A stretch of 64,000 nucleotides of DNA from contig DUMA01000010.1 of assembly GCA_012840135.1 (NCBI GenBank), positions 36,770 through 100,769 on the forward strand, in the 5' to 3' direction. Below, piece after piece: positions 1 through 64,000 of the stretch. The first letter of the stretch is position 1; each line of letters begins with the position of its first letter. The position numbers were made by a program, and so were the translations under genes. The notes beneath the pieces are model-generated. The model saw only the letters and a program-made list of their open reading frames with translations, had not been told where the DNA came from and searched no databases. Source of the stretch: Thermoanaerobacterales bacterium. Lineage in GTDB: Bacteria > Bacillota > Thermosediminibacteria > Thermosediminibacterales > Tepidanaerobacteraceae.

Positions 1-117
1 AGCCTGCCGGCTATGTTCTGCGAAAGGCGAGTTCAAGGCGTTCCCTTCCGGATTTCCACCAAAACTCCGGTCTCTTAAAAAGGGTCGATGCCCCTACTAC
101 TCCTTTTGACACCTTTT
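1..117 (-). promoter_or_regulatory. T-box leader (stem I region, partial; continues left of window), probable Leu (CUC) specifier
   Basis: Minus strand reads AAAAGGAGTAGTAGGGG...AAGAGACCGG...TTGGTGGAAATCCGG...CCTTGAACTCGCC, matching T-box stem I landmarks (AGUAG, AGAGA, GGUGGAAA, GAA-specifier). GAA-CUC is at about 29-34. Confidence 0.75.
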
Positions 118-123
118 TAAGTT

Positions 124-152
124 ATTATAAGCAATATAACAGCTTCTGTCAA
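124..152 (-). promoter_or_regulatory. Sigma-A type promoter for the T-box leader (TTGACA-17-TATAAT)
   Basis: Minus strand TTGACA GAAGCTGTTATATTGCT TATAAT, both hexamers perfect, 17 nt spacer. Confidence 0.85.
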
Positions 153-268
153 TATCTTCATTCATTCCGAAGCGTAGGGAAATGGTTGGGGTTGTAATTG
201 AAAATGATTTTAGGCAAATAATTATAATAGGATATTTAAAACAAGCCCTTTGAAGTATATAATTTTTC

Positions 269-892
269 TTGGTGATGTTTATGAACCACTTGTGGCAATA
301 TTTTTATGATATCATAACGAAATATGGATATGCTGGCCTTTATGTCAGTCTACTGGCAGAAGGCACCGGATTTCCATTGCCGGTGGAATTCTTGTTTCTG
401 GTCGCCGTATATTTTATTAAAATGAATAAGTTGTCGCTGTCAAAAGCGATAGCAATATCGGTAATCGGAAATATTTCGGGCAACGTTTTGGCTTATTTTA
501 TTGGTTATATATGCGGCTCATCAGCAATCAGTTATTTGAACAAGTACCTGCATATTAGAAATGATGATATTGTGAGGATTAAAAAATGGTTTGTAAAATA
601 CGGTGCTTTAACAAATATGATAAGTCGATGGATCGGTATCACCCGAACTCCGGCGATCTGGGCTGCAGGTATTTTCAAGATAAATTTTTTATCATATTTC
701 ATATTTTCTCTTATTGGCGATTTTTTCTGGGTGTTGTTTTGGATTATGCTTTATCTTAATATATATTATGAACTTCATGGATTCTTGTATTTGCCATGGG
801 AATATAAATTCGGCTTTATAGTGCTACTAATTACATTTTTTGCTGCTGCATGGAAGATTTTCTTCAAATTTTTCAGAAAGGGCGAGGCATGA
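269..892 (+). CDS. DedA/SNARE-associated family membrane protein
   Basis: 207 aa; LLAEGTGFPLPVEFLF...GNISGNVLAYFIGY...SRWIGITRTPAIWAAG pattern typical of DedA proteins. Confidence 0.85.
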   Translation: MVMFMNHLWQYFYDIITKYGYAGLYVSLLAEGTGFPLPVEFLFLVAVYFIKMNKLSLSKAIAISVIGNISGNVLAYFIGYICGSSAISYLNKYLHIRNDDIVRIKKWFVKYGALTNMISRWIGITRTPAIWAAGIFKINFLSYFIFSLIGDFFWVLFWIMLYLNIYYELHGFLYLPWEYKFGFIVLLITFFAAAWKIFFKFFRKGEA

Positions 893-1912
893 TTGACAGA
901 GCAAGATTTTTTTATTAAAGGCACATGGGAGGAACTGGAAAAGCATGACCATATTACACCTTTTTCCACTTATGCATGGGCTTCTAACTGGATTAAAATC
1001 TGGGGTAAAAAAGTTTATACACCTATAGTAAAAAATTCCGAATTGGTTATAGGTCTTGCACCGTTCATACAAACCATGGGGAAACTTAGATTTATCGGTT
1101 ATAACAATTGTGATTACCTGGGTTTTTTATATAAACCTGGCCTGGAAAACGAATTTTTTGAAGGACTGGCTGATCAACTTTTAGAAAAAAATATCCTGTT
1201 GTTGGATCTGGAGCACCTGCCTGAAAAATACTGCAGCATTAAAATAAAAGGGTATGAAAAAACCTGTATGAAGCAGGATGTTTGTCCACATATCATACTG
1301 CCGGACAATTGGGATGCTTATATGTCGAGCTTGAACAAGCGATTCAGAAAGAATATCGAATATTCGCAGCGACGCTTGAATAGAGAATATAGCGTCAAAT
1401 ATGAATTGGTGAGTAAAGAGCAGGATGTAAAACCAACCCTTTTAAAAATGATAAAAATGCATCAGGAAAGATGGCGGAGTAAGAAACTGCCCGGAGCCTT
1501 TTACAGCAAGAAAATTGTCAGATTTCACCTGAATCTTGCAGAAGACCTGTTTTTAAAAAAATATCTGGATCTGCACAGGTTGATAATTAACGATGAAATT
1601 GCAGCAGTATTATATGGTTTTCATAAAGGGAAAAGCACTTACTACTATTTGAGCGGATTTGATGACAAATTCAAAAATTTGAGCATAGGCGTTATACTGA
1701 CTTTGCTGGCTATAAAAACATCTATAGATAGAAAAGATACTGTATTTGATTTTTTAAGAGGCAATGAATCATACAAGTATAATTTTTGTAATGCAAAAAA
1801 ATATAATTACAGATTGGTATTCCACAGGGGTTATTTTGCAGGCTTAAGATCAAAGATAATAAAAAAAGAAAATAGTCTGATCGGTGCAGTGAAAGCTCAT
1901 TTTGAAAATTAG
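893..1912 (+). CDS. GNAT/FemAB-like acyltransferase (CelD/BcsL-type)
   Basis: 339 aa, TTG start abutting the preceding stop; FRKNIEYSQRRL...MHQERWRSK...LYGFHKGKSTYYYLSGFDDKFKNLSIGVILTLLAIK is typical of this fold. Confidence 0.75.
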   Translation: MTEQDFFIKGTWEELEKHDHITPFSTYAWASNWIKIWGKKVYTPIVKNSELVIGLAPFIQTMGKLRFIGYNNCDYLGFLYKPGLENEFFEGLADQLLEKNILLLDLEHLPEKYCSIKIKGYEKTCMKQDVCPHIILPDNWDAYMSSLNKRFRKNIEYSQRRLNREYSVKYELVSKEQDVKPTLLKMIKMHQERWRSKKLPGAFYSKKIVRFHLNLAEDLFLKKYLDLHRLIINDEIAAVLYGFHKGKSTYYYLSGFDDKFKNLSIGVILTLLAIKTSIDRKDTVFDFLRGNESYKYNFCNAKKYNYRLVFHRGYFAGLRSKIIKKENSLIGAVKAHFEN

Positions 1913-1951
1913 AAAAGAGTTTGGATACTATAATATCACCGCTTCTCCTGT

Positions 1952-3385
1952 TCACCGTTCTACCATTGTCCAGGCGGTTTTGTCTATATATTTTCCAGCT
2001 ATAGAAGTGACTGCATTAAAGAATACCCTTTCAGGCTCTCCAAGATAAGACTTTGGGATGGCAAACCACAACCGCCTGTCATATACACTGACTGGAAGCT
2101 GTTTTTTGACCAGCATATCTCCCTCATCATTTGCAACGGTAATGTTAGCTTTAAAGTTCCTTACGTACACTTTCAGGCGCTTAATATTTTTATCTTTATA
2201 TATAAAGATTGCATCAATCGTATAGTCTGTGGTTTTTTCCACTTTTCCTCTGGTCTCTATAGCAAAATAATAATTAGCCAGGTTTTCCACAAAACCTGCA
2301 GCTTTCAGGTCATCGTTTCCTTCTATCCGAAGCAGCGGGTTATCCGAAATGCTGGCAGTTATCACTTGGTATGGCAGTTCATCACCTTTTTTAAAATCAG
2401 GAACCCCATCTATTTTCTTATAAACTTTATTATTATATGTGCCAAAAAGTTCATTTTTCCTCACAAAAGCGTCGAGAAAAGCACCCATTACTTTAAATTG
2501 AGTTTTGTATTCCTTCATAGCTGTTCCTTTAGCTTTTTCCGCTTCCGGACTCAGTTTGTAGATATGCCACTTTGTTCCAATTTCCTCCATCGAAAGGGGA
2601 GGATATAAGCCCGCTGCTGGCAGGAGTGCCCAGGGTTCCGGCCATTGATAGTGATGGACTAGATATGTGTACATATTTGCCCTGTAGTCATACAATTCCA
2701 CAGTAAATTTAACAAAGTTACTCACGGCCCAGTGGTCACGATGCACATCATCAGGGTCGGGATAGAAGATATCGGTAGGCTTAAAATCATCTATGATATT
2801 TTTCAAGTCTTTCACCAAGTTTTTTCCGCAGTAAACGGCATTTTTATCAAAACTATTGCTGTAAGGTGTGCTGGTGTGCCCATTTAATCCCATATAGGCA
2901 TTTTTATAGTCCCAGTTCATGTCCCATAGTGAATTTATACTTCCGTCGGCGTATCCCAGAAAAACAATGTCACTTTCAGAAAGCCCCAGGGTTTTCATGG
3001 CACTAATGGTTTCCTGCTGTCTCATGAGGCCTAGTTTTACAAAATCTTCAGGGCTTATTCTCTTAGATCTGATGCTCTCCTTTACAGCTCTTTTAAATCC
3101 ATCGCCGTTGGTCACTATGACTATTTTTATTTTTTTCCCGCGCTTATGCTCATTAAATATTAAGCCTCCCATGCCTATATTCTCATCGTCGGGATGTGGC
3201 ACTATAATTAATATTCTATCACCTAGATTCAAGGGCTCAACGTACAGCTTGTCTCTGCTACTGCCTATGGCATACTCCGCATTGGTATAAAAGTATGCTA
3301 AAAATCCCATGCTGTAAATAAATATCAACGCTAATAATACAAATAATACCATTACTCTTTTTTTCATCTTTAGTCTCAAGGCCAC
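1952..3385 (-). CDS. PIG-L family deacetylase with N-terminal TM segment
   Basis: ILIIVPHPDDENIGMGGLI (PHPDDE metal motif), DDVHRDHWAV. Confidence 0.9.
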   Translation of the reverse strand: MALRLKMKKRVMVLFVLLALIFIYSMGFLAYFYTNAEYAIGSSRDKLYVEPLNLGDRILIIVPHPDDENIGMGGLIFNEHKRGKKIKIVIVTNGDGFKRAVKESIRSKRISPEDFVKLGLMRQQETISAMKTLGLSESDIVFLGYADGSINSLWDMNWDYKNAYMGLNGHTSTPYSNSFDKNAVYCGKNLVKDLKNIIDDFKPTDIFYPDPDDVHRDHWAVSNFVKFTVELYDYRANMYTYLVHHYQWPEPWALLPAAGLYPPLSMEEIGTKWHIYKLSPEAEKAKGTAMKEYKTQFKVMGAFLDAFVRKNELFGTYNNKVYKKIDGVPDFKKGDELPYQVITASISDNPLLRIEGNDDLKAAGFVENLANYYFAIETRGKVEKTTDYTIDAIFIYKDKNIKRLKVYVRNFKANITVANDEGDMLVKKQLPVSVYDRRLWFAIPKSYLGEPERVFFNAVTSIAGKYIDKTAWTMVER

Positions 3386-3456
3386 AACTTTTTTCCTCCA
3401 ATCTTGATATATAAATAGAAGTTGGAAGAATCATTTCAATGACATTTATTATTTTA

Positions 3457-3612
3457 TTATACAACTGTCTTTTGCTCAATCCAATTATCTATATTTGCGG
3501 CCTCTTTCAGGTTATTATTGGATTTATTCAGCAGGTTTGCGACAACTGCCAGGCTTTCAAAGGTAATTGCAATTAATGTAAAATCACTGTAGGATTTTAC
3601 CTGAATTTTCAT
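3457..3612 (-). CDS. Small hypothetical ORF (51 aa)
   Basis: ATG...TAA open frame between the PIG-L and GntR genes: MKIQVKSYSDFTLIAITFESLAVVANLLNKSNNNLKEAANIDNWIEQKTVV. Coding status uncertain. Confidence 0.25.
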   Translation of the reverse strand: MKIQVKSYSDFTLIAITFESLAVVANLLNKSNNNLKEAANIDNWIEQKTVV

Positions 3613-3651
3613 CGATGCTTAACATATCCCCATTTACCTTTTTGTATACAA

Positions 3652-4392
3652 TTATTTTCGCCTTCTAATTATCCAAAATTTAATTTTATCTGGTGAAAAG
3701 TAATTTGAAGAATAAAATATAGGGTTGTTTTTATCATCATAATGAAGCTGTTCCAAAAGTAAAACTACATCGCTCTTGGATTTCAAGTTTAGTTTTTTGT
3801 ATACTTCAGCGATATCCGCTTTAACCGGTACTATGTCAGAAATTGCATAGGAAATATATATGCCCAGATCTTTTTGTAAATAATCAAATAGAGATTCCAT
3901 CTTAAATTCAAGTTTGTTATTTACAAATTTTACGGGGATTCTATCTATACAATATACTACCGGAATATCATCAGCGGTCCTCACTCGTTCCACCCTGTAT
4001 ATTTCCTGGTCAGCAGATATTTTCATTATGGAAGCTTCTTTTTCACCCGGAAACGTCTTTACAATACTTATATCTTTAGTGCCGGCTTTCATTCCCTGCT
4101 TTTCAATCAGCTTGGTGATACTGATGAGTTCCTCCATTCCGCTCTCTATTAAGGGTTTCCGGGATACGAAAGTACCCACCCCATGGTATCTTTTTATGAA
4201 ACCCTCTTCTTCCAGAATTCTTAAGGCCTCCCGCAGAGTAGAACGGCTCACCCCAAATTCTCTTGCAAGTGCCGTCTCCGATGGAAACTTTTGTTCTTCT
4301 CTGAGTTCGCCACTTAATATCATGTCTTTTATTTTTTTCAATACAATTTCGTATCTCTGGGAATTATCCCACAATTTCTCGGAAAAAACCAT
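3652..4392 (-). CDS. GntR family transcriptional regulator with UTRA-type ligand domain
   Basis: N-terminal wHTH (ALAREFGVSRSTLREALRILEEEGFIKRYHGVGTFV) and C-terminal UTRA-like region. Confidence 0.9.
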   Translation of the reverse strand: MVFSEKLWDNSQRYEIVLKKIKDMILSGELREEQKFPSETALAREFGVSRSTLREALRILEEEGFIKRYHGVGTFVSRKPLIESGMEELISITKLIEKQGMKAGTKDISIVKTFPGEKEASIMKISADQEIYRVERVRTADDIPVVYCIDRIPVKFVNNKLEFKMESLFDYLQKDLGIYISYAISDIVPVKADIAEVYKKLNLKSKSDVVLLLEQLHYDDKNNPIFYSSNYFSPDKIKFWIIRRRK

Positions 4393-4424
4393 CTTTTTTA
4401 CTCCTTAGCTTTAAATACAACATT

Positions 4425-5339
4425 TTATCCTGCATTTCTCTCATAGGGAACACCATCGGCCGCCGGTGGCGTGGATTTCCTTACGAACCCCGCCAGCACA
4501 ATGAGTGTCAGCATATAGGGTATCATTTTTATAAACTGATAGGGTATGAAGCTATTTTCCACAACCCTGAAACTCAGAGACTCTGCAAATCCAAACAAAA
4601 GTGAAGCCATCAGCGCTCCTGAAGGAGTCCAGTTGCCAAAAATCATAGCCGCAAGGGCAATATATCCTTTCCCCTGAGTCATGCCTTCCACGTACATGCC
4701 CGTATGCTCCATGGCAAGATAAGCACCGGCAAGGCCGGCCAGCATGCCGCTTATCAACACACCTGCATATTTCATTCTGAATACATTCACACCAAGAGTA
4801 TCCGCAGCCAGAGGGTTTTCTCCCACCGCTCTTAGCCTTAAGCCAAACACCGTCCGGTTGATAATAAACTCTGAAATTGGTACAAGAAGTATGGTAATAA
4901 TGATAATGGGCGATATCCCTGTAAGTAGAGGTTTCAAGTAGGGTACGCTGTCGGCACCGGGAATATTTATCTTTACAAGACCTGCTACATGTGGAGTTGT
5001 AGTGGCCATTTTGAATATGGCCTGGCTCATAAAACGGCTGCTCCCGTACGCCAGTATGTTTAAAGCTACACCACTCACTATCTGATCCACTTTGAACGTT
5101 ACCGAAGCTATTGCATGAATAATTGCAAGAACTATTCCAGCCAACATAGCCACCAGAAACCCCACATATGGACCATAAAAATAGGAACCTAACGCTCCCC
5201 AGAACGATCCTACTATCATCATTCCTTCAAGCCCTATATTCACCACGCCGCTTCTCTCGGAATATACGGCCCCCAGTGCCGTGAGGAGTATGGGTATAGC
5301 CATTCTAAAGCTGGACGCCAGCAGTTCTGCCAGATGCAT
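4425..5339 (-). CDS. ABC transporter permease, nucleoside-type (BMP family system)
   Basis: GAVYSERSGVVNIGLEGMMIVGSFWGALG motif of NupQ-like permeases. Confidence 0.9.
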   Translation of the reverse strand: MHLAELLASSFRMAIPILLTALGAVYSERSGVVNIGLEGMMIVGSFWGALGSYFYGPYVGFLVAMLAGIVLAIIHAIASVTFKVDQIVSGVALNILAYGSSRFMSQAIFKMATTTPHVAGLVKINIPGADSVPYLKPLLTGISPIIIITILLVPISEFIINRTVFGLRLRAVGENPLAADTLGVNVFRMKYAGVLISGMLAGLAGAYLAMEHTGMYVEGMTQGKGYIALAAMIFGNWTPSGALMASLLFGFAESLSFRVVENSFIPYQFIKMIPYMLTLIVLAGFVRKSTPPAADGVPYERNAG

Positions 5340-6453
5340 TCTTACTTACCTCCCTTTTCTCCATGCGCTTTATGTAATCGTTCATCACTTTAGTGATGAT
5401 CACTATGGAGATTATCATAAGGGCTTGTAGTATTATCACGGTATCCATTGGAACATTGAGAAAGGTTTGTACTCCTTCAGCTCCTCGGTTTAAAAATCCA
5501 AAGAGGATCGCGGAAAGGATTATTCCAATGGGACTATTCTGACCCATAAGGGCTACTGCTATGCCGTTGAATCCATAATTTCTGGGAAAATCCAGGTCCA
5601 TATACCCGAAGTATCCGAGAAGGTCCGACAGGCCTACAAGCCCGGCGATGGCACCGCTCAATATAAAACCCATAAAATAAACCTTTTCAGGTTTTATGCC
5701 TGATGTCCTGGCCGCATCAGGGTTGTGGCCTACCGCCCTGAGTTCAAATCCAAAGGGCGTACGCATGAGCATATAATATATACCTATGGCCAGTAATATC
5801 CCTAAGGGGAAAAACCAGTTCAAATATACATGCTTAGGAATATTAAAGCCGAACATATTTAAAAATTCCCGCATCCTGGGCATCAAAGCCGTGGGCATGA
5901 GTTTAGGCATCCTTACAAGAGGGCTGCCGAGGCCGTTCAACATTTTCTGGCTTTTATCCATCAACAAATCGGCAATAAAATAATGGATAACAGAAAAAGA
6001 TATATAATTTAGCATAATAGTGCTGATCACTTCATGTACGCCCTTTTTTACCTTCAAATATATGGGTAGAAAGGACCATAAAGCACCGGCCACTATCGCC
6101 GAAAGTATCGTCAAGGGAAGATGTATAAAAGCCGGGAGCCCTTTAATAGAAAATCCTACTAAAGCCGCAAGAAAAGCACCCATCAGGTATTGTCCTTCTA
6201 CACCGATATTGAAAAGGTTCATCCGAAATCCCACCGATACAGCCAGACCTGAAAATATAAGGGGAGTTGCATTATAGAGTATGATAGCTATACTGTCTAT
6301 TCTTCTGAAGCTGAAGCTAAACATTGTGACAAATACTTTCAATGGGTTTTGATGTATAAAAACTATCACCAGCGAACTTATGAGTGCTGCTAAAAATATG
6401 GCAAAAATCGGCGATAAAAGCCTGAGCAGTATTATCTTAAACCTATTATTCAT
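5305..6453 (-). CDS. ABC transporter permease, nucleoside-type (BMP family system)
   Basis: FNIGVEGQYLMGAF...HEVISTIMLNYI motifs of NupP-like permeases; overlaps the next gene. Confidence 0.9.
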   Translation of the reverse strand: MNNRFKIILLRLLSPIFAIFLAALISSLVIVFIHQNPLKVFVTMFSFSFRRIDSIAIILYNATPLIFSGLAVSVGFRMNLFNIGVEGQYLMGAFLAALVGFSIKGLPAFIHLPLTILSAIVAGALWSFLPIYLKVKKGVHEVISTIMLNYISFSVIHYFIADLLMDKSQKMLNGLGSPLVRMPKLMPTALMPRMREFLNMFGFNIPKHVYLNWFFPLGILLAIGIYYMLMRTPFGFELRAVGHNPDAARTSGIKPEKVYFMGFILSGAIAGLVGLSDLLGYFGYMDLDFPRNYGFNGIAVALMGQNSPIGIILSAILFGFLNRGAEGVQTFLNVPMDTVIILQALMIISIVIITKVMNDYIKRMEKREVSKNASGRTAGVQL

Positions 6454-7976
6454 TCTCCACTCACCTTCTTTTCTGGACCGCCGAGCATATATATGCCCAC
6501 GTCTTCAAGAGTTATTTCTCCAGGTTTAAACTCGGCAATTATACTGCCGTTGTACATGACACCTACTCGATCCGACAAGGCTAGAACTTCTTCAAGGTCT
6601 GCCGATATTAGTAAAATAGCCTTGCCTTCATCCCTCTTTTTTAACAATTGCTCATGTACGAACTCGGTAGCACCGATATCTAATCCTCTGGTGGGTTGGG
6701 AAGCAATTATGACATCCGGATTTTCCGAAAGTTCTCTTGCCAGTATAACTTTTTGCTGGTTTCCTCCAGAAAGGTCTTCTACCGCTTGATTTATGGAACT
6801 TACGCTTATAGAGTATTCTCTAATCTTACTCCGGGTAAAATCCTGGGCTGATTTCAGTTTTAAAAGTGGTTTTTTATAAAATTTATCATCGCGTTGAAAT
6901 CCCATTATCTCATTTTCCCACACCTTCATGGGAAGCACCAGGCCATTTTTGTGCCTGTCTTCCGGTATATAAGCAACCTTCATCTTGCGGATCTGATTGA
7001 CAGATAATCCTTTTATGTCAATATTTCGTATCTTTATACTTCCGCTGTCTATATTTACAAGACCTATAATCGCCTCAGCCAGTTCTTTTTGCCCGTTGCC
7101 CTCGATACCGGCTATACCGAATATTTCTCCGCCTTTCACTTCAAAGGAAATACCATTAAGGACAGATTTACCACCCGGATCCTTTACCCTAAGGTTCTTT
7201 ACAGAAAGCAATACTTCCCCCGGATCTGTCTCCCGCTTTTTAAGATCTATCAAAACCGGTTTGCCCACCATCATTCTTGCAAGTTGTTCTTTGGTGATTT
7301 CTCCTGGAACAGCTGAACCCACCACGCGTCCTCTTCGCAGAACCGTGATTCTATCAGCTATGTCAAGAACTTCGTCAAGCTTGTGGCTTATAAATACTAT
7401 AGTTTTCCCTTCCTGTTTTAATCTGCGCAGGTTTAAAAAGAGCTCCTTCACCTCCTGAGGAGCTAAAACCGCTGTTGGTTCATCCAGAACAAGTATATCG
7501 GCCCCCCTGAAGAGGACCTTTAATATTTCTACTCTTTGAGCCTGGCCGATCGAAATATTTTCAACTCTTGAGTCCAAATTAATAGAAAAGTTATACATGC
7601 TGCAAAGGTCTTCCACTATTTTTTTTGCCTTTTTATTATCTATAGAAATGCCAGCCCTTATCTCAGAACCCAGAATTATGTTTTCCAACACGGTAAAACG
7701 GGGTATCAGCATAAAATGCTGATGCACCATGCCAATTTTCATCTCTATAGCTTTAACCGGAGAACTTATGACTGCCTTTTTCCCAAAAATGTAAATTTCC
7801 CCTTCGTCAGGTTGGTAAAGGCCTGACAGTATTTTCATGAGGGTACTTTTTCCGGCTCCGTTTTCTCCTACAATAGCATGGATTTCTCCCCTTTTTATCT
7901 CCAGATTTATACGGTCGTTAGCAGTGACTCCTGGAAAACGCTTTGTTATATTTTTAACTTCCACGGCATTTATCAA
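6450..7976 (-). CDS. ABC transporter ATP-binding protein, two NBDs (NupO/RbsA-like)
   Basis: Walker A GENGAGKST, signature motifs ISIGQAQRVEILK and LSGGNQQKVILAREL. ORF track gives 8054 as start; a TTG at 7976 preceded by GGGGGAAAG is the more likely start. Confidence 0.9.
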   Translation of the reverse strand: MINAVEVKNITKRFPGVTANDRINLEIKRGEIHAIVGENGAGKSTLMKILSGLYQPDEGEIYIFGKKAVISSPVKAIEMKIGMVHQHFMLIPRFTVLENIILGSEIRAGISIDNKKAKKIVEDLCSMYNFSINLDSRVENISIGQAQRVEILKVLFRGADILVLDEPTAVLAPQEVKELFLNLRRLKQEGKTIVFISHKLDEVLDIADRITVLRRGRVVGSAVPGEITKEQLARMMVGKPVLIDLKKRETDPGEVLLSVKNLRVKDPGGKSVLNGISFEVKGGEIFGIAGIEGNGQKELAEAIIGLVNIDSGSIKIRNIDIKGLSVNQIRKMKVAYIPEDRHKNGLVLPMKVWENEIMGFQRDDKFYKKPLLKLKSAQDFTRSKIREYSISVSSINQAVEDLSGGNQQKVILARELSENPDVIIASQPTRGLDIGATEFVHEQLLKKRDEGKAILLISADLEEVLALSDRVGVMYNGSIIAEFKPGEITLEDVGIYMLGGPEKKVSGE

Positions 7977-8065
7977 GTCTTCTTTCCCCCTTTCATAAAT
8001 CAATATGTTTTTCATGAAAATTGTCATTAAAAGATAAGGGGTGACCTGTGTCACCCCGCTTTCAT

Positions 8066-9202
8066 CTACTTGCTTAGGGTCTTCAGAAATTCTTCATATT
8101 CCTTCTTGTCCATAGGAATTTTAATCTCGCCCTTTATCACTTTCTGTTTGAGTTCTTCAAGTTTTGGTTGGATATCAGAAATCATATCTTTATTATAATC
8201 GTTAACGGCATAACCGACACCATCTTCTGCAAGGCCGAAAATCTGATAACCACCTTTGAAGTTGCCGTCAAGATAAGCTTTAATGGTATTATATACCGAA
8301 ACATCCACTCTCTTCAGCATGCTGGTCAGAATATACTTCCTCTGATCTTCTTTTGCTGTAAGAGACTGATCTGAATCAACACCTATTGCCAATTTCTTCT
8401 CTCCTGCAGCAGCTTCTATAACACCAATACCAGATGCACCGGATGCATGATACACCACATCGGCTCCTGCTTTAAACTGTTTTAAAGCCAGTTCTTTGCC
8501 TTTTACAGGATCTTTGAATGCGTCTCCTGTGGTGCCGATGTAATCAACCATAGTACCTATATTTGGATTTATATATTTTGCTCCAGCAAGATAACCGACT
8601 TCAAATCTCTCGATGAGCGGTGACTTCATGCCACCGACAAAACCCACTTTACCAGTTTTAGATTTCAAGGCTGCCGCAGCTCCGACCAGGAAAGAACCCT
8701 CCTGTTCCTTGAAAAGAAGGCAGGAAACATTGGAGTCCTCCTTCAAGCCATCAATAGCACCGTCGATCAGCCCAAACTTCACATCAGGAAACTCCTGAGA
8801 AACTTTGGCTATATGGTCTGTAAACATGAATCCTACACCAAAAATAAGGTTGTAACCATCTTCAGCCAGCAGCCTCATGAGTTGCTCCCGGTTTTCTCCG
8901 CCAGCCGAAGGCTCTAGATACTTTACTTCAATCTTATCCCCAAATTCCTTCTGAGCTCTTTCCAATCCTGCGTAGGCGCTGTCATTGAATGAAAGGTCTC
9001 CACGACCACCCACATCGAATACAAGCCCTATCTTAATTTTTTCTGTTTCCGTTGCCTGTTGTGATTGTTGTTGTTCTTGCTGCTGCGCCGGCGCTTGTTC
9101 TTGTTTTTGCTCCGTAGCAGGCTTTTGTCCGCAACCTGCAACAAGTGAAACCAATAGAACCAAGGCTAATCCTACAATCAAAATTTTTTTTGTAAATTGC
9201 AT
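8066..9202 (-). CDS. BMP family substrate-binding lipoprotein
   Basis: Lipobox LVAGCG; KIGLVFDVGGRGDLSFNDSAYAGL, typical BMP/PnrA. ORF track start 9247 reaches into the promoter; ATG at 9202 gives MQFTKKILIVG signal peptide. Confidence 0.9.
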   Translation of the reverse strand: MQFTKKILIVGLALVLLVSLVAGCGQKPATEQKQEQAPAQQQEQQQSQQATETEKIKIGLVFDVGGRGDLSFNDSAYAGLERAQKEFGDKIEVKYLEPSAGGENREQLMRLLAEDGYNLIFGVGFMFTDHIAKVSQEFPDVKFGLIDGAIDGLKEDSNVSCLLFKEQEGSFLVGAAAALKSKTGKVGFVGGMKSPLIERFEVGYLAGAKYINPNIGTMVDYIGTTGDAFKDPVKGKELALKQFKAGADVVYHASGASGIGVIEAAAGEKKLAIGVDSDQSLTAKEDQRKYILTSMLKRVDVSVYNTIKAYLDGNFKGGYQIFGLAEDGVGYAVNDYNKDMISDIQPKLEELKQKVIKGEIKIPMDKKEYEEFLKTLSK

Positions 9203-9224
9203 GTTATCCCCCCATTTTAATAGT

Positions 9225-9240
9225 TGTCGGACATCCGACA
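9225..9240. promoter_or_regulatory. Perfect palindrome TGTCGGA-CA-TCCGACA, predicted GntR-family operator at the bmp operon start
   Basis: 7-bp perfect arms just downstream of the predicted -10; the operon ends with a GntR regulator. Confidence 0.6.
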
Positions 9241-9245
9241 TTTCC

Positions 9246-9275
9246 ATATTATCATTTTTTTGGTAATACTGTCAA
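9246..9275 (-). promoter_or_regulatory. Sigma-A promoter of the BMP/ABC operon (TTGACA-18-TAATAT)
   Basis: Minus strand TTGACAGTATTACCAAAAAAATGATAATAT. Confidence 0.7.
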
Positions 9276-9341
9276 GATTTTTTTAATTGAAATCTTCTGT
9301 AATGCACACTGATTGCAATGTACACTGAGATTAAAGAACAA

Positions 9342-9367
9342 TAAAAAACAGGCTTTTCGCCTGTTTG
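9342..9367 (-). terminator. Rho-independent terminator after rsfS operon
   Basis: Minus strand AACAGGCGAAAAGCCTGTTTTTTATT. Confidence 0.8.
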
Positions 9368-9472
9368 ATCGCGGAGACCGCATGTTAGCATAATATTATA
9401 TTATAAGACATGCATGCACATTCATAGCACTTATATGAATAAAAATTTACTCTCAGGATAGTATAAAGAAAT

Positions 9473-9835
9473 CTATCCCCCCTGAGTTGCCGGTTCTAAC
9501 CTGGGGGCATCGGCCCAGAGATGCTCCAGCATGTAATACTCTCTATCGGTACTATAAAAAATGTGAACTATTATATCATAAAAATCCAGTAAAACCCATC
9601 GCGCTTCATCATATCCTTCTTTGCCGCGAAGGATAAAGCCTTCTTCTGTAAGTTTTTTCTCCACCTCGTCTGCCAGAGCCTTCACATGTATGAACGATCT
9701 GCCCGTAGCTATCACAAAGTAATCTGCCAGTATCGATATCCGGCTGATGTCCAGTATAACAACATCCTGGCCCTTTTTATCTTCCAGAACTCTTGCTGCA
9801 AGCAGAGCACCGTCTTTAGGGTCTTTTGGCATCAA
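9473..9835 (-). CDS. rsfS: Ribosome silencing factor RsfS (Iojap/YbeB)
   Basis: KKGQDVVILDISRISILADYFVIATGRSFIHVKALADEVEKKL...EGYDEARWVLLDFYDIIVHIF. Confidence 0.95.
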   Translation of the reverse strand: MMPKDPKDGALLAARVLEDKKGQDVVILDISRISILADYFVIATGRSFIHVKALADEVEKKLTEEGFILRGKEGYDEARWVLLDFYDIIVHIFYSTDREYYMLEHLWADAPRLEPATQGG

Positions 9836-9845
9836 TTTCCCTCCA

Positions 9846-11024
9846 TTAATTCATATCTTTTCCTATAATCACAGTGGTCAGACCCGCCTGAAGTTGGTTT
9901 TCTTCTTTTAATTTAGCGTTTGTAAAAATCTCGGCTATTTTTTGGGCATCATCTTTCTTTTCTTTCGGATAAAGGATGGTTGTTGTCTCATAATCAAAGC
10001 TATCGGCATTGGCCACCCTGACTACCTTAAACCCTTTTTGTTCCAGTTCTCTGGCTATTTTAGAAGCTATACCGGAAGAACCATTGCCGTTCAACACCGC
10101 CACTTTTGCATAGCCGCCATCGAAAAAGATCTGGTCGATCATATCGTTCATCTGGGACTGATATGGTATGAAATAACTTACACCCGAGATATATTTGCCT
10201 TCACCTGGCAGCATGAAAGTTTCTATATTGTCGGTACCCACCTGCCTTGCAAAATTGGCCAGGCTCGCAATCTCGAGAGGTCCTAAATCGGTCTCCACAT
10301 TTTCCTGGACGGTACTTATGATTTTGGGTAATTTTAAAAGGGTTGACGGTTTTAATACTGTCTTGCCTACTGCCTCAATGAATTTTTGCTGAGCTTTCAC
10401 CCTGTCCAGATCGCCGCCAGGGTAATGTCTGTATCTTACAAACTGCTCGGCTTTTTCACCATCCAGCACTTGCAAACCCGGTTTTAAATCTATGTGAAGA
10501 TTACCTGCCTTGTCATCGTATTTCATGGGTTTTTCTATGTTCATTTCGACCCCACCAAGGGCATCAACTATTTCTTTAAATCCTTTATAATTTACAACTA
10601 CATAGTTGTGAATGGGTATGCCCAGAAAGTCTTTTACTGTTTTTACGGCCAGGTCTGGACCCCCAAATGCCATAGCCGCATTGATCTTCTCAACACCTAC
10701 CCCGGGTATTTTGACTCTGGTATCTCTAGGAATGGATAATACCTTTATATCTTTTTTATCCCTGTCGATGCTGAAAACCATCATTGTATCAGACCTGTGA
10801 CGGTTATGTTCCTCGCTTGCTCCGATGGTTCCCGCATCAAGGCCCAACAATAGTATATTTAGCCTTCCGCCCTTTATAAATTCGTCAGTATTTGTCATAT
10901 TGTTGCTACCGTTATTATTGGAATCCTGCTTGTTTAAACTATGAAATACATAGTAAAAGCCGCTGCCTGCAGACAATACAATGAATAATACAGCAATTAG
11001 CGTATATTTTAAAAACCTCTTCAT
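9846..11024 (-). CDS. LytR-CpsA-Psr (LCP) family protein with C-terminal LytR_C-like domain
   Basis: NILLLGLDAG...RHRSDTMMVFSIDRDKKDIKVLSIPRDTRVKIPG; C-terminal VAVLNGNGSSGIASKIARELEQKGFKVV. Confidence 0.9.
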   Translation of the reverse strand: MKRFLKYTLIAVLFIVLSAGSGFYYVFHSLNKQDSNNNGSNNMTNTDEFIKGGRLNILLLGLDAGTIGASEEHNRHRSDTMMVFSIDRDKKDIKVLSIPRDTRVKIPGVGVEKINAAMAFGGPDLAVKTVKDFLGIPIHNYVVVNYKGFKEIVDALGGVEMNIEKPMKYDDKAGNLHIDLKPGLQVLDGEKAEQFVRYRHYPGGDLDRVKAQQKFIEAVGKTVLKPSTLLKLPKIISTVQENVETDLGPLEIASLANFARQVGTDNIETFMLPGEGKYISGVSYFIPYQSQMNDMIDQIFFDGGYAKVAVLNGNGSSGIASKIARELEQKGFKVVRVANADSFDYETTTILYPKEKKDDAQKIAEIFTNAKLKEENQLQAGLTTVIIGKDMN

Positions 11025-11605
11025 GTCTTCTCCTCTCTCCCCTTATGCAAAAGAATAGAGTTTCTTGCCCATACGGTCCTGGGATGTAAAAAGCATCCTT
11101 TTTCCGTCACATATCTTATTGTGGAATCATAAGCACAGATCATGGCTTCATCAAGGTCTTTGAAAGCTTTAACCCTGAGATCCTCCACGCCCGGAAAACA
11201 CCTGCCCGGCTCTATATAATCCGAAAGGAAGATAATTTTCTCAAGCAAAGTCATATTTTCATTTCCGGTGGTGTGCAGTTTTACTGCATTAAGAATCTCT
11301 TCATCTTCAATACCATAATCTTTTCTTGCAATTGCAGCACCAAGCGGTCCGTGAATTAAGGCAGGCTCAAGTCTCTCAATGTCATCTAACAGTATACCAA
11401 AATTTTCAGCCATTTTCAACTGAGTTTGGACAGGGATATCCCGGGCACAATCATGGATAAGTCCGGCAATTTCAGCCTTTTTAACGTCCGCTCCGTAAAG
11501 GCGAGCAAGAATTACGGATGTTTCCATAACTCCAAGGGAGTGTTTAAACCGGCTTTCTTTCATACAAGCTTTTAGTTTTATTATTATTTCATCCATGGAC
11601 AACAT
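11021..11605 (-). CDS. yqeK: HD-domain phosphohydrolase YqeK-like
   Basis: RFKHSLGVMETSVILARLYGADVKKAEIAGLIHDCARD; located between nadD and lcp/rsfS. Confidence 0.9.
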   Translation of the reverse strand: MLSMDEIIIKLKACMKESRFKHSLGVMETSVILARLYGADVKKAEIAGLIHDCARDIPVQTQLKMAENFGILLDDIERLEPALIHGPLGAAIARKDYGIEDEEILNAVKLHTTGNENMTLLEKIIFLSDYIEPGRCFPGVEDLRVKAFKDLDEAMICAYDSTIRYVTEKGCFLHPRTVWARNSILLHKGREEKT

Positions 11606-11612
11606 TTATAAA

Positions 11613-12227
11613 TCACCTGTAAATTCCATGTTTTTTAATGTACATCTCTATACTTTCAGGAAGGAGATATTTTATGGATAGATTCTCTCTTACCCTTCTC
11701 CTGATTTCCGTTGAAGATATATCCATTCCAGTCACTTCCAAAGGATAAACTTCCTTGCCATACAAATCTTTTATTTCCTGGAGTTTTTGCTTCAACTTTT
11801 CCATAGGGTACCCGGGCCTGGTTGCAGCAATAAAAGTGCACATATTCAAGATTTCTTCCACATCTTTCCATGTCAATATGTCCAGGATAGCATCGGCACC
11901 GCTGATAAAAAAAAGAGCCGTATCTTTTCCGTACTCCCTGGCAAAATAACGAAGTGTATCGACGGTATAGGTATAACCTTTCCGGTCGATTTCCACCCTG
12001 GATACCTTAAAATAAGGATTGCCATTTATGGCAAGAGCTGTCATAAGATATCTATGCTCGGCAGGAGTCACGGTATAATTCTTTTTATGAGGTGGATTGC
12101 CCGCAGGTGTAAAAATCACCTCATCTAAGTGAAAATTTATTCTTGCCGCTTCCGCTGTTACAAGATGTCCATAATGAATAGGGTCAAAAGTACCCCCCAT
12201 TATCCCCACCCTATTCTTTTTTGACAA
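11613..12227 (-). CDS. nadD: Nicotinate-nucleotide adenylyltransferase
   Basis: GIMGGTFDPIHYGHLVTAEAA; C-terminal ISSTEIRRRV. Confidence 0.95.
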   Translation of the reverse strand: MSKKNRVGIMGGTFDPIHYGHLVTAEAARINFHLDEVIFTPAGNPPHKKNYTVTPAEHRYLMTALAINGNPYFKVSRVEIDRKGYTYTVDTLRYFAREYGKDTALFFISGADAILDILTWKDVEEILNMCTFIAATRPGYPMEKLKQKLQEIKDLYGKEVYPLEVTGMDISSTEIRRRVRENLSIKYLLPESIEMYIKKHGIYR

Positions 12228-12357
12228 ATCAAATCCTCCCCCAACATTTACTTTTATTAGGTAATACCGGCTTATTTCTCTCCTTTCCGGGCGAATACCT
12301 CTAAAAAAGGAGATGGTCTTAACCTATTTTATCATTAGAAAAAACACTTTTCAATTT

Positions 12358-13626
12358 TTACTCCATATAATAAAATTCCACATCGCCTATTTTAACACTA
12401 TCACCCTGTTTTATACCTTCTTTTTTAAGAGCTTCATCTAGCCCGATTTTTTTAAAAGTCCTCTGAAGTCTCTTTACTGCAGACTCATTCTCCAGGTCTG
12501 TCATAGCCACTAGTTTTTCCACTATACCGCCGGAAACCGTAAAAACCCTGCCACCTTTACTTATCTTAAAGGGTTCTTCTTCGTGGACCGTGTATTCTTT
12601 GATCTCTTCAGTTTCAACTGTTTCAGCCATCCCGCCAAGTATCTGTTGAATCCTTGTTAAAAGCTGCCTCACACCTTGGCCGGTTGCTGCAGAAATGGGA
12701 ACTACCTCGAACCCCTCCCTTTTAAAGACTTCTTCTATTCTTTCATAATTTTCCCGGGCCTGAGGCAAGTCCATTTTATTGGCAGCAATTAATTGAGGCT
12801 TCTGCGACAGTTTAAGACTGTATTCCTTCAATTCACGATTTATGGTGTAAAAGCCTTCAATGGGATCTTTTTCCAATCCGGCGGCATCTATAACGTGGAC
12901 TAGAAGCCTAGTCCGTTCTACATGCCTTAAAAACTCATGGCCAAGTCCCAGACCTTCATGGGCTCCTTCTATCAGGCCAGGGATATCCGCCACCACAAAG
13001 TTTCTTCCTTCACCGTATCCGAAATCCACAACTCCCAGATTAGGAGATAAAGTTGTAAAAGGATAATCGGCTATCTTTGGTCTTGCCGAAGTCATTCTGG
13101 ACAAAAGAGTAGACTTGCCCGCATTGGGAAAACCTATTAACCCCACATCCGCAATGAGCTTTAACTCCAATAAAATCCACCGCTCTTCACCAGGTTCACC
13201 TTTTTCCGCAAAATCCGGAGCTCTGTGGATCGATGATGCAAACCTTGCATTACCCCTGCCTCCGCGGCCTCCTCTTGCAGCGACAAAAGTTTGCCCATTT
13301 TCCACCAGATCAGCCAGAACATCTCCGGTTTCCGGATCCTTGACCACTGTTCCTGGCGGAACTCTAATAATCAAATCTTCAGCGCTTCGGCCGATCTTAT
13401 TTGACCCCTGCCCATGTTCCCCTCTTTCAGCCTTGTAGTGAACTTTATATTTAAAATCCATCAGTGTGGAAAGGCCTGAGTCCACCATAAGCACCACATC
13501 TCCGCCTTTTCCTCCGTCGCCACCGCTGGGGCCTCCCCGGGGCACATATTTTTCTCTGCGAAAAGCCACCACACCGTTTCCACCGTCGCCGCCTTTTACG
13601 TATATTTTGGCCCTGTCAATAAACAA
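12358..13626 (-). CDS. obgE: GTPase Obg/CgtA
   Basis: Glycine-rich Obg domain (MFIDRAKIYVKGGDGGNGVVAFRREK), GFPNAGKST, DIPGLIEGAHEGLGLG. Confidence 0.97.
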   Translation of the reverse strand: MFIDRAKIYVKGGDGGNGVVAFRREKYVPRGGPSGGDGGKGGDVVLMVDSGLSTLMDFKYKVHYKAERGEHGQGSNKIGRSAEDLIIRVPPGTVVKDPETGDVLADLVENGQTFVAARGGRGGRGNARFASSIHRAPDFAEKGEPGEERWILLELKLIADVGLIGFPNAGKSTLLSRMTSARPKIADYPFTTLSPNLGVVDFGYGEGRNFVVADIPGLIEGAHEGLGLGHEFLRHVERTRLLVHVIDAAGLEKDPIEGFYTINRELKEYSLKLSQKPQLIAANKMDLPQARENYERIEEVFKREGFEVVPISAATGQGVRQLLTRIQQILGGMAETVETEEIKEYTVHEEEPFKISKGGRVFTVSGGIVEKLVAMTDLENESAVKRLQRTFKKIGLDEALKKEGIKQGDSVKIGDVEFYYME

Positions 13627-13670
13627 ATTGTATCACCTTTCTTTAATACCGAAAATACTATCATTTTACT

Positions 13671-14351
13671 TTAAAAGGATTCCCTTTTTTTAAAATTATA
13701 TATGTGTGAACCTATCACAGGTTTGGAATGTAACATAATCTTTTCGTGAAGAGATTCGGAACCCAGTTCTATTCTGGAATTATTCAGTACTATTTTTATC
13801 TGCTTTTGACCTTCAACTTCATCTAATTTTGAAACAAGTCTCTCCACCATCTGTGTTAAATCCGACGCAATCCTACTCATTTTTTGAATGCTGAAATCTT
13901 CCGTTATATCAACCAAAACATCTATCTCCTTTTGCCTTATAAGACTAACCACTTCCAGCAAACTACAGATTAGCTCGGGATCTTTTAGTGTGTAAATCTT
14001 GCTTAATGCTTCATCATTCTTTTTAATGCTGTTTATGTAATCAAGCACTCTTTCATACTTTTTTAATTGTATCATGGTATATATTATCTGTAGATGGTTG
14101 AGGAAATCATGTCTTTGAACCCTGAAAGCCTTGATCAGCTTGTAACAATCCATATACGGGTTTTTATAAATCTGCCTGTACACAACCGTACATCCTACAC
14201 CGAAAAGCAGGATACATATTCCCCCTGCAATCTTTTCCATAAGTTCCGATTCATTTGTAAAAGATAGCAGCAGAGTTACAAACGCCTGGGCACCTATGAT
14301 CAAAAACATAGTTTCCAACCTTTTCAAAAAACCCAGCCCTTTCATAAACAA
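13671..14351 (-). CDS. Spo0B-like sensor phosphotransferase with N-terminal TM segments
   Basis: FRVQRHDFLNHLQIIYTMIQLKKYERVLDYI (Spo0B alpha/NarL-type His helix); position between obgE and rpmA. Confidence 0.75.
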   Translation of the reverse strand: MFMKGLGFLKRLETMFLIIGAQAFVTLLLSFTNESELMEKIAGGICILLFGVGCTVVYRQIYKNPYMDCYKLIKAFRVQRHDFLNHLQIIYTMIQLKKYERVLDYINSIKKNDEALSKIYTLKDPELICSLLEVVSLIRQKEIDVLVDITEDFSIQKMSRIASDLTQMVERLVSKLDEVEGQKQIKIVLNNSRIELGSESLHEKIMLHSKPVIGSHIYNFKKRESF

Positions 14352-14485
14352 ATATACACTTGTTTTTTATTCTATATTTTTTTGTAATTTCCTGCTCTTA
14401 TAATCTTTATTTATAAGCAATAAAAAGTTTGCTTTAGGTATAATCGGAAAATCCAATATGAAAAATTACATTATTTTTGGTTTTT

Positions 14486-14515
14486 CCCAAAAAAAAAGCT
14501 CCTTATCAAGGAGCT
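14486..14515 (-). terminator. Rho-independent terminator overlapping the end of rpmA
   Basis: Minus strand TAGCTCCTTGATAAGGAGCTTTTTTTTT. Confidence 0.8.
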
Positions 14516-14786
14516 ACATTTCGGCATATACACTTACCTGTTTTTTATCCTTACCGTTTTTTTCAAATTTTACATAACCATCAGTTTTCGCAAAAAGAGT
14601 ATGGTCAACTCCTATTCCAACATTCTTCCCAGGATAAAATTTGGTACCTCTCTGACGCACCAGTATACTGCCCGCACTTACAAACTGTCCTTCGAATCTC
14701 TTTACTCCCAGGCGCTTTGACTCACTGTCACGACCGTTGCGGGTGCTGCCCATTCCTTTTTTGTGTGCGAAAAGTTGTAAATTCAT
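14514..14786 (-). CDS. rpmA: 50S ribosomal protein L27
   Basis: [54 protein letters not shown]-terminal extension cleaved by Prp in Firmicutes. Confidence 0.97.
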
Positions 14787-15125
14787 CTATAGCACCTCCT
14801 TTTTCGTTTCTAGCTGAACATAATCTGGATAGGATTTTGCAATGTCTTTAAGACCCAGCAAAATTGTTTCTATAATAATACCGGCTTTAACCAGGGCTTC
14901 TTCCGGGACTTTTTGCGTAAGTTCCAGCAATAGATAACCTTCTTCCTTTAAAACATGCGGTTTTGTTCCTGCCACATTTTCAAAACCCAGGATGCACGTT
15001 TCGACAAGGGCAGATACCCCTGCACACACTATATCCCTTCCATAATCTGCAAATCCTGCGTGTCCCGATATCTCCATGCTTTTAAAATTTCCGCCGGTAT
15101 CCCTTACTACTAAAATTTTTATCAT
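14787..15125 (-). CDS. Ribosomal-processing cysteine protease Prp
   Basis: SGHAGFADYGRDIVCAGVSALVETC motif; lies between L21 and L27. Confidence 0.93.
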   Translation of the reverse strand: MIKILVVRDTGGNFKSMEISGHAGFADYGRDIVCAGVSALVETCILGFENVAGTKPHVLKEEGYLLLELTQKVPEEALVKAGIIIETILLGLKDIAKSYPDYVQLETKKEVL

Positions 15126-15126
15126 C

Positions 15127-15438
15127 TTAAGCCTCTATTTTTTCAATCTTAATCTCGGTAAAAGGCTGGCGGTGCCCCTGTTTCTTGCGGTAATTCTTCT
15201 TTGGCTTGTACTTGAATACTATAATTTTATCTCCCTTGCCGTGTTTTAAAACCGTGGCCTTAACCTTTGCATTTTCAACACAGGGTTTGCCTACAAGGAG
15301 CTGACCATCTTTAGACAGCACCAGTACCCTTTCAAATTCAATGGTTTCGCCTTCTCCGTTAGCAAGTTTTTCCACCCGTATTACATCGCCTTCGGACACT
15401 CTGTACTGTTTTCCGCCAGTTTCAATAATTGCATACAT
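15127..15438 (-). CDS. rplU: 50S ribosomal protein L21
   Basis: [25 protein letters not shown]. Start adjusted from 15450 to the canonical MYAI. Confidence 0.97.
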
Positions 15439-15450
15439 AAATAAAAACAC

Positions 15451-15551
15451 CCTCCTTCTGTCTCGCCGGGATCTTCGGGCCGAAACGAAACCTTTTTAAA
15501 TCCGTTTCTGTCTAATACCCGACCCGTGCGGTGGGTGGCAGGTAAACCACC
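15451..15551 (-). ncRNA. Ribosomal protein L21 leader (autoregulatory leader RNA)
   Basis: GC-rich structured leader directly upstream of rplU and downstream of a strong promoter; matches the position and general character of the known L21 leader. Confidence 0.65.
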
Positions 15552-15557
15552 TATGCT

Positions 15558-15586
15558 ATTTTAGCATAAGAGGGTCTTCGTGTCAA
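15558..15586 (-). promoter_or_regulatory. Sigma-A promoter for rplU operon (TTGACA-17-TAAAAT)
   Basis: Minus strand TTGACACGAAGACCCTCTTATGCTAAAAT. Confidence 0.85.
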
Positions 15587-15630
15587 TGCTGCCCGCATCG
15601 GAATGCAGGGAACACGTGCTTTCGGTGCGA

Positions 15631-16200
15631 TCATTTTTTAAAAACAGCTTTTGGGAAATGCCATACCAGAGTTTTCAGAGGTTCATTAGTTTCAACTATA
15701 GCTTCTTTTGATTCCTTTAATGATTCTTTAATTTTCATTTCTTTAACCGCTTCTTTAAAATCGATTATCTTTTCCCGTACATAATCATTTGTAAATCGCT
15801 TGTCTTCACCTTTTTCCGGTGATTTGCCGCTTGAAAGTTTCTCTTCTAAAACCCTCTTTACTTCATCGTCAATACCATCTGCAACAAAATAATCCTTTAT
15901 ATTTCCTCCAATCATGTCGTCTCCGTGTTTTTTATCGATATGATCGCTGCTCTTTTTTTGCTCCTCTTTAATTTCACCAGGTGCAGGAATATGTGCCCCT
16001 TCCGGTGGTGTTAAGCCCTGCTTTTCACCTTGAGCATTATTTTCGCTGATAATTGGATTCTGCCTTGTTTTTGAATAAACGCCAAGGTTTTTTTCAAGAA
16101 AAATTGAAAGTCCTATAACATTGGTCATCAACAGAATATAAGCCAGCGAAGATTTGCCGGTACTTTCTGAGCTCGTGATTATTTCCCGCAAATTAACCAT
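15631..16200 (-). CDS. Hypothetical single-TM charged protein
   Basis: 189 aa; N-terminal hydrophobic segment SLAYILLMTNVIGLSIFL followed by a Lys/Glu-rich region; no family recognised. Confidence 0.6.
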   Translation of the reverse strand: MVNLREIITSSESTGKSSLAYILLMTNVIGLSIFLEKNLGVYSKTRQNPIISENNAQGEKQGLTPPEGAHIPAPGEIKEEQKKSSDHIDKKHGDDMIGGNIKDYFVADGIDDEVKRVLEEKLSSGKSPEKGEDKRFTNDYVREKIIDFKEAVKEMKIKESLKESKEAIVETNEPLKTLVWHFPKAVFKK

Positions 16201-16332
16201 AATAACCCCCTCTCCGGAATTCCTTCATAATACATGGTAGGAGGCGACAGTCATGGTAATGATTGTCGCCTTTCGACACCAAAAAGCTCTATCTTAATTA
16301 TATAATATGCAGTTTATCTTCATTTGTGACAC

Positions 16333-16410
16333 TTACTCCGCCAGGAAAAGCAACAAAAGTACTAAAAATAATATGAACGAATCGTGCAGCGTTTCCTCGG
16401 ATAAAACCAC
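16333..16410 (-). CDS. Hydrophobic micropeptide (25 aa), FxLFLxLxLLF motif
   Basis: GTG start with RBS AGGGAGGGG 5 nt upstream; VVLSEETLHDSFILFLVLLLLFLAE. Confidence 0.55.
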   Translation of the reverse strand: MVLSEETLHDSFILFLVLLLLFLAE

Positions 16411-16477
16411 AAAGACCCCTCCCTACTTTGCTTTTTCTATCTATAAATTATTCATTTAAAAGTATTAAGTTTCACAC

Positions 16478-17827
16478 TTACATGGTCATGGTTCCATTAT
16501 CTGTCTCCACAATTTTAAGTATCTGCTCCTCCGTTCCGTTTTCAGCATTTATATAAACAAAATATCTTTCATCCTTTAGTTTTGCATCCACTTCATAACA
16601 TAATTTTTCTTTCAGGGCTGGGTCGGGAATGATGGCAAGCCTGATTCTGTCAACCTTTAGATTTTTATTCAGTCTGTCAATCACGTCCTGTTTTGAAAGT
16701 TTGACGGGAGGCAGTTTCCTTGCCCTGTGGAATGTGTAATACCCCATCCCGTCGAAACCTACTATCTGCCCGTCGTCCAGAGCCACTTCGGTCTTTATGA
16801 AGTCGGGATATAACAGCACTTCACCATCCTTTGGTACAAAAGTTATGGTGACGGTGTTGTCTTGAATCAGCGATCCTGTAGGTTCCATGTCAGTATATCC
16901 TCTTGAATTTAAAAAGGCTCTGGCCCGATCGACAGCCTTCTCTAAATCGATTTTCCGCTCTCCAATTGTCCTTGTATTCAAATACCAGATCACGTGCCCT
17001 CCTTTTTCGCTTACATCAATAAGTATCTCAGGGGCTTTCCCGCCTTTCCTGCTAAATTCAATGTTATAAGCCGGAATAATCCCTTTAGCCTTGCCGGTAA
17101 CGCTGGTACTATAACTAACCTTGCCCGGGTTATCCACAAAGTCTGCTGCTATACCTTTTGCCTGTAATTCTGTAACTGATGCTCCAGTTACGCCCATGGG
17201 CTTAATATTTTCTACATGGTCCGAGAAGGGACCATCATAAGTTATGGTGGGAGCCTCATCCTTCAATTTCTGGTCGATCGCCGAAAACTTGTCCGCCATG
17301 GCCTGAGGAAGTTTCTTCATTCTTCCTGCTGCAAAGGCTCTGTTCTCCCATTTTATCCTGCCAGCAGCCACATCGCCCTGAAGTTCCCTGAGTTTTTTAT
17401 TAAGGGCCTGGGAATATTTTTTAAAATTTTCTATCTTTTTCCATTCATCCGCTGTTACTTTTTCGCCATTAACTATTTTCTTTGCAAGGCTATAGGAAAA
17501 ATCTCCCAGCTGTGCAAAAAATTTTTGACTGTTGGTCATATCCCGTTGGCCCAACGGAAGTTGAGAAAGGCTGGTCCTTGCTCCTTCCGCCTGGTGCCAT
17601 ATAGTTGTAAAAGTCATTATCCTTTGGGCATCGGAAGAAGTTACGAGACTTTTGGAAATGAGAATGTCGAGGTTATTCACTTGTTCGATCAAATCAAAAA
17701 AACCCTTCTGATACGATGCTTCCAGAGCATTTTCAGCCGAATAAGCTCTGTTTGATACAGACCAGAATCCAAAAGTGATGCCTCCGATTATTAAAAGACC
17801 TATCAGCCACAAATATGTCCTTTTCAT
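16478..17827 (-). CDS. ypeB: Germination protein YpeB
   Basis: 449 aa with N-terminal TM and PepSY-like C-terminal repeats; directly downstream of sleB. Confidence 0.92.
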   Translation of the reverse strand: MKRTYLWLIGLLIIGGITFGFWSVSNRAYSAENALEASYQKGFFDLIEQVNNLDILISKSLVTSSDAQRIMTFTTIWHQAEGARTSLSQLPLGQRDMTNSQKFFAQLGDFSYSLAKKIVNGEKVTADEWKKIENFKKYSQALNKKLRELQGDVAAGRIKWENRAFAAGRMKKLPQAMADKFSAIDQKLKDEAPTITYDGPFSDHVENIKPMGVTGASVTELQAKGIAADFVDNPGKVSYSTSVTGKAKGIIPAYNIEFSRKGGKAPEILIDVSEKGGHVIWYLNTRTIGERKIDLEKAVDRARAFLNSRGYTDMEPTGSLIQDNTVTITFVPKDGEVLLYPDFIKTEVALDDGQIVGFDGMGYYTFHRARKLPPVKLSKQDVIDRLNKNLKVDRIRLAIIPDPALKEKLCYEVDAKLKDERYFVYINAENGTEEQILKIVETDNGTMTM

Positions 17828-17845
17828 ATCTAATCCCTCCTAAAT

Positions 17846-18340
17846 CTATCGCCCGAACACATGCCGGCCTATCTGTGTCACGATGCGGCGGGTCCAAATC
17901 CACGGACTTACCCATTTATACGGGTTCCAGAAATAAAGGCTGCCGTAGGTTGGATCCCACCCGTTCAATGCATCCCGGGCAGCATTAAAGTTGCTCCGGG
18001 TCGGATATGCGGCCCATATCTGACCGTTGTTAACGGATTCAAAGGCACCGGGCTGGAATATTACTCCAGCTACAGTCGGGGGGAATTTTGGGTGTTTGGC
18101 ACGATTCAGAATAACTGCTGCTACGCCGACCTGGCCAAGATAGGGCTCCCCTCTTGCCTCACCCGAAACCAGTCTTGCAAGAAGCATATAATCTCCGCTC
18201 CATGAAGAAACAGCATAGTTTTGAGCTCTTGCTTGCACGGCCTGTTCCATACTATTTTGACGGTAGGTAAATAAAATACCCACCGCAATCAATATAATTA
18301 AAAAAAATACTTTAAGCTTTAGGAATTTGGTTTTCAACAT
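17846..18340 (-). CDS. sleB: Spore cortex-lytic enzyme SleB-like cell wall hydrolase
   Basis: MLLARLVSGEARGEPYLGQVGVAAVILNRAKHPKFPPTVAGVIFQPGAFESVNNGQIW. Confidence 0.92.
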   Translation of the reverse strand: MLKTKFLKLKVFFLIILIAVGILFTYRQNSMEQAVQARAQNYAVSSWSGDYMLLARLVSGEARGEPYLGQVGVAAVILNRAKHPKFPPTVAGVIFQPGAFESVNNGQIWAAYPTRSNFNAARDALNGWDPTYGSLYFWNPYKWVSPWIWTRRIVTQIGRHVFGR

Positions 18341-18463
18341 TTACACCACCCTGCATTTGATTTTGTTTTTAGTTTGCTACATTATTTAAATCTATATTCG
18401 AGCACCTTTTAAACGCTTTCATTCATATAATATTTTAGAAACACTCTTTAAGGAGGGGATCCC

Positions 18464-18625
18464 TTGAATCAAGAAGAAAAAAAGAAAGTCCCCCCAACCA
18501 ATTCAGGTCCCAATCCTTATACCCTTTTTCTTATCTTGATTTTGCTAATAAATTCTACGGGCCATACATGCATTTTTGCAAAAAAAGATTTAAATAAACG
18601 CAAGGAACGGGAGGGAAGAAGGTGA
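18464..18625 (+). CDS. Micropeptide (53 aa) with FLILILL core, Lys-rich tail
   Basis: TTG start after AAGGAGGGG; (M)NQEEKKKVPPTNSGPNPYTLFLILILLINSTGHTCIFAKKDLNKRKEREGRR; stop overlaps the GTG start of 18622..18927. Confidence 0.55.
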   Translation: MNQEEKKKVPPTNSGPNPYTLFLILILLINSTGHTCIFAKKDLNKRKEREGRR

Positions 18626-18927
18626 AGATACTAACTCTTGGGGAAAGCGACATGCAGCTATTAAAGGCAATCAAGCCTTTTATGAGCTCCAAAGGCCAGG
18701 AGATCATAGACACATTTACTATAGTCATGAACATTTTCAAGCCGCAAGATCCCCAGCAAAAAATAAATTATGATGCTCTTACCGAGTTTTTAACAATAAT
18801 GAATGAATCTTACGAAAGTAAAAAGGCAACAAAAAAGGTGGCAAAAAACGGCTCTGAAGAGCAGACCGATTTAGCAAAAACTCATGATGTAGAGAACCTT
18901 TTAAATGTACTGTCAGATAAAAAATAA
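18622..18927 (+). CDS. Hypothetical small protein
   Basis: 101 aa; GTG start translationally coupled to the upstream micropeptide; good RBS GGGAGGGAAGAAGG. Confidence 0.6.
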   Translation: MKILTLGESDMQLLKAIKPFMSSKGQEIIDTFTIVMNIFKPQDPQQKINYDALTEFLTIMNESYESKKATKKVAKNGSEEQTDLAKTHDVENLLNVLSDKK

Positions 18928-18953
18928 ACCGAATTTTTTTAGGAGGTGCTGAC

Positions 18954-19076
18954 ATGGACAACAGGGCAGTATTTGCGCTTTTTCTAGTTCTTATTCTGCT
19001 ATTTTTTTCCGACGGTGCGGTTGCTAAAAAAGCACAACCCAATCAAAAAACCGAAACAAAGTCGGCCACTAAATGA
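18954..19076 (+). CDS. Hydrophobic micropeptide (40 aa), FALFLVLILLFFSD motif
   Basis: ATG after AGGAGGTGCTGAC; MDNRAVFALFLVLILLFFSDGAVAKKAQPNQKTETKSATK; followed by a terminator. Confidence 0.75.
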   Translation: MDNRAVFALFLVLILLFFSDGAVAKKAQPNQKTETKSATK

Positions 19077-19077
19077 C

Positions 19078-19106
19078 ATTAGGGCTTTAAGCCCTAATTT
19101 TTTGTT
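19078..19106 (+). terminator. Rho-independent terminator
   Basis: TTAGGGCTTTAAGCCCTAATTTTTT. Confidence 0.8.
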
Positions 19107-19149
19107 CATCATTTGAAATCCTATAACATATACTTTACTGGATGAATTT

Positions 19150-19461
19150 ATGGAGGTGTCTTTAAAAATGCTGGGTGACATGGAGAAAATGGTAAAGATG
19201 TTTCAAGATGAGATAAAGTATTTGAAAGAGCAGTTGAAAAATACGCATTTTACAGGAGAATCTGCAGACGGTAAGGTAATTGTTACTTTCAACGGCCTCG
19301 AAGAATTGGAAGATGTAAATTTTTCCATTGAAGAAATTGGCCCTGAGATGAAAAAAAATTTGGAACAGGGGACGGTTCAAGCAGTTAACAGGGCCCTTAT
19401 AAAGACAAAGGAGCATTTGAAGCAGAAGTTTGCCGATACCGGAATATTTGGAGGGATATAA
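19150..19461 (+). CDS. YbaB/EbfC-like nucleoid-associated protein paralog
   Basis: DGKVIVTFNGLEELEDVNFSIEEI...VNRALIKTKEHLKQKFADTG resembles YbaB/EbfC; start may be the internal MLGDMEKM. Confidence 0.65.
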   Translation: MEVSLKMLGDMEKMVKMFQDEIKYLKEQLKNTHFTGESADGKVIVTFNGLEELEDVNFSIEEIGPEMKKNLEQGTVQAVNRALIKTKEHLKQKFADTGIFGGI

Positions 19462-19827
19462 TTGGCTGAAAATGAAAACAATCCGAGAACAGATTTGATG
19501 AATACGATTATGGATGTCATTCATGGTAAACGAGGTCAAAATATCAATGAGCTGGTGAGCTTGCTGGCTTTAAGTAATCTTTTAGGTATAATCACCTTTC
19601 TGAATTCCCAGGATTCTAAGCCGGATGTAGGATCTTTTAACAAATCCACTAATTCGGATTTAAAAGAAATGGCTATGAATCTTTTAGGTTCAATGGGAGG
19701 CGGTTCGTCTGATAAAAAAATAAATCCCGCCCTGCTGCTAAATCTTTTAAAGACTATGTCTTCCAGTGAAAATCCATCTCCGGAAACAAAGGGCGGTGAA
19801 AAAGGTGATGATAAGACAAAAACCTGA
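19462..19827 (+). CDS. Hypothetical protein
   Basis: 121 aa, abuts the YbaB-like gene; NTIMDVIHGKRGQNINELVSLLALSNLLGIITFL. Confidence 0.6.
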   Translation: MAENENNPRTDLMNTIMDVIHGKRGQNINELVSLLALSNLLGIITFLNSQDSKPDVGSFNKSTNSDLKEMAMNLLGSMGGGSSDKKINPALLLNLLKTMSSSENPSPETKGGEKGDDKTKT

Positions 19828-19833
19828 AAATTA

Positions 19834-19863
19834 AAGCCGTGCCCGAAGCACGGCTATTTTTTT
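19834..19863 (+). terminator. Rho-independent terminator
   Basis: AAGCCGTGCCCGAAGCACGGCTATTTTTTT. Confidence 0.85.
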
Positions 19864-19866
19864 ATA

Positions 19867-19947
19867 TTAATCATCAGAGAAGAACAGGAGTATCAGTATC
19901 AAAAATAATGCAAAAGCCATTCTGTTGTCAAATCCAAAACCTCCCAT
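19867..19947 (-). CDS. Hydrophobic micropeptide (26 aa)
   Basis: MGGFGFDNRMAFALFLILILLFFSDD, preceded by AAAGGGGGAGGAAA RBS. Confidence 0.75.
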   Translation of the reverse strand: MGGFGFDNRMAFALFLILILLFFSDD

Positions 19948-19991
19948 TTTCCTCCCCCTTTCTTTACGGATATTTAACTTGATTCAGCTTT

Positions 19992-20072
19992 TTATTCATC
20001 CCCGAAGAACAGAAGAATCAATATAAGAAACAGAGCAAATGCCATCCTTCCTCCAAAGAAACCATCTGCCAT
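19992..20072 (-). CDS. Hydrophobic micropeptide (26 aa), near-identical paralog of 19867..19947
   Basis: MADGFFGGRMAFALFLILILLFFGDE, preceded by AAGGAGGGTTTCTTT. Confidence 0.75.
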   Translation of the reverse strand: MADGFFGGRMAFALFLILILLFFGDE

Positions 20073-20250
20073 AAAGAAACCCTCCTTCGTTTTCAGCCTA
20101 ATACAGTATATGCATCATGTGATTTCCTGGTTACATACGAACCTCTCCAGAATTAATCCTACATATTTCGCATCCTCTATGACACATAGGTTTTTGTCTA
20201 ACTTATAATATGACGGGAATATGAGTTCGGTTACATAAAAAATGCAGGAC

Positions 20251-20282
20251 AAAAAAAGCCGAGGCATAACCTCGACTTTAAA
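20251..20282 (-). terminator. Rho-independent terminator after rng
   Basis: Minus strand AAAGTCGAGGTTATGCCTCGGCTTTTTTT. Confidence 0.85.
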
Positions 20283-20296
20283 ACAGTTGGCTCACA

Positions 20297-21994
20297 TCAA
20301 ATAAGTCTTGCTCTGGCGTATGTTCTAAAGGTTTTATATACTTCCACCCGGACCTTTTCACCCAGAAGGTCCGCACCTTCTTCCACATCTATCACGTACC
20401 CGTCGACCCTGGCAATGCCGTCATTGGGATTTGAAACATGCACTTCATCTATGACTACATCCAGTATCTGACCTTCCCGCACAGGCATGGCAAGGTTTTC
20501 AAGTTTCGTCTTGCTTCCTACCGCTTTAATCCTAATTTCTTCAGGATGAAGGCTATCATTGCCCTTAATAAAAATGAATTTTTCATAGCGGCTTTCCATT
20601 TGGGATAAACGGTTCCCGCCGCTTCCAATCACTACCGAAGCCACCGAAGGATGTACTTCCAACAAAACAGCTTCTCCCTTCCGCTCCCGGAATATCCTGT
20701 CAAGTTCCCTTTCCACCTTCTTTGCAACGGTTTCTTCTGATAATATTCTGCCTCTGCCTTCACAGTAAGGGCATGTTTTCTCGAGCACCTCATCCAGACT
20801 CTGGCGCACTTTTTTCCTGGTTATCTCCACAAGGCCCAACTGAGTAAGGCCTAATATATGTGCCCTGGTCCGGTCTTTTTTCAATTCCTCGGCCAGAGCT
20901 GAAAGCACCATTTTCTGGTGTTCCTGGGAAGTCATATCAATAAAGTCGATTATTATAATGCCGCCTATATCTCTGAGCCTCAGCTGTCTTGCTATCTCCC
21001 TGGCAGCTTCAAGATTTGTCTTTAATACCGTGTCTTCCAGGTCCACACTCCCCACAAACTTGCCAGTGTTAACATCTATAGCAGTCAAAGCCTCCGTCCT
21101 GTCTATCACTATATATCCGCCGCACTGCAGCCATACTTTGCGCTGGAGAGCTCTATCGATTTCCGGTTCGATATTAAAGTATTCAAAAATCTCCTCCTGG
21201 CCTCTGTAAAAGGTTACCCTGTCCTTCAAAGCCGGTGAAAGCGCCGTTATCAATTCCTGAACTTTTTCGTACTCATACGAACTATTTATGTAGAATCTAC
21301 TGACTTCGGAAGTAAAAAGATCTCTGACGATTCTTGCTATCAGGTTCATATCTTTGTAAATCAATTTAGGAGCGGTACATTTCTTTTGTCTCTGGATAAT
21401 ATCATCCCACTGTCTCTTTAAAAACTCCATATCGGCCTTTAATTCTTCTTTTCCGACGCCTTCGGCCACCGTTCTTACAATGACCCCCATATGAACAGGT
21501 CTGATAGTTTCTGCTAGACTTTTCAGCCGATTTCTTTCATCTTCCCTTTCTATGCGTCTTGATATGCCGACATAATCCACTGTAGGCATCAGAACAAGAT
21601 AACGCCCAGGAATAGTGATATTTGTCGAAACTCTTGCGCCTTTTGTTCCGATCGGTTCTTTCACCACCTGTACCAGGACATCCTGGCCAACCTTTAACAT
21701 ATCTCTTATGGATATTTTTGATAATCCCTCAATAAGTTCCTCATCTTCAGGTCCGGATGTTTCCAGATTTAAATTAATGTCGCCCGCGTAAAGAAAGGCA
21801 TTTTTCCCCAGACCTATATCTACAAAAGCGGCCTGCATGCCCGGCAGGACATTGGCTACCTTACCCTTGTAAATATTTCCGACTACCCTTTCATTATTTA
21901 TTTTTTCCACATATATTTCCACAAGCTCCCTGTCTTCCATAACAGCCACACGTATCTGATCCCTGTTTACATCTACCACGATCTCCTTTGACAT
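20297..21994 (-). CDS. rng: Ribonuclease E/G family (RNase G-like)
   Basis: S1-like N-terminus GNIYKGKVANVLPGMQAAFVDIGLGKNAFLYAGD; TAIDVNTGKFVG; CPYCEGRGR zinc link. Confidence 0.95.
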   Translation of the reverse strand: MSKEIVVDVNRDQIRVAVMEDRELVEIYVEKINNERVVGNIYKGKVANVLPGMQAAFVDIGLGKNAFLYAGDINLNLETSGPEDEELIEGLSKISIRDMLKVGQDVLVQVVKEPIGTKGARVSTNITIPGRYLVLMPTVDYVGISRRIEREDERNRLKSLAETIRPVHMGVIVRTVAEGVGKEELKADMEFLKRQWDDIIQRQKKCTAPKLIYKDMNLIARIVRDLFTSEVSRFYINSSYEYEKVQELITALSPALKDRVTFYRGQEEIFEYFNIEPEIDRALQRKVWLQCGGYIVIDRTEALTAIDVNTGKFVGSVDLEDTVLKTNLEAAREIARQLRLRDIGGIIIIDFIDMTSQEHQKMVLSALAEELKKDRTRAHILGLTQLGLVEITRKKVRQSLDEVLEKTCPYCEGRGRILSEETVAKKVERELDRIFRERKGEAVLLEVHPSVASVVIGSGGNRLSQMESRYEKFIFIKGNDSLHPEEIRIKAVGSKTKLENLAMPVREGQILDVVIDEVHVSNPNDGIARVDGYVIDVEEGADLLGEKVRVEVYKTFRTYARARLI

Positions 21995-22028
21995 GAATTT
22001 TTCAGCTCCTCAAAATAGCAAAAATTTA

Positions 22029-22709
22029 TCATAATGGCGGTATAATAAGACCATCCTGCTTTAAATAGAGGTCTTCTCTATGGATGTACTTTACCGTTAT
22101 TTCTTTGGGAAGGTACCTCTCCAGTTGTTTCAGTACCATATCCGGAGAAACGCTGCCACCCTGACCCACAGCAAGTTCCATCCCGAGAAAAACATTACCT
22201 CCCTCTCCACTTTTTACATCAATACAATGGATAAAAGGAGCTACATCCACCCTTTTGACTTTATCCTTCAAAACTTTTTCTATAATTACCTGCTTTTGGT
22301 TTAAAAGCTCCTTTGCCGCCCGTGCTACGTCTTCCTGTAAAAATCCTGCTATTGTCACGCTATATGATGCGGCGTTTATTTTGGAAAGAGGGTATTTCCC
22401 GTCGAAGATGCCGATTTTCAGTATCCTCAATCCTTCGGGTAAACTGGAGTTTAAACGGCACATTGCCTCGCTGGCGGGAACATTTTCATAAAAATCTGCA
22501 TCCATGTATTCGCCGCTACTGGTAATTCCGACGGACAGCGCCGGAGCAAAAGTTAATCTGGGATGTGGAGTAAAACCTTCCGAAAATGCAAGGGGGAGCT
22601 TTGCCCTTCGGAAAGCCCTTTCAAAGGCTTTCACCATGTCAAGATGTGAGATATACTTTACCGGATCGGCTTTTTCATATCTCATTCTGAGTTTCACAGA
22701 GCACACCAC
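22029..22709 (-). CDS. TIGR03936-type radical SAM-associated protein
   Basis: LRMRYEKADPVKYISHLDMVKAFERAFRRAKLPLAFSEGFTPHPRLTFAPALSVG. Confidence 0.88.
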   Translation of the reverse strand: MVCSVKLRMRYEKADPVKYISHLDMVKAFERAFRRAKLPLAFSEGFTPHPRLTFAPALSVGITSSGEYMDADFYENVPASEAMCRLNSSLPEGLRILKIGIFDGKYPLSKINAASYSVTIAGFLQEDVARAAKELLNQKQVIIEKVLKDKVKRVDVAPFIHCIDVKSGEGGNVFLGMELAVGQGGSVSPDMVLKQLERYLPKEITVKYIHREDLYLKQDGLIIPPL

Positions 22710-24537
22710 CTTTCAGTCGCATTATACCGCAAGCATGGCACCTGTTAAACCTGCAGTCGGGAGTTGTTTCGGCCTTTCTAGATTTTTCCCGTTCCCTTAG
22801 AAGATATCTCCTGTCAATGCCGCAATCTATTATTTCCCACGGGAATACCTCTTCCACCTTTCTTTCTCTGTTTGCATAAAACTCCGGTGAAATTCCGGCT
22901 TCATCAAAGGCCTGCATCCATTTTTCAAAAGAAAAAAGGTCATTCCAGCCATCAAACTTGCATCCTTTTTCATGGGCTATTTTCAGGACTTTGCCCAATT
23001 TCCTATCGCCCCTTGAAAAAACAGCTTCCAAAAAACTCAGCCTTCCATCATGCCAGCTGTAGGAAATGTTTTTTGATTTTAACATTGTCTTTAATAATTT
23101 TTGGCGCCTTTCAATTTCTGAAAGTGATATCTGGGATTCCCATTGAAAAGGCGTGAAGGCCTTGGGAACAAAGGTGGATGTGCTCACTGTTACCCTCAGA
23201 CCGGAGGTGTTACCTTTAACCTCCCTGTAGACATCTACCACGCGCCGGGCAAGGTTCGCTATCCCTTCGATATCGGCATCGGTTTCGGTGGGAAGGCCGA
23301 TCATAAAATAGAGTTTCACAGCCTTCCATCCGCAGGAAAAAGCATCTCTGACTGAAGACATCAGGTCTTCTTCCGTAACCCCTTTGTTTATTACATCCCT
23401 CAATCTTTGTGTCCCGGCTTCTGGTGCAAATGTAAGTCCGCTCTTTTTAATTTCCTGAATTTTTTGGGCAAGCTGGATGGAAAACGCATCGATTCTGAGG
23501 GATGGCAGGGATAGCCCTACCTGGCATCTTCTAAATTCATCGGTAAGGATTTCAGCAAGCTTTTTTAATTCCGAATAATCGCTGGTGCTCAGAGATGCCA
23601 GGGATATCTCCCCATACCCGGTGCAGTCAATGATATCCTTTGCAAGCTTTGTAAGATGTTCTACAGATTTTTCCCTCACCGGCCGGTAAATCATCCCCGC
23701 CTGGCAAAAACGGCAACCATGAGTGCAGCCTCTGAAAATCTCCAACACAGCCCTGTCATGGACAATGTCTATATAGGGTACAACAAATCTGGTGGGATAA
23801 AAAACCTCATCCAGATTTTTAATGATACGCTTTTGAATTCTGTGAGGGATTCCAGTTTTTTTAGGTAAAAATTTATCTATAGTCCCGTCATCATTATATG
23901 ATATATTATATAATGATGGCACATAAACTCCCGAAATACATGCAACCTGTTCTAAAAATTTCCTTCTTTTTTCACTCCTTTCTTTGAAATTCTTATATAG
24001 ATCGATTATTTCAAGAATAGCCTCTTCGGCTTCCCCTATAACAAAAAAATCTATTATATCAGCCAGCGGCTCGGGATTATATGCGCAGGGACCGCCTGCT
24101 ATAACAATAGGATGCTCATCCGACCTGTCTTTTGAGAAGATCGGAATGCCCGATAGCTCCAGCATATTCACTATGTTGGTGTAACTCATTTCGTACTGGA
24201 GTGTAAATCCTAAAAAGTCAAATTCTTTAACGGGAGTCCTGCTTTCAAGACTGAAAAGCGGTACTTGTTTTTTTCTCATGAGATCTTCGAAATCTACCCA
24301 GGGAGCAAAGACTCTTTCCGCATACACATCTTCCTGTTCATTTAGCAAATGATAAAGTATCTTGATTCCCAGGTGGGACATTCCAACCTCATAAATATCC
24401 GGAAATGCAAGGGCCACGTGTACCTTAGTCTTTTCAACAGGTTTATGGATGCTATTATATTCGTTGCCTATATATCTGGCAGGTTTTGACACCCTTGGCA
24501 GTATATCGTCCAGCAACAGGTTTATATCCAATGTCAT
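22675..24537 (-). CDS. TIGR03960-type radical SAM protein (B12-binding-like N-terminus)
   Basis: FRGCTHGCRFCQAGMIYRPVREKS (CxxxCxxC), APEAGTQRLRDVINKG. Confidence 0.92.
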   Translation of the reverse strand: MTLDINLLLDDILPRVSKPARYIGNEYNSIHKPVEKTKVHVALAFPDIYEVGMSHLGIKILYHLLNEQEDVYAERVFAPWVDFEDLMRKKQVPLFSLESRTPVKEFDFLGFTLQYEMSYTNIVNMLELSGIPIFSKDRSDEHPIVIAGGPCAYNPEPLADIIDFFVIGEAEEAILEIIDLYKNFKERSEKRRKFLEQVACISGVYVPSLYNISYNDDGTIDKFLPKKTGIPHRIQKRIIKNLDEVFYPTRFVVPYIDIVHDRAVLEIFRGCTHGCRFCQAGMIYRPVREKSVEHLTKLAKDIIDCTGYGEISLASLSTSDYSELKKLAEILTDEFRRCQVGLSLPSLRIDAFSIQLAQKIQEIKKSGLTFAPEAGTQRLRDVINKGVTEEDLMSSVRDAFSCGWKAVKLYFMIGLPTETDADIEGIANLARRVVDVYREVKGNTSGLRVTVSTSTFVPKAFTPFQWESQISLSEIERRQKLLKTMLKSKNISYSWHDGRLSFLEAVFSRGDRKLGKVLKIAHEKGCKFDGWNDLFSFEKWMQAFDEAGISPEFYANRERKVEEVFPWEIIDCGIDRRYLLREREKSRKAETTPDCRFNRCHACGIMRLKGGVLCETQNEI

Positions 24538-24577
24538 GCCTCCTAAAAAAATCTATATGTATTATTCCCTTTTTCTA

Positions 24578-25444
24578 TTATATCAGTTCTTTTAACCTTA
24601 TGTCTAACCCTTCACGTATTATTTTGTCAAATATTTCCGTTTCAGTCAAATATTTTTTTATTCTCAAGCTGTTGTCTACAATATAGACAAAATAATATTT
24701 ATCCGGCATAAACTCATAAAGCAGTTGCTTTACCGGAGTATTCCCTATGGCGACAAGACCTGCAACGGGTAAAAATCCTTTCTTAAACAACAATTCTTTT
24801 TTGCCTGCTATTTGTTTGATAAAAAATAAAGGAGCTTCCTTTTGTTCTTTTAAAGAGTACGCAATTAAAAAAATCCCGGCAATGATAAAATTTATAAATA
24901 ATTTGCCCATAAATAAGCCTATGACGGCAGTTAAGAACAATACCGCTGCCAGAACTTTGCTAAGTCTTGCAGCCGTGCGTACCGCCGATATAAAATTCAT
25001 GTGCTGTCTGAGCCATAAAATAAAAACCCTTCCGCCATCTAAAGGAAGGGCCGGGAGCATGTTAAAAAGCCCTATCATCAACTGATAGTCAATAAAATTA
25101 TTTCCCGTCTGAGGTAATATTACCTTCTGTTCAATCAGAAACAATAAAAAAAACGATACAGCGAAATTGGTCATAGGGCCTGCCAGTGCAGTCAGCATTT
25201 CAACTTCAGGGATCGTTTCATATAGATTTGCTATTTTTATCCTTCCGCCAAAAGGTAAAATTTCTATCTTTTCTACTTTCATGCCCATAGTCCGGGCTGT
25301 TACCACATGCCCCAGTTCATGAAATCCCAGAGCTGCCAGTGCCGCCAGCATATGTACCCACAACCCCGCACATATGGAAGAGAATACTATAAGAACAAAA
25401 AAAAAGTCAATATAAATATCCATCTCCAGTATTTTGAAAGACAT
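24578..25444 (-). CDS. spoIVFB: M50 family metalloprotease, SpoIVFB-like
   Basis: HELGHVVTARTMG and NMLPALPLDGGRVF motifs; adjacent to SpoIVFA-like gene. Confidence 0.88.
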   Translation of the reverse strand: MSFKILEMDIYIDFFFVLIVFSSICAGLWVHMLAALAALGFHELGHVVTARTMGMKVEKIEILPFGGRIKIANLYETIPEVEMLTALAGPMTNFAVSFFLLFLIEQKVILPQTGNNFIDYQLMIGLFNMLPALPLDGGRVFILWLRQHMNFISAVRTAARLSKVLAAVLFLTAVIGLFMGKLFINFIIAGIFLIAYSLKEQKEAPLFFIKQIAGKKELLFKKGFLPVAGLVAIGNTPVKQLLYEFMPDKYYFVYIVDNSLRIKKYLTETEIFDKIIREGLDIRLKELI

Positions 25445-25457
25445 GATACCACCCGTA

Positions 25458-26123
25458 TTAAGGTATTTTTAACCATTTCGTGGGGTCTTGGGGAACATCA
25501 TTTTTTAATATTTCAAAATGCAGGTGGGGCGAATCCGCCTTTCCGCTCATACCTACGGTCCCAATGATGAAGCCCTGCTTTACATTTTCATTTTGTGTGA
25601 CAAAAACATCCTTCATATGGGCATAAACCGTAGTGAGACCTTCGCCATGATCCAGTTTCACAAAACGCCCCAGCTCAGGGTCTTCTCCCGCAGAAACCAC
25701 AACTCCATCAAGCACAGCTTTCACAGGAGTTCCTTCTTTTTGGGCTATATCAATGCCGTTGTGCATTTTTTCTACTTTCAAAATTGGGTCAACTCTTTTG
25801 CCAAAAACCGAAGTGATATCCCCTGACACCGGAAGGATAAGAGACTCGGAGGTTGTTTGTTGAAAAACTGGGACGCTTTCTGTTATCCTGGGGAATTGCT
25901 TGATGGTATCTGCCAGACTTTTGAAATCGTAAGTATATTTAAAAACATAGTAATCTATCTTTGAGAGTACCAGATTTGTAAAAGGGGTGTCAATTTTTTT
26001 AAGTAATAATACAATTGTCAGCAAAAAAATGCATACAAGCAGCTTTTTTAAATCCAGCATATCGAGCCATTTTTTTTTAGGACCTGGTTCATAATAGTTA
26101 TAATACATCCAAGGCACCCCCAT
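25458..26123 (-). CDS. spoIVFA: M23 family peptidase, SpoIVFA-like
   Basis: N-terminal TM; HNGIDIAQKEGTPVKAV...SGKADSPHLHFEILKND. Confidence 0.82.
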   Translation of the reverse strand: MGVPWMYYNYYEPGPKKKWLDMLDLKKLLVCIFLLTIVLLLKKIDTPFTNLVLSKIDYYVFKYTYDFKSLADTIKQFPRITESVPVFQQTTSESLILPVSGDITSVFGKRVDPILKVEKMHNGIDIAQKEGTPVKAVLDGVVVSAGEDPELGRFVKLDHGEGLTTVYAHMKDVFVTQNENVKQGFIIGTVGMSGKADSPHLHFEILKNDVPQDPTKWLKIP

Positions 26124-26170
26124 ACCATTCTTATATATATCTATTTTACGATAAGCTCGTTTATTACAAA

Positions 26171-26200
26171 AAAAATGCTCCTACCAAAGAAGCATCTCTA
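26171..26200 (-). terminator. Rho-independent terminator after rodA
   Basis: Minus strand GATGCTTCTTTGGTAGGAGCATTTTTTTT. Confidence 0.7.
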
Positions 26201-27295
26201 AAAAAGTATTTTCTGTCGCCGCATACCGATATTTAACACAAGGCCTACTGACATCATGTTCATCAAAAAGGAACTTCCACCATAGCTCATAAAAGGCAGC
26301 GGAATTCCAGTAACGGGCATCAGCCCCAGCGTCATCCCGATATTTACCATTACCTGGAATGTCCACATTGTGGCTACGCCGATGACCATGTAAGTCCCCA
26401 GCAGGTCCCTGGCTTTAAAAGCCAACTGGATGGTATGGTATATCAATAGAAAAAACAGGAGGAGGAGCACCATCCCTCCGACAAAGCCCAATTCTTCTCC
26501 TAAAACTGCAAAAATAAAATCTGTATGCTGTTCGGGAATAAAATCCAGCTGGTTCTGGGTTCCATGAAACAAACCCTTCCCCAGGAGTTTACCCGAACCG
26601 ATGGCAATTTTTGACTGAATTACATGGTAACCGGCTCCCAGTGGATCCAGATTTGGATTTAAAAAAACCAGAATTCTTTTTTTCTGATAGTCATGTAAAA
26701 AATTCCATAGCAGCGGCAGAGACAACACACCTGCTCCGATAATGGCTCCAAATAGTTTGAAACTTATGCCCGCCACAAAAATCATGCCGAACAAAATTGC
26801 AAGTAAGACCAGGGATGTGCCCAAATCCGGTTGTTTCATAATAAGAATAAGTGGTATACCCACATGCAAAAATGCCAGGGCAACATCCTTTATGCCATTT
26901 AAAGTCTTTTTTCTTTCCAGGTGCTTCGCCAGAGTTATTACGATGGCGAGTTTAGCGAATTCTGACGGCTGAAGGCCAAAGGAGCCGATAGGAATCCATC
27001 TCTGCGCTCCCATACTTTCCCTGCCCAGTATCATTACCGCAATCAGCATGCCAAGGTTTATGACATAAATAACATTTGACCATTGGGCTATAGTATGATA
27101 ATCCACAGCCATTATAAAAAACATGGCCACAAGGCCAAGGCAGAACCAGATGAGCTGCATTTTTGCATAATGGAAATTACCTCCCGGAGCGGTGGCATGA
27201 GTAGCGCTGCTTATTGTTAAAATACTAATAATCGTTATGAATACGATGACTATCAATATACGATACTCTATATTTTTTAACAGTTTATGATTCAT
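26198..27295 (-). CDS. rodA: SEDS family rod shape protein RodA
   Basis: GSFGLQPSEFAKLAIVITLAKHL; GKGLFHGTQNQLDFIPEQHTDFIFAVLGEELGFVGG; MPVTGIPLPFMSYGGSS. Confidence 0.95.
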   Translation of the reverse strand: MNHKLLKNIEYRILIVIVFITIISILTISSATHATAPGGNFHYAKMQLIWFCLGLVAMFFIMAVDYHTIAQWSNVIYVINLGMLIAVMILGRESMGAQRWIPIGSFGLQPSEFAKLAIVITLAKHLERKKTLNGIKDVALAFLHVGIPLILIMKQPDLGTSLVLLAILFGMIFVAGISFKLFGAIIGAGVLSLPLLWNFLHDYQKKRILVFLNPNLDPLGAGYHVIQSKIAIGSGKLLGKGLFHGTQNQLDFIPEQHTDFIFAVLGEELGFVGGMVLLLLFFLLIYHTIQLAFKARDLLGTYMVIGVATMWTFQVMVNIGMTLGLMPVTGIPLPFMSYGGSSFLMNMMSVGLVLNIGMRRQKILF

Positions 27296-27370
27296 GGAAA
27301 TGCCTCCCGAAAAATCCGATAACCATTATATCATAAATTAAACACGACTATAATACCTCCTTTTGATTTT

Positions 27371-29137
27371 TCAAGAGGGTATGTTTTTCCAGTATATTTC
27401 TATGTCATCGCCGCTCTTTACCGGACTTGTAAAACCGGCTTCATTTCCGTTTATTTTCATAACAAGCTTACCCGCCATCCCTTCAGGCTTAAAGGATATT
27501 ATATTGAAGATGTCGCTCAATATAAGATTTTTTTCTCTTACAGTTATCGAGGCATTATCCATTATTTCTTCTTCCGGAGCAATTGGCCTGCCATCAATGA
27601 ATATATCCGGATTTATGCTAATATCACGACCATTTATTCTTATATTGATTTTATCTTCATTTTTAATAATATCTGCTACTTTTGCCCTGGCCGGTTCACC
27701 GTCCACCGCTGGTATAAACGAAATGGCGTCTCCATCGGAAATTTCAGCATCCAGCCCTGCTCTCCGGCCGTTTATCATGATTTCAGCCGGTTTTGCCATT
27801 TTGCCTTTTACCACTCTCAGCTCCCCGTTTATTCTAAATGTCAGAGCCATCCCCGGCATACCGAAAATCTGAGCTGGAGTAATTCCTGCATGAAGCAATG
27901 CTTTTAAAACCGTAGGTTTATCCTGGCCAAGAATATTCACTTTTATATCATTCACCTTTACATTAATAAAAGAAAGAGTGGTACCTTCCAGGGCATTGAC
28001 AGCAATACCCACAGGAGTCACCGCAAAAGGTCCCGAAAGTTCTTCTTCTCCTTCTACAAAGGTGATGCCTTCTCTTCTCCTTATTCCTACCCTATCCTTT
28101 GATAAATCCAATTGTGCGGCAATACATTCAGTAAGTCCCGGCATAAGGCTGCCTCCGCCCACACAAATTACTGCTGCCGGAGCTTTTCCGTTAAGTTCCA
28201 GTATTTTTCGAGCGATCTCTGAAGATAATTGATAAACAGATGTTTTTATCGCTTCTAAAATATCCTTTGTTGCAAGCTCATGGTTTTGCCCCAATATATC
28301 CTGAAAACAGACTTTCTCCTTTGTCAAAAGTTCCCTCTTTACTCTCTCGCCTTCATTAAAGTCCAGAAGGTAAACTTCACATATTTTTTCCGTTATCTCG
28401 TCACCGGCCATTGGCACCATTCCATAAGCAAAAATGCTACCATCCCTGGAAATGGCAATGTCGGAAGTTCCAGCACCTATATCCACCAGCGCTATGTTGA
28501 GCTTTCTCATGCCCGGTAAAACCACCACGGCTCCGGCAGCTATTGGTTCCAGCGTGATACTGAGAAGTTCAAGACCGCACCTCTTCAATACTGTCAGCAG
28601 GCTTTCGACCACCGACCTCGGAAGAAATGTAGCTACGATTTTAACCGAAATTGAACGGCCTTTTTGCCCTATAAGATTATTCAGCTCCTCATCTTCAAGG
28701 AACCATTTTATAATGCTATAGCCCACACAATGATAATCCGTAAAAGCCTCGGACGCATTTTTTCCGGACAAGGACTTTATGGCATTGGCCAGAGCGTCGG
28801 CCTGTAGACTGTCTACATCTTCCCTGGTGATTTCCATAAAAGGTGAAGTATTTTTTTGGGCTACAGATTCTACCGTATATAAAGCTCTACCTGCAGCCGC
28901 CACGGCAGCTCTTTCCAGTTTTCTGCCCAGCATGCCTTCCAGGGTCTCCTTTATTTGTCTAACACTGTCTGACACAGCCTCAATATCATGTATCTGGCCA
29001 TCGTACATGGCTCTTCCCTTATGCTCCATAACTTTGTGAGCCAGGATTTTATAACCTTTTTCCTGTTTTCGCACCACAAGACCCACTACCGTCCTGGTAC
29101 CAATATCCAGGGCAAAAACTTCCTGTCCAATATTCAC
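27371..29137 (-). CDS. FtsA-like actin-fold ATPase with extended C-terminal beta-grasp-like repeats
   Basis: MNIGQEVFALDIGTRTVVGLVV...VDIGAGTSDIAISRDGSIFAYGMVPMAGDEITEKI; about 200 aa C-terminal extension. Confidence 0.85.
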   Translation of the reverse strand: MNIGQEVFALDIGTRTVVGLVVRKQEKGYKILAHKVMEHKGRAMYDGQIHDIEAVSDSVRQIKETLEGMLGRKLERAAVAAAGRALYTVESVAQKNTSPFMEITREDVDSLQADALANAIKSLSGKNASEAFTDYHCVGYSIIKWFLEDEELNNLIGQKGRSISVKIVATFLPRSVVESLLTVLKRCGLELLSITLEPIAAGAVVVLPGMRKLNIALVDIGAGTSDIAISRDGSIFAYGMVPMAGDEITEKICEVYLLDFNEGERVKRELLTKEKVCFQDILGQNHELATKDILEAIKTSVYQLSSEIARKILELNGKAPAAVICVGGGSLMPGLTECIAAQLDLSKDRVGIRRREGITFVEGEEELSGPFAVTPVGIAVNALEGTTLSFINVKVNDIKVNILGQDKPTVLKALLHAGITPAQIFGMPGMALTFRINGELRVVKGKMAKPAEIMINGRRAGLDAEISDGDAISFIPAVDGEPARAKVADIIKNEDKINIRINGRDISINPDIFIDGRPIAPEEEIMDNASITVREKNLILSDIFNIISFKPEGMAGKLVMKINGNEAGFTSPVKSGDDIEIYWKNIPS

Positions 29138-29152
29138 AGAAAAATATCCTCC

Positions 29153-29434
29153 TCAAATTTTCGCCAGATGCTTCATCCTTCTTATGGGTATATTTGCCAC
29201 CAGAGCTGGCACCGTAGTTTCTTCATCCTTCTTTATTCTTGTGAGTTTAATATCCATGCCCTCTTCCTCGATTTCCATATAATCCGAAACGATGTTTATT
29301 AACTGGCCCTTAATCATTTCAAGGAATTTAGGCGATACATTAGCCCTGTCATGGACGAGGATCAGCCGCAATCTCTCTTTGGCAATGTCCTTGCTGGTCA
29401 CATCTTCCCTGCCAAAAATTTTTAAAAAGTCCAT
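29153..29434 (-). CDS. minE: Cell division topological specificity factor MinE
   Basis: SKDIAKERLRLILVHDRANVSPKFLEMIKGQLINIVSDYMEIEEEGMDIKL. Confidence 0.95.
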   Translation of the reverse strand: MDFLKIFGREDVTSKDIAKERLRLILVHDRANVSPKFLEMIKGQLINIVSDYMEIEEEGMDIKLTRIKKDEETTVPALVANIPIRRMKHLAKI

Positions 29435-30261
29435 CTGGCTCCCTCCCCTTTCACTCTGCGGGCTTTTAATCCAAAAAACATGCGCAGTTTATCCATGAAA
29501 GTAGGTTCAACTTCTTCTATGGTCATCAATGGTACATCTTCTCCCTCAATACGCCGGGTAATGTTTCTGTATGCCTGTCCTGCTCTTGAATATTCGTCTG
29601 CCACGGCCGGCTCCCCACGGTTGGTGGATATCACGATTTTCTCATCTTCCGGAACTACGCCCAAAAGCTCGATAGCCAGAATGTCAATCATATCATCAAT
29701 ATTCATCATGTCGCCGCGCTTGACCATATCGGGCCTGATTCGGTTAATTATGAGTTTGGGTTCTTCAAAACCTGAAGCTTCCAGAAGACCTACAATTCTA
29801 TCTGCGTCTCTTACGGCAGATACTTCCGGAGTAGTTACAATGATGGCTCTATCGGCACCTGCTATGGCGTTCTTGAAGCCTTGCTCTATACCGGCCGGAC
29901 AGTCTATAAGTACATAGTCGAACTCCTTGCGCAGGTCTTCACACAGTTTTTTCATTTGGTCCGGGGTCACCGCTGTTTTATCCTTTGTCTGAGCTGCAGG
30001 TAAGAGATATAGATTTTCAAAGCGCTTGTCCTTTATAAGGGCCTGTTTTAACCTGCACATCCCATGAGTTACATCCACCAGGTCATAAACGATCCTGTTT
30101 TCCAACCCCATTACAACATCAAGATTTCTCAATCCGATATCAGCATCTACCATTACAACCTTTCTATGTTTGTAAAGAGCAAGGCCTGTTCCGATGTTCG
30201 CCGTGGTCGTAGTCTTCCCTACCCCTCCTTTTCCCGAAGTAATAACCAGTACCTGACTCAT
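29422..30261 (-). CDS. minD: Septum site-determining protein MinD
   Basis: Deviant Walker A GKGGVGKTTTTANIGTGLAL; NLDVVMGLENRIVYDLVDV. Confidence 0.97.
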   Translation of the reverse strand: MSQVLVITSGKGGVGKTTTTANIGTGLALYKHRKVVMVDADIGLRNLDVVMGLENRIVYDLVDVTHGMCRLKQALIKDKRFENLYLLPAAQTKDKTAVTPDQMKKLCEDLRKEFDYVLIDCPAGIEQGFKNAIAGADRAIIVTTPEVSAVRDADRIVGLLEASGFEEPKLIINRIRPDMVKRGDMMNIDDMIDILAIELLGVVPEDEKIVISTNRGEPAVADEYSRAGQAYRNITRRIEGEDVPLMTIEEVEPTFMDKLRMFFGLKARRVKGEGARWTF

Positions 30262-30905
30262 TTGATCCCCTCCCGTTTTCTTTTTATACTTTCAAAATTT
30301 AACTGATAATAAGGTTCTATTATAATGGCTTTATCCTTCAAGCGTGCTATTTCAGGGAACTGCGGCACCTCCTGCTTATCCTCCGGAGGCCTGGAAATGA
30401 TACCGGCAATTCTCAATTGGGTGGGCTGAAGCCGGAAAGCAGCTACAATTGCAGACATATCGCCGTGGGCTCCTGCGTGTGCCATGCCCCTCAATACGCC
30501 CATTACCAAAATATCCCCTGTAGCTACAATCTCACTTCCCGGATTAACATCTCCCAGAATCACAACGGTCCCCTTGTAAGATATCTTTTGGCCGGACCTT
30601 ACGGTCTTCTTCAAAAGCAAGATCCGATTGCGGCACTGTCCCGGAAAAATGATGGTCCTGGGAGATGCCTGCCTTTGCAGGCTCATATTAAACTCCTTTA
30701 AAATCTGCTCTAGATTCAAGTAATCTTCATGACTTAAAGAACCGTTTTTTACTTTAACGCGAGCCATGCCCCCGTCAAAAAAACCATTGCCGTTTTGCAG
30801 TTTTTCGTAAATGGCATTTTTGATGATTTCAAAATCGGTATTCCCATCCATTATTATCATAATACCATCACGGGTGCCTTTTATAATCACAGGTTCTACG
30901 GCCAT
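30258..30905 (-). CDS. minC: Septum site-determining protein MinC
   Basis: SGQKISYKGTVVILGDVNPGSEIVATGDILVMGVLRGMAHAG; likely start MAVEPV (30905) rather than 30929. Confidence 0.95.
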   Translation of the reverse strand: MAVEPVIIKGTRDGIMIIMDGNTDFEIIKNAIYEKLQNGNGFFDGGMARVKVKNGSLSHEDYLNLEQILKEFNMSLQRQASPRTIIFPGQCRNRILLLKKTVRSGQKISYKGTVVILGDVNPGSEIVATGDILVMGVLRGMAHAGAHGDMSAIVAAFRLQPTQLRIAGIISRPPEDKQEVPQFPEIARLKDKAIIIEPYYQLNFESIKRKREGIK

Positions 30906-30974
30906 AACAATTCCCTCCAACGCTTGCATACATATTTATTCTTCATAAAACAGGTAATTCCTTCTTTTTAATTG

Positions 30975-31008
30975 AAAAAAACCAGAATCTGTAAAGATTC
31001 TGGTTCTA
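30975..31008 (-). terminator. Rho-independent terminator between mrdA and minC
   Basis: Minus strand AACCAGAATCTTTACAGATTCTGGTTTTTTT. Confidence 0.85.
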
Positions 31009-33102
31009 CGGTTGAACCAGGTAATCCCCCTGGTGAGTATTTTCATTTAGATGAAAATACTCCTCAAGTATTGCTTTTGCCACAGGTCCTCCCGTGCTTC
31101 CACCGGAACCTGCCTGTTCTATGAATACGACTATAGCTATTTCCGGATCATCAAAAGGAGCAAAGGTTACAAACCAGCCATGGGCAGCCTTCGTCACGTC
31201 CCACTGAGCTGTACCTGTCTTTCCGGCCAGGGGAATGGGAAAGTTGGCAAAGACCGAATAAGCGGTACCCCCTGGCGATACAACTTCTTTCATGCCCTTT
31301 TTTATTATGTCAAAAGTCTTTTCAGAAACATTAACCCGTCCCCCTATCTCGGGTTTCTTCTCCAGAACAACTTTACCGCTGGCATCCACAATGGATTTTA
31401 TTATATGCGGCTTCATCCAGTAACCGTTATTGGCAATGGCTGCTATATAATCGGCAATTTGCAGCGGTGTGTAGCTATGAAAGCCCTGACCGATAGCCGC
31501 ATCAAGGGTTTCGGCAGGGTACCATATTTTGTCTTCAGCCCTCTTGAAAACACTGGCTTTGTAATCCCTGCCGGCCACAGTTCCTGCTTTTTCTCCCGGC
31601 ATATCAATACCCGTGTGTTTTCCTAAACCATACATCCTGGCATAGTTTTCTATATTATCTATCCCTAGGCGCCTTCCCATTTCATAAAAAAATATATTGC
31701 AAGACTGTGCAAGAGCTTTAACAATATTTACACTGCCATGACCTCCGGGTTTCCAGTCTTTTTTTGGAGCTATGGTCCAGTAAACTCCCGGGTCAAAAAT
31801 GTATTCATTTTCTGTTGTAACTTTTTTCTCCAGCGCTGCCGTCGCTGTAACCATCTTAAATACGGAACCTGGCGGGTACGTTCCGGCTATGGCAGTATTA
31901 ACCATGGGCCTTAGCGGGTTGTTGACAAGGCTCTGCCACTCTTTCTGAGTAATCCCCCTGGCAAACATATTGGGATCAAAATCTGGCACACTGACCATTG
32001 CCAGAACTTCGCCGGTTTTAACATTTAAAACCACCACGGCACCTTTTTTCGCATTTGGATAGGGATTGTGTTTATCTGTTTGCAGTTTCAATAACTGCTC
32101 CCGCAGGGCATTTTCCGCCACCTGCTGCAACCTGGCATCAATGGTAAGAGTAACCGTATCCCCCGGAACAGGCGGCTCCTGGCCCAATACTTTTATGGGT
32201 TTGCCGGTCGAGGTGACTTCCACCTGCTGGCCGCCGTCCTTTCCTTTCAAATAAGGTTCCAGTTCCTTTTCAAGGCCCATCTTGCCCACCAGGTCTCCCG
32301 GCCGGTAGCCTTTGTCCTTAAGGGCTTGAAGCTCCTCCTGATTGATCTCGCCCACATATCCATAAATAAGGGAGCCTATATTTCCGTACAGGTAATTCCG
32401 AATGGGTTCCACTTCTATTACAACTCCGGGAAGCCGGCTTTCTTCAATCCTGGCAATGGTTTGAAAATCCACATCGGTTTTCAAACGCACTGGCATGTAT
32501 TTTTTATATCCCTGATCCCTTATCTTGTTCCTGAAAGTGTCAAAGCGGTATGTGACAAGCACTTGGGTTCCAGGCTTCAAATTAAGGCTTATTCTGCCCG
32601 TAGAAAAATCTATCTTTTGCGGCACAACTTGTTTGCCCGAAGCCTCTTCCACTATCTTTACATCATTCAGATCCAGCCTTCCATCTCCGCTTAAATCCAC
32701 AACCGGTATCTGGTTTAATAAAAATTCCCCTTTATCATCAAGAACATATTTTTCATTCGACACATCGGTGAAATGCGGAATCTTCAATATCTGGCTTAAT
32801 GTTTTAAAAACAGCGTCCTGCTCGTCCGTTGTGGAATTGACATTCATATACGATACCGTAAAACTGGGGCGATTGTTGACAAGTTCCCTTCCGTACCTGT
32901 CCTTAAATATACCTCGGGGAGCCGTCACCGGTATTAGCCTTATGCGGTTTTCCTGGGCCAGCTTTTCATACTCGTCACCCTTAACAATCTGAAGCATAGA
33001 AAGGCCGGTGGTCAAAAAAATAAACACACATATAACTACACTTATAAAAATATACAAACGTCTTTCTAACTTTTTTACGTCCACGGCAATCCCCTCGAGC
33101 AC
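31006..33102 (-). CDS. mrdA: Penicillin-binding protein 2 (transpeptidase)
   Basis: TYPPGSVFKMVTATAAL (SxxK), KTGTAQ, dimerisation-domain motifs; contains an inserted EF-hand-like loop. Confidence 0.95.
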   Translation of the reverse strand: MLEGIAVDVKKLERRLYIFISVVICVFIFLTTGLSMLQIVKGDEYEKLAQENRIRLIPVTAPRGIFKDRYGRELVNNRPSFTVSYMNVNSTTDEQDAVFKTLSQILKIPHFTDVSNEKYVLDDKGEFLLNQIPVVDLSGDGRLDLNDVKIVEEASGKQVVPQKIDFSTGRISLNLKPGTQVLVTYRFDTFRNKIRDQGYKKYMPVRLKTDVDFQTIARIEESRLPGVVIEVEPIRNYLYGNIGSLIYGYVGEINQEELQALKDKGYRPGDLVGKMGLEKELEPYLKGKDGGQQVEVTSTGKPIKVLGQEPPVPGDTVTLTIDARLQQVAENALREQLLKLQTDKHNPYPNAKKGAVVVLNVKTGEVLAMVSVPDFDPNMFARGITQKEWQSLVNNPLRPMVNTAIAGTYPPGSVFKMVTATAALEKKVTTENEYIFDPGVYWTIAPKKDWKPGGHGSVNIVKALAQSCNIFFYEMGRRLGIDNIENYARMYGLGKHTGIDMPGEKAGTVAGRDYKASVFKRAEDKIWYPAETLDAAIGQGFHSYTPLQIADYIAAIANNGYWMKPHIIKSIVDASGKVVLEKKPEIGGRVNVSEKTFDIIKKGMKEVVSPGGTAYSVFANFPIPLAGKTGTAQWDVTKAAHGWFVTFAPFDDPEIAIVVFIEQAGSGGSTGGPVAKAILEEYFHLNENTHQGDYLVQP

Positions 33103-33605
33103 TAATATTTCACATTGAAATAGTAATCAAAAAACCTTTCTATCTTTACTACTGCGTAATAAACAAAGGGCGAAATTATCATATTAAAAAGAGCCGACGG
33201 CAGAACAATCGGCATGAAAAAATACCATGGATTTGCAATCTCGTTGAAAATCAAACTCATAAAAATGAATATTATATTGTATACAATGCTCCCCAGAAAA
33301 GTAAGACCCATTGTTATTATAGCCGGCCCTTTAAATATGTCTCTGGCAGCATATCCCTGGATATAGCCGGTCAGAAATTTTATCAGAGCATTAAAGCCCA
33401 AAAAGCTGCCATAGATTATATCTTCAAAAATACCGTTGAGAAATCCCATAAACGCCCCCATATTTTCACCTTTAGCCAGCGAGCAGCATAAAGCGAAAAC
33501 AAGGGGCAAATCCGGTTTTATTCCTCCGATTTTAAAAAGTTCCATGACAGTTGACTGGAAAACCAGGAGCACAACCATAATAAAAAAATACGCCAACATC
33601 CTCAA
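33102..33605 (-). CDS. mreD: Rod shape-determining protein MreD
   Basis: 167 aa multi-TM between mreC and mrdA; IKPDLPLVFALCCSLAKGENMGAFMGFLNGIFEDI. Confidence 0.9.
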   Translation of the reverse strand: MRMLAYFFIMVVLLVFQSTVMELFKIGGIKPDLPLVFALCCSLAKGENMGAFMGFLNGIFEDIIYGSFLGFNALIKFLTGYIQGYAARDIFKGPAIITMGLTFLGSIVYNIIFIFMSLIFNEIANPWYFFMPIVLPSALFNMIISPFVYYAVVKIERFFDYYFNVKY

Positions 33606-34465
33606 GGATTGCTACCCCCCTGGTTGCCATTCTGGCTTTTAATTACGAATACCTGCTCGAGTTTTTGAAGGTCTACCTCCGGTTTTACTATTGCATACTG
33701 CATCAGGTCGTACGGTTCCTTCTTCGCTTCCACCACTTCTCCTATTACGATGCCTTTGGGTACAATACCTCCCAGGCCTGATGATATAACGATGTCGCCC
33801 TTGACTATATTTGCTTCCTGCGGTAAGAAAACCATTTTTACATAACCCCTGGGAGCAGGATCTATGGTTCCTTTCAGTATCCCGTTATCCCTCGTGCGTT
33901 CTATCATGGCACTGACAGAACTCCGGTCATCGGTTATCAGAAGAACTTTCGCATAATTTTTACCTACACTGATTGTATACCCCACCAGCCCCTGATCTGT
34001 GATTACTGCCATATCTTTCTTTATACCGTTGTTTTCTCCCTTGTCAATTAAAATTACGTTGAACCAGTTTCCCGGATCCCTGCCTATAACCTCAGCTGCT
34101 TCCAGTTCATATTGAAAATTGCGTTGTTTTAAGCCCAGCATACTTCTGAGATTTATGTTTTCCCTCTGATACTCCAAAAATCGCTGTTTGTATTGTTCAA
34201 GTTCTCTGACCTGCTTTAGCAGCTCTTCATTCTGCTTTTTCAGTGCAAATATTTCAGGAATAGTGCCAAGGCCTTCCTTTATGGTCAAACTGGCAGTGGA
34301 CAAAACTTTCTGGACAGGGCTGATGGCAGTTATAACTGGAAGACTGAACCTGTTAAAAAGATCGTTGTTTTTTGCTGTAAAACTCATAGCAAAAGCGAGC
34401 ACCGACATTACGACTAGCAGAAGCCACCATCTTTTATTCCTAAACAGACGCAACAAAAAAATCAC
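33602..34465 (-). CDS. mreC: Rod shape-determining protein MreC
   Basis: LRSMLGLKQRNFQYELEAAEVIGRDPGNWFNVILIDKGENNGIKKDMAVITDQGLVG. Confidence 0.95.
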   Translation of the reverse strand: MIFLLRLFRNKRWWLLLVVMSVLAFAMSFTAKNNDLFNRFSLPVITAISPVQKVLSTASLTIKEGLGTIPEIFALKKQNEELLKQVRELEQYKQRFLEYQRENINLRSMLGLKQRNFQYELEAAEVIGRDPGNWFNVILIDKGENNGIKKDMAVITDQGLVGYTISVGKNYAKVLLITDDRSSVSAMIERTRDNGILKGTIDPAPRGYVKMVFLPQEANIVKGDIVISSGLGGIVPKGIVIGEVVEAKKEPYDLMQYAIVKPEVDLQKLEQVFVIKSQNGNQGGSNP

Positions 34466-34474
34466 GTCCTTTAT

Positions 34475-35491
34475 TTAACCTACTTTCCTGGGAGAAATCA
34501 GCGCCCGTCTCCATGTATCAAGGCCTTCAAGCACTTTCCCCGTTCCCATGGCAACACAATCCAGAGGATTTTCCGCAATGTGCACTGGCATTCCCGTTTC
34601 CTGATTCACCCGCTTATCCAGACCTGACAAAAGGGAACCTCCTCCGGTCATGACTATTCCTCGGTCCATGATATCTGCCGCCAGTTCCGGGGGGGTCTTT
34701 TCCAGTGTGACTTTTATAGCGTCTATTATGTTGTTGACAGGTTCGGCCAGGGCCATCCTTACTTCATCGGAAGTGACCTTAATCGTTTTTGGAAGGCCCG
34801 TTACAAGATCCCTGCCTCTGACTTCTATGGATTCTTCTTTTGACCTGTCTGCAGCAGAACCAATGGATATTTTAATGTCTTCTGCCGTACGTTCACCAAT
34901 CATGAGATTATATTCTTTTTTAATATAATATACAATAGATTCATCCATTTCATCTCCGCCAATGCGGATAGATTTGCTCGTGACTATGCCTCCAAGGGAA
35001 ATAATAGCCACTTCGGTGGTGCCGCCCCCGATGTCCACCACCATGTTTCCAGTGGGCTCATTGACCTCAAGCCCCGCGCCAATGGCTGCAGCCATGGGTT
35101 CTTCTATTAGATAGGCCTCCCGGGCTCCCGCTTGAAGTGTGGCGTCAATCACAGCCCGCTTTTCCACCTCGGTAACTCCGGAAGGCACCCCAACTACGAC
35201 CCTTGGCTTTATGAATGTCCTGCTTCGAAGGGCTTTTGAAATAAAATATTTTAACATGCTTTGAGTCACGTCAAAGTCAGCGATAACTCCGTCTTTCATG
35301 GGACGAATGGCGATGATATTGCCCGGCGTGCGGCCTATCATCTGTTTTGCCTCATCCCCTACAGCCAGAATGGCGCCGGTATCCCTCTGGATGGCTACCA
35401 CCGAAGGTTCTCTTAAAACTATGCCTTTTCCCCTTACATGAACCAGTGTATTTGCTGTACCCAAGTCAATGCCCAGATCTTTTGAAAGCAT
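34475..35491 (-). CDS. mreB: Rod shape-determining protein MreB
   Basis: [53 protein letters not shown] track start 35509; MLSKDLG start at 35491 also plausible. Confidence 0.96.
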
Positions 35492-35547
35492 GTTGAAAAA
35501 CGAAACCATGAAAAATTTTTCTCCTTTCTAGTCGCCTCGTGTTTTTA

Positions 35548-36243
35548 TTATATTATTCCTTTTTCCTTAAAACTTATATAAACGCCATTACCTATTATTA
35601 CATGGTCGACCACTTCTATGCCCAGTATCTTTCCAGCTTCTATCAATCTTCGGGTGATTTCTATATCTTCACGGCTCGGCGTAGGATCTCCGCTGGGATG
35701 GTTGTGGACCAGCACCATTGAAGCGCTGCTTCTTTTAATTGCCGGTTTAAAAACTTCCCTGGGGTGCACTATGGAAGAATTAAGACTTCCCACTGATATG
35801 TCCTCTACGGAAATGACATGATTTTTTATATTCAACAATATTACCTTAAAATGTTCCTTTTCTAAAAACCTCATTTCTTCCATAAGTAAATTTTTTACAT
35901 CGACCGGTGTATTTATAACCGTCGGATTCTGCCTGGCATACGAAGATATCCTGCGTCCAAGTTCAACCGCGGCCTTTATTTGCACGGATTTTGCAAGACC
36001 TATGCCTTTGATTCTGGAAAGTTCCTCCAGACTGCTGTCGGCAACAAAGGCCAGGCCGGATTTTGCACCATCGCCTTTTAAAACCCTTTGAGCCAGAACA
36101 AGAGCTGACTCGGAACGGGTGCCCGTCCTGATAAGCAGAGCCAGAAGCTCCGTATCGCTCAACACCTTTGCTCCGTAACGTTCCATGCGCTCCCTGGGGC
36201 GTTCTTCTTTTGGTAAATCTTTTATGGTAAAACTTTCTGTCAA
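35548..36243 (-). CDS. radC: RadC/JAB domain DNA repair-like protein
   Basis: LVHNHPSGDPTPSREDIEITRRL (JAMM) and N-terminal HhH. Confidence 0.95.
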   Translation of the reverse strand: MTESFTIKDLPKEERPRERMERYGAKVLSDTELLALLIRTGTRSESALVLAQRVLKGDGAKSGLAFVADSSLEELSRIKGIGLAKSVQIKAAVELGRRISSYARQNPTVINTPVDVKNLLMEEMRFLEKEHFKVILLNIKNHVISVEDISVGSLNSSIVHPREVFKPAIKRSSASMVLVHNHPSGDPTPSREDIEITRRLIEAGKILGIEVVDHVIIGNGVYISFKEKGII

Positions 36244-36260
36244 AAGATTTCCCCCCGGTA

Positions 36261-36845
36261 TTAAAGTATTTCTATGCCAAATTTCGAAAACAAAGCATTT
36301 AATTTAAACAAAGGTAATCCTACTATATTATAATAACATCCCTCAATTTTCTCAACAAACAGTGAACCCCTACCCTGGATTCCGTAAGCGCCAGCTTTAT
36401 CAAAGGGTTCTCCAGTTCTGATATAGTTTTTTATTTCTCTTTCGGAGAGATTTTTAAATTTAACTTTGCTTACCTCATAATCCTTAATTCTTCTTCTCGT
36501 TTCGGCGTCAACAAGAGCAATGCCTGTATAAACAAAATGCCATCTTCCGCTCAGCAGAGAAAGCATCTCCATGGCCTGCTCAGCATCTTGAGGTTTCCCA
36601 AGAATCTTGTCATTTATAACTACTATTGTATCGGCACCAATTACAATGCCCTCATTGTATCGCAATGCTACTTTCATCGCTTTTTTTTCTGCTAAAGCAA
36701 CTGCAACGGCATCAGGCGGCATGTTTATATCTGCATTTTCTTCGCTGTCGCTGGGGTCCACAGTAAAACAGATGCCAAGCTGAGATAAAAGAGCCTTTCG
36801 CCTTGGAGAAGCCGATGCAAGAATCATTTTTTTTTGCATATTCAT
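36261..36845 (-). CDS. maf: Maf family nucleotide pyrophosphatase
   Basis: MILASASPRRKALLSQLG; VIGADTIVVINDKILGKPQD. Confidence 0.95.
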   Translation of the reverse strand: MNMQKKMILASASPRRKALLSQLGICFTVDPSDSEENADINMPPDAVAVALAEKKAMKVALRYNEGIVIGADTIVVINDKILGKPQDAEQAMEMLSLLSGRWHFVYTGIALVDAETRRRIKDYEVSKVKFKNLSEREIKNYIRTGEPFDKAGAYGIQGRGSLFVEKIEGCYYNIVGLPLFKLNALFSKFGIEIL

Positions 36846-36850
36846 CGCCT

Positions 36851-37099
36851 CTACATGCGCTGGTACAAAATTATACCTAAAATCAAGCCTAAAACTGCTG
36901 CAAGATTGAGGTTAATGCTAAAACCAAAGGTAAACGTCGCAAAACCCATATCCAGTTTTGTGGCGGAAAGGCCTATGTTTTTACCGTAGGCAAGAATGGG
37001 CAAATATTTCCCTAAAGCCTGACCAAAAACTCCTCCCGTCACCAGACCCACCAGTAATATTATAACCAGTAAGGCGGTGCTACGATAGTTTCGTTTCAT
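36851..37099 (-). CDS. DUF4321-like membrane protein
   Basis: 82 aa two-TM protein adjacent to maf. Confidence 0.7.
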   Translation of the reverse strand: MKRNYRSTALLVIILLVGLVTGGVFGQALGKYLPILAYGKNIGLSATKLDMGFATFTFGFSINLNLAAVLGLILGIILYQRM

Positions 37100-37634
37100 T
37101 TTCCATCCTCTCCTCTTCCGGCAAGTTAAATCTCTTTAGTGTGACAAAAAGGTTTTGGCTGATAAAAGTTGCCGCCAGGCCAGTAAAAAAACCTGTAAAA
37201 AGGCCGATTACCATTAAAAAAGGCAGGTAGATGTACAGCCCAAAAGTGGAAAGAATAATGCTTGCCACGGTCACCTGGGTAATATTATGTGTAACTCCGC
37301 CAATGATGCTTATCCCCACCAGACTAAAAATTTTTCTAAAATATTTATAGACCACTGCCATCATCAGCGTACTCAATACAGCGCCTGAAAGGCTGTACAG
37401 AAGGCTAGATACGGAACCTGTCAGAAGGGCTCCTACAATGCATCGGAGAATATTCACTGCCAGCCCTTCTTTTATGCCATACAAAATTATAGCTAGAAGT
37501 GAGATGATGTTGGCAAGGCCGAGCTTTGCACCGGGCACCGGAAAGGGCACGGGTATCATATTCTCTATGATGTGAAGTACCAGGCCGAAAGTTACGAGGA
37601 GGGAGAGATATATTATCTTCTGGTGTTTAACCAA
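37080..37634 (-). CDS. Gx transporter family / heptaprenyl diphosphate synthase component I-like
   Basis: VLHIIENMIPVPFPVPGAKLGLANIISLLAIILYGIKEGLAVNILRCIVGALLTGS. Confidence 0.85.
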   Translation of the reverse strand: MVKHQKIIYLSLLVTFGLVLHIIENMIPVPFPVPGAKLGLANIISLLAIILYGIKEGLAVNILRCIVGALLTGSVSSLLYSLSGAVLSTLMMAVVYKYFRKIFSLVGISIIGGVTHNITQVTVASIILSTFGLYIYLPFLMVIGLFTGFFTGLAATFISQNLFVTLKRFNLPEEERMENETKLS

Positions 37635-37658
37635 ATTAATTCATCCTTTATGTGTACT

Positions 37659-38042
37659 TTAAAAGCTTACAGCATCCAGATCGTTTTGAGCCCTATCGCC
37701 TTGAATTTTAACTACGACTCTGTTTGGCAGACATACTAACAACTGGCCGGGGCGGCTTGCCCACCCCTGCCGCTCGCAATCTTTGTCGGGACATGGAGAA
37801 TAAAGCATTCTTACTCTATCTTTATCAACTTCCACTATACTTTCGCCCAGGAGCCCCGGCACTTTTACCTGCAGCTTTTGACCATCCTGCCCCAGCGAAA
37901 TTTTCTGGTAAGGTTGGCCATTAACTTCTATAACAGCATATGTTTTGTCTCTGCCAAAGCCGTAAACCTGAAACCCGGCAAATATTAAAACGGCACTTAT
38001 CAATATAAAGACAATAAGGATTTTGTCTCCTTTTGTCACCAT
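37659..38042 (-). CDS. NusG domain II-containing protein
   Basis: N-terminal TM; VEVDKDRVRMLYSPCPDKDCERQGWASRPGQLLVCLPNRVVVKI. Confidence 0.88.
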   Translation of the reverse strand: MVTKGDKILIVFILISAVLIFAGFQVYGFGRDKTYAVIEVNGQPYQKISLGQDGQKLQVKVPGLLGESIVEVDKDRVRMLYSPCPDKDCERQGWASRPGQLLVCLPNRVVVKIQGDRAQNDLDAVSF

Positions 38043-38130
38043 AACACATCTCCGCCTATCGCAATCTAAAAATAGTGTAACATTTTATTCCAACCAAAAC
38101 AAGTGGAAAAATTCCCTAAAGGAAAGATAT

Positions 38131-38170
38131 AAAAAAAGACTTTATAAGGCATACCCTTATAAAATCTTTG
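38131..38170 (-). terminator. Rho-independent terminator
   Basis: Minus strand AAAGATTTTATAAGGGTATGCCTTATAAAGTCTTTTTTT. Confidence 0.75.
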
Positions 38171-38189
38171 TCGTTATTATACTATAATA

Positions 38190-38393
38190 TCAATCTCTGC
38201 CGCTTTTTTCAATATTCGATTTTTCTTCAAGGATCCTTGCAAGTTTTTTTGTTTTGCAGTTTAAATTAACAACAGTATTTTCCCCTGCTTTAAAATAACC
38301 TTCCACCGGTTCCTGTATTTTCTCTACTTCATCATAATTTTGATTTACATTTTTATCCGGGTTATTTTTTACTCCGACTGGACTCTTTTCCAC
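38190..38393 (-). CDS. Hypothetical small protein
   Basis: 67 aa ORF downstream of the copZ-like gene. Confidence 0.45.
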   Translation of the reverse strand: MEKSPVGVKNNPDKNVNQNYDEVEKIQEPVEGYFKAGENTVVNLNCKTKKLARILEEKSNIEKSGRD

Positions 38394-38416
38394 GACGTAT
38401 CATCCTTTAATATTCA

Positions 38417-38674
38417 TTAGTCCTGTACATCATAGCCTGCATCTTCAATGGCTTTCTTTATATCATCCAGGTTTACCTTTGAAGGATCATAAGACACGTT
38501 TACTTTGTTTTGATTCACTACGGCTTCTACCTTGAAAACCCCTGGCAGAACTCCTACGGAACTTTCGACAGCTTTCTTACAATGAGCGCAGGACATACCC
38601 GATACTTTCAACGTTATATCCGACCTTACTGGATCATGACCGCAACAATGAGACATTGTGCATACCTCCATCAT
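38417..38674 (-). CDS. Heavy-metal-associated (HMA) domain protein, CopZ-like
   Basis: VSGMSCAHCKKAVESSVGVLPGV; extra His/Cys N-terminus MSHCCGHD. Confidence 0.9.
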   Translation of the reverse strand: MMEVCTMSHCCGHDPVRSDITLKVSGMSCAHCKKAVESSVGVLPGVFKVEAVVNQNKVNVSYDPSKVNLDDIKKAIEDAGYDVQD

Positions 38675-38727
38675 AATTTTACTTGATATTTTTAATATCC
38701 CCCGGAAAAAGATTTTAAATACAATGC

Positions 38728-38744
38728 ATACCCATTTGGGGTAT
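38728..38744. promoter_or_regulatory. CsoR-like operator ATACCC-ATTTG-GGGTAT
   Basis: Inverted repeat upstream of the copZ-like gene. Confidence 0.5.
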
Positions 38745-38781
38745 ATTTTATATCTTATTCATTGAAAAGTCAAGTTATTTT

Positions 38782-38815
38782 ATTGTCAACCATTTTAATA
38801 TTTTCAGTTGACAAT
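38782..38815. promoter_or_regulatory. BirA-type operator ATTGTCAAC-N16-GTTGACAAT
   Basis: Perfect 9-bp inverted repeat with 16 nt spacer upstream of bioY; right arm overlaps the -35. Confidence 0.75.
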
Positions 38816-38836
38816 ATTATCTATATAGGTTAAAAT
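38808..38836 (+). promoter_or_regulatory. bioY promoter (TTGACA-17-TAAAAT)
   Basis: TTGACAATATTATCTATATAGGTTAAAAT. Confidence 0.8.
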
Positions 38837-38869
38837 ATATTTGATTTTTGCAGAAAGGAGTTTATAATT

Positions 38870-39433
38870 ATGGAAACAAAAAGTCGACCTTCAAATCTCC
38901 TTCAAACCCGTGAAATCCCTTTTATAGGAATGTTTGCGGCTTTGACGGCAATCTTCAGCTATATTCAAATTCCATTGCCGTTCAGTCCGGTCCCGATAAC
39001 CGCCCAAACTCTGGCCGTAATGCTGGCGGGAAGTATTTTATCCCCTCTTTCAGCCTTTCTCAGTATGGTCGTTTTTTTACTGCTGGGTATAATAGGTCTT
39101 CCTGTATTTGCAGGAGGTGCCAGCGGAATTGGAACTTTCCTAGGCCCCACCGGCGGTTTTTTAATGAGCTGGCCTTTCGCATCGCTCGTAATGGCTCAAA
39201 TGGTAAAAAGAGTAAAGCCCGGATTTTTCTCCATTTTTCTCATCAATGTCTTTGGAGGCATTGTCATTATATACGCCATAGGAGTTCTTTACCTTGCTCG
39301 AGCGGCACATCTCAGCCTCCCCGCAGCTCTCATAGCAGGAGCGCTGCCCTTTATACCCGGAGACTTGATAAAAGCATTTATATCTACAACAATTGTTCTG
39401 GCACTCAGAAAGGCTTTTAAGAATAATTTTTAA
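38870..39433 (+). CDS. bioY: Biotin transporter substrate-binding protein BioY
   Basis: PLPFSPVPITAQTLAVMLAGSILSPLSAFLSMVVFLLLGIIGLPVFAGGASG...FIPGDLIKAFI. Confidence 0.96.
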   Translation: METKSRPSNLLQTREIPFIGMFAALTAIFSYIQIPLPFSPVPITAQTLAVMLAGSILSPLSAFLSMVVFLLLGIIGLPVFAGGASGIGTFLGPTGGFLMSWPFASLVMAQMVKRVKPGFFSIFLINVFGGIVIIYAIGVLYLARAAHLSLPAALIAGALPFIPGDLIKAFISTTIVLALRKAFKNNF

Positions 39434-39464
39434 ACATTTCTTTGGTTTTTTTAATGTATGTAAC

Positions 39465-39610
39465 ACCTCAGACTGTTTACAAACTTATTGGTCCCGCATG
39501 TATTATGGAGCGGGACTAGTTTCTCAGATGCCGGCAGCTCTGCTGCCGCAAACGGTGTGCGAGTGTGCCCGTAGAAAATATCATGCGGGCTTTGTCTACA
39601 AGCTGGCCCC
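39465..39610 (+). ncRNA. Structured intergenic RNA (rod-like, 6S-like architecture possible)
   Basis: Nested complementary segments: CAG 469-471/CTG 603-605, TGT 474-476/ACA 598-600, ACAAA 479-483/TTTGT 591-595, CCCGCATG 493-500/CATGCGGG 582-589, TATT/AATA, internal CGGCAGC-TCT-GCTGCCG hairpin (offsets from 39000). Followed by a terminator. Confidence 0.5.
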
Positions 39611-39636
39611 TTTTAAAGGGGTCTTTTATTTTTTAA
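39605..39636 (+). terminator. Rho-independent terminator of the structured RNA
   Basis: GGCCCCTTTTAAAGGGGTCTTTTATTTTTT. Confidence 0.85.
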
Positions 39637-39644
39637 ATCTTTTA

Positions 39645-39673
39645 TTGCAAAACGTGTTAAATAAGTATAAAAT
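39645..39673 (+). promoter_or_regulatory. Promoter of ThiF-like/cysK operon (TTGCAA-17-TAAAAT)
   Basis: TTGCAAAACGTGTTAAATAAGTATAAAAT, downstream of the terminator. Confidence 0.65.
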
Positions 39674-39701
39674 AAATCATAGTAAATCTATCGATTAATA
39701 A

Positions 39702-41177
39702 GTGATTTCAAGGAGGGGGATCATGATACTGCCAAAAGAAACGATTTACAGGTACATGAGGCATATCATAATGCCGGAAATCAGTGGGCCTGGACAGAAA
39801 AAATTGCTTGAATCAAGAGTGCTCATTTTAGCAGAATCAGTAAGGGATGCCGCTCCTTTGATGTATTACCTTGTAGCTTCAGGTATAGGACTTATTAAAT
39901 ACCATTTTGAGGTCACAGAAGGTTTTGAGGATCTTAAAGAAAGCTTGCAAGATTTAAATCCGGAAATTCTTGTAGAAAAAGCTGATTTTTCACCGGTTGA
40001 CAATGAAGAACTAAAGTCCTGCCTTTCATGCCAGATAGTCTTTGGGAACAACTTCGAAAGCAAATCGATAGAATTGTTAAAAGCTGAATTTGATACTGTT
40101 CCCACTATTCTGGCTTTGCCCTCGGACTGGTGTGGAATTATACAAAGTGTAAGGAACATAAAGGATTCAGACTTATTGTCCGACTTTTTGAATAAGCTGC
40201 CATACATATCGGATTCTTCTAGTAAAGTGTCATCTTCCCCTGGCATCATATTTTCCCGCTGCTTTTTGGGCGCACTTGTCGCTATAGAAACAATAAAAAT
40301 TTGTCTGAACTTAAAAGGTGTTTCTGAAAACCCGCTGTATTTTAATTTATTAAATATGGATTTTAAAAAGCTAAAAAATGAAAGTGTAAAAACCTTTTTA
40401 TATGACATTCAACCATCATCCACGGAATTTTTGCATGATTTAAAATCAAAATTAGCTCTTTCCAAAGTGCTTATAGTTGGTACCGGCGGGTTGGGTTCTC
40501 CTGCAGCCTACGCATTGACGCTGGCCGGAGTGGGTACATTGGGACTTACAGACAGCGATAAAGTTGAAATCAGCAATTTAAACAGGCAAATACTTCATTC
40601 CACATCCCGCATAGGTATGCCTAAGGTTGATTCCGCAGAAATGTTTTTAAAGAGATTGAATCCTGATATAAATATAGTAAAGTACGAAACCCTTTTTGCA
40701 AAAAACAATGCATTTGAAATAATAAAGGATTTTGATGTAATAATAGATGGTGTAGACAATCTTCCCACTCGTTATCTTTTAAATGATGCCTGCTTTTTTG
40801 CAGAAAAACCTCTGGCAGAAGCAGGCGTGCTCCGATTTGACGGCCTGGGCATGACCATATTCCCAAAAAGAGGCCACTGCTACCGGTGTATATTTCCCGA
40901 AATGCCACCGGCCGGCAGCATCCCATCGTGCTCCGAATCCGGCATTTTAGGACCTGTGCCGGGAGTCATGGGATTTATTGAAGCTGCCGAAACAGTAAAA
41001 ATATTAACAGGCACAGGTAAGACATTGATTGACAGGCTTATTATATTTGACGCTCTTGAACTTGATTTTCGAGTAACAGACGTAAAACGCGATGACCGTT
41101 GTCCGCTTTGCGGACAAAATCCATATATAAAAAATCTTATAGAATATGAAATAAAATGTGAGGGAGACGCTTTATGA
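39702..41177 (+). CDS. Fused two-domain ThiF/MoeB/HesA (E1-like) protein; N-terminal domain degenerate, C-terminal domain with active motifs
   Basis: N-half [50 protein letters not shown] (MoeB-like but no GxGxxG). C-half [66 protein letters not shown]. Confidence 0.88.
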
Positions 41178-42115
41178 ACAACAAACTCAACAAAATCAAC
41201 GATTCCATCCTGGACCTTATAGGTCAAACCCCTATGGTGAAACTTTCCCGCATGTCACCGGAAGGGGGAGCTGTCATTGCCGCAAAGCTGGAGTCTTTTA
41301 ATCCAGGCGGAAGCGTCAAGGACCGCATTGCCCTAAACATGATAAGGGCTGCGGAAAAAGATGGCTCATTGAAACCAGGAGCCACAGTAGTTGAACCTAC
41401 CAGCGGAAATACCGGTATAGGTCTTGCCATGGTATGTGCCGTAAAGGGATATCATCTTATACTTGTGATGCCTTCTTCAATGAGTATAGAACGTCGCAAG
41501 CTCCTGAAGGCTTATGGCGCCGATTTCGTGCTTACGCCTCCGGAACTGGGGATGAAGGGAGCTGTGGAGAAAGCGCTGGAACTTGTGAGCCAGCATAAGG
41601 ATTATTTCATGCCCCAGCAGTTCGAAAATCCTGCAAACCCTGCGATTCATGAAGAAACAACAGCCCGGGAGATTTTAGAGCAGACCGGCGGCAAAATTAA
41701 GGCTTTTGTATCCGGTGTTGGAACGGGAGGAACCCTTACCGGGGTTTCCAGAGTCCTGAAAAAAGAAGTCCCAGGGGTAAAAATCATAGCTGTGGAACCA
41801 GCCGCTTCCCCGGTTCTTTCCGGAGGAAAACCCAGCCCACATAAGATTCAAGGCATAGGCGCAGGGTTTGTGCCCAAAGTACTGGATCTTTCATTAATCG
41901 ACGAGATTATTACGGTCAGCAATGAAGATGCCTATGACACCGCCCGAAAACTTGCTACTTCCGAAGGTATTTTGGCAGGTATCTCCTCCGGAGCCGCCAC
42001 CTTTGCAGCCCAGCGTGTCGCAAAAACTCTTAAACCCGACGATCTGGTGGTGACGGTACTTCCTGATACTGGAGAAAGATACCTTAGCGTGGAGGACTTG
42101 TTCTACGAAGGGTAA
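41174..42115 (+). CDS. cysK: Cysteine synthase A (PLP-dependent)
   Basis: [11 protein letters not shown]...[16 protein letters not shown]...[11 protein letters not shown]. Confidence 0.95.
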
Positions 42116-42120
42116 TGATA

Positions 42121-44112
42121 CTATGATGCCGCTTCATTGTCCAGATTTGCTCCAGTAAACTGGCTGTTATAAAGGTCTGCATAGAAACCTCCTCTTGCCA
42201 AAAGTTCCTTGTGGTTGCCCTGTTCGATGATCCTGCCGTGATTCATTACCAGTATCAGATCCGCTTCACGAATTGTCGAGAGCCTGTGGGCAATCACAAA
42301 ACTTGTTCTTCCCTTCATGAGGTTTGCCATGGCTTTTTGTATCAATACCTCCGTTCGCGTGTCCACATTACTCGTCGCTTCATCAAGAATGAGGATTGGG
42401 GGATCAGCAAGTATCGCCCGTGCGATTGTCAATAGCTGTTTCTGCCCTTGCGAAATATTTGAAGCCTCCTCATTGATAATAGTATTATAACCTTCGGGGA
42501 GCGTTCTGATAAAGTGATCCGCGTGAGCTGCCTTTGCCGCGCGGATTATTTCTTCTTCCGTAGCGCCTTCCCGACCATAAGCGATATTATCCCTTATTGT
42601 CCCGTTAAACAACCATGTATCCTGAAGAACCATGCCAAACATCTTGCGCAGTTCACCGCGTTTTAAGTCTCTGATATCGACGCCATCAATAGTAATTCTT
42701 CCGGCATTGACTTCATAAAAACGCATCAACAGGTTGACAAGCGTAGTTTTTCCCGCTCCGGTCGGTCCAACAATTGCAACGGTTTGCCCCGGCTTTACGT
42801 GGATATTCATATCCTCCATGAGAGGTACATCATCCCTGTAGCCAAACTTTACATGCTCAAATTTTACTTCTCCTCTTGGAAGGTTAATAACCGCCGCAAT
42901 ATCTTTTTCAGGAATTTCCTCGGTCTCATCTAGCACTTCAAAAACGCGCTCCGCCGAAGCCACCGTAGATTGAATAATATTTGCAATATTGGCCGTTTGA
43001 ATAATCGGCTGCGTGAATTGCCTCATGTACTGAATAAAAGCCTGGATATCACCTATTTCTATTTTCTTTTTTGCCACCAGGAGACCTCCAACCACGCATA
43101 CGACTACATATCCAATGTTGCTTACAAAATTCAAGGCTGGAAAAATGATCCCGGACATAAACTGAGCTTTCCAACCGACGCTGAAAAGTTTTTCATTTAT
43201 TTCTCTAAACTTTTCAATGGAATCCTCCTCGTGGCCAAAAGCCTTTACTATTTTATGGCCTGTATACATTTCCTCTACATGGCCATTCAACATTCCCAGG
43301 GTCTTCTGTTGTTCTGTAAAAAACCTCTGCGAATTTTTGGCTATCATTGAAGTAATAAATGCACTCACTGGCAGAGTAAAAAGAGCAATTAATGTCATCA
43401 AAGGACTTATGGAAAGCATCATAACCAGTATGCCGGCAATAGTAACCAATGAAGTTATCAGTTGAGTCAAACTCTGCTGCAATGTTGTGGCAATATTATC
43501 CATATCATTTGTGACACGGCTTAAAATCTCTCCGTGAGTATGCGCATCCAAATACTTAAGAGGCAGGCGGTCTAGTTTACTTTTAACATCGTTGCGCATT
43601 TTGAACACAGTCTTTTGAGAAACATCGGCCATAATGTACGACATCAAAAAACTTAAAAGTGCGCTTATAATATATAATCCTATCAATAAAAGCAGAATAT
43701 GTCCTATATATGGGAAGTCTATGCGTGGAATCGGCTGATTTTTCAATTTTTCTATGATGGATGGAGGCATCTTTCTCTGGATCGCCGTAATCAGCTGAAG
43801 ATAGTAAATATATTTGGCAAGGATACCTTCACTGAGCTTAGTAGTAGCTTTTCCCATGATTTTAGGGCCCGCAATCGCAAAAACAGTACTCATTATCGCC
43901 AGTAAAAACACCATTAAAAAGCGGATTTTTTCCGGTTTCAAATACTCGACAAGCCGCATCAGCGTCCCCTTAAAATCCTTGGCCTTCTGTACCGGCATGC
44001 CCATGCCCGGACCTCTGCCGAAATGGACTCCAGGTCTTGCGGCACCGGCTCTAAAACGGGGTTGTGCGGCCGGCCCCATTCCAGTCCCCGAAGCTTTTCT
44101 ATATTCGCTCAT
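42121..44112 (-). CDS. ABC exporter, fused TMD-NBD
   Basis: Walker A GPTGAGKTT, signature ISQGQKQLLTIARAIL, Walker B ILILDEATS. Confidence 0.93.
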   Translation of the reverse strand: MSEYRKASGTGMGPAAQPRFRAGAARPGVHFGRGPGMGMPVQKAKDFKGTLMRLVEYLKPEKIRFLMVFLLAIMSTVFAIAGPKIMGKATTKLSEGILAKYIYYLQLITAIQRKMPPSIIEKLKNQPIPRIDFPYIGHILLLLIGLYIISALLSFLMSYIMADVSQKTVFKMRNDVKSKLDRLPLKYLDAHTHGEILSRVTNDMDNIATTLQQSLTQLITSLVTIAGILVMMLSISPLMTLIALFTLPVSAFITSMIAKNSQRFFTEQQKTLGMLNGHVEEMYTGHKIVKAFGHEEDSIEKFREINEKLFSVGWKAQFMSGIIFPALNFVSNIGYVVVCVVGGLLVAKKKIEIGDIQAFIQYMRQFTQPIIQTANIANIIQSTVASAERVFEVLDETEEIPEKDIAAVINLPRGEVKFEHVKFGYRDDVPLMEDMNIHVKPGQTVAIVGPTGAGKTTLVNLLMRFYEVNAGRITIDGVDIRDLKRGELRKMFGMVLQDTWLFNGTIRDNIAYGREGATEEEIIRAAKAAHADHFIRTLPEGYNTIINEEASNISQGQKQLLTIARAILADPPILILDEATSNVDTRTEVLIQKAMANLMKGRTSFVIAHRLSTIREADLILVMNHGRIIEQGNHKELLARGGFYADLYNSQFTGANLDNEAAS

Positions 44113-45836
44113 GCTGTTTCCTCCTCCGACAGCTGCGAGTACACTAGTTCACGGTATACCTCACATGTATCAATAAGCGTCTTATGGTTCCCTATTCCTA
44201 CTATTTTCCCTTCGTCAAGCACAATAATCTTGTCTGCATCCATAACAGTGCTGACACGCTGGGTAACAATAATCACAGTGGCATTTTTCGTTTCTTTTTT
44301 AAGGGCTGCACGCAAGCGTGCATCAGTTTTAAAGTCGAGGGCAGAAAAACTTTCATCAAAAATATAGATTTCCGGCTTCCTGACCAGCGCACGTGCAATG
44401 GAAAGACGCTGTTTCTGACCGCCCGATAGATTGCTTCCACCCTGAGCAATCTCAGAATTGTAACCTTCCTTCATATCGGAAATAAATTCGCTTGCCTGGG
44501 CGACTTCAGCGGCATGCATCACTTCTTCATCTGTAGCGTCTTTATTGCCGTACCTGATATTATCGGCAATTGTACCTGTAAAAAGGACAGCTGATTGCGG
44601 GACGAAACCTATTTTAGCCCTCAAATCTTTTTGCGTCATTTCCCTGACATCAATGCCGTCTACCAGAATGCTTCCACTGTCTGCATCATAAAAGCGCGGA
44701 ATAAGGTTTATCAGCGTTGATTTGCCGGAACCCGTGCCGCCGATAATTGCGGTCGTTTCTCCAGGATTTGCTGTAAAGGAGATATTGCTAAGGGCTGGCT
44801 GTTCTGCTCCAGGATAACTAAAAGTAACATTCCTGAACTCCACAAGCCCCTTTTTTCCGTCAGATTTTTTAGCCTGCTTTGGATCATTTATTTCCGGCTG
44901 TATGTCAAGCACTTCGTTAATCCTTACCGCAGAAGCCTGGGCACGCGGAATCATCACGAACATGATGGAAACCATGATCAGTGAAAACATAATCTGCATC
45001 GCATACTGAAGAAAAGCCATCATGTCACCCAGTTCCAGTTTGCCGAGATTTATGCGTAGGCCGGCAAACCAGATGATAGAAACAGACGTTATATTCATAA
45101 ACAGCATCATCAGCGGTTGCATTGCTGCCATTATTTTATTTGCCTTTATTGATGTATCAGTCAGGTCGCGATTTGCTTCAGTAAATCTTTTCCTTTCACT
45201 CTCCTGCCGGTTGAATGCGCGTATCACCCGAATACCAGTAAGATTTTCCCGAAGAATAAGGTTCACCCTATCCAGTTTTTTCTGCAGCGCCTTAAATATG
45301 GGTACAATAATGCTTGCAAAAATACCAATAACTGCCATAAGTATAGGAAGAACAACAGCCAGAATCAAAGTAAGCGCTCTATCCTTTGATACTGCCATTA
45401 TGATACCGCCGATGCACATAATGGGCGCATATATCATAAAGCGCATCATCATTACCAGTACCGTTTGAATTTGTATGATATCGTTTGTCGTCCTTGTAAT
45501 TAGAGATGCGGTACCAATCCTGTCAAACTCATGAAGAGAAAAACTTTCCACCCTGGCAAAGACCATGTTTCTGAGGTCCCTGCCAAAGCCCACCGCAGTA
45601 ATTGCAGACAGTAAACTACCAGAAATAGAACATAAAGAACTCCCCAGTGCTACAAGAAGCATAAATCTACCGTATTTCCAAATGTAACTTGTATTTCCCT
45701 TCATCATCCCGTTGTTCACAATATCCGACATCAATGTCGGCAGGTATAGCTCCGCCATGGCCTGACCGAACATAAAAATCAATATAAAAATGACCAGCCC
45801 TGAATACGGCTTTAAAAATCTGAGTAATTTTAACAT
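44109..45836 (-). CDS. ABC exporter, fused TMD-NBD (heterodimer partner)
   Basis: Walker A GGTGSGKST, LSGGQKQRLSIARAL, degenerate Walker B IYIFDESFSALD. Confidence 0.93.
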   Translation of the reverse strand: MLKLLRFLKPYSGLVIFILIFMFGQAMAELYLPTLMSDIVNNGMMKGNTSYIWKYGRFMLLVALGSSLCSISGSLLSAITAVGFGRDLRNMVFARVESFSLHEFDRIGTASLITRTTNDIIQIQTVLVMMMRFMIYAPIMCIGGIIMAVSKDRALTLILAVVLPILMAVIGIFASIIVPIFKALQKKLDRVNLILRENLTGIRVIRAFNRQESERKRFTEANRDLTDTSIKANKIMAAMQPLMMLFMNITSVSIIWFAGLRINLGKLELGDMMAFLQYAMQIMFSLIMVSIMFVMIPRAQASAVRINEVLDIQPEINDPKQAKKSDGKKGLVEFRNVTFSYPGAEQPALSNISFTANPGETTAIIGGTGSGKSTLINLIPRFYDADSGSILVDGIDVREMTQKDLRAKIGFVPQSAVLFTGTIADNIRYGNKDATDEEVMHAAEVAQASEFISDMKEGYNSEIAQGGSNLSGGQKQRLSIARALVRKPEIYIFDESFSALDFKTDARLRAALKKETKNATVIIVTQRVSTVMDADKIIVLDEGKIVGIGNHKTLIDTCEVYRELVYSQLSEEETA

Positions 45837-45889
45837 ATATTATCATCCCCAGTCGACATAGGCTGCCTGAGTAATTTCACGATGTTGAG

Positions 45890-46327
45890 TTATCTTTCTG
45901 GTCTGGCGAAAAGTTTTTTAAGTGTTTTAAATCCCTCAATAATTTTTTCGATTTCCTCCGGCGTACCTGTATTAATTATATTTGCAATGTTCTCTTCTAC
46001 CTTTTTATGAAAATCCTTATGCATTTCTTCAAAACTCGAACATAAGCTTACGTACACTACTCTCCTATCTTTTCTGCTCCTTTCTCTTTTCACAATGTTT
46101 TGTTTCTCGAGCCTGTCGATAATACCCGATACTGTGCTGTTCGACAATCCCAACTCATCACTCAACTCACTTATTTTCATTTTCCCGCATCTGCTCAAAA
46201 TCCCAATGACCATGCTTTGAGGCATCGTCAGACCGATATCTTCAAAGCACTTACCCATATGCTGTCTGAAAAGGGACATTATTTCTTTAAACAGCCTCGC
46301 CACTTCTACGCTTCGGTTTATATCCAC
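45890..46327 (-). CDS. MarR family transcriptional regulator
   Basis: KMKISELSDELGLSNSTVSGIIDRLEKQNIVKRERSRKDRRVVYVSL. Confidence 0.92.
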   Translation of the reverse strand: MDINRSVEVARLFKEIMSLFRQHMGKCFEDIGLTMPQSMVIGILSRCGKMKISELSDELGLSNSTVSGIIDRLEKQNIVKRERSRKDRRVVYVSLCSSFEEMHKDFHKKVEENIANIINTGTPEEIEKIIEGFKTLKKLFARPER

Positions 46328-46487
46328 CGCTTGTTCACTCCTCTGCTTAATCTACTTCAGCACTGTTTGTTTTATCAGACATAAGCCGGTTTATACATCT
46401 TACAAACCAAAAACCCTGCATAAAACTGCAAGGGTTTTATCTGTTTCCTTTAGTATTACCCACCTGAAAACATCTTCTACGAACAGA

Positions 46488-47651
46488 TTAGTATCCATTT
46501 ACAGGCATATTGTCGAAAAGGCTGCTCACATTTGTAACGGCCACATTTTCACCTTTATTAAGCCCTTTTAACACCTCGACTTCACTGTCATTTTTCAGTC
46601 CTATCGTCACATTGCGCTTGATGGCGACATTATTTTTAATCACATATACGTAACTCTGACCATTACTCTGAAAAACTGCCGACGATGGTATGACAACCCC
46701 TTCGCTCGAACTTACGTTTACAGATGCATGGGCCGAAAGACCGGCTTTCAGCTCTCCTGGGTTTTTAATACTAATTTCAATGGGGAAATATTCTCCTGTG
46801 CTCACAGCCATTGGACCTATGCGTTCGATGATACCTTCAAAAATCTTGTTTGGAAAGACGTCCACAGTTACATTTATCTTCTGACCGGCTTGCAACAGAG
46901 GCACCGATTGCTGGGATACAGTACCTTTTAATTTCAATGTTGAAGTATCGGCTATAGTTAAAAGCACTACACCGGGAGAAGCTATTTCGCCAGGATTAAT
47001 ATTGCGGTTGACAATTACACCTTTTATCGGGCTGGTAATAATAGAATTATCCAGCTGCACTTTTATACTGTTAATGTTCGCTTTCGCAGTATTGACAGAA
47101 GCCTGCGCCTGTTTTTGAGCAGATCCTACAGCAATCTCGTACTGTTTTTTTGCAAGATCAAGTTTGGTTGTCACATCGTCTAACTGGCTCTGAGATGCTG
47201 CTGAAGAATCATAGAGAGCTTTAATGCGGTCATACGCTTTTTGAGCTGCATCCAAATTTATTTTTGCTTGATCTATCTGGTCTTTTGCTGCTTGAACCAC
47301 AGCTTCGGCAGATTGTAAGGCAGCCTCTGCCTGCTGAAGCTGAGCATTTAAAGTTCTGGTCTCCAATGTAATTAAAGTATCCCCGGCTTTTACATTATTG
47401 CCCACATCGAAGTTCACACCTGTAACCTGCCCCGATATCTTGCTTACTACATTTACAGTTTTGGTCGGCAATAAAACACCTGAAACATCAATAGTCGCCT
47501 GCAATTTATGTTTACCAGCAACAGCAGTCTTAATGTTCATTACGTTCTTACTGTCTGTCGCTTGGTTGGAACATCCGGCCAGAACAAAAATAAGCAATAT
47601 TATTGATAAAACCGTCACAAAAACTCTAGGCTTTTCTTTCATTCTCTCCAC
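46488..47651 (-). CDS. HlyD/RND-type efflux adaptor (lipoprotein)
   Basis: Lipobox VLAGCS; GQVTGVNFDVGNNVKAGDTLITLE; coiled coil. Confidence 0.9.
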   Translation of the reverse strand: MERMKEKPRVFVTVLSIILLIFVLAGCSNQATDSKNVMNIKTAVAGKHKLQATIDVSGVLLPTKTVNVVSKISGQVTGVNFDVGNNVKAGDTLITLETRTLNAQLQQAEAALQSAEAVVQAAKDQIDQAKINLDAAQKAYDRIKALYDSSAASQSQLDDVTTKLDLAKKQYEIAVGSAQKQAQASVNTAKANINSIKVQLDNSIITSPIKGVIVNRNINPGEIASPGVVLLTIADTSTLKLKGTVSQQSVPLLQAGQKINVTVDVFPNKIFEGIIERIGPMAVSTGEYFPIEISIKNPGELKAGLSAHASVNVSSSEGVVIPSSAVFQSNGQSYVYVIKNNVAIKRNVTIGLKNDSEVEVLKGLNKGENVAVTNVSSLFDNMPVNGY

Positions 47652-47659
47652 CCCGTTTT

Positions 47660-48370
47660 TTACTTAATGTGAATTCTCACTGTTGCATTCATGCCAGGCA
47701 GCAACTTCAAATTAGCTTCATTTATTATGCTGATTTTTACAGGTATCAACTGTGTCACTTTTGAAAACTCTCCGCTCGTATTTAAAGTGGGAAATACCGA
47801 AAAAACCGATTCTGTCGCTTCTCCTATGCTCTCTACAAAGCCGGTAAATCGTTTGCCCGAATAAGCATCGATTTTTATATCTACCTTCTGCCCCGGTTTT
47901 ATTTTAAATATACTGGTTTCTTCAACATTTGCTTTAATAAAAATATTTGCAGTGTCGGCAATGGTCGCAATTTCCATACCCGGTGATACCACTTCGCCTT
48001 TTACTACATTTGATTGAATGACCTTCCCATCAATAGGCGATCTAATATCCGCTTTTGAAATTATCGCATCGGCCGTGCTGCTCAGCGCCTGGGAGTTTAC
48101 AGCGGTATTTGTAACAAGCGAACTAATATCCAGTTTCCCAAGTATTTGCCCTGCTTTAACATCGTCTCCTACTTTTACATTCCAGTTTGATACTTTTCCC
48201 GTAACCTCAGGAGTTACAGTCACCATGTCGGCTGACACCTGTGCGTTTTCTGTCGAAAAAAAGTGGCTGTCCTGATAAAAATAGTAATATAACCCGGATG
48301 CACCTCCCACAAGAATTAAAACAGCCATTACAATTGCCACTGTTTTCAATTTCTTCATTTTTACTACCAC
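47660..48370 (-). CDS. HlyD-family efflux adaptor (short hairpin)
   Basis: N-terminal TM; GKVSNWNVKVGDDVKAGQILGKLD; SPIDGKVIQSNVVKGEVVSPGMEIATI. Confidence 0.88.
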   Translation of the reverse strand: MVVKMKKLKTVAIVMAVLILVGGASGLYYYFYQDSHFFSTENAQVSADMVTVTPEVTGKVSNWNVKVGDDVKAGQILGKLDISSLVTNTAVNSQALSSTADAIISKADIRSPIDGKVIQSNVVKGEVVSPGMEIATIADTANIFIKANVEETSIFKIKPGQKVDIKIDAYSGKRFTGFVESIGEATESVFSVFPTLNTSGEFSKVTQLIPVKISIINEANLKLLPGMNATVRIHIK

Positions 48371-48677
48371 CCTCTGCTAGTTTTTTCAACTTTACTGGAA
48401 AATCTACAGAAAACTAAATAACGTGTTTTAAAGTCCATACCGGTAAATAATCTTTTTTATATTAAATATTTCTTATACTAATATTTGATGTACGTATATT
48501 TCGCATCAGAACTGTTAATTATTATAAAACCCTAATATACCTTATGTCAATACAATGACAAAATTAATTTAAAGAAGGCTATATTTGATAAACTTTTATT
48601 ACAGGAACCGAAAAAAAGGGCCCCGCATAATATACTACTGAAAAGTAGCACAAATTTTGTGATGGGAGGAATTGAGA

Positions 48678-48848
48678 ATGGGCAACATGGATGATATGAA
48701 CAGAAATTATCACATGGATATGAAACTGGCTGAGGCCTATGTGCCCATGCAGATATATGGTGATACCTTTGATCTGAGGACCGCCCTGAGCTACGGCACC
48801 CTTTTCCCGGAACTCTACAGGCCTTATCCGAGAAGGCCCGCCGCGTAA
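48678..48848 (+). CDS. cotJA: Spore coat-associated protein CotJA
   Basis: 56 aa: MGNMDDMNRNYHMDMKLAEAYVPMQIYGDTFDLRTALSYGTLFPELYRPYPRRPAA; too short for the ORF track. Confidence 0.85.
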   Translation: MGNMDDMNRNYHMDMKLAEAYVPMQIYGDTFDLRTALSYGTLFPELYRPYPRRPAA

Positions 48849-48869
48849 AATATTGTGGAGGTGATTTAC

Positions 48870-49124
48870 ATGCCTAACACCGACATGGTGGAAATGATAA
48901 AAGAAATACAGGCAGTGGATTTTGCCGTATATGAACTCGCCCTTTTCCTGGACACTCATCCTGATGACCGCCAGGCTTTAGATGACCACAACAAACTGTC
49001 AAGAAGATCATACCAGCTAAAGGCTAATTATGAAGAAAAATATGGGCCGCTACGGCTTGACTCCCTTTCCCAGTATCCGTACCAATATATCAATGAACCA
49101 TGGCCCTGGGAAATAGTTTATTAA
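48870..49124 (+). CDS. cotJB: Spore coat protein CotJB
   Basis: IQAVDFAVYELALFLDTHPDDRQALDDHNKLSRRSYQLKANYEEKYGPL; start adjusted to MPNTD. Confidence 0.92.
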   Translation: MPNTDMVEMIKEIQAVDFAVYELALFLDTHPDDRQALDDHNKLSRRSYQLKANYEEKYGPLRLDSLSQYPYQYINEPWPWEIVY

Positions 49125-49142
49125 AGATTGGAGGGAAAGTGA

Positions 49143-49361
49143 ATGTGGTATTATGAAAAAAAGTTGGAATACCCGACCAATGTCTCCAGGACAGATATGG
49201 CTATGGCAAAATACCTTTTTGCCCAGTATGGCGGCCCTGACAGCGAACTTTCGGCTGCAGTGAGGTATCTCACCCAGCGCTATACCATGCCTACCCCCCA
49301 TGCAAAGGCCGTTTTAACTGATATAGGTACCGAAGAATTGGCACCATTATGTTATCAATAA
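49143..49361 (+). pseudogene. cotJC: CotJC (Mn-catalase-like spore coat protein), 3'-truncated
   Basis: MWYYEKKLEYPTNVSRTDMAMAKYLFAQYGGPDSELSAAVRYLTQRYTMPTPHAKAVLTDIGTEELA matches the CotJC N-terminus, then PLCYQ-stop; family members are much longer. Confidence 0.82.
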
Positions 49362-49564
49362 AGATTGTTCCACCACATATGACATACCTAGATCGCTCTC
49401 TAATAAAGACAAACTTAGCTCTTGGACTTCAATGTAAATTTTTTAAGTCAAAAGCGCGAACAAGAATTCTATTCATTATAACTGTCTGAGATATTTTTTA
49501 ATATATCGGTAGCTAAAATGCCTATTTAAATAAAATATGAATAATGAGTAGTTAATCTTAACTT

Positions 49565-50599
49565 TTAATAAAATTTTTGCGCATATGGTCTTATAGGGCC
49601 AGCCGTATGTTGTGGTAAAGGCATATTTATAAGCTTTGGATTAATTGATAGAAAAGGCATTTTTATATATTCTTTTACATAATTAACTTGTTGCATAATT
49701 AATTTATTTGACGAAGATCCGAACTGAACTAATTCTTTATTTAAACTGTTATCATGCTTTAAATTTTCTACTAACCTTCTTATATAAGATTCTTTTGTTT
49801 TTTCATTAAAAAATAAATATTTATATGAATTTAAATAGAATAGTTTATTTAATTCATCAACATAAGTACCCCTTGATAATACAATCTTATTTTCATCAAT
49901 AACTTTCGATTGGTACATAATATCATCAAATATATATATACAATGCTTTGGTGAAATAGGGAAAAAAATTTGTATCCCCATATTCCCCAATCCGTATCCA
50001 TTAAACTTATAATTTCTTTTTACATACATGTAATTATATCTAACTATTGGACGATCGGAAGTAATAAAATACCTATCATTATCAATAATTAAAATAACAG
50101 TTTTTAAGTCAAGAAGAATTGGGTATAACTCTACTGCTGCTTTCATTGAATATAAATTAGGGACATCATAAGTGACTTGTAAATTATCAATGGCTTCATC
50201 AGGAACGTCTAATCTTCCATGTTCTTTATACATTTTTGCAGATACTCTCATTAATTCAGTAATTAGTTTTTCGTTGGTATCAGCTTGTTTCTGTACTCTA
50301 GCTTCTGATAATAAAATAAATAGCATAAGTAAATTATATTCTTCGCTATAAAGTTTTGGCAAAGTTATTGATTGAATAATACTTCTTATTAAACTGGACG
50401 CATGAGTTTCTATTATCATTAGCATGTCTTCGATTTCTTTATTTTTCCCGTATAAATAATCTTTACATGCCTGCTTTTTAATTGAAGCCTGTTTGATAAA
50501 TTTTGAATTACTATTAATGAACATTCCAATACTTTTTTTATTCTCTGAAAAGTTTTTCAATAGAAACTGTGGAACATAGTGATGACTTTTTTTCTCCAT
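49565..50599 (-). CDS. DUF4238-like protein
   Basis: MEKKSHHYVPQFLLKNFSENKKSIGMF...YFITSDRPIVRYN. RBS GGAGGGTCTTAATG places the start at 50599 rather than 50785. Confidence 0.75.
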   Translation of the reverse strand: MEKKSHHYVPQFLLKNFSENKKSIGMFINSNSKFIKQASIKKQACKDYLYGKNKEIEDMLMIIETHASSLIRSIIQSITLPKLYSEEYNLLMLFILLSEARVQKQADTNEKLITELMRVSAKMYKEHGRLDVPDEAIDNLQVTYDVPNLYSMKAAVELYPILLDLKTVILIIDNDRYFITSDRPIVRYNYMYVKRNYKFNGYGLGNMGIQIFFPISPKHCIYIFDDIMYQSKVIDENKIVLSRGTYVDELNKLFYLNSYKYLFFNEKTKESYIRRLVENLKHDNSLNKELVQFGSSSNKLIMQQVNYVKEYIKMPFLSINPKLINMPLPQHTAGPIRPYAQKFY

Positions 50600-50785
50600 T
50601 AAGACCCTCCATAAATAAATAAACTGTAGAGTTAAAGGTATAGTTATTTCAGTATTAAGCATTCCAAACCCTGGCCCCCAAAACGGCGGCAATTTAGTTT
50701 TTGATACTAATGAAACGGGATTATCAGAACAAATAAACCCACCATATCTATTATCGGCGAATTTTTGATAATTATAAAATCTCAT
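50600..50785 (-). pseudogene. Remnant of a second DUF4238-like C-terminal region, in frame with the gene above
   Basis: FICSDNPVSLVSKTKLPPFWGPGFGMLNTEITIPLTLQF parallels FITSDRPIVRYNYMYVKRNYKFNGYGLGNMGIQIFFPISPKHC of the downstream gene. Confidence 0.5.
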
Positions 50786-51461
50786 GTAATCTTAGATAAA
50801 TATTACCGGTTTGTGCAGCATGTCTTCTTTTTCTTAATAATAGTTGAATTAAATCTATACGTGCTTCCAAAACAGCCATTAAATCACTGCCATCCATCAA
50901 AATCATCAATCTTCTTCCAGTAGAATGTGCTTTAACAGCATCCTCAGAAAAACCATTTACTGCTAAGAATAAACCAAGTGTATTATCAAGTTTCCTCGAT
51001 AATTTTCCGCTAAATGCATCTAATTCTTGTATTCCAACTAATTCTTTTTGCCATTTTCCTTCAAATAAATAATCAGTGTTCTCAAAAGTAAATGCGCCAT
51101 CAATTTGCTCGCCTTGAATTTTAAATGATGCCTTAGGGTCAAGATCAAATAAAACAAACAATTCCTTCATAATCTTTTCTAGTTGATACCCTCTAGCCCG
51201 TAAATCATCTGAACTGATTAATCCATAAAAAACTTTGTTCAATTCCTCCAATTTGTCCGATACACCCTTATTTTTCATCCTCATTTCAAAGGCAACTTGT
51301 CGCCTTGCTTCAATTTCTTTTTGTTCCTGAACAATATCATCATGAATTTTATATAACTTTGAAAGCGCCAATACTGATTCTTTGGCTTTTCTTGCTTTTT
51401 CTTTACCATCATCAAGTCTCTCTAGATGCGGATAGTCAGTAATTTTTGTTACTTCAGACAT
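50772..51461 (-). CDS. PD-(D/E)XK nuclease-like (restriction endonuclease-like) protein
   Basis: RGYQLEKIMKELFVLFDLDPKASFKIQGEQIDGAFTFENTDYLFEGKWQ (D...ExK pattern). Likely ATG start MSEVTK at 51461 rather than GTG at 51491. Confidence 0.65.
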   Translation of the reverse strand: MSEVTKITDYPHLERLDDGKEKARKAKESVLALSKLYKIHDDIVQEQKEIEARRQVAFEMRMKNKGVSDKLEELNKVFYGLISSDDLRARGYQLEKIMKELFVLFDLDPKASFKIQGEQIDGAFTFENTDYLFEGKWQKELVGIQELDAFSGKLSRKLDNTLGLFLAVNGFSEDAVKAHSTGRRLMILMDGSDLMAVLEARIDLIQLLLRKRRHAAQTGNIYLRLHEIL

Positions 51462-51474
51462 TAACCTTAACAAA

Positions 51475-51819
51475 TCACCTATAAGTGTCACCCGGAGGAA
51501 TACTAATTGGTGTACCTATATTTGCTTTTATTTTTGAATCATTCAAATCAATAACACGGATTTGCGCAAAACCCTTACCTACGTTGATAAAATATATACC
51601 AATAGGAAATCCATCTTCTTCACACAATTGAAATGCTTCTATTTTACTAATTATTAAAAAAGGGCAACTTTCCAAAATACGCATCTTTTTCTGTTCATTT
51701 ACACCTTTTGCGGCATAAATTGCCGCAATTGCTGAAGAAACTGCCGCAATTGCTGAAATAATATATGCTAATGAGTCAATATTATCAAAAAAGATGTTTC
51801 TCAATAAAATTACCCCCAT
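51475..51819 (-). CDS. Hypothetical TM-anchored protein, possibly C-terminally truncated
   Basis: N-terminal TM DSLAYIISAIAAVSSAIAAIYAAKGV; the ORF stops within what looks like a beta-rich domain. Confidence 0.5.
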   Translation of the reverse strand: MGVILLRNIFFDNIDSLAYIISAIAAVSSAIAAIYAAKGVNEQKKMRILESCPFLIISKIEAFQLCEEDGFPIGIYFINVGKGFAQIRVIDLNDSKIKANIGTPISIPPGDTYR

Positions 51820-51909
51820 ATGAATTTTCTTTCTTAGTTTGGCCCATGGAGGGATGCTATATAGATGGTAACCCTAAATCGTTACTAATAATCTAAAAAT
51901 AATAGAATA

Positions 51910-52182
51910 CTAACATTGAAAACTATCTTCTTCAATAATTCTTCCTTTATTACGAATAACATAATTACATACAAGTTTATTATTATATACTCTAATCTCT
52001 ATATTCATTTTATAGTCAGAATTTTTATTTTCATCAAAAGAAATTCTTGCAGTTGGGAATATTTTATGTATCGCATCGTCTATTACCTCTTCTGCATTTT
52101 TAAAGCTCGGACATATTACAAACACAGCTATATTGTCTATATTTTTTTCATCTACATAATAAAAATACCATTTATTTATCAT
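51910..52182 (-). CDS. Hypothetical protein
   Basis: 90 aa ORF; no family recognised. Confidence 0.45.
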   Translation of the reverse strand: MINKWYFYYVDEKNIDNIAVFVICPSFKNAEEVIDDAIHKIFPTARISFDENKNSDYKMNIEIRVYNNKLVCNYVIRNKGRIIEEDSFQC

Positions 52183-52318
52183 ATAATTAACACCTCACAA
52201 ATAAAATTACACTACGGATATCCATTATACTTGCCTCATAATTCTAAAGTAATTTATCCTAATTCTGTTACCGCCATTGGAGTACAATCTTAACTATTTA
52301 AAATCGCTTATTAAAAAG

Positions 52319-55300
52319 TTAAGTCTTTTTCTTTTGGGTTGATATCAAATCAATGTTTCTTTGAGTTTTTATAGAAATGCCAAGTATGCTTGCTATTTTT
52401 TGCCTTTCTTTATATTCCGTTGGAAACATGTATAAATACTGTAGTACTAATCCTGTTAATAAAGATCTCGAAAATAAATTGCTTTTTAAACGTTCCAAAA
52501 GAAACTGAATATCATCAAAAGGAAATGCTTTATAATAATCTAGTTTAATAGAAATATCGATTAAGTTTATAGAGATATAATCATAGTTATTTTTGACCTC
52601 ATTAAAAATTTCATTTAATTTTTCTGTACCTAAACTGCCGCTTGTTTTTTTTATTAAAGAAAAAGCTAGCAATTCAGCCAAATGAAATATAAATCTCTTA
52701 GAAATTTCTTCGATTTTATCCTTGTCAACCAATTTATTTTTATCTATAAATTGTTTGATATCATTTAATAAGTAATCTTTATTAATTGAAATCAACTTAA
52801 AAACTGTATTTAATGTTCGTAAAGCAAGTAAATAAACCTGCTCAACAAGATGATATTTATTTTCTCCTTTTAATGAACCATAATAATTTTTTAAAATTTG
52901 ACCAACAATTTCAATTGTTTTAAAGGCAAAATTTACCTTTGCAGAATAATCTATTTCAGAATTACCCTCTGATAAATCTGATGTTGATGCTACTTCGTTT
53001 TTTTCTTTAAGTAAATCTGCTTCATCTTGTTTATGTAAAACTTTTTCTCGATTTTTTGAAACATCAATGTCATTGAGAATAATTTTAGGCAGATCGGTCA
53101 TTAAATTATTTATTTGATCTATATCATTTTCTAATTTTATTGGCTCCACTTCTTTAAAAATCGCTTGAGCGTTTTGCAGCAATGTTTGAAGAATAAAAGG
53201 ATCTTTTGAATGATGAGTTAAAAATAAAATTATATTGGCGTTTCCTTGGATATAAAGTTGTTTGCAGAGTTTAATAATTGTTTCGCGGATAGAATTATTA
53301 TTAATGTTATTAGCAAGATATTTTGCTACGAAGAAATAATAGACATATCTGTACCTAATCTTAAAAACTCCTTCATTCTCTTCTAATATAAAAGCTGCAA
53401 CTAATTTTGAAGTTATTTCTTCTAAGTTTACTGTAACTTTATATTCATTACAAAACCATGAATGAAAACTCTTAAGATTTGGTTGTGTTATTTCTTGAAT
53501 ATTCTTTTTAAACATAAAATATGCAAGCTCAGTAATATAGTTATAATATGCGTCTAACTCATCGTGAGAAAGACTTAATTTCCCAAGAGCTTGTATAATT
53601 AAATATGAATAGTAGTGGCCGTATGTACTTTCCTTTAAATCATGAGGATTGCCAATCTCTATTGTCTGTAAAATAGTTAAAAGAAAAAAAGGATAAGAAG
53701 GAACAAAATTATTGCCAATAATTGCATCTATTATTCGCTTAGAAGAATCATGAGTTCTTAATAATTCCTTTTCATTTATATATTTCTCACGACCTATCAA
53801 ATGCCACTTTTGAATAAGCCTACTCCGAACAAGATGCCCAAATTCTCTTATTTTGTATTGTTTGAAGTTGTCATATATTGAAGAATTTGTAGAATCATAT
53901 TGAACTATTTCTTCAATCTGTAGCAAATCATTGCCAGTAATGAATATATTAGGGTATTTCGATGTCAAGTTTTTTACAAAATTAATTTTATATTCAGGCC
54001 TAAGTTTACTAAAATGAAGGTCATCTATTATTATTAACTTTTTATTGTTAGAAAATTGGTTAAAATGTTCTAAGGCATCTTCTGAATATTGTTCACAAAA
54101 GGCTTTATTTATTTGTTTAAAAATTTTTGTATAATCATCTGATCTTACATCATCACCTTTTAAATATACTGGAATATAGCCATTCTTTAAATAATGTTTA
54201 AAAATATACTTGCATATAGTCGTTTTACCCGATTTATCTTCACCTATAAGGAGAATTTTATTTTCTGTCTCATTAATATCGAAAAGTATCTCTGAACTAA
54301 TTACTTTATCCAATTTCGATTTTTCATCATTTTTTTCTATTTTTAAATCTGTCAAGTCAGGATATACAAATATATCATCAAGAACAACTTTTTCTTTAAA
54401 TGGATGAGAAAAAGACGCTTCAGTATCATCTAGCCAAATGTTAAAATTCGAGTTAATTTGAAAAATATTTTTGGATAAGCTTTTATATCTTTTATAAGAG
54501 ATCCAGTCCGAAGAACGATTTGAACAAGAGTAAATTTCACCATTCCAAAGATAAGTTTCAACTTTATGGATTTTGTTTTCAAGGTCAATTAATAAAATAT
54601 TAAAACCACTATTACTAGGATCTTCGTTATCCTGTAAAACTGCTCCCTCAATATATTCTGTATAATTTCCTTCAAAATCATCAAGCCGGCTTTTTTTAGA
54701 AACATGTTCATGACCGGTTATTACTATGTCTGAAGTCTGTTCAATATGTGATTTGAAATCACGCTGGTTATGGTACTGTTGCCAACAAAATGGATGGTGG
54801 AAAAGACTAATAGTCAAATCTGCTTTACTTTTAAATAATTCCTTAGAATAATATGTATGCGGAAAAAATAATAAGCCTGGCTCTTCATTTAGTTTTGATA
54901 ACCAAGAAGTGTTATAAGCATAAAATATAACATTATAATTTCCATTAACAAATTCTATTATATTCAATAAATTATCTTTAAATATTTCCTGTCCATTATG
55001 TGGGTATACTCTCTGCAATTCCCGCCATTCTTTTTGTACTTCGCAACATTGCTCAATAATTGATTCGTCAATTGCTTTTACACCATTCTTTAAAACAGAA
55101 TCAATTATTGCTTCTCTAATTTTTGATGTCTTAATATCATGATCACAATCATGATTTCCGGGAACCATTAGTATATTAAATGATTTACCGCAATATTTTT
55201 TTATTTCCTCTATTATTTTATCTATAAAACTCATGGCTTGTAAATATTCAGATTGTTTTCCCGAAAATGCAATATCTCCTGTTATAACTAAAAATAATTG

Positions 55301-55432
55301 ATCATATTCTAAACAATAATTTTGAATAGCTTCTATAAGCCGATCACTTTTATTAAAAAAATGATTTTGCCTTTCCATTTCTTTAAGATGAATATCACTT
55401 AAATGAATAATTAGTAACTTAATATTGATCAC
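52319..55432 (-). CDS. Calcineurin-like metallophosphoesterase fused to P-loop (STAND/NACHT-like) NTPase
   Basis: N-term HLSDIHLKE...VITGDIAFSG...VPGNHDCDH...FHHPF...TGHEHVS metallophosphoesterase motifs; then Walker A GEDKSGKTT and Walker B LIIIDDLHF; long helical C-terminus. Confidence 0.8.
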   Translation of the reverse strand: MINIKLLIIHLSDIHLKEMERQNHFFNKSDRLIEAIQNYCLEYDQLFLVITGDIAFSGKQSEYLQAMSFIDKIIEEIKKYCGKSFNILMVPGNHDCDHDIKTSKIREAIIDSVLKNGVKAIDESIIEQCCEVQKEWRELQRVYPHNGQEIFKDNLLNIIEFVNGNYNVIFYAYNTSWLSKLNEEPGLLFFPHTYYSKELFKSKADLTISLFHHPFCWQQYHNQRDFKSHIEQTSDIVITGHEHVSKKSRLDDFEGNYTEYIEGAVLQDNEDPSNSGFNILLIDLENKIHKVETYLWNGEIYSCSNRSSDWISYKRYKSLSKNIFQINSNFNIWLDDTEASFSHPFKEKVVLDDIFVYPDLTDLKIEKNDEKSKLDKVISSEILFDINETENKILLIGEDKSGKTTICKYIFKHYLKNGYIPVYLKGDDVRSDDYTKIFKQINKAFCEQYSEDALEHFNQFSNNKKLIIIDDLHFSKLRPEYKINFVKNLTSKYPNIFITGNDLLQIEEIVQYDSTNSSIYDNFKQYKIREFGHLVRSRLIQKWHLIGREKYINEKELLRTHDSSKRIIDAIIGNNFVPSYPFFLLTILQTIEIGNPHDLKESTYGHYYSYLIIQALGKLSLSHDELDAYYNYITELAYFMFKKNIQEITQPNLKSFHSWFCNEYKVTVNLEEITSKLVAAFILEENEGVFKIRYRYVYYFFVAKYLANNINNNSIRETIIKLCKQLYIQGNANIILFLTHHSKDPFILQTLLQNAQAIFKEVEPIKLENDIDQINNLMTDLPKIILNDIDVSKNREKVLHKQDEADLLKEKNEVASTSDLSEGNSEIDYSAKVNFAFKTIEIVGQILKNYYGSLKGENKYHLVEQVYLLALRTLNTVFKLISINKDYLLNDIKQFIDKNKLVDKDKIEEISKRFIFHLAELLAFSLIKKTSGSLGTEKLNEIFNEVKNNYDYISINLIDISIKLDYYKAFPFDDIQFLLERLKSNLFSRSLLTGLVLQYLYMFPTEYKERQKIASILGISIKTQRNIDLISTQKKKT

Positions 55433-55615
55433 CCCATATCAGTTCTTATTTTCCTCGTTTATTTAAATAAACATAAAATTTATTTCTTTTATCAATACCT
55501 AAACAGTTTTCCAAAACTTTTCTCATCTTTTGCCATTTTATATCTAATATTTCGACAATAAGACATGAAATTCCTTCAAAGTTAAACAGAATTCCTCAAA
55601 GAATCTTTCAACATA

Positions 55616-55645
55616 AAAAAAGCATGAGATATCCTCCATGCCTAT
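55616..55645 (-). terminator. Probable terminator at the end of the T4SS gene block
   Basis: Minus strand GGCATGGAGGATATCTCATGCTTTTTTTAT. Confidence 0.6.
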
Positions 55646-56679
55646 AGAAATCCTAAAAACTTATTCCGCTTCGTTTCCGGCAAAATAATTCGTAGGATCT
55701 TTGAACAATATTCGCTGCTTTTTTTATCTCCGTTCGGAAACCTGTATTTATATGGTAGCATTAAAACATCCTGTGTTTCAGCGGCAGTTTTCATGTAGGA
55801 TATTGCCTCTAAAACCGATTCTTCACCGCAAACAAACAATACCCTAGTACTCATCCAAGCCTTGGCTCTGGCAAGCCTGGCCACCGGCGGCAGGACGGCC
55901 ACCATAAGGTCGGCATCGGTCTCTATTAGCTTTTCCGGCTCCACCGCTCCCAAATCCAGAACTATATATTCATGCTTCCGCATCCGTATCACGTTCATAT
56001 AATCCGCATCCCGGCATATATCGAGATATGATCGGAAAGGTTTCGGTTCCGGACCGACTTCCATGCCGGAAATCACTTCAATGCTCGGTTCCCCGGCTTC
56101 TATGTATATCGTCCTATATTTCTGCCCTGCCAGGAAGGCCGCCAGGCTCAGAGAAACGGAAGTTGTCCCGACACCGGGGGCGGTTCCTGCCACTGCAATC
56201 AATACCGGGCGCTGAGACATGGGCACTTTTTTTTCTATGATCTTCTCTTTGATTATTGTTTTTGATACATCCTCCCCGGCTTCTAAAGAAATGGCCGGGT
56301 CAAGCCATTTTGCTGCTGCTGAAAGATTCGCCGGTGCCTGGTCCAGCACTGCATCCAGAGCCGATATATCAGTAACAACATCATAAACGCCAGCCTGGAC
56401 CACAGCGGCCACATCATTATCTCCCGGCTTTTTCCCTTCAGCAATGAGAATGATCCTGACATCCGGCCTCTTGAGCCTGTATCTTAAAACGGCAGGCCCC
56501 AAGCCGGGACCTGCCTCTAAATCGAGTATCAATATATCTGTCGGGACCCTGGCCGCTTCCTCCAGGGCCTTGGGACCTTCTCCCCTGCTTACGATCTGTA
56601 CCGGCGCGTCCTCCATCCCCAGACCTTTTAAAACCTTTACAACCTCATTGCTGCTGCTTTTCCCCAAAATCGCATACAT
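55642..56679 (-). CDS. MinD/ParA/CpaE-like ATPase with N-terminal receiver-like domain
   Basis: N-term DILILDLEAGPGLGPAVLRYRLKRPDVRIILIAEG; P-loop VAGTAPGVGTTSVSLSLAAFLAG. Confidence 0.7.
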   Translation of the reverse strand: MYAILGKSSSNEVVKVLKGLGMEDAPVQIVSRGEGPKALEEAARVPTDILILDLEAGPGLGPAVLRYRLKRPDVRIILIAEGKKPGDNDVAAVVQAGVYDVVTDISALDAVLDQAPANLSAAAKWLDPAISLEAGEDVSKTIIKEKIIEKKVPMSQRPVLIAVAGTAPGVGTTSVSLSLAAFLAGQKYRTIYIEAGEPSIEVISGMEVGPEPKPFRSYLDICRDADYMNVIRMRKHEYIVLDLGAVEPEKLIETDADLMVAVLPPVARLARAKAWMSTRVLFVCGEESVLEAISYMKTAAETQDVLMLPYKYRFPNGDKKSSEYCSKILRIILPETKRNKFLGFL

Positions 56680-56695
56680 AACACCACTCCTTCCA

Positions 56696-57628
56696 TTAAT
56701 AAAAGGTCAGCGGATTAATATACTGTCCTCCGCACTTAACCTCAAAATGAAGATGCGGCCCTGTGGATTTGCCCGTGTTTCCGGACCTTGCAATGATGTC
56801 CCCTTTTTTGACAGAATCCCCTTCATCCACAAGGACACCGCTCAGATGCGCATATCTAATTTCATACATCCCGGACTTCAGTGTAATATTTATCCCGTAT
56901 GTTTTGTTCTCGGAAACTCTTTCAACCGTCCCGTCCCGGACAGCATACACTGCAGTCCCTTCCGGGACCCCGATATCCACCCCGTGATGAAAGGACGGAG
57001 TGTGGTCGAAAGGATCGAGCCTGTAGCCGTATGCACATGTTATCCAGGCGGAAGAAGAATACTTCTCCGGCACCGGCCACATTAATGCCCCTGCAGTAGA
57101 AGCCTTCCATCCCTTCGGCGGAGGAACGGCATCGCTCACAAGTCCCACGGCCAGATTTTTTGCAAGCTCCTTCTGCTCATCGGTCATTTTGAGATCATCC
57201 ATAACGTCGTCGAAGTCCCGCAAAGTATAGGTTACTTTCGTATGAGTTTTGCCGTTCTTATCTTTAACTTCCTCCTCGTGCTCTTCCACCCAGTTTTCAG
57301 CCAGGGCTTTAATCCTTGCTTTATTAACTCCGGAGTAATCCTGGTTATGAAGCGCTCCCCATACCGCCGCAACCTCCTCCCATGGGATCTCAACCTTGTC
57401 CTTGCTGTAATCCTGGACTACCTCATAAAACAAACCGATTTGATCTTCGCTTGCAAAGGGAAGGTACAGCAGAACCGTAGGAAATGCAGTAAGCAAAGCC
57501 ACAAAAAGGGCAATCATGCCAAGGATGATGAACACGATTGCCTTAATGATGTTCTTTCCATCGTCGCCGCTAAAAAGACCCTTAGCCGCTGCGCCGCCAA
57601 GTTTTACCGCCCATGCTGGAAGTGCCAT
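56696..57628 (-). CDS. Membrane-anchored M23 peptidase of the T4SS
   Basis: N-terminal TM; HHGVDIGVPEGTAVYAVRDGTVERV...GNTGKSTGPHLHFEVK. Confidence 0.88.
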   Translation of the reverse strand: MALPAWAVKLGGAAAKGLFSGDDGKNIIKAIVFIILGMIALFVALLTAFPTVLLYLPFASEDQIGLFYEVVQDYSKDKVEIPWEEVAAVWGALHNQDYSGVNKARIKALAENWVEEHEEEVKDKNGKTHTKVTYTLRDFDDVMDDLKMTDEQKELAKNLAVGLVSDAVPPPKGWKASTAGALMWPVPEKYSSSAWITCAYGYRLDPFDHTPSFHHGVDIGVPEGTAVYAVRDGTVERVSENKTYGINITLKSGMYEIRYAHLSGVLVDEGDSVKKGDIIARSGNTGKSTGPHLHFEVKCGGQYINPLTFY

Positions 57629-59355
57629 TATGAGATCAACTCCAGTTCATGCGGCGCCGCTTCGATCTTGATATGGACCCTCTGGTTTCCGGCAATAAGC
57701 AGCCCTTCCCCTCTCTTGGCGTTGGCAAGAAGATCCGTTTCCGCCTCCGAAAGGTCCAAGAGCGTGCGCAGGGCTTCCAGGTCCTTTCCCTCCTGCCTCA
57801 TCAAAAGCTTTTGTGCCGCGTTGGTTATGACCGGCTGCCCCAGCCTCGAAATCTCCGGAGCCAGGAAGTCGATGATATTCTGAGTTACTATAATCAATGC
57901 ACCGTTATACTTTCTTATCCTCTTTGAAAGATTCCGGATGAAGGTAAGAGCCTGGGGAGTATTCGGGTCCGCTAGTATCCACGCCTCGTCCACCACAAGG
58001 AAAGTCCTTTTTCCCGTGGCCCTGCCTTCACGAACCAGGTCCCATACATAACCCAGGATGTTGAAATACTGCGCCCGGCGGACGTTGTCGCTGGCATCCG
58101 TAAGGTCCATTATATCCAGCACGGAAAAGTCGGCAATCGGCGGGATGGAGGACTGCCCGTTCCACAGGAAACTGTCCGACCCTTCCACAGCGCTTTTCAA
58201 AAGCGCCCGGACTCTTTCATTTTTGAGGTTGCTGTAGACGTTTTCCACCGTGGGCCATTTGTTTATACCTGTGGTATCCGTATCCCACGTAATCCTAAAA
58301 TCCATATATGTCTTCAATATAGCATCCTCCAGTTCCGACCGCTCAATATCCGAAAGGCCCGGCATATACATCTGGAAGAATGTCTTGAGCCTTTGCAGGT
58401 GTGGAGCGAGAGGCCCTTTTACGGACCGGGCCTCCTCCTCGTCCTCCGGGTCTATGTCAGGGACCGGACGCACTTCCATTGGGTTTATCTTCCCCTTCCC
58501 TCCGGCGGCGTTGATCCACGCACCATTAAGTTTTCGGCACAGCTTCCGATATTCTCTTTCAGGGTCAAGGATAAGAATCCTTGCTCCCAAAGCATATTCC
58601 CGCAAAAGAATAGTCTTTACAGCAAAGGATTTGCCGCCGCCAGTCGTCCCCAGTATGTTCATGTTGGGATTCGTGATCCCTGACTCCTGGGGAGCTTTCC
58701 ATCGGTCTATCAGGGTAAGCCCTTCGGATTTGTCCCTGCCTATTACGGTCCCCCTGCCGTGGTTTATGCCGGTGTTTACCCACGGATACATGGCTGCAAT
58801 GGTTTCAGCGGGCATTTCCCTGGCGGCAAAGTCCGCAATATCCTCCGGAAGTATGGCAAAAGGCCCGGCAGACAAAAGACCGTCCTCCTGGCGGAACACC
58901 GCCGCCCTCGCCCTCATGCCGGCAGCGGCACATGCAGCTTCTACTTCACGGGATCTCTTCGCAAGCTCCTCCGAATCCTTGGCAGTGATGAATATGATAA
59001 GCGCTGTCCTGTAGACCTTCTGCTGCTCCTTGTCTATCTTGCTGATAAGTTCTTTTGAATCGTTCAGGGATTGCTCCCAGCGGATTTTGGAGAGCGCATC
59101 CCCGCTGCCTGCAAGCCTTGAGGTGTATTCCTGGACACTCTTGTTGAGGGCTTTAAGAAGCTCCAGCGGATCGGTCGGCAGCATATGGATGGAGAGCACT
59201 ACGCCCGGCATGTTTGCAAGCCTTGAAAGCCAGCCTTTTTCAACCCTCGGCGGATAATTGAGGATAACCTTTACCTGCCCGATCCTGTCACCAAACACGA
59301 TATCACTTCTGTTAAATCCCAGCGCTGGCGGCGCTATCAAATCAATCAACGCCAT
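57628..59355 (-). CDS. VirB4-like conjugation ATPase (C-terminal part)
   Basis: NILGTTGGGKSFAVKTILLREY (Walker A), RTFLVVDEAWIL (Walker B), IVTQNIIDFL. Confidence 0.9.
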   Translation of the reverse strand: MALIDLIAPPALGFNRSDIVFGDRIGQVKVILNYPPRVEKGWLSRLANMPGVVLSIHMLPTDPLELLKALNKSVQEYTSRLAGSGDALSKIRWEQSLNDSKELISKIDKEQQKVYRTALIIFITAKDSEELAKRSREVEAACAAAGMRARAAVFRQEDGLLSAGPFAILPEDIADFAAREMPAETIAAMYPWVNTGINHGRGTVIGRDKSEGLTLIDRWKAPQESGITNPNMNILGTTGGGKSFAVKTILLREYALGARILILDPEREYRKLCRKLNGAWINAAGGKGKINPMEVRPVPDIDPEDEEEARSVKGPLAPHLQRLKTFFQMYMPGLSDIERSELEDAILKTYMDFRITWDTDTTGINKWPTVENVYSNLKNERVRALLKSAVEGSDSFLWNGQSSIPPIADFSVLDIMDLTDASDNVRRAQYFNILGYVWDLVREGRATGKRTFLVVDEAWILADPNTPQALTFIRNLSKRIRKYNGALIIVTQNIIDFLAPEISRLGQPVITNAAQKLLMRQEGKDLEALRTLLDLSEAETDLLANAKRGEGLLIAGNQRVHIKIEAAPHELELIS

Positions 59356-60094
59356 CTTTTATCAACTCCTCTACCGTTTTTACCATAGGTGCCGCACTCA
59401 CAATCCCCGGCCTCTCGAAAGCTGCCTGTGCCGGATTAAAGAAGCAGAAAAGCATGTCCAGAATCTCGGATTCGCTGCATATTTCCGCCTTAAGCTCTGC
59501 TGCGGAAAGCAGTGCAACGAATTCCCGGACCTTCTTTTGAAGTTCATCCGCCCGGCTCTTTTCCTCCGGGATGAGTATATAGAACCTGCGCTCCGTTGCT
59601 TCGGCGCTTGATACGATACCACGAACATAATTCAGGTATCCCCGCAGGATCGGCCTTCGGCCCGGATCGGTTTCTTTAAGTAGGTCCTCCAAATCATTAA
59701 GATATTGGTCTAAGTCAATGGGCCTGGGTATGCAAAAGATTTCCACTTTATATGATAGAGCCTGAAAAGCCTCGTAAAGTGATTTTATCCGCCGGTCCTT
59801 CTCCTGCTCGGAAAGTAGCGTAAACGGCGCAGGCTCCACTTTTACCACCGCAGTCACCTGGCCGCCTTTAAGCTTCATCAGTCCGCCGTCGATATCATCC
59901 ACCGGCAGCCACTTCTGGACCGTTTGCATTGAGTCGTCGGTTGTACCTTTATCCTTTTCTTTCTTGTTCCGCTTTCCAGAAAACAGCGGAAAAACCGGTT
60001 TTTTCCTTACTCCTGAAACCTTCTTTGTCGATATGCTCATCTTTCGGACCTCCCTGTGAAAACATAAAGATACTTCTTCGTCCTGGAATTCCAC
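59342..60094 (-). CDS. VirB4-like N-terminal (TraC-like) domain protein
   Basis: VQKWLPVDDIDGGLMKLKGGQVTAVVKVEPAPFTLLSEQEKDRRIKSLYEAFQALSYKVEIFCIPRPIDLDQYL; overlaps the ATPase ORF by 14 nt. Confidence 0.75.
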   Translation of the reverse strand: MEFQDEEVSLCFHREVRKMSISTKKVSGVRKKPVFPLFSGKRNKKEKDKGTTDDSMQTVQKWLPVDDIDGGLMKLKGGQVTAVVKVEPAPFTLLSEQEKDRRIKSLYEAFQALSYKVEIFCIPRPIDLDQYLNDLEDLLKETDPGRRPILRGYLNYVRGIVSSAEATERRFYILIPEEKSRADELQKKVREFVALLSAAELKAEICSESEILDMLFCFFNPAQAAFERPGIVSAAPMVKTVEELIKDGVD

Positions 60095-60369
60095 TTCCTG
60101 AAAGCCTTAAGCTGGGTATATAAACTCGTCCCGAACATGTCCTGCTTTACGAACATGTATGGGGCACCGGTGAACAAAGTAATGGTCACTATCTTTATGA
60201 ACGGCTTCATCCCTGACGGAAAAGGCAGAAAGGAAAAAAGGTACTGCAACAAAAACCCTATGGCTCCCCCGGCTCCCACTGCCAGTATCTCCGGGATACC
60301 GAAGCCCGGAAAAAACTCCATCCTGCTCCTGACTGCCCTGGGTACAAGATATTCCTTGTTTTCATCCAT
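60037..60369 (-). CDS. PrgI-like T4SS membrane protein
   Basis: 110 aa two-TM protein between VirB6-like and VirB4-like genes. Confidence 0.7.
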   Translation of the reverse strand: MDENKEYLVPRAVRSRMEFFPGFGIPEILAVGAGGAIGFLLQYLFSFLPFPSGMKPFIKIVTITLFTGAPYMFVKQDMFGTSLYTQLKAFRKWNSRTKKYLYVFTGRSER

Positions 60370-60385
60370 TTATACCAACCTCCCG

Positions 60386-61300
60386 TTAAAACTTTAGTCT
60401 TGACATGATATTCCACACTGCAGCCTGCCCTGCGGACCCGATGGCGCTTCTTAAACCCGTGGAGTATGCGTAATTTCTCACGATCTGCGGGGTCTTAAAC
60501 GTTACCCACAGGCAGGCCAGAAAGTAAAAGGGACGTATCCAGGCAAGGTCCGTCGATGTCATTCCCGGCGCTACAAGAAATGCAACCGAAAGATACAGGA
60601 GCAGCATCTGGACGGGATGTGCCATGGAGACAACAAATATCTCACGCCACCACACATCAAACGTCCCGCCGCCTCCCATAATCCCCAGAGACATAAACGG
60701 AGAGACAATGGCGATGAGAGTCATCTCCACCGTTCGGGCCAGGGCCTGCAGGCAGACGAGGAATATGAGCCCGAGGATAACCGCAATCACTATGCCCCCG
60801 AAAAGGCCCGCTGCGGCAATTGCAGCCGCTCCTCCCGCAAGAAAGCCTCCGACCGCCAGGGCATCTTCCAGCGTTGTTGCAAAATCCATGGACGACGGGT
60901 TAAATCCGAATCCGGAATTCACAACCATTAATGCGAGGTAATTCGCAAAAACAATAACCCTGCTTACGACATAAGGCCCCGCAAATATGGCAAAAGCGGA
61001 ATAAACGGTTCTTTTCAAAAGCCCTCCCGGGTCCGTCGGCGCTCCTTCAGCCCTGAGGCTCATTATCTGGAAAGCCTCCCACATGAGACGTAAAACCAAT
61101 ATGGATACGGCAATCGTCTGACAGTAAGAAATGAGCTGGGATATAAAGGGCAGATACGTAATATCCATCGGGGCGCTTATGCTTGCAAACAGCGTCAGAA
61201 ACTTTTGTATGAGATTAAGCCAGGGGGATATGAAACCGATTAAGATGTTCTGGATAACGCTTGCCACCGCATTTGCGATAGTATCAAGCACATAAACCAC
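60386..61300 (-). CDS. VirB6/TrbL-like multi-TM conjugation protein
   Basis: 304 aa, multiple TM segments, position upstream of PrgI/VirB4. Confidence 0.8.
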   Translation of the reverse strand: MVYVLDTIANAVASVIQNILIGFISPWLNLIQKFLTLFASISAPMDITYLPFISQLISYCQTIAVSILVLRLMWEAFQIMSLRAEGAPTDPGGLLKRTVYSAFAIFAGPYVVSRVIVFANYLALMVVNSGFGFNPSSMDFATTLEDALAVGGFLAGGAAAIAAAGLFGGIVIAVILGLIFLVCLQALARTVEMTLIAIVSPFMSLGIMGGGGTFDVWWREIFVVSMAHPVQMLLLYLSVAFLVAPGMTSTDLAWIRPFYFLACLWVTFKTPQIVRNYAYSTGLRSAIGSAGQAAVWNIMSRLKF

Positions 61301-61365
61301 TCCTTTCCGACGTTATGGGAAATATGCGGCAGGCAATAAAGCCCGCCGCATCAGACAGAAAAGTA

Positions 61366-61602
61366 TCAGAAATACGATACAATGGTCGAAACGAGCACAT
61401 TTGCGATTATGACGATGACGCCGTATTTCAGCACGTTTCCTATTGCCCTTGAATGCTGTGTTGCCGCCATCTCGTCCTGAGCCGTTGATCTCATAAGAGC
61501 ATGGTAGGAAACCATCAGCACCATGGTGACTGCCGCAAGGCCGGATATCCACCCCGTAGCGGCGGTAATAAGGTTTTTCAGGCCGGTTACAAAACTAGGC
61601 AT
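61366..61602 (-). CDS. Small two-TM T4SS pilin-like (TrbC/VirB2- or Maff2-like) protein
   Basis: MPSFVTGLKNLITAATGWISGLAAVTMVLMVSYHALMRSTAQDEMAATQHSRAIGNVLKYGVIVIIANVLVSTIVSYF. Confidence 0.75.
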   Translation of the reverse strand: MPSFVTGLKNLITAATGWISGLAAVTMVLMVSYHALMRSTAQDEMAATQHSRAIGNVLKYGVIVIIANVLVSTIVSYF

Positions 61603-61634
61603 AAAAAAAGACCTCCTTTTAATTTCAAGTTTTT

Positions 61635-63623
61635 TTAAATCTCTAGTTCGTTTATAATGTTTCTTTTATCTCTTGTTTTTTCTTGCTCCTTATGCTGCAT
61701 CACCTCCTTTTCAGGCTTTGCCTCCACCTCCGGCAGCCACATGCCGCTTTCGGCTATGGGTTTTGCTTCCGGCATGTCTATGCCGGGGAAGAAAGCCCCG
61801 TATGCCGCCTTCCATGCGGATATATCCTGCAGCGGGAGCCTCGCCGGATACTGCCCGGTCTGGAGCAGGAGCAAATTGCCCTGCTGCCATCTTCCGACTT
61901 CGTCCGGTGTGAGAAGATACCTTTGAGCGCTGCCCTCGGATTCGGATGTATCGGCCTTTCTCTTCTGCATTGACCTTGTCCTTACCGTCAGTGTCCCGGC
62001 CATGCGGGATAGTTTCTCTCTCGTGCCGGAATCATTCGTTCTGAGGTAAATCCATGTATCGCAGTTGCCGGTAACGATATTTGCCTCCTGCCTGCCGTAT
62101 ATGTTTTCAAGCTGGTCAAGCCCCTGCACGGCCATGACAAACCTTATCCTTCGGCTGGCGGCAACGGTAAGTTTTCCTGACAGGTTCGGGACCTTGCCGA
62201 TGTTCCCGAATTCGTCCAGAATGAACCACACCGGCACCGGCAATCTGCCGCCGCTTTCCCTGGCAACCGCCGTCAGTTCGGAATACACCTGGTTGATATA
62301 CATGGCCGCTATATCTCGCCTTGCCCCGGCCTCGTCGGGCATAAGCAAAAAAATAGCTGTCGGTTTCTGGCCTGCTGTCTTGGGATCGTGGTCGGACTTA
62401 CCGCACAGCCAGGATATCCCGGTTTCGGAAAAAAGCCTGAGATGCGCTGCCGTCCCCGTATATATGCTGCTGCGTGTGCGGGCCTCCGAGAGTGCTGCGG
62501 TCCCATATGCCATTCTTGCCGGATGCCTCGCCGGAAGGTTTGCAAAGTAGCAGTCCAGTGCTTCCCCTCCCCCGGCTCCAAGCTCCATGAGCAGCCTGTA
62601 TGCGCTTGCCGGATTTTTTTGTCCCTCCGGAGCCTCTATCGCAGCGGCAAGAAAAAGCGCGGCAATCAGTGATTCTTCCGCCTGTGGCCAGATTGGATCA
62701 CTGCCGGGACCTTTCGACCATGCCATCTGGTTCCCCAGCTCCCATGCCTGCCTGACGGCTTCTTCTTCATCACCCTTTTCCAGCGCTCTGATTATCACAT
62801 CCAGCGGGTTCCACCGGTTCCCCCTGGACGGCCTCAAGAGATCTATCAGAACCACATCATAGCCCTTCTGCCTGAGCCATGATGACGTGTGCTGAAAAAG
62901 TTCCCCTTTTGGATCGGAAAGTATCATGGACTCAAGCAAGTTCCCGATAACCCATATGGAAGGCATTATGACCCTGCGGGATTTGCCGCTCTGGGTGGAC
63001 CCGATTATTAATGTGTGCGGATTTCCCACCGTCGGTTTTGTGACCCAGGCCGCGCTTCCCTGGCTGCCGACCACGATCCCCGCTGCCGCGGGCTTTTCCG
63101 TATCCACCCTTGCCAGGGTTTTTGACAGCTCTCCCGGTTTGCGCCAGCGGCTTGAGCCATGTGTGATTTCCTTGGACATTAAAAGAGCCGGTCGGCGATA
63201 AGGCCAACCGGTCCGGTAAAAGATTATCAGGATTATACACAGTATGAAAATGAAAGGTATCTGCGCCAGCCAGAATTCCAGCGGCCTTTCCGCAAATAGC
63301 CGCTGTGTGATGACGAAGTGGTTCGTATATCCCGTGCCGGGCGCCAGCGTTTTGGCAGCGAGGTAATTCACGGCTTCCTCCACGGTCATGGCCGGTTTCA
63401 GCGGCGGCCATATGACTTTAGGGACCATGTAGACGAAAGCAAGCCCGATGTAGTCAAACACCACGAATACCGGCAACACGACAAAGAGTATTATCAGCCT
63501 CGGAATTGTGATTACCCTGCTTTTCCACAGATAAAGAACCATCGCTTCGCGAATCTTTTCGCTGTATCTAACAAGAGCAAAAACCAGCGCTATCATTAAG
63601 TAAAACAACATCATGCCATACAT
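61635..63623 (-). CDS. VirD4/TraG-like coupling protein
   Basis: Walker A IIGSTQSGKSRRVIMPS; Walker B PVWFILDEFGNIGKVP; N-terminal TMs. Confidence 0.93.
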   Translation of the reverse strand: MYGMMLFYLMIALVFALVRYSEKIREAMVLYLWKSRVITIPRLIILFVVLPVFVVFDYIGLAFVYMVPKVIWPPLKPAMTVEEAVNYLAAKTLAPGTGYTNHFVITQRLFAERPLEFWLAQIPFIFILCIILIIFYRTGWPYRRPALLMSKEITHGSSRWRKPGELSKTLARVDTEKPAAAGIVVGSQGSAAWVTKPTVGNPHTLIIGSTQSGKSRRVIMPSIWVIGNLLESMILSDPKGELFQHTSSWLRQKGYDVVLIDLLRPSRGNRWNPLDVIIRALEKGDEEEAVRQAWELGNQMAWSKGPGSDPIWPQAEESLIAALFLAAAIEAPEGQKNPASAYRLLMELGAGGGEALDCYFANLPARHPARMAYGTAALSEARTRSSIYTGTAAHLRLFSETGISWLCGKSDHDPKTAGQKPTAIFLLMPDEAGARRDIAAMYINQVYSELTAVARESGGRLPVPVWFILDEFGNIGKVPNLSGKLTVAASRRIRFVMAVQGLDQLENIYGRQEANIVTGNCDTWIYLRTNDSGTREKLSRMAGTLTVRTRSMQKRKADTSESEGSAQRYLLTPDEVGRWQQGNLLLLQTGQYPARLPLQDISAWKAAYGAFFPGIDMPEAKPIAESGMWLPEVEAKPEKEVMQHKEQEKTRDKRNIINELEI

Positions 63624-63629
63624 GTTTCT

Positions 63630-63839
63630 CTATGCCTCCTCGCTCAAAGACTCCAGCTTTTTGAGCATTCTTTCAAGCTCCCTGCCGCTCAATACAAAAT
63701 TTTCGTTGTAGTAGTCAACCGCCTCCTTCAGTGAAACGTAAGCATCCGCATCCCTCCTTTCAACGGCCTTCACAATGGCCTCGTTAATGCCGTTCCAGAT
63801 GATATACGCTAGCTCATAATCCATCGGATGTCCTTTCAA
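63630..63839 (-). CDS. Hypothetical small protein of conjugative element
   Basis: 69 aa helical ORF just upstream of virD4. Confidence 0.55.
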   Translation of the reverse strand: MKGHPMDYELAYIIWNGINEAIVKAVERRDADAYVSLKEAVDYYNENFVLSGRELERMLKKLESLSEEA

Positions 63840-63917
63840 CTCAATTTTCCTCCTTTTTTCCCGCTTTTTAAAGACCGCCTCACGGCTTAGCTGCCAAATA
63901 AAAGGCCGGCGTGACGT

Positions 63918-63994
63918 GTCAAGGGTGCCGGGAGGGATAAATGGAGGGGACCCTTCAGGGGCGGAGGCCGTTTATGCTCACGGCATCCCTTGAC
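63918..63994. repeat. Inverted repeat GTCAAGGGTGCCG ... CGGCATCCCTTGAC
   Basis: 13/14-nt arms complementary apart from one extra base, about 50 nt apart, near the window edge inside the conjugative element. Confidence 0.65.
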
Positions 63995-64000
63995 TAAGGC

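What the first reader, a model, noticed from the sequence alone, without database searches (positions are those of the whole stretch)
52319..55432. Metallophosphoesterase-STAND NTPase: candidate antiphage/abortive infection protein
Seen in sequence: 1037 aa with N-terminal calcineurin-like motifs (SDIH, GDIAFSG, GNHDCDH, FHHPF, GHEH), a central P-loop (GEDKSGKTT) with LIIIDDLHF, and a long helical C-terminus. It is in an AT-rich accessory block beside a PD-(D/E)XK-like nuclease and a conjugative module. Established knowledge: STAND NTPases with N-terminal effectors (Avs-type and relatives) are phage sensors. Inference: a STAND whose effector is a phosphoesterase, possibly acting on nucleotides or nucleic acid.
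Basis: partly seen in the sequence, partly recalled or inferred. Interest (0 to 1): 0.72.

Follow-up and report, generated by a model that had tools for sequence, protein, structure and literature searches.

The report
DS-8 anti-phage protein (phosphoesterase-NACHT)

Summary
The 1037-aa ORF (52319-55432) carries every calcineurin-type phosphoesterase motif, a Walker A/B STAND/NACHT NTPase and a helical C-terminus. It is a full-length member of NCBIfam NF053861 "DS8_antiphage" (1115.7 bits, curated cut-off 790). DS-8 was published in 2026 (DefensePredictor) as a one-protein E. coli defence system; mutating the phosphoesterase or the NACHT ATPase abolishes protection. My additions: the phosphoesterase residues are invariant in 16 sequences across many phyla. 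An alignment-based AlphaFold model (pLDDT 84.6) matches NLR NACHT modules and phosphodiesterases (GpdQ, Rv0805, SMPDL3B). Residues ~346-1020 recur with a TIR effector on Vibrio, Streptococcus and Lactococcus plasmids, which argues that the phosphoesterase is the swappable effector. The gene is absent from 40 sampled related genomes and sits in 26-31% GC cargo next to a conjugation module, as expected of a horizontally acquired defence gene. The C-terminus is no recognisable repeat array and diverges no faster than the rest. Trigger and substrate remain unknown. New member of a known kind.

The parts
52319..55432 (-). DS-8 family anti-phage protein: metallophosphoesterase, NACHT/STAND NTPase, helical C-terminus, 1037 aa; likely start ATT at 55423 rather than GTG at 55432
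   Evidence: ORF; NF053861.1 1115.7 bits vs cut-off 790; PADLOC PDC-S60 E=7.5e-157; Shine-Dalgarno pairing
54533..55420 (-). metallophosphoesterase effector domain (residues ~5-300; D13, H15, D53, N93, H94, H212, H241, H243)
   Evidence: Pfam Metallophos 8-244; all these residues invariant in 16 sequences; model and matches to GpdQ, Rv0805, PAP, SMPDL3B
53798..54277 (-). NACHT/STAND P-loop NTPase (residues ~386-545; Walker A 397-405, Walker B 466-471)
   Evidence: AAA_22 389-475; matches to NOD2, NLRC4, NLRP3; conserved in A4
53273..53797 (-). helical/winged-helix part of the switch (residues ~546-720), nSTAND_NTPase4 at 647-702
   Evidence: Pfam PF24406 E=1.4e-13; model
52382..53272 (-). C-terminal helical region (residues ~721-1017) with a low-confidence acidic stretch ~812-828; probable sensor or regulatory part
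   Evidence: model; shared with TIR-type proteins; conserved to about the same degree as the other domains

Best explanation
This is a single-gene anti-phage defence protein of the DS-8 family, carried as cargo beside a conjugation module. Proposed working: the resting protein is an autoinhibited NACHT/STAND switch; a phage-derived cue perceived by its helical C-terminal half causes nucleotide exchange and oligomerisation; the clustered N-terminal dinuclear-metal phosphoesterases then hydrolyse a phosphodiester substrate, most likely a nucleotide or cyclic nucleotide, which stops phage replication with or without the host cell. Shown: domain content and intact catalytic residues (here), and that defence by the E. 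coli family member needs both activities (published). Inferred: the trigger, oligomerisation, the substrate, and whether the cell dies.
For: NF053861.1 DS8_antiphage 1115.7 bits vs cut-off 790, residues 10-1019 on model 1-994; PADLOC PDC-S60 E=7.5e-157. DS-8 protects E. coli from phage, and phosphoesterase or NACHT mutations abolish it (PMC13092281). Twenty-two columns are invariant in 16 sequences, among them D13, H15, D53, N93, H94, H212, H241, H243, G402, T404 and D470. AlphaFold with 16 sequences: pLDDT 84.6, pTM 0.67; Foldseek to NOD2 3.7e-8, NLRC4/NAIP 7.5e-8, GpdQ 5e-7, PAP 7e-7, SMPDL3B 1e-6, Rv0805 2e-6. The same STAND plus C-terminus carries a TIR domain in plasmid proteins (BLASTP 3e-79, 26% over 688 columns; ThsB1 TIR match), one clade placed among phosphoesterase versions. 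Absent from 40 sampled related genomes and 25 class-mates; AT-rich cargo by a conjugation module. Relatives lie by Hhe-like/PDC-S37, Type I methyltransferase, PDC-S02, Eco57I R-M and a Pycsar effector.
Against: No activity was tested in this host. The substrate and trigger of the published member are unknown. The C-terminus has no recognisable repeats. Two sister relatives (L042, L044) have lost the Walker A lysine, so ATP handling may differ within the family. The defence neighbours of relatives were not compared with a background rate.
Confidence: 0.88

Rival explanations
1. The phosphoesterase acts on nucleic acid (an Mre11/SbcD-like nuclease) rather than on nucleotides, so the activated protein degrades phage or host DNA or RNA.
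For: Mre11 chains are among the fold matches (between ranks 32 and 41, E 4e-6 to 3e-5); SbcD model TIGR00619 E=0.013.
Against: Matches to GpdQ, PAP and Rv0805 are better, with higher target-normalised TM-scores (0.48-0.61 vs 0.30-0.38; SMPDL3B 0.41-0.43); in the PDB profile search the top phosphoesterase match is GpdQ, E=1.6e-5. TIR as the alternative effector on the same scaffold favours nucleotide chemistry (inference).
Confidence: 0.25
2. The phosphoesterase destroys a defence second messenger, so the protein regulates a CBASS/Pycsar-type pathway rather than being the killer.
For: Homology to SMPDL3A, which cleaves cGAMP, is noted in PMC13092281; one relative (L032) lies near a Pycsar effector gene.
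Against: DS-8 is described as a single-protein system that protects E. coli; no cyclase domain was found in the scanned neighbours of the window gene (49.5-57.6 kb); no partner gene of the window recurs beside relatives.
Confidence: 0.1
3. It guards the conjugative element against competing plasmids or elements, with phage defence secondary.
For: Position beside the conjugation module; several relatives are plasmid-borne.
Against: The published family member stops phage; many relatives lie on long, presumably chromosomal contigs.
Confidence: 0.1

Closest known systems
DS-8 (DefensePredictor system 8; NCBIfam NF053861.1 DS8_antiphage; PADLOC candidate PDC-S60)
   Same: Single protein; N-terminal metallophosphoesterase, central NACHT/STAND NTPase; full-length match over the curated cut-off; all catalytic residues kept
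   Different: Other host; lies in AT-rich cargo beside a conjugation module; the E. coli sequence itself could not be retrieved for direct comparison
TIR-STAND proteins of Vibrio, Streptococcus and Lactococcus plasmids (loci L034-L036)
   Same: Same junction, NTPase, switch and C-terminal helical region (residues ~346-1020; 26% identity to the Vibrio one)
   Different: N-terminal TIR domain instead of the phosphoesterase; below the DS-8 equivalog cut-off (558.7 of 790 bits, Vibrio protein)
Avs/AVAST STAND defence proteins (Avs4)
   Same: STAND switch with N-terminal effector; Avs4 is a weak fold match (8dgf, E=8.5e-5)
   Different: Avs effectors are nucleases or other enzymes, with long TPR-like sensors (own knowledge); here the C-terminus is short and without a recognised repeat
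DS-9A (NF053862 DS9_1_antiphage)
   Same: Related phosphoesterase domain (E=2.2e-11 over residues 7-108)
   Different: Two-gene system with a HAD phosphatase and no NACHT domain described; far below its cut-off (43 of 420 bits)
Bacterial STAND proteins with 'calcineurin' effectors predicted by Kaur et al. 2021 (PMC8195603)
   Same: Predicted modular swap of calcineurin, TIR and other effectors on STAND NTPases
   Different: Those carry FGS or TRADD-N modules, not looked for in detail here

Membership tests
DS-8 (NF053861 DS8_antiphage) | Full-length match above the curated equivalog cut-off | tested here: met
   1115.7 bits vs 790; protein 10-1019, model 1-994
DS-8 (NF053861 DS8_antiphage) | Intact dinuclear-metal phosphoesterase residues | tested here: met
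   D13, H15, D53, N93, H94, H212, H241, H243 present and invariant in 16 sequences
DS-8 (NF053861 DS8_antiphage) | NACHT/STAND NTPase with Walker A and B | tested here: met
   GEDKSGKT 397-404, IDD 469-471; fold matches NOD2/NLRC4/NLRP3
DS-8 (NF053861 DS8_antiphage) | Single-gene system | tested here: met
   No neighbour of the window gene recurs beside 15 relatives (all-against-all BLASTP)
DS-8 (NF053861 DS8_antiphage) | Protects against phage, needing both domains | not testable with these tools
   Shown for the E. coli member only (PMC13092281)
Avs (AVAST) STAND | STAND NTPase with N-terminal effector | tested here: met
Avs (AVAST) STAND | Match to Avs family models | tested here: not met
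   PADLOC scan gives only PDC-S60 and a weak mad8 match
Avs (AVAST) STAND | Long C-terminal repeat sensor | tested here: not met
   ~300-residue helical region, no repeat family in Pfam
DS-9A | Match over curated cut-off | tested here: not met
   43.3 vs 420 bits

The most novel reading that the evidence does not exclude
The DS-8/PDC-S60 scaffold (junction, STAND switch, helical C-terminus) is one sensor chassis on which phosphoesterase, TIR and probably nuclease effectors are exchanged, so that the same phage cue drives different nucleotide-depleting or signalling chemistries; the phosphoesterase may destroy a nucleotide in a way equivalent to TIR NAD+ depletion.
Probability: 0.5. Interest if true: 0.5.

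Novelty: new member of a known kind. Interest (0 to 1): 0.32.

Why it matters
It places an experimentally validated but mechanistically open defence family in another lineage beside a conjugation module. The phosphoesterase/TIR exchange on one scaffold gives a handle on the open question of trigger and substrate: proteins with the same sensor part but a TIR effector of predictable chemistry can be used to find the trigger first.

Tried and rejected
A protein-only scan of genome contigs found nothing; the two-sequence alignment query then found 68 loci. The phage collection had no match, and viral contigs gave only short phosphoesterase-domain matches (residues 8-97), so a phage-borne origin is not supported. 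A single-sequence AlphaFold model was useless (pLDDT 36) and not used. Promoter and terminator scans are at the shuffled level. No direct repeats marking element ends were recognised. A cyanovirin match to residues 241-305 (E=0.015) and the RecA-concatemer matches are judged chance or multiplicity effects. The weak mad8 match is only the P-loop.

Full report
Observation. The reported frame is real. It lies on the minus strand, 52319-55432; the plus strand there is full of stops. Pfam finds Metallophos (8-244, E=3e-11), AAA_22 (389-475) and nSTAND_NTPase4 (647-702, E=1.4e-13). GC falls to 26-31% across ~49-56 kb, against 50-53% in the conjugation genes to the right and mostly 36-47% to the left. 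The conjugation genes are confirmed as TraG/VirB4-like ATPase, TrbL and coupling protein. The neighbouring 239-aa 'nuclease' has only an E=0.0025 match to a type IV restriction model, so that part stays tentative.

Start codon. The GTG at 55432 lies within the strongest Shine-Dalgarno pairing (GGGGUGAUC, -16.2 kcal/mol), and the initiator Met of nearly all relatives aligns with Ile4. Translation therefore probably starts at the ATT at 55423. This is an inference.

Identity. The protein matches NCBIfam NF053861.1 'DS8_antiphage' over its full length with 1115.7 bits against a curated cut-off of 790, and PADLOC candidate PDC-S60 with E=7.5e-157. Relatives from Bacteroidota, Chloroflexota, Pseudomonadota and a Paenisporosarcina plasmid score 995-1203 bits on the same model; a more distant relative, L054, scores 374 and is below the cut-off. 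DS-8 was described in DefensePredictor (Science 2026, PMC13092281): a one-protein system with metallophosphatase and NACHT domains that protects E. coli from phage; mutating either of two phosphatase residues or a NACHT ATPase residue abolishes defence, and the substrate is unknown. Effector use of calcineurin-type phosphoesterases on STAND proteins had been predicted earlier (PMC8195603; related conflict systems in PMC7159879).

Conservation. In an alignment of 16 proteins, from Bacteroidota to a Thorarchaeota bin, 22 columns are invariant. Among them are eight phosphoesterase active-site residues (D13, H15, D53, N93, H94, H212, H241, H243) and the Walker positions G402, T404 and D470. The Walker A lysine is replaced by alanine in two sister sequences, L042 and L044. 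The C-terminal helical region is about as conserved as the other domains (27% mean pairwise identity versus 27-31%), which argues against a fast-evolving recognition array and for a conserved trigger. That last step is inference.

Structure. AlphaFold2 with the 16-sequence alignment gave pLDDT 84.6 and pTM 0.67. Foldseek against the PDB returned NLR-type NACHT proteins (NOD2, NLRC4/NAIP, NLRP3, NLRP9) and phosphoesterases (GpdQ, purple acid phosphatase, SMPDL3B, Rv0805, Mre11), with Avs4 weakly. Query-normalised TM-scores are low (at most 0.28), as expected when a match covers one domain of a multidomain model. The top match, a model of the YydD-YydB complex, was not followed up.

Effector exchange. 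In plasmids of Vibrio, Streptococcus and Lactococcus, the region equivalent to residues ~346-1020 is joined to an N-terminal TIR domain. In a tree of that region the three TIR proteins form one group (96/95) lying among phosphoesterase versions, with phosphoesterase-bearing rows also on the deepest branches; the exact position of the TIR group is unresolved. A looser relative, L010, has the NTPase behind an N-terminus whose sequence (GLDIAY...VQLKVG) resembles a PD-(D/E)XK nuclease by eye; Pfam does not confirm this. The simplest reading is that the phosphoesterase is the effector and the shared part the sensor and switch.

Context and spread. No match occurs in 40 sampled related genomes or 25 class-mates, and only the window's own genome of 399 in the phylum sample passes the cut-off. 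Relatives are scattered over many phyla. Several sit by recognised defence genes: Hhe-like/PDC-S37 with TnsB/TniQ-like genes on the other side (L039), Type I methyltransferase and a PDC-S02-related gene (L046), PDC-S02 (L044), Eco57I R-M and a Pycsar effector (L032). Several other tested neighbours had no such match, and no background rate was measured. No neighbour of the window gene recurs beside its relatives.

Mechanism. Best account: an autoinhibited NACHT switch is triggered by a phage cue, oligomerises and activates the clustered phosphoesterases against a nucleotide or cyclic-nucleotide substrate. The need for both activities is published for the E. coli member; the trigger, oligomerisation, substrate and cell fate are inferred.

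Verdict. This is a new member of a known kind; the modest extra value is the exchange of effectors on one scaffold.

Noticed in passing
L042:7989-11054 and L044:8004-11078: Two sister DS-8 relatives (100/100 support) have alanine in place of the Walker A lysine (ADESSGAT, GEEKVGAT) with all phosphoesterase residues intact; ATP binding may have changed or been lost in this branch.
   Followed up: partly
window 49565-50785 (minus strand): DUF4238 protein whose first ~60 residues (ICSDNPVSLV...GFGMLNTEITIPL) look like the C-terminal piece of another DUF4238 protein placed in frame ahead of a complete one; possibly a recombination scar.
   Followed up: no
L010:838-3243 (minus strand): 802-aa STAND protein related to the DS-8 switch (PDC-S60 E=2.5e-19, NACHT, nSTAND_NTPase4) with a PD-(D/E)XK-looking N-terminus instead of the phosphoesterase.
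   Followed up: partly
L039:11722-17700: 1993-aa Hhe-like protein (PDC-S37 1340 bits) 0.6 kb from a DS-8 relative, with TnsB/TniQ-like genes on the other side: possibly a transposon-associated defence cluster.
   Followed up: partly
L048, L049 and L033: DS-8 relatives whose reading frame is interrupted (Flavihumibacter, Chitinophaga and a Jeotgalibaca plasmid), suggesting decay or sequencing errors.
   Followed up: no
window 55423: Probable rare ATT start codon, with a Shine-Dalgarno sequence that overlaps the apparent GTG start.
   Followed up: yes
window 50772-51491 (minus strand): 239-aa protein with a possible D-x(n)-ExK motif (IDGAFTFENTDYLFEGKWQKE), no Pfam match, weak type IV restriction similarity.
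   Followed up: partly
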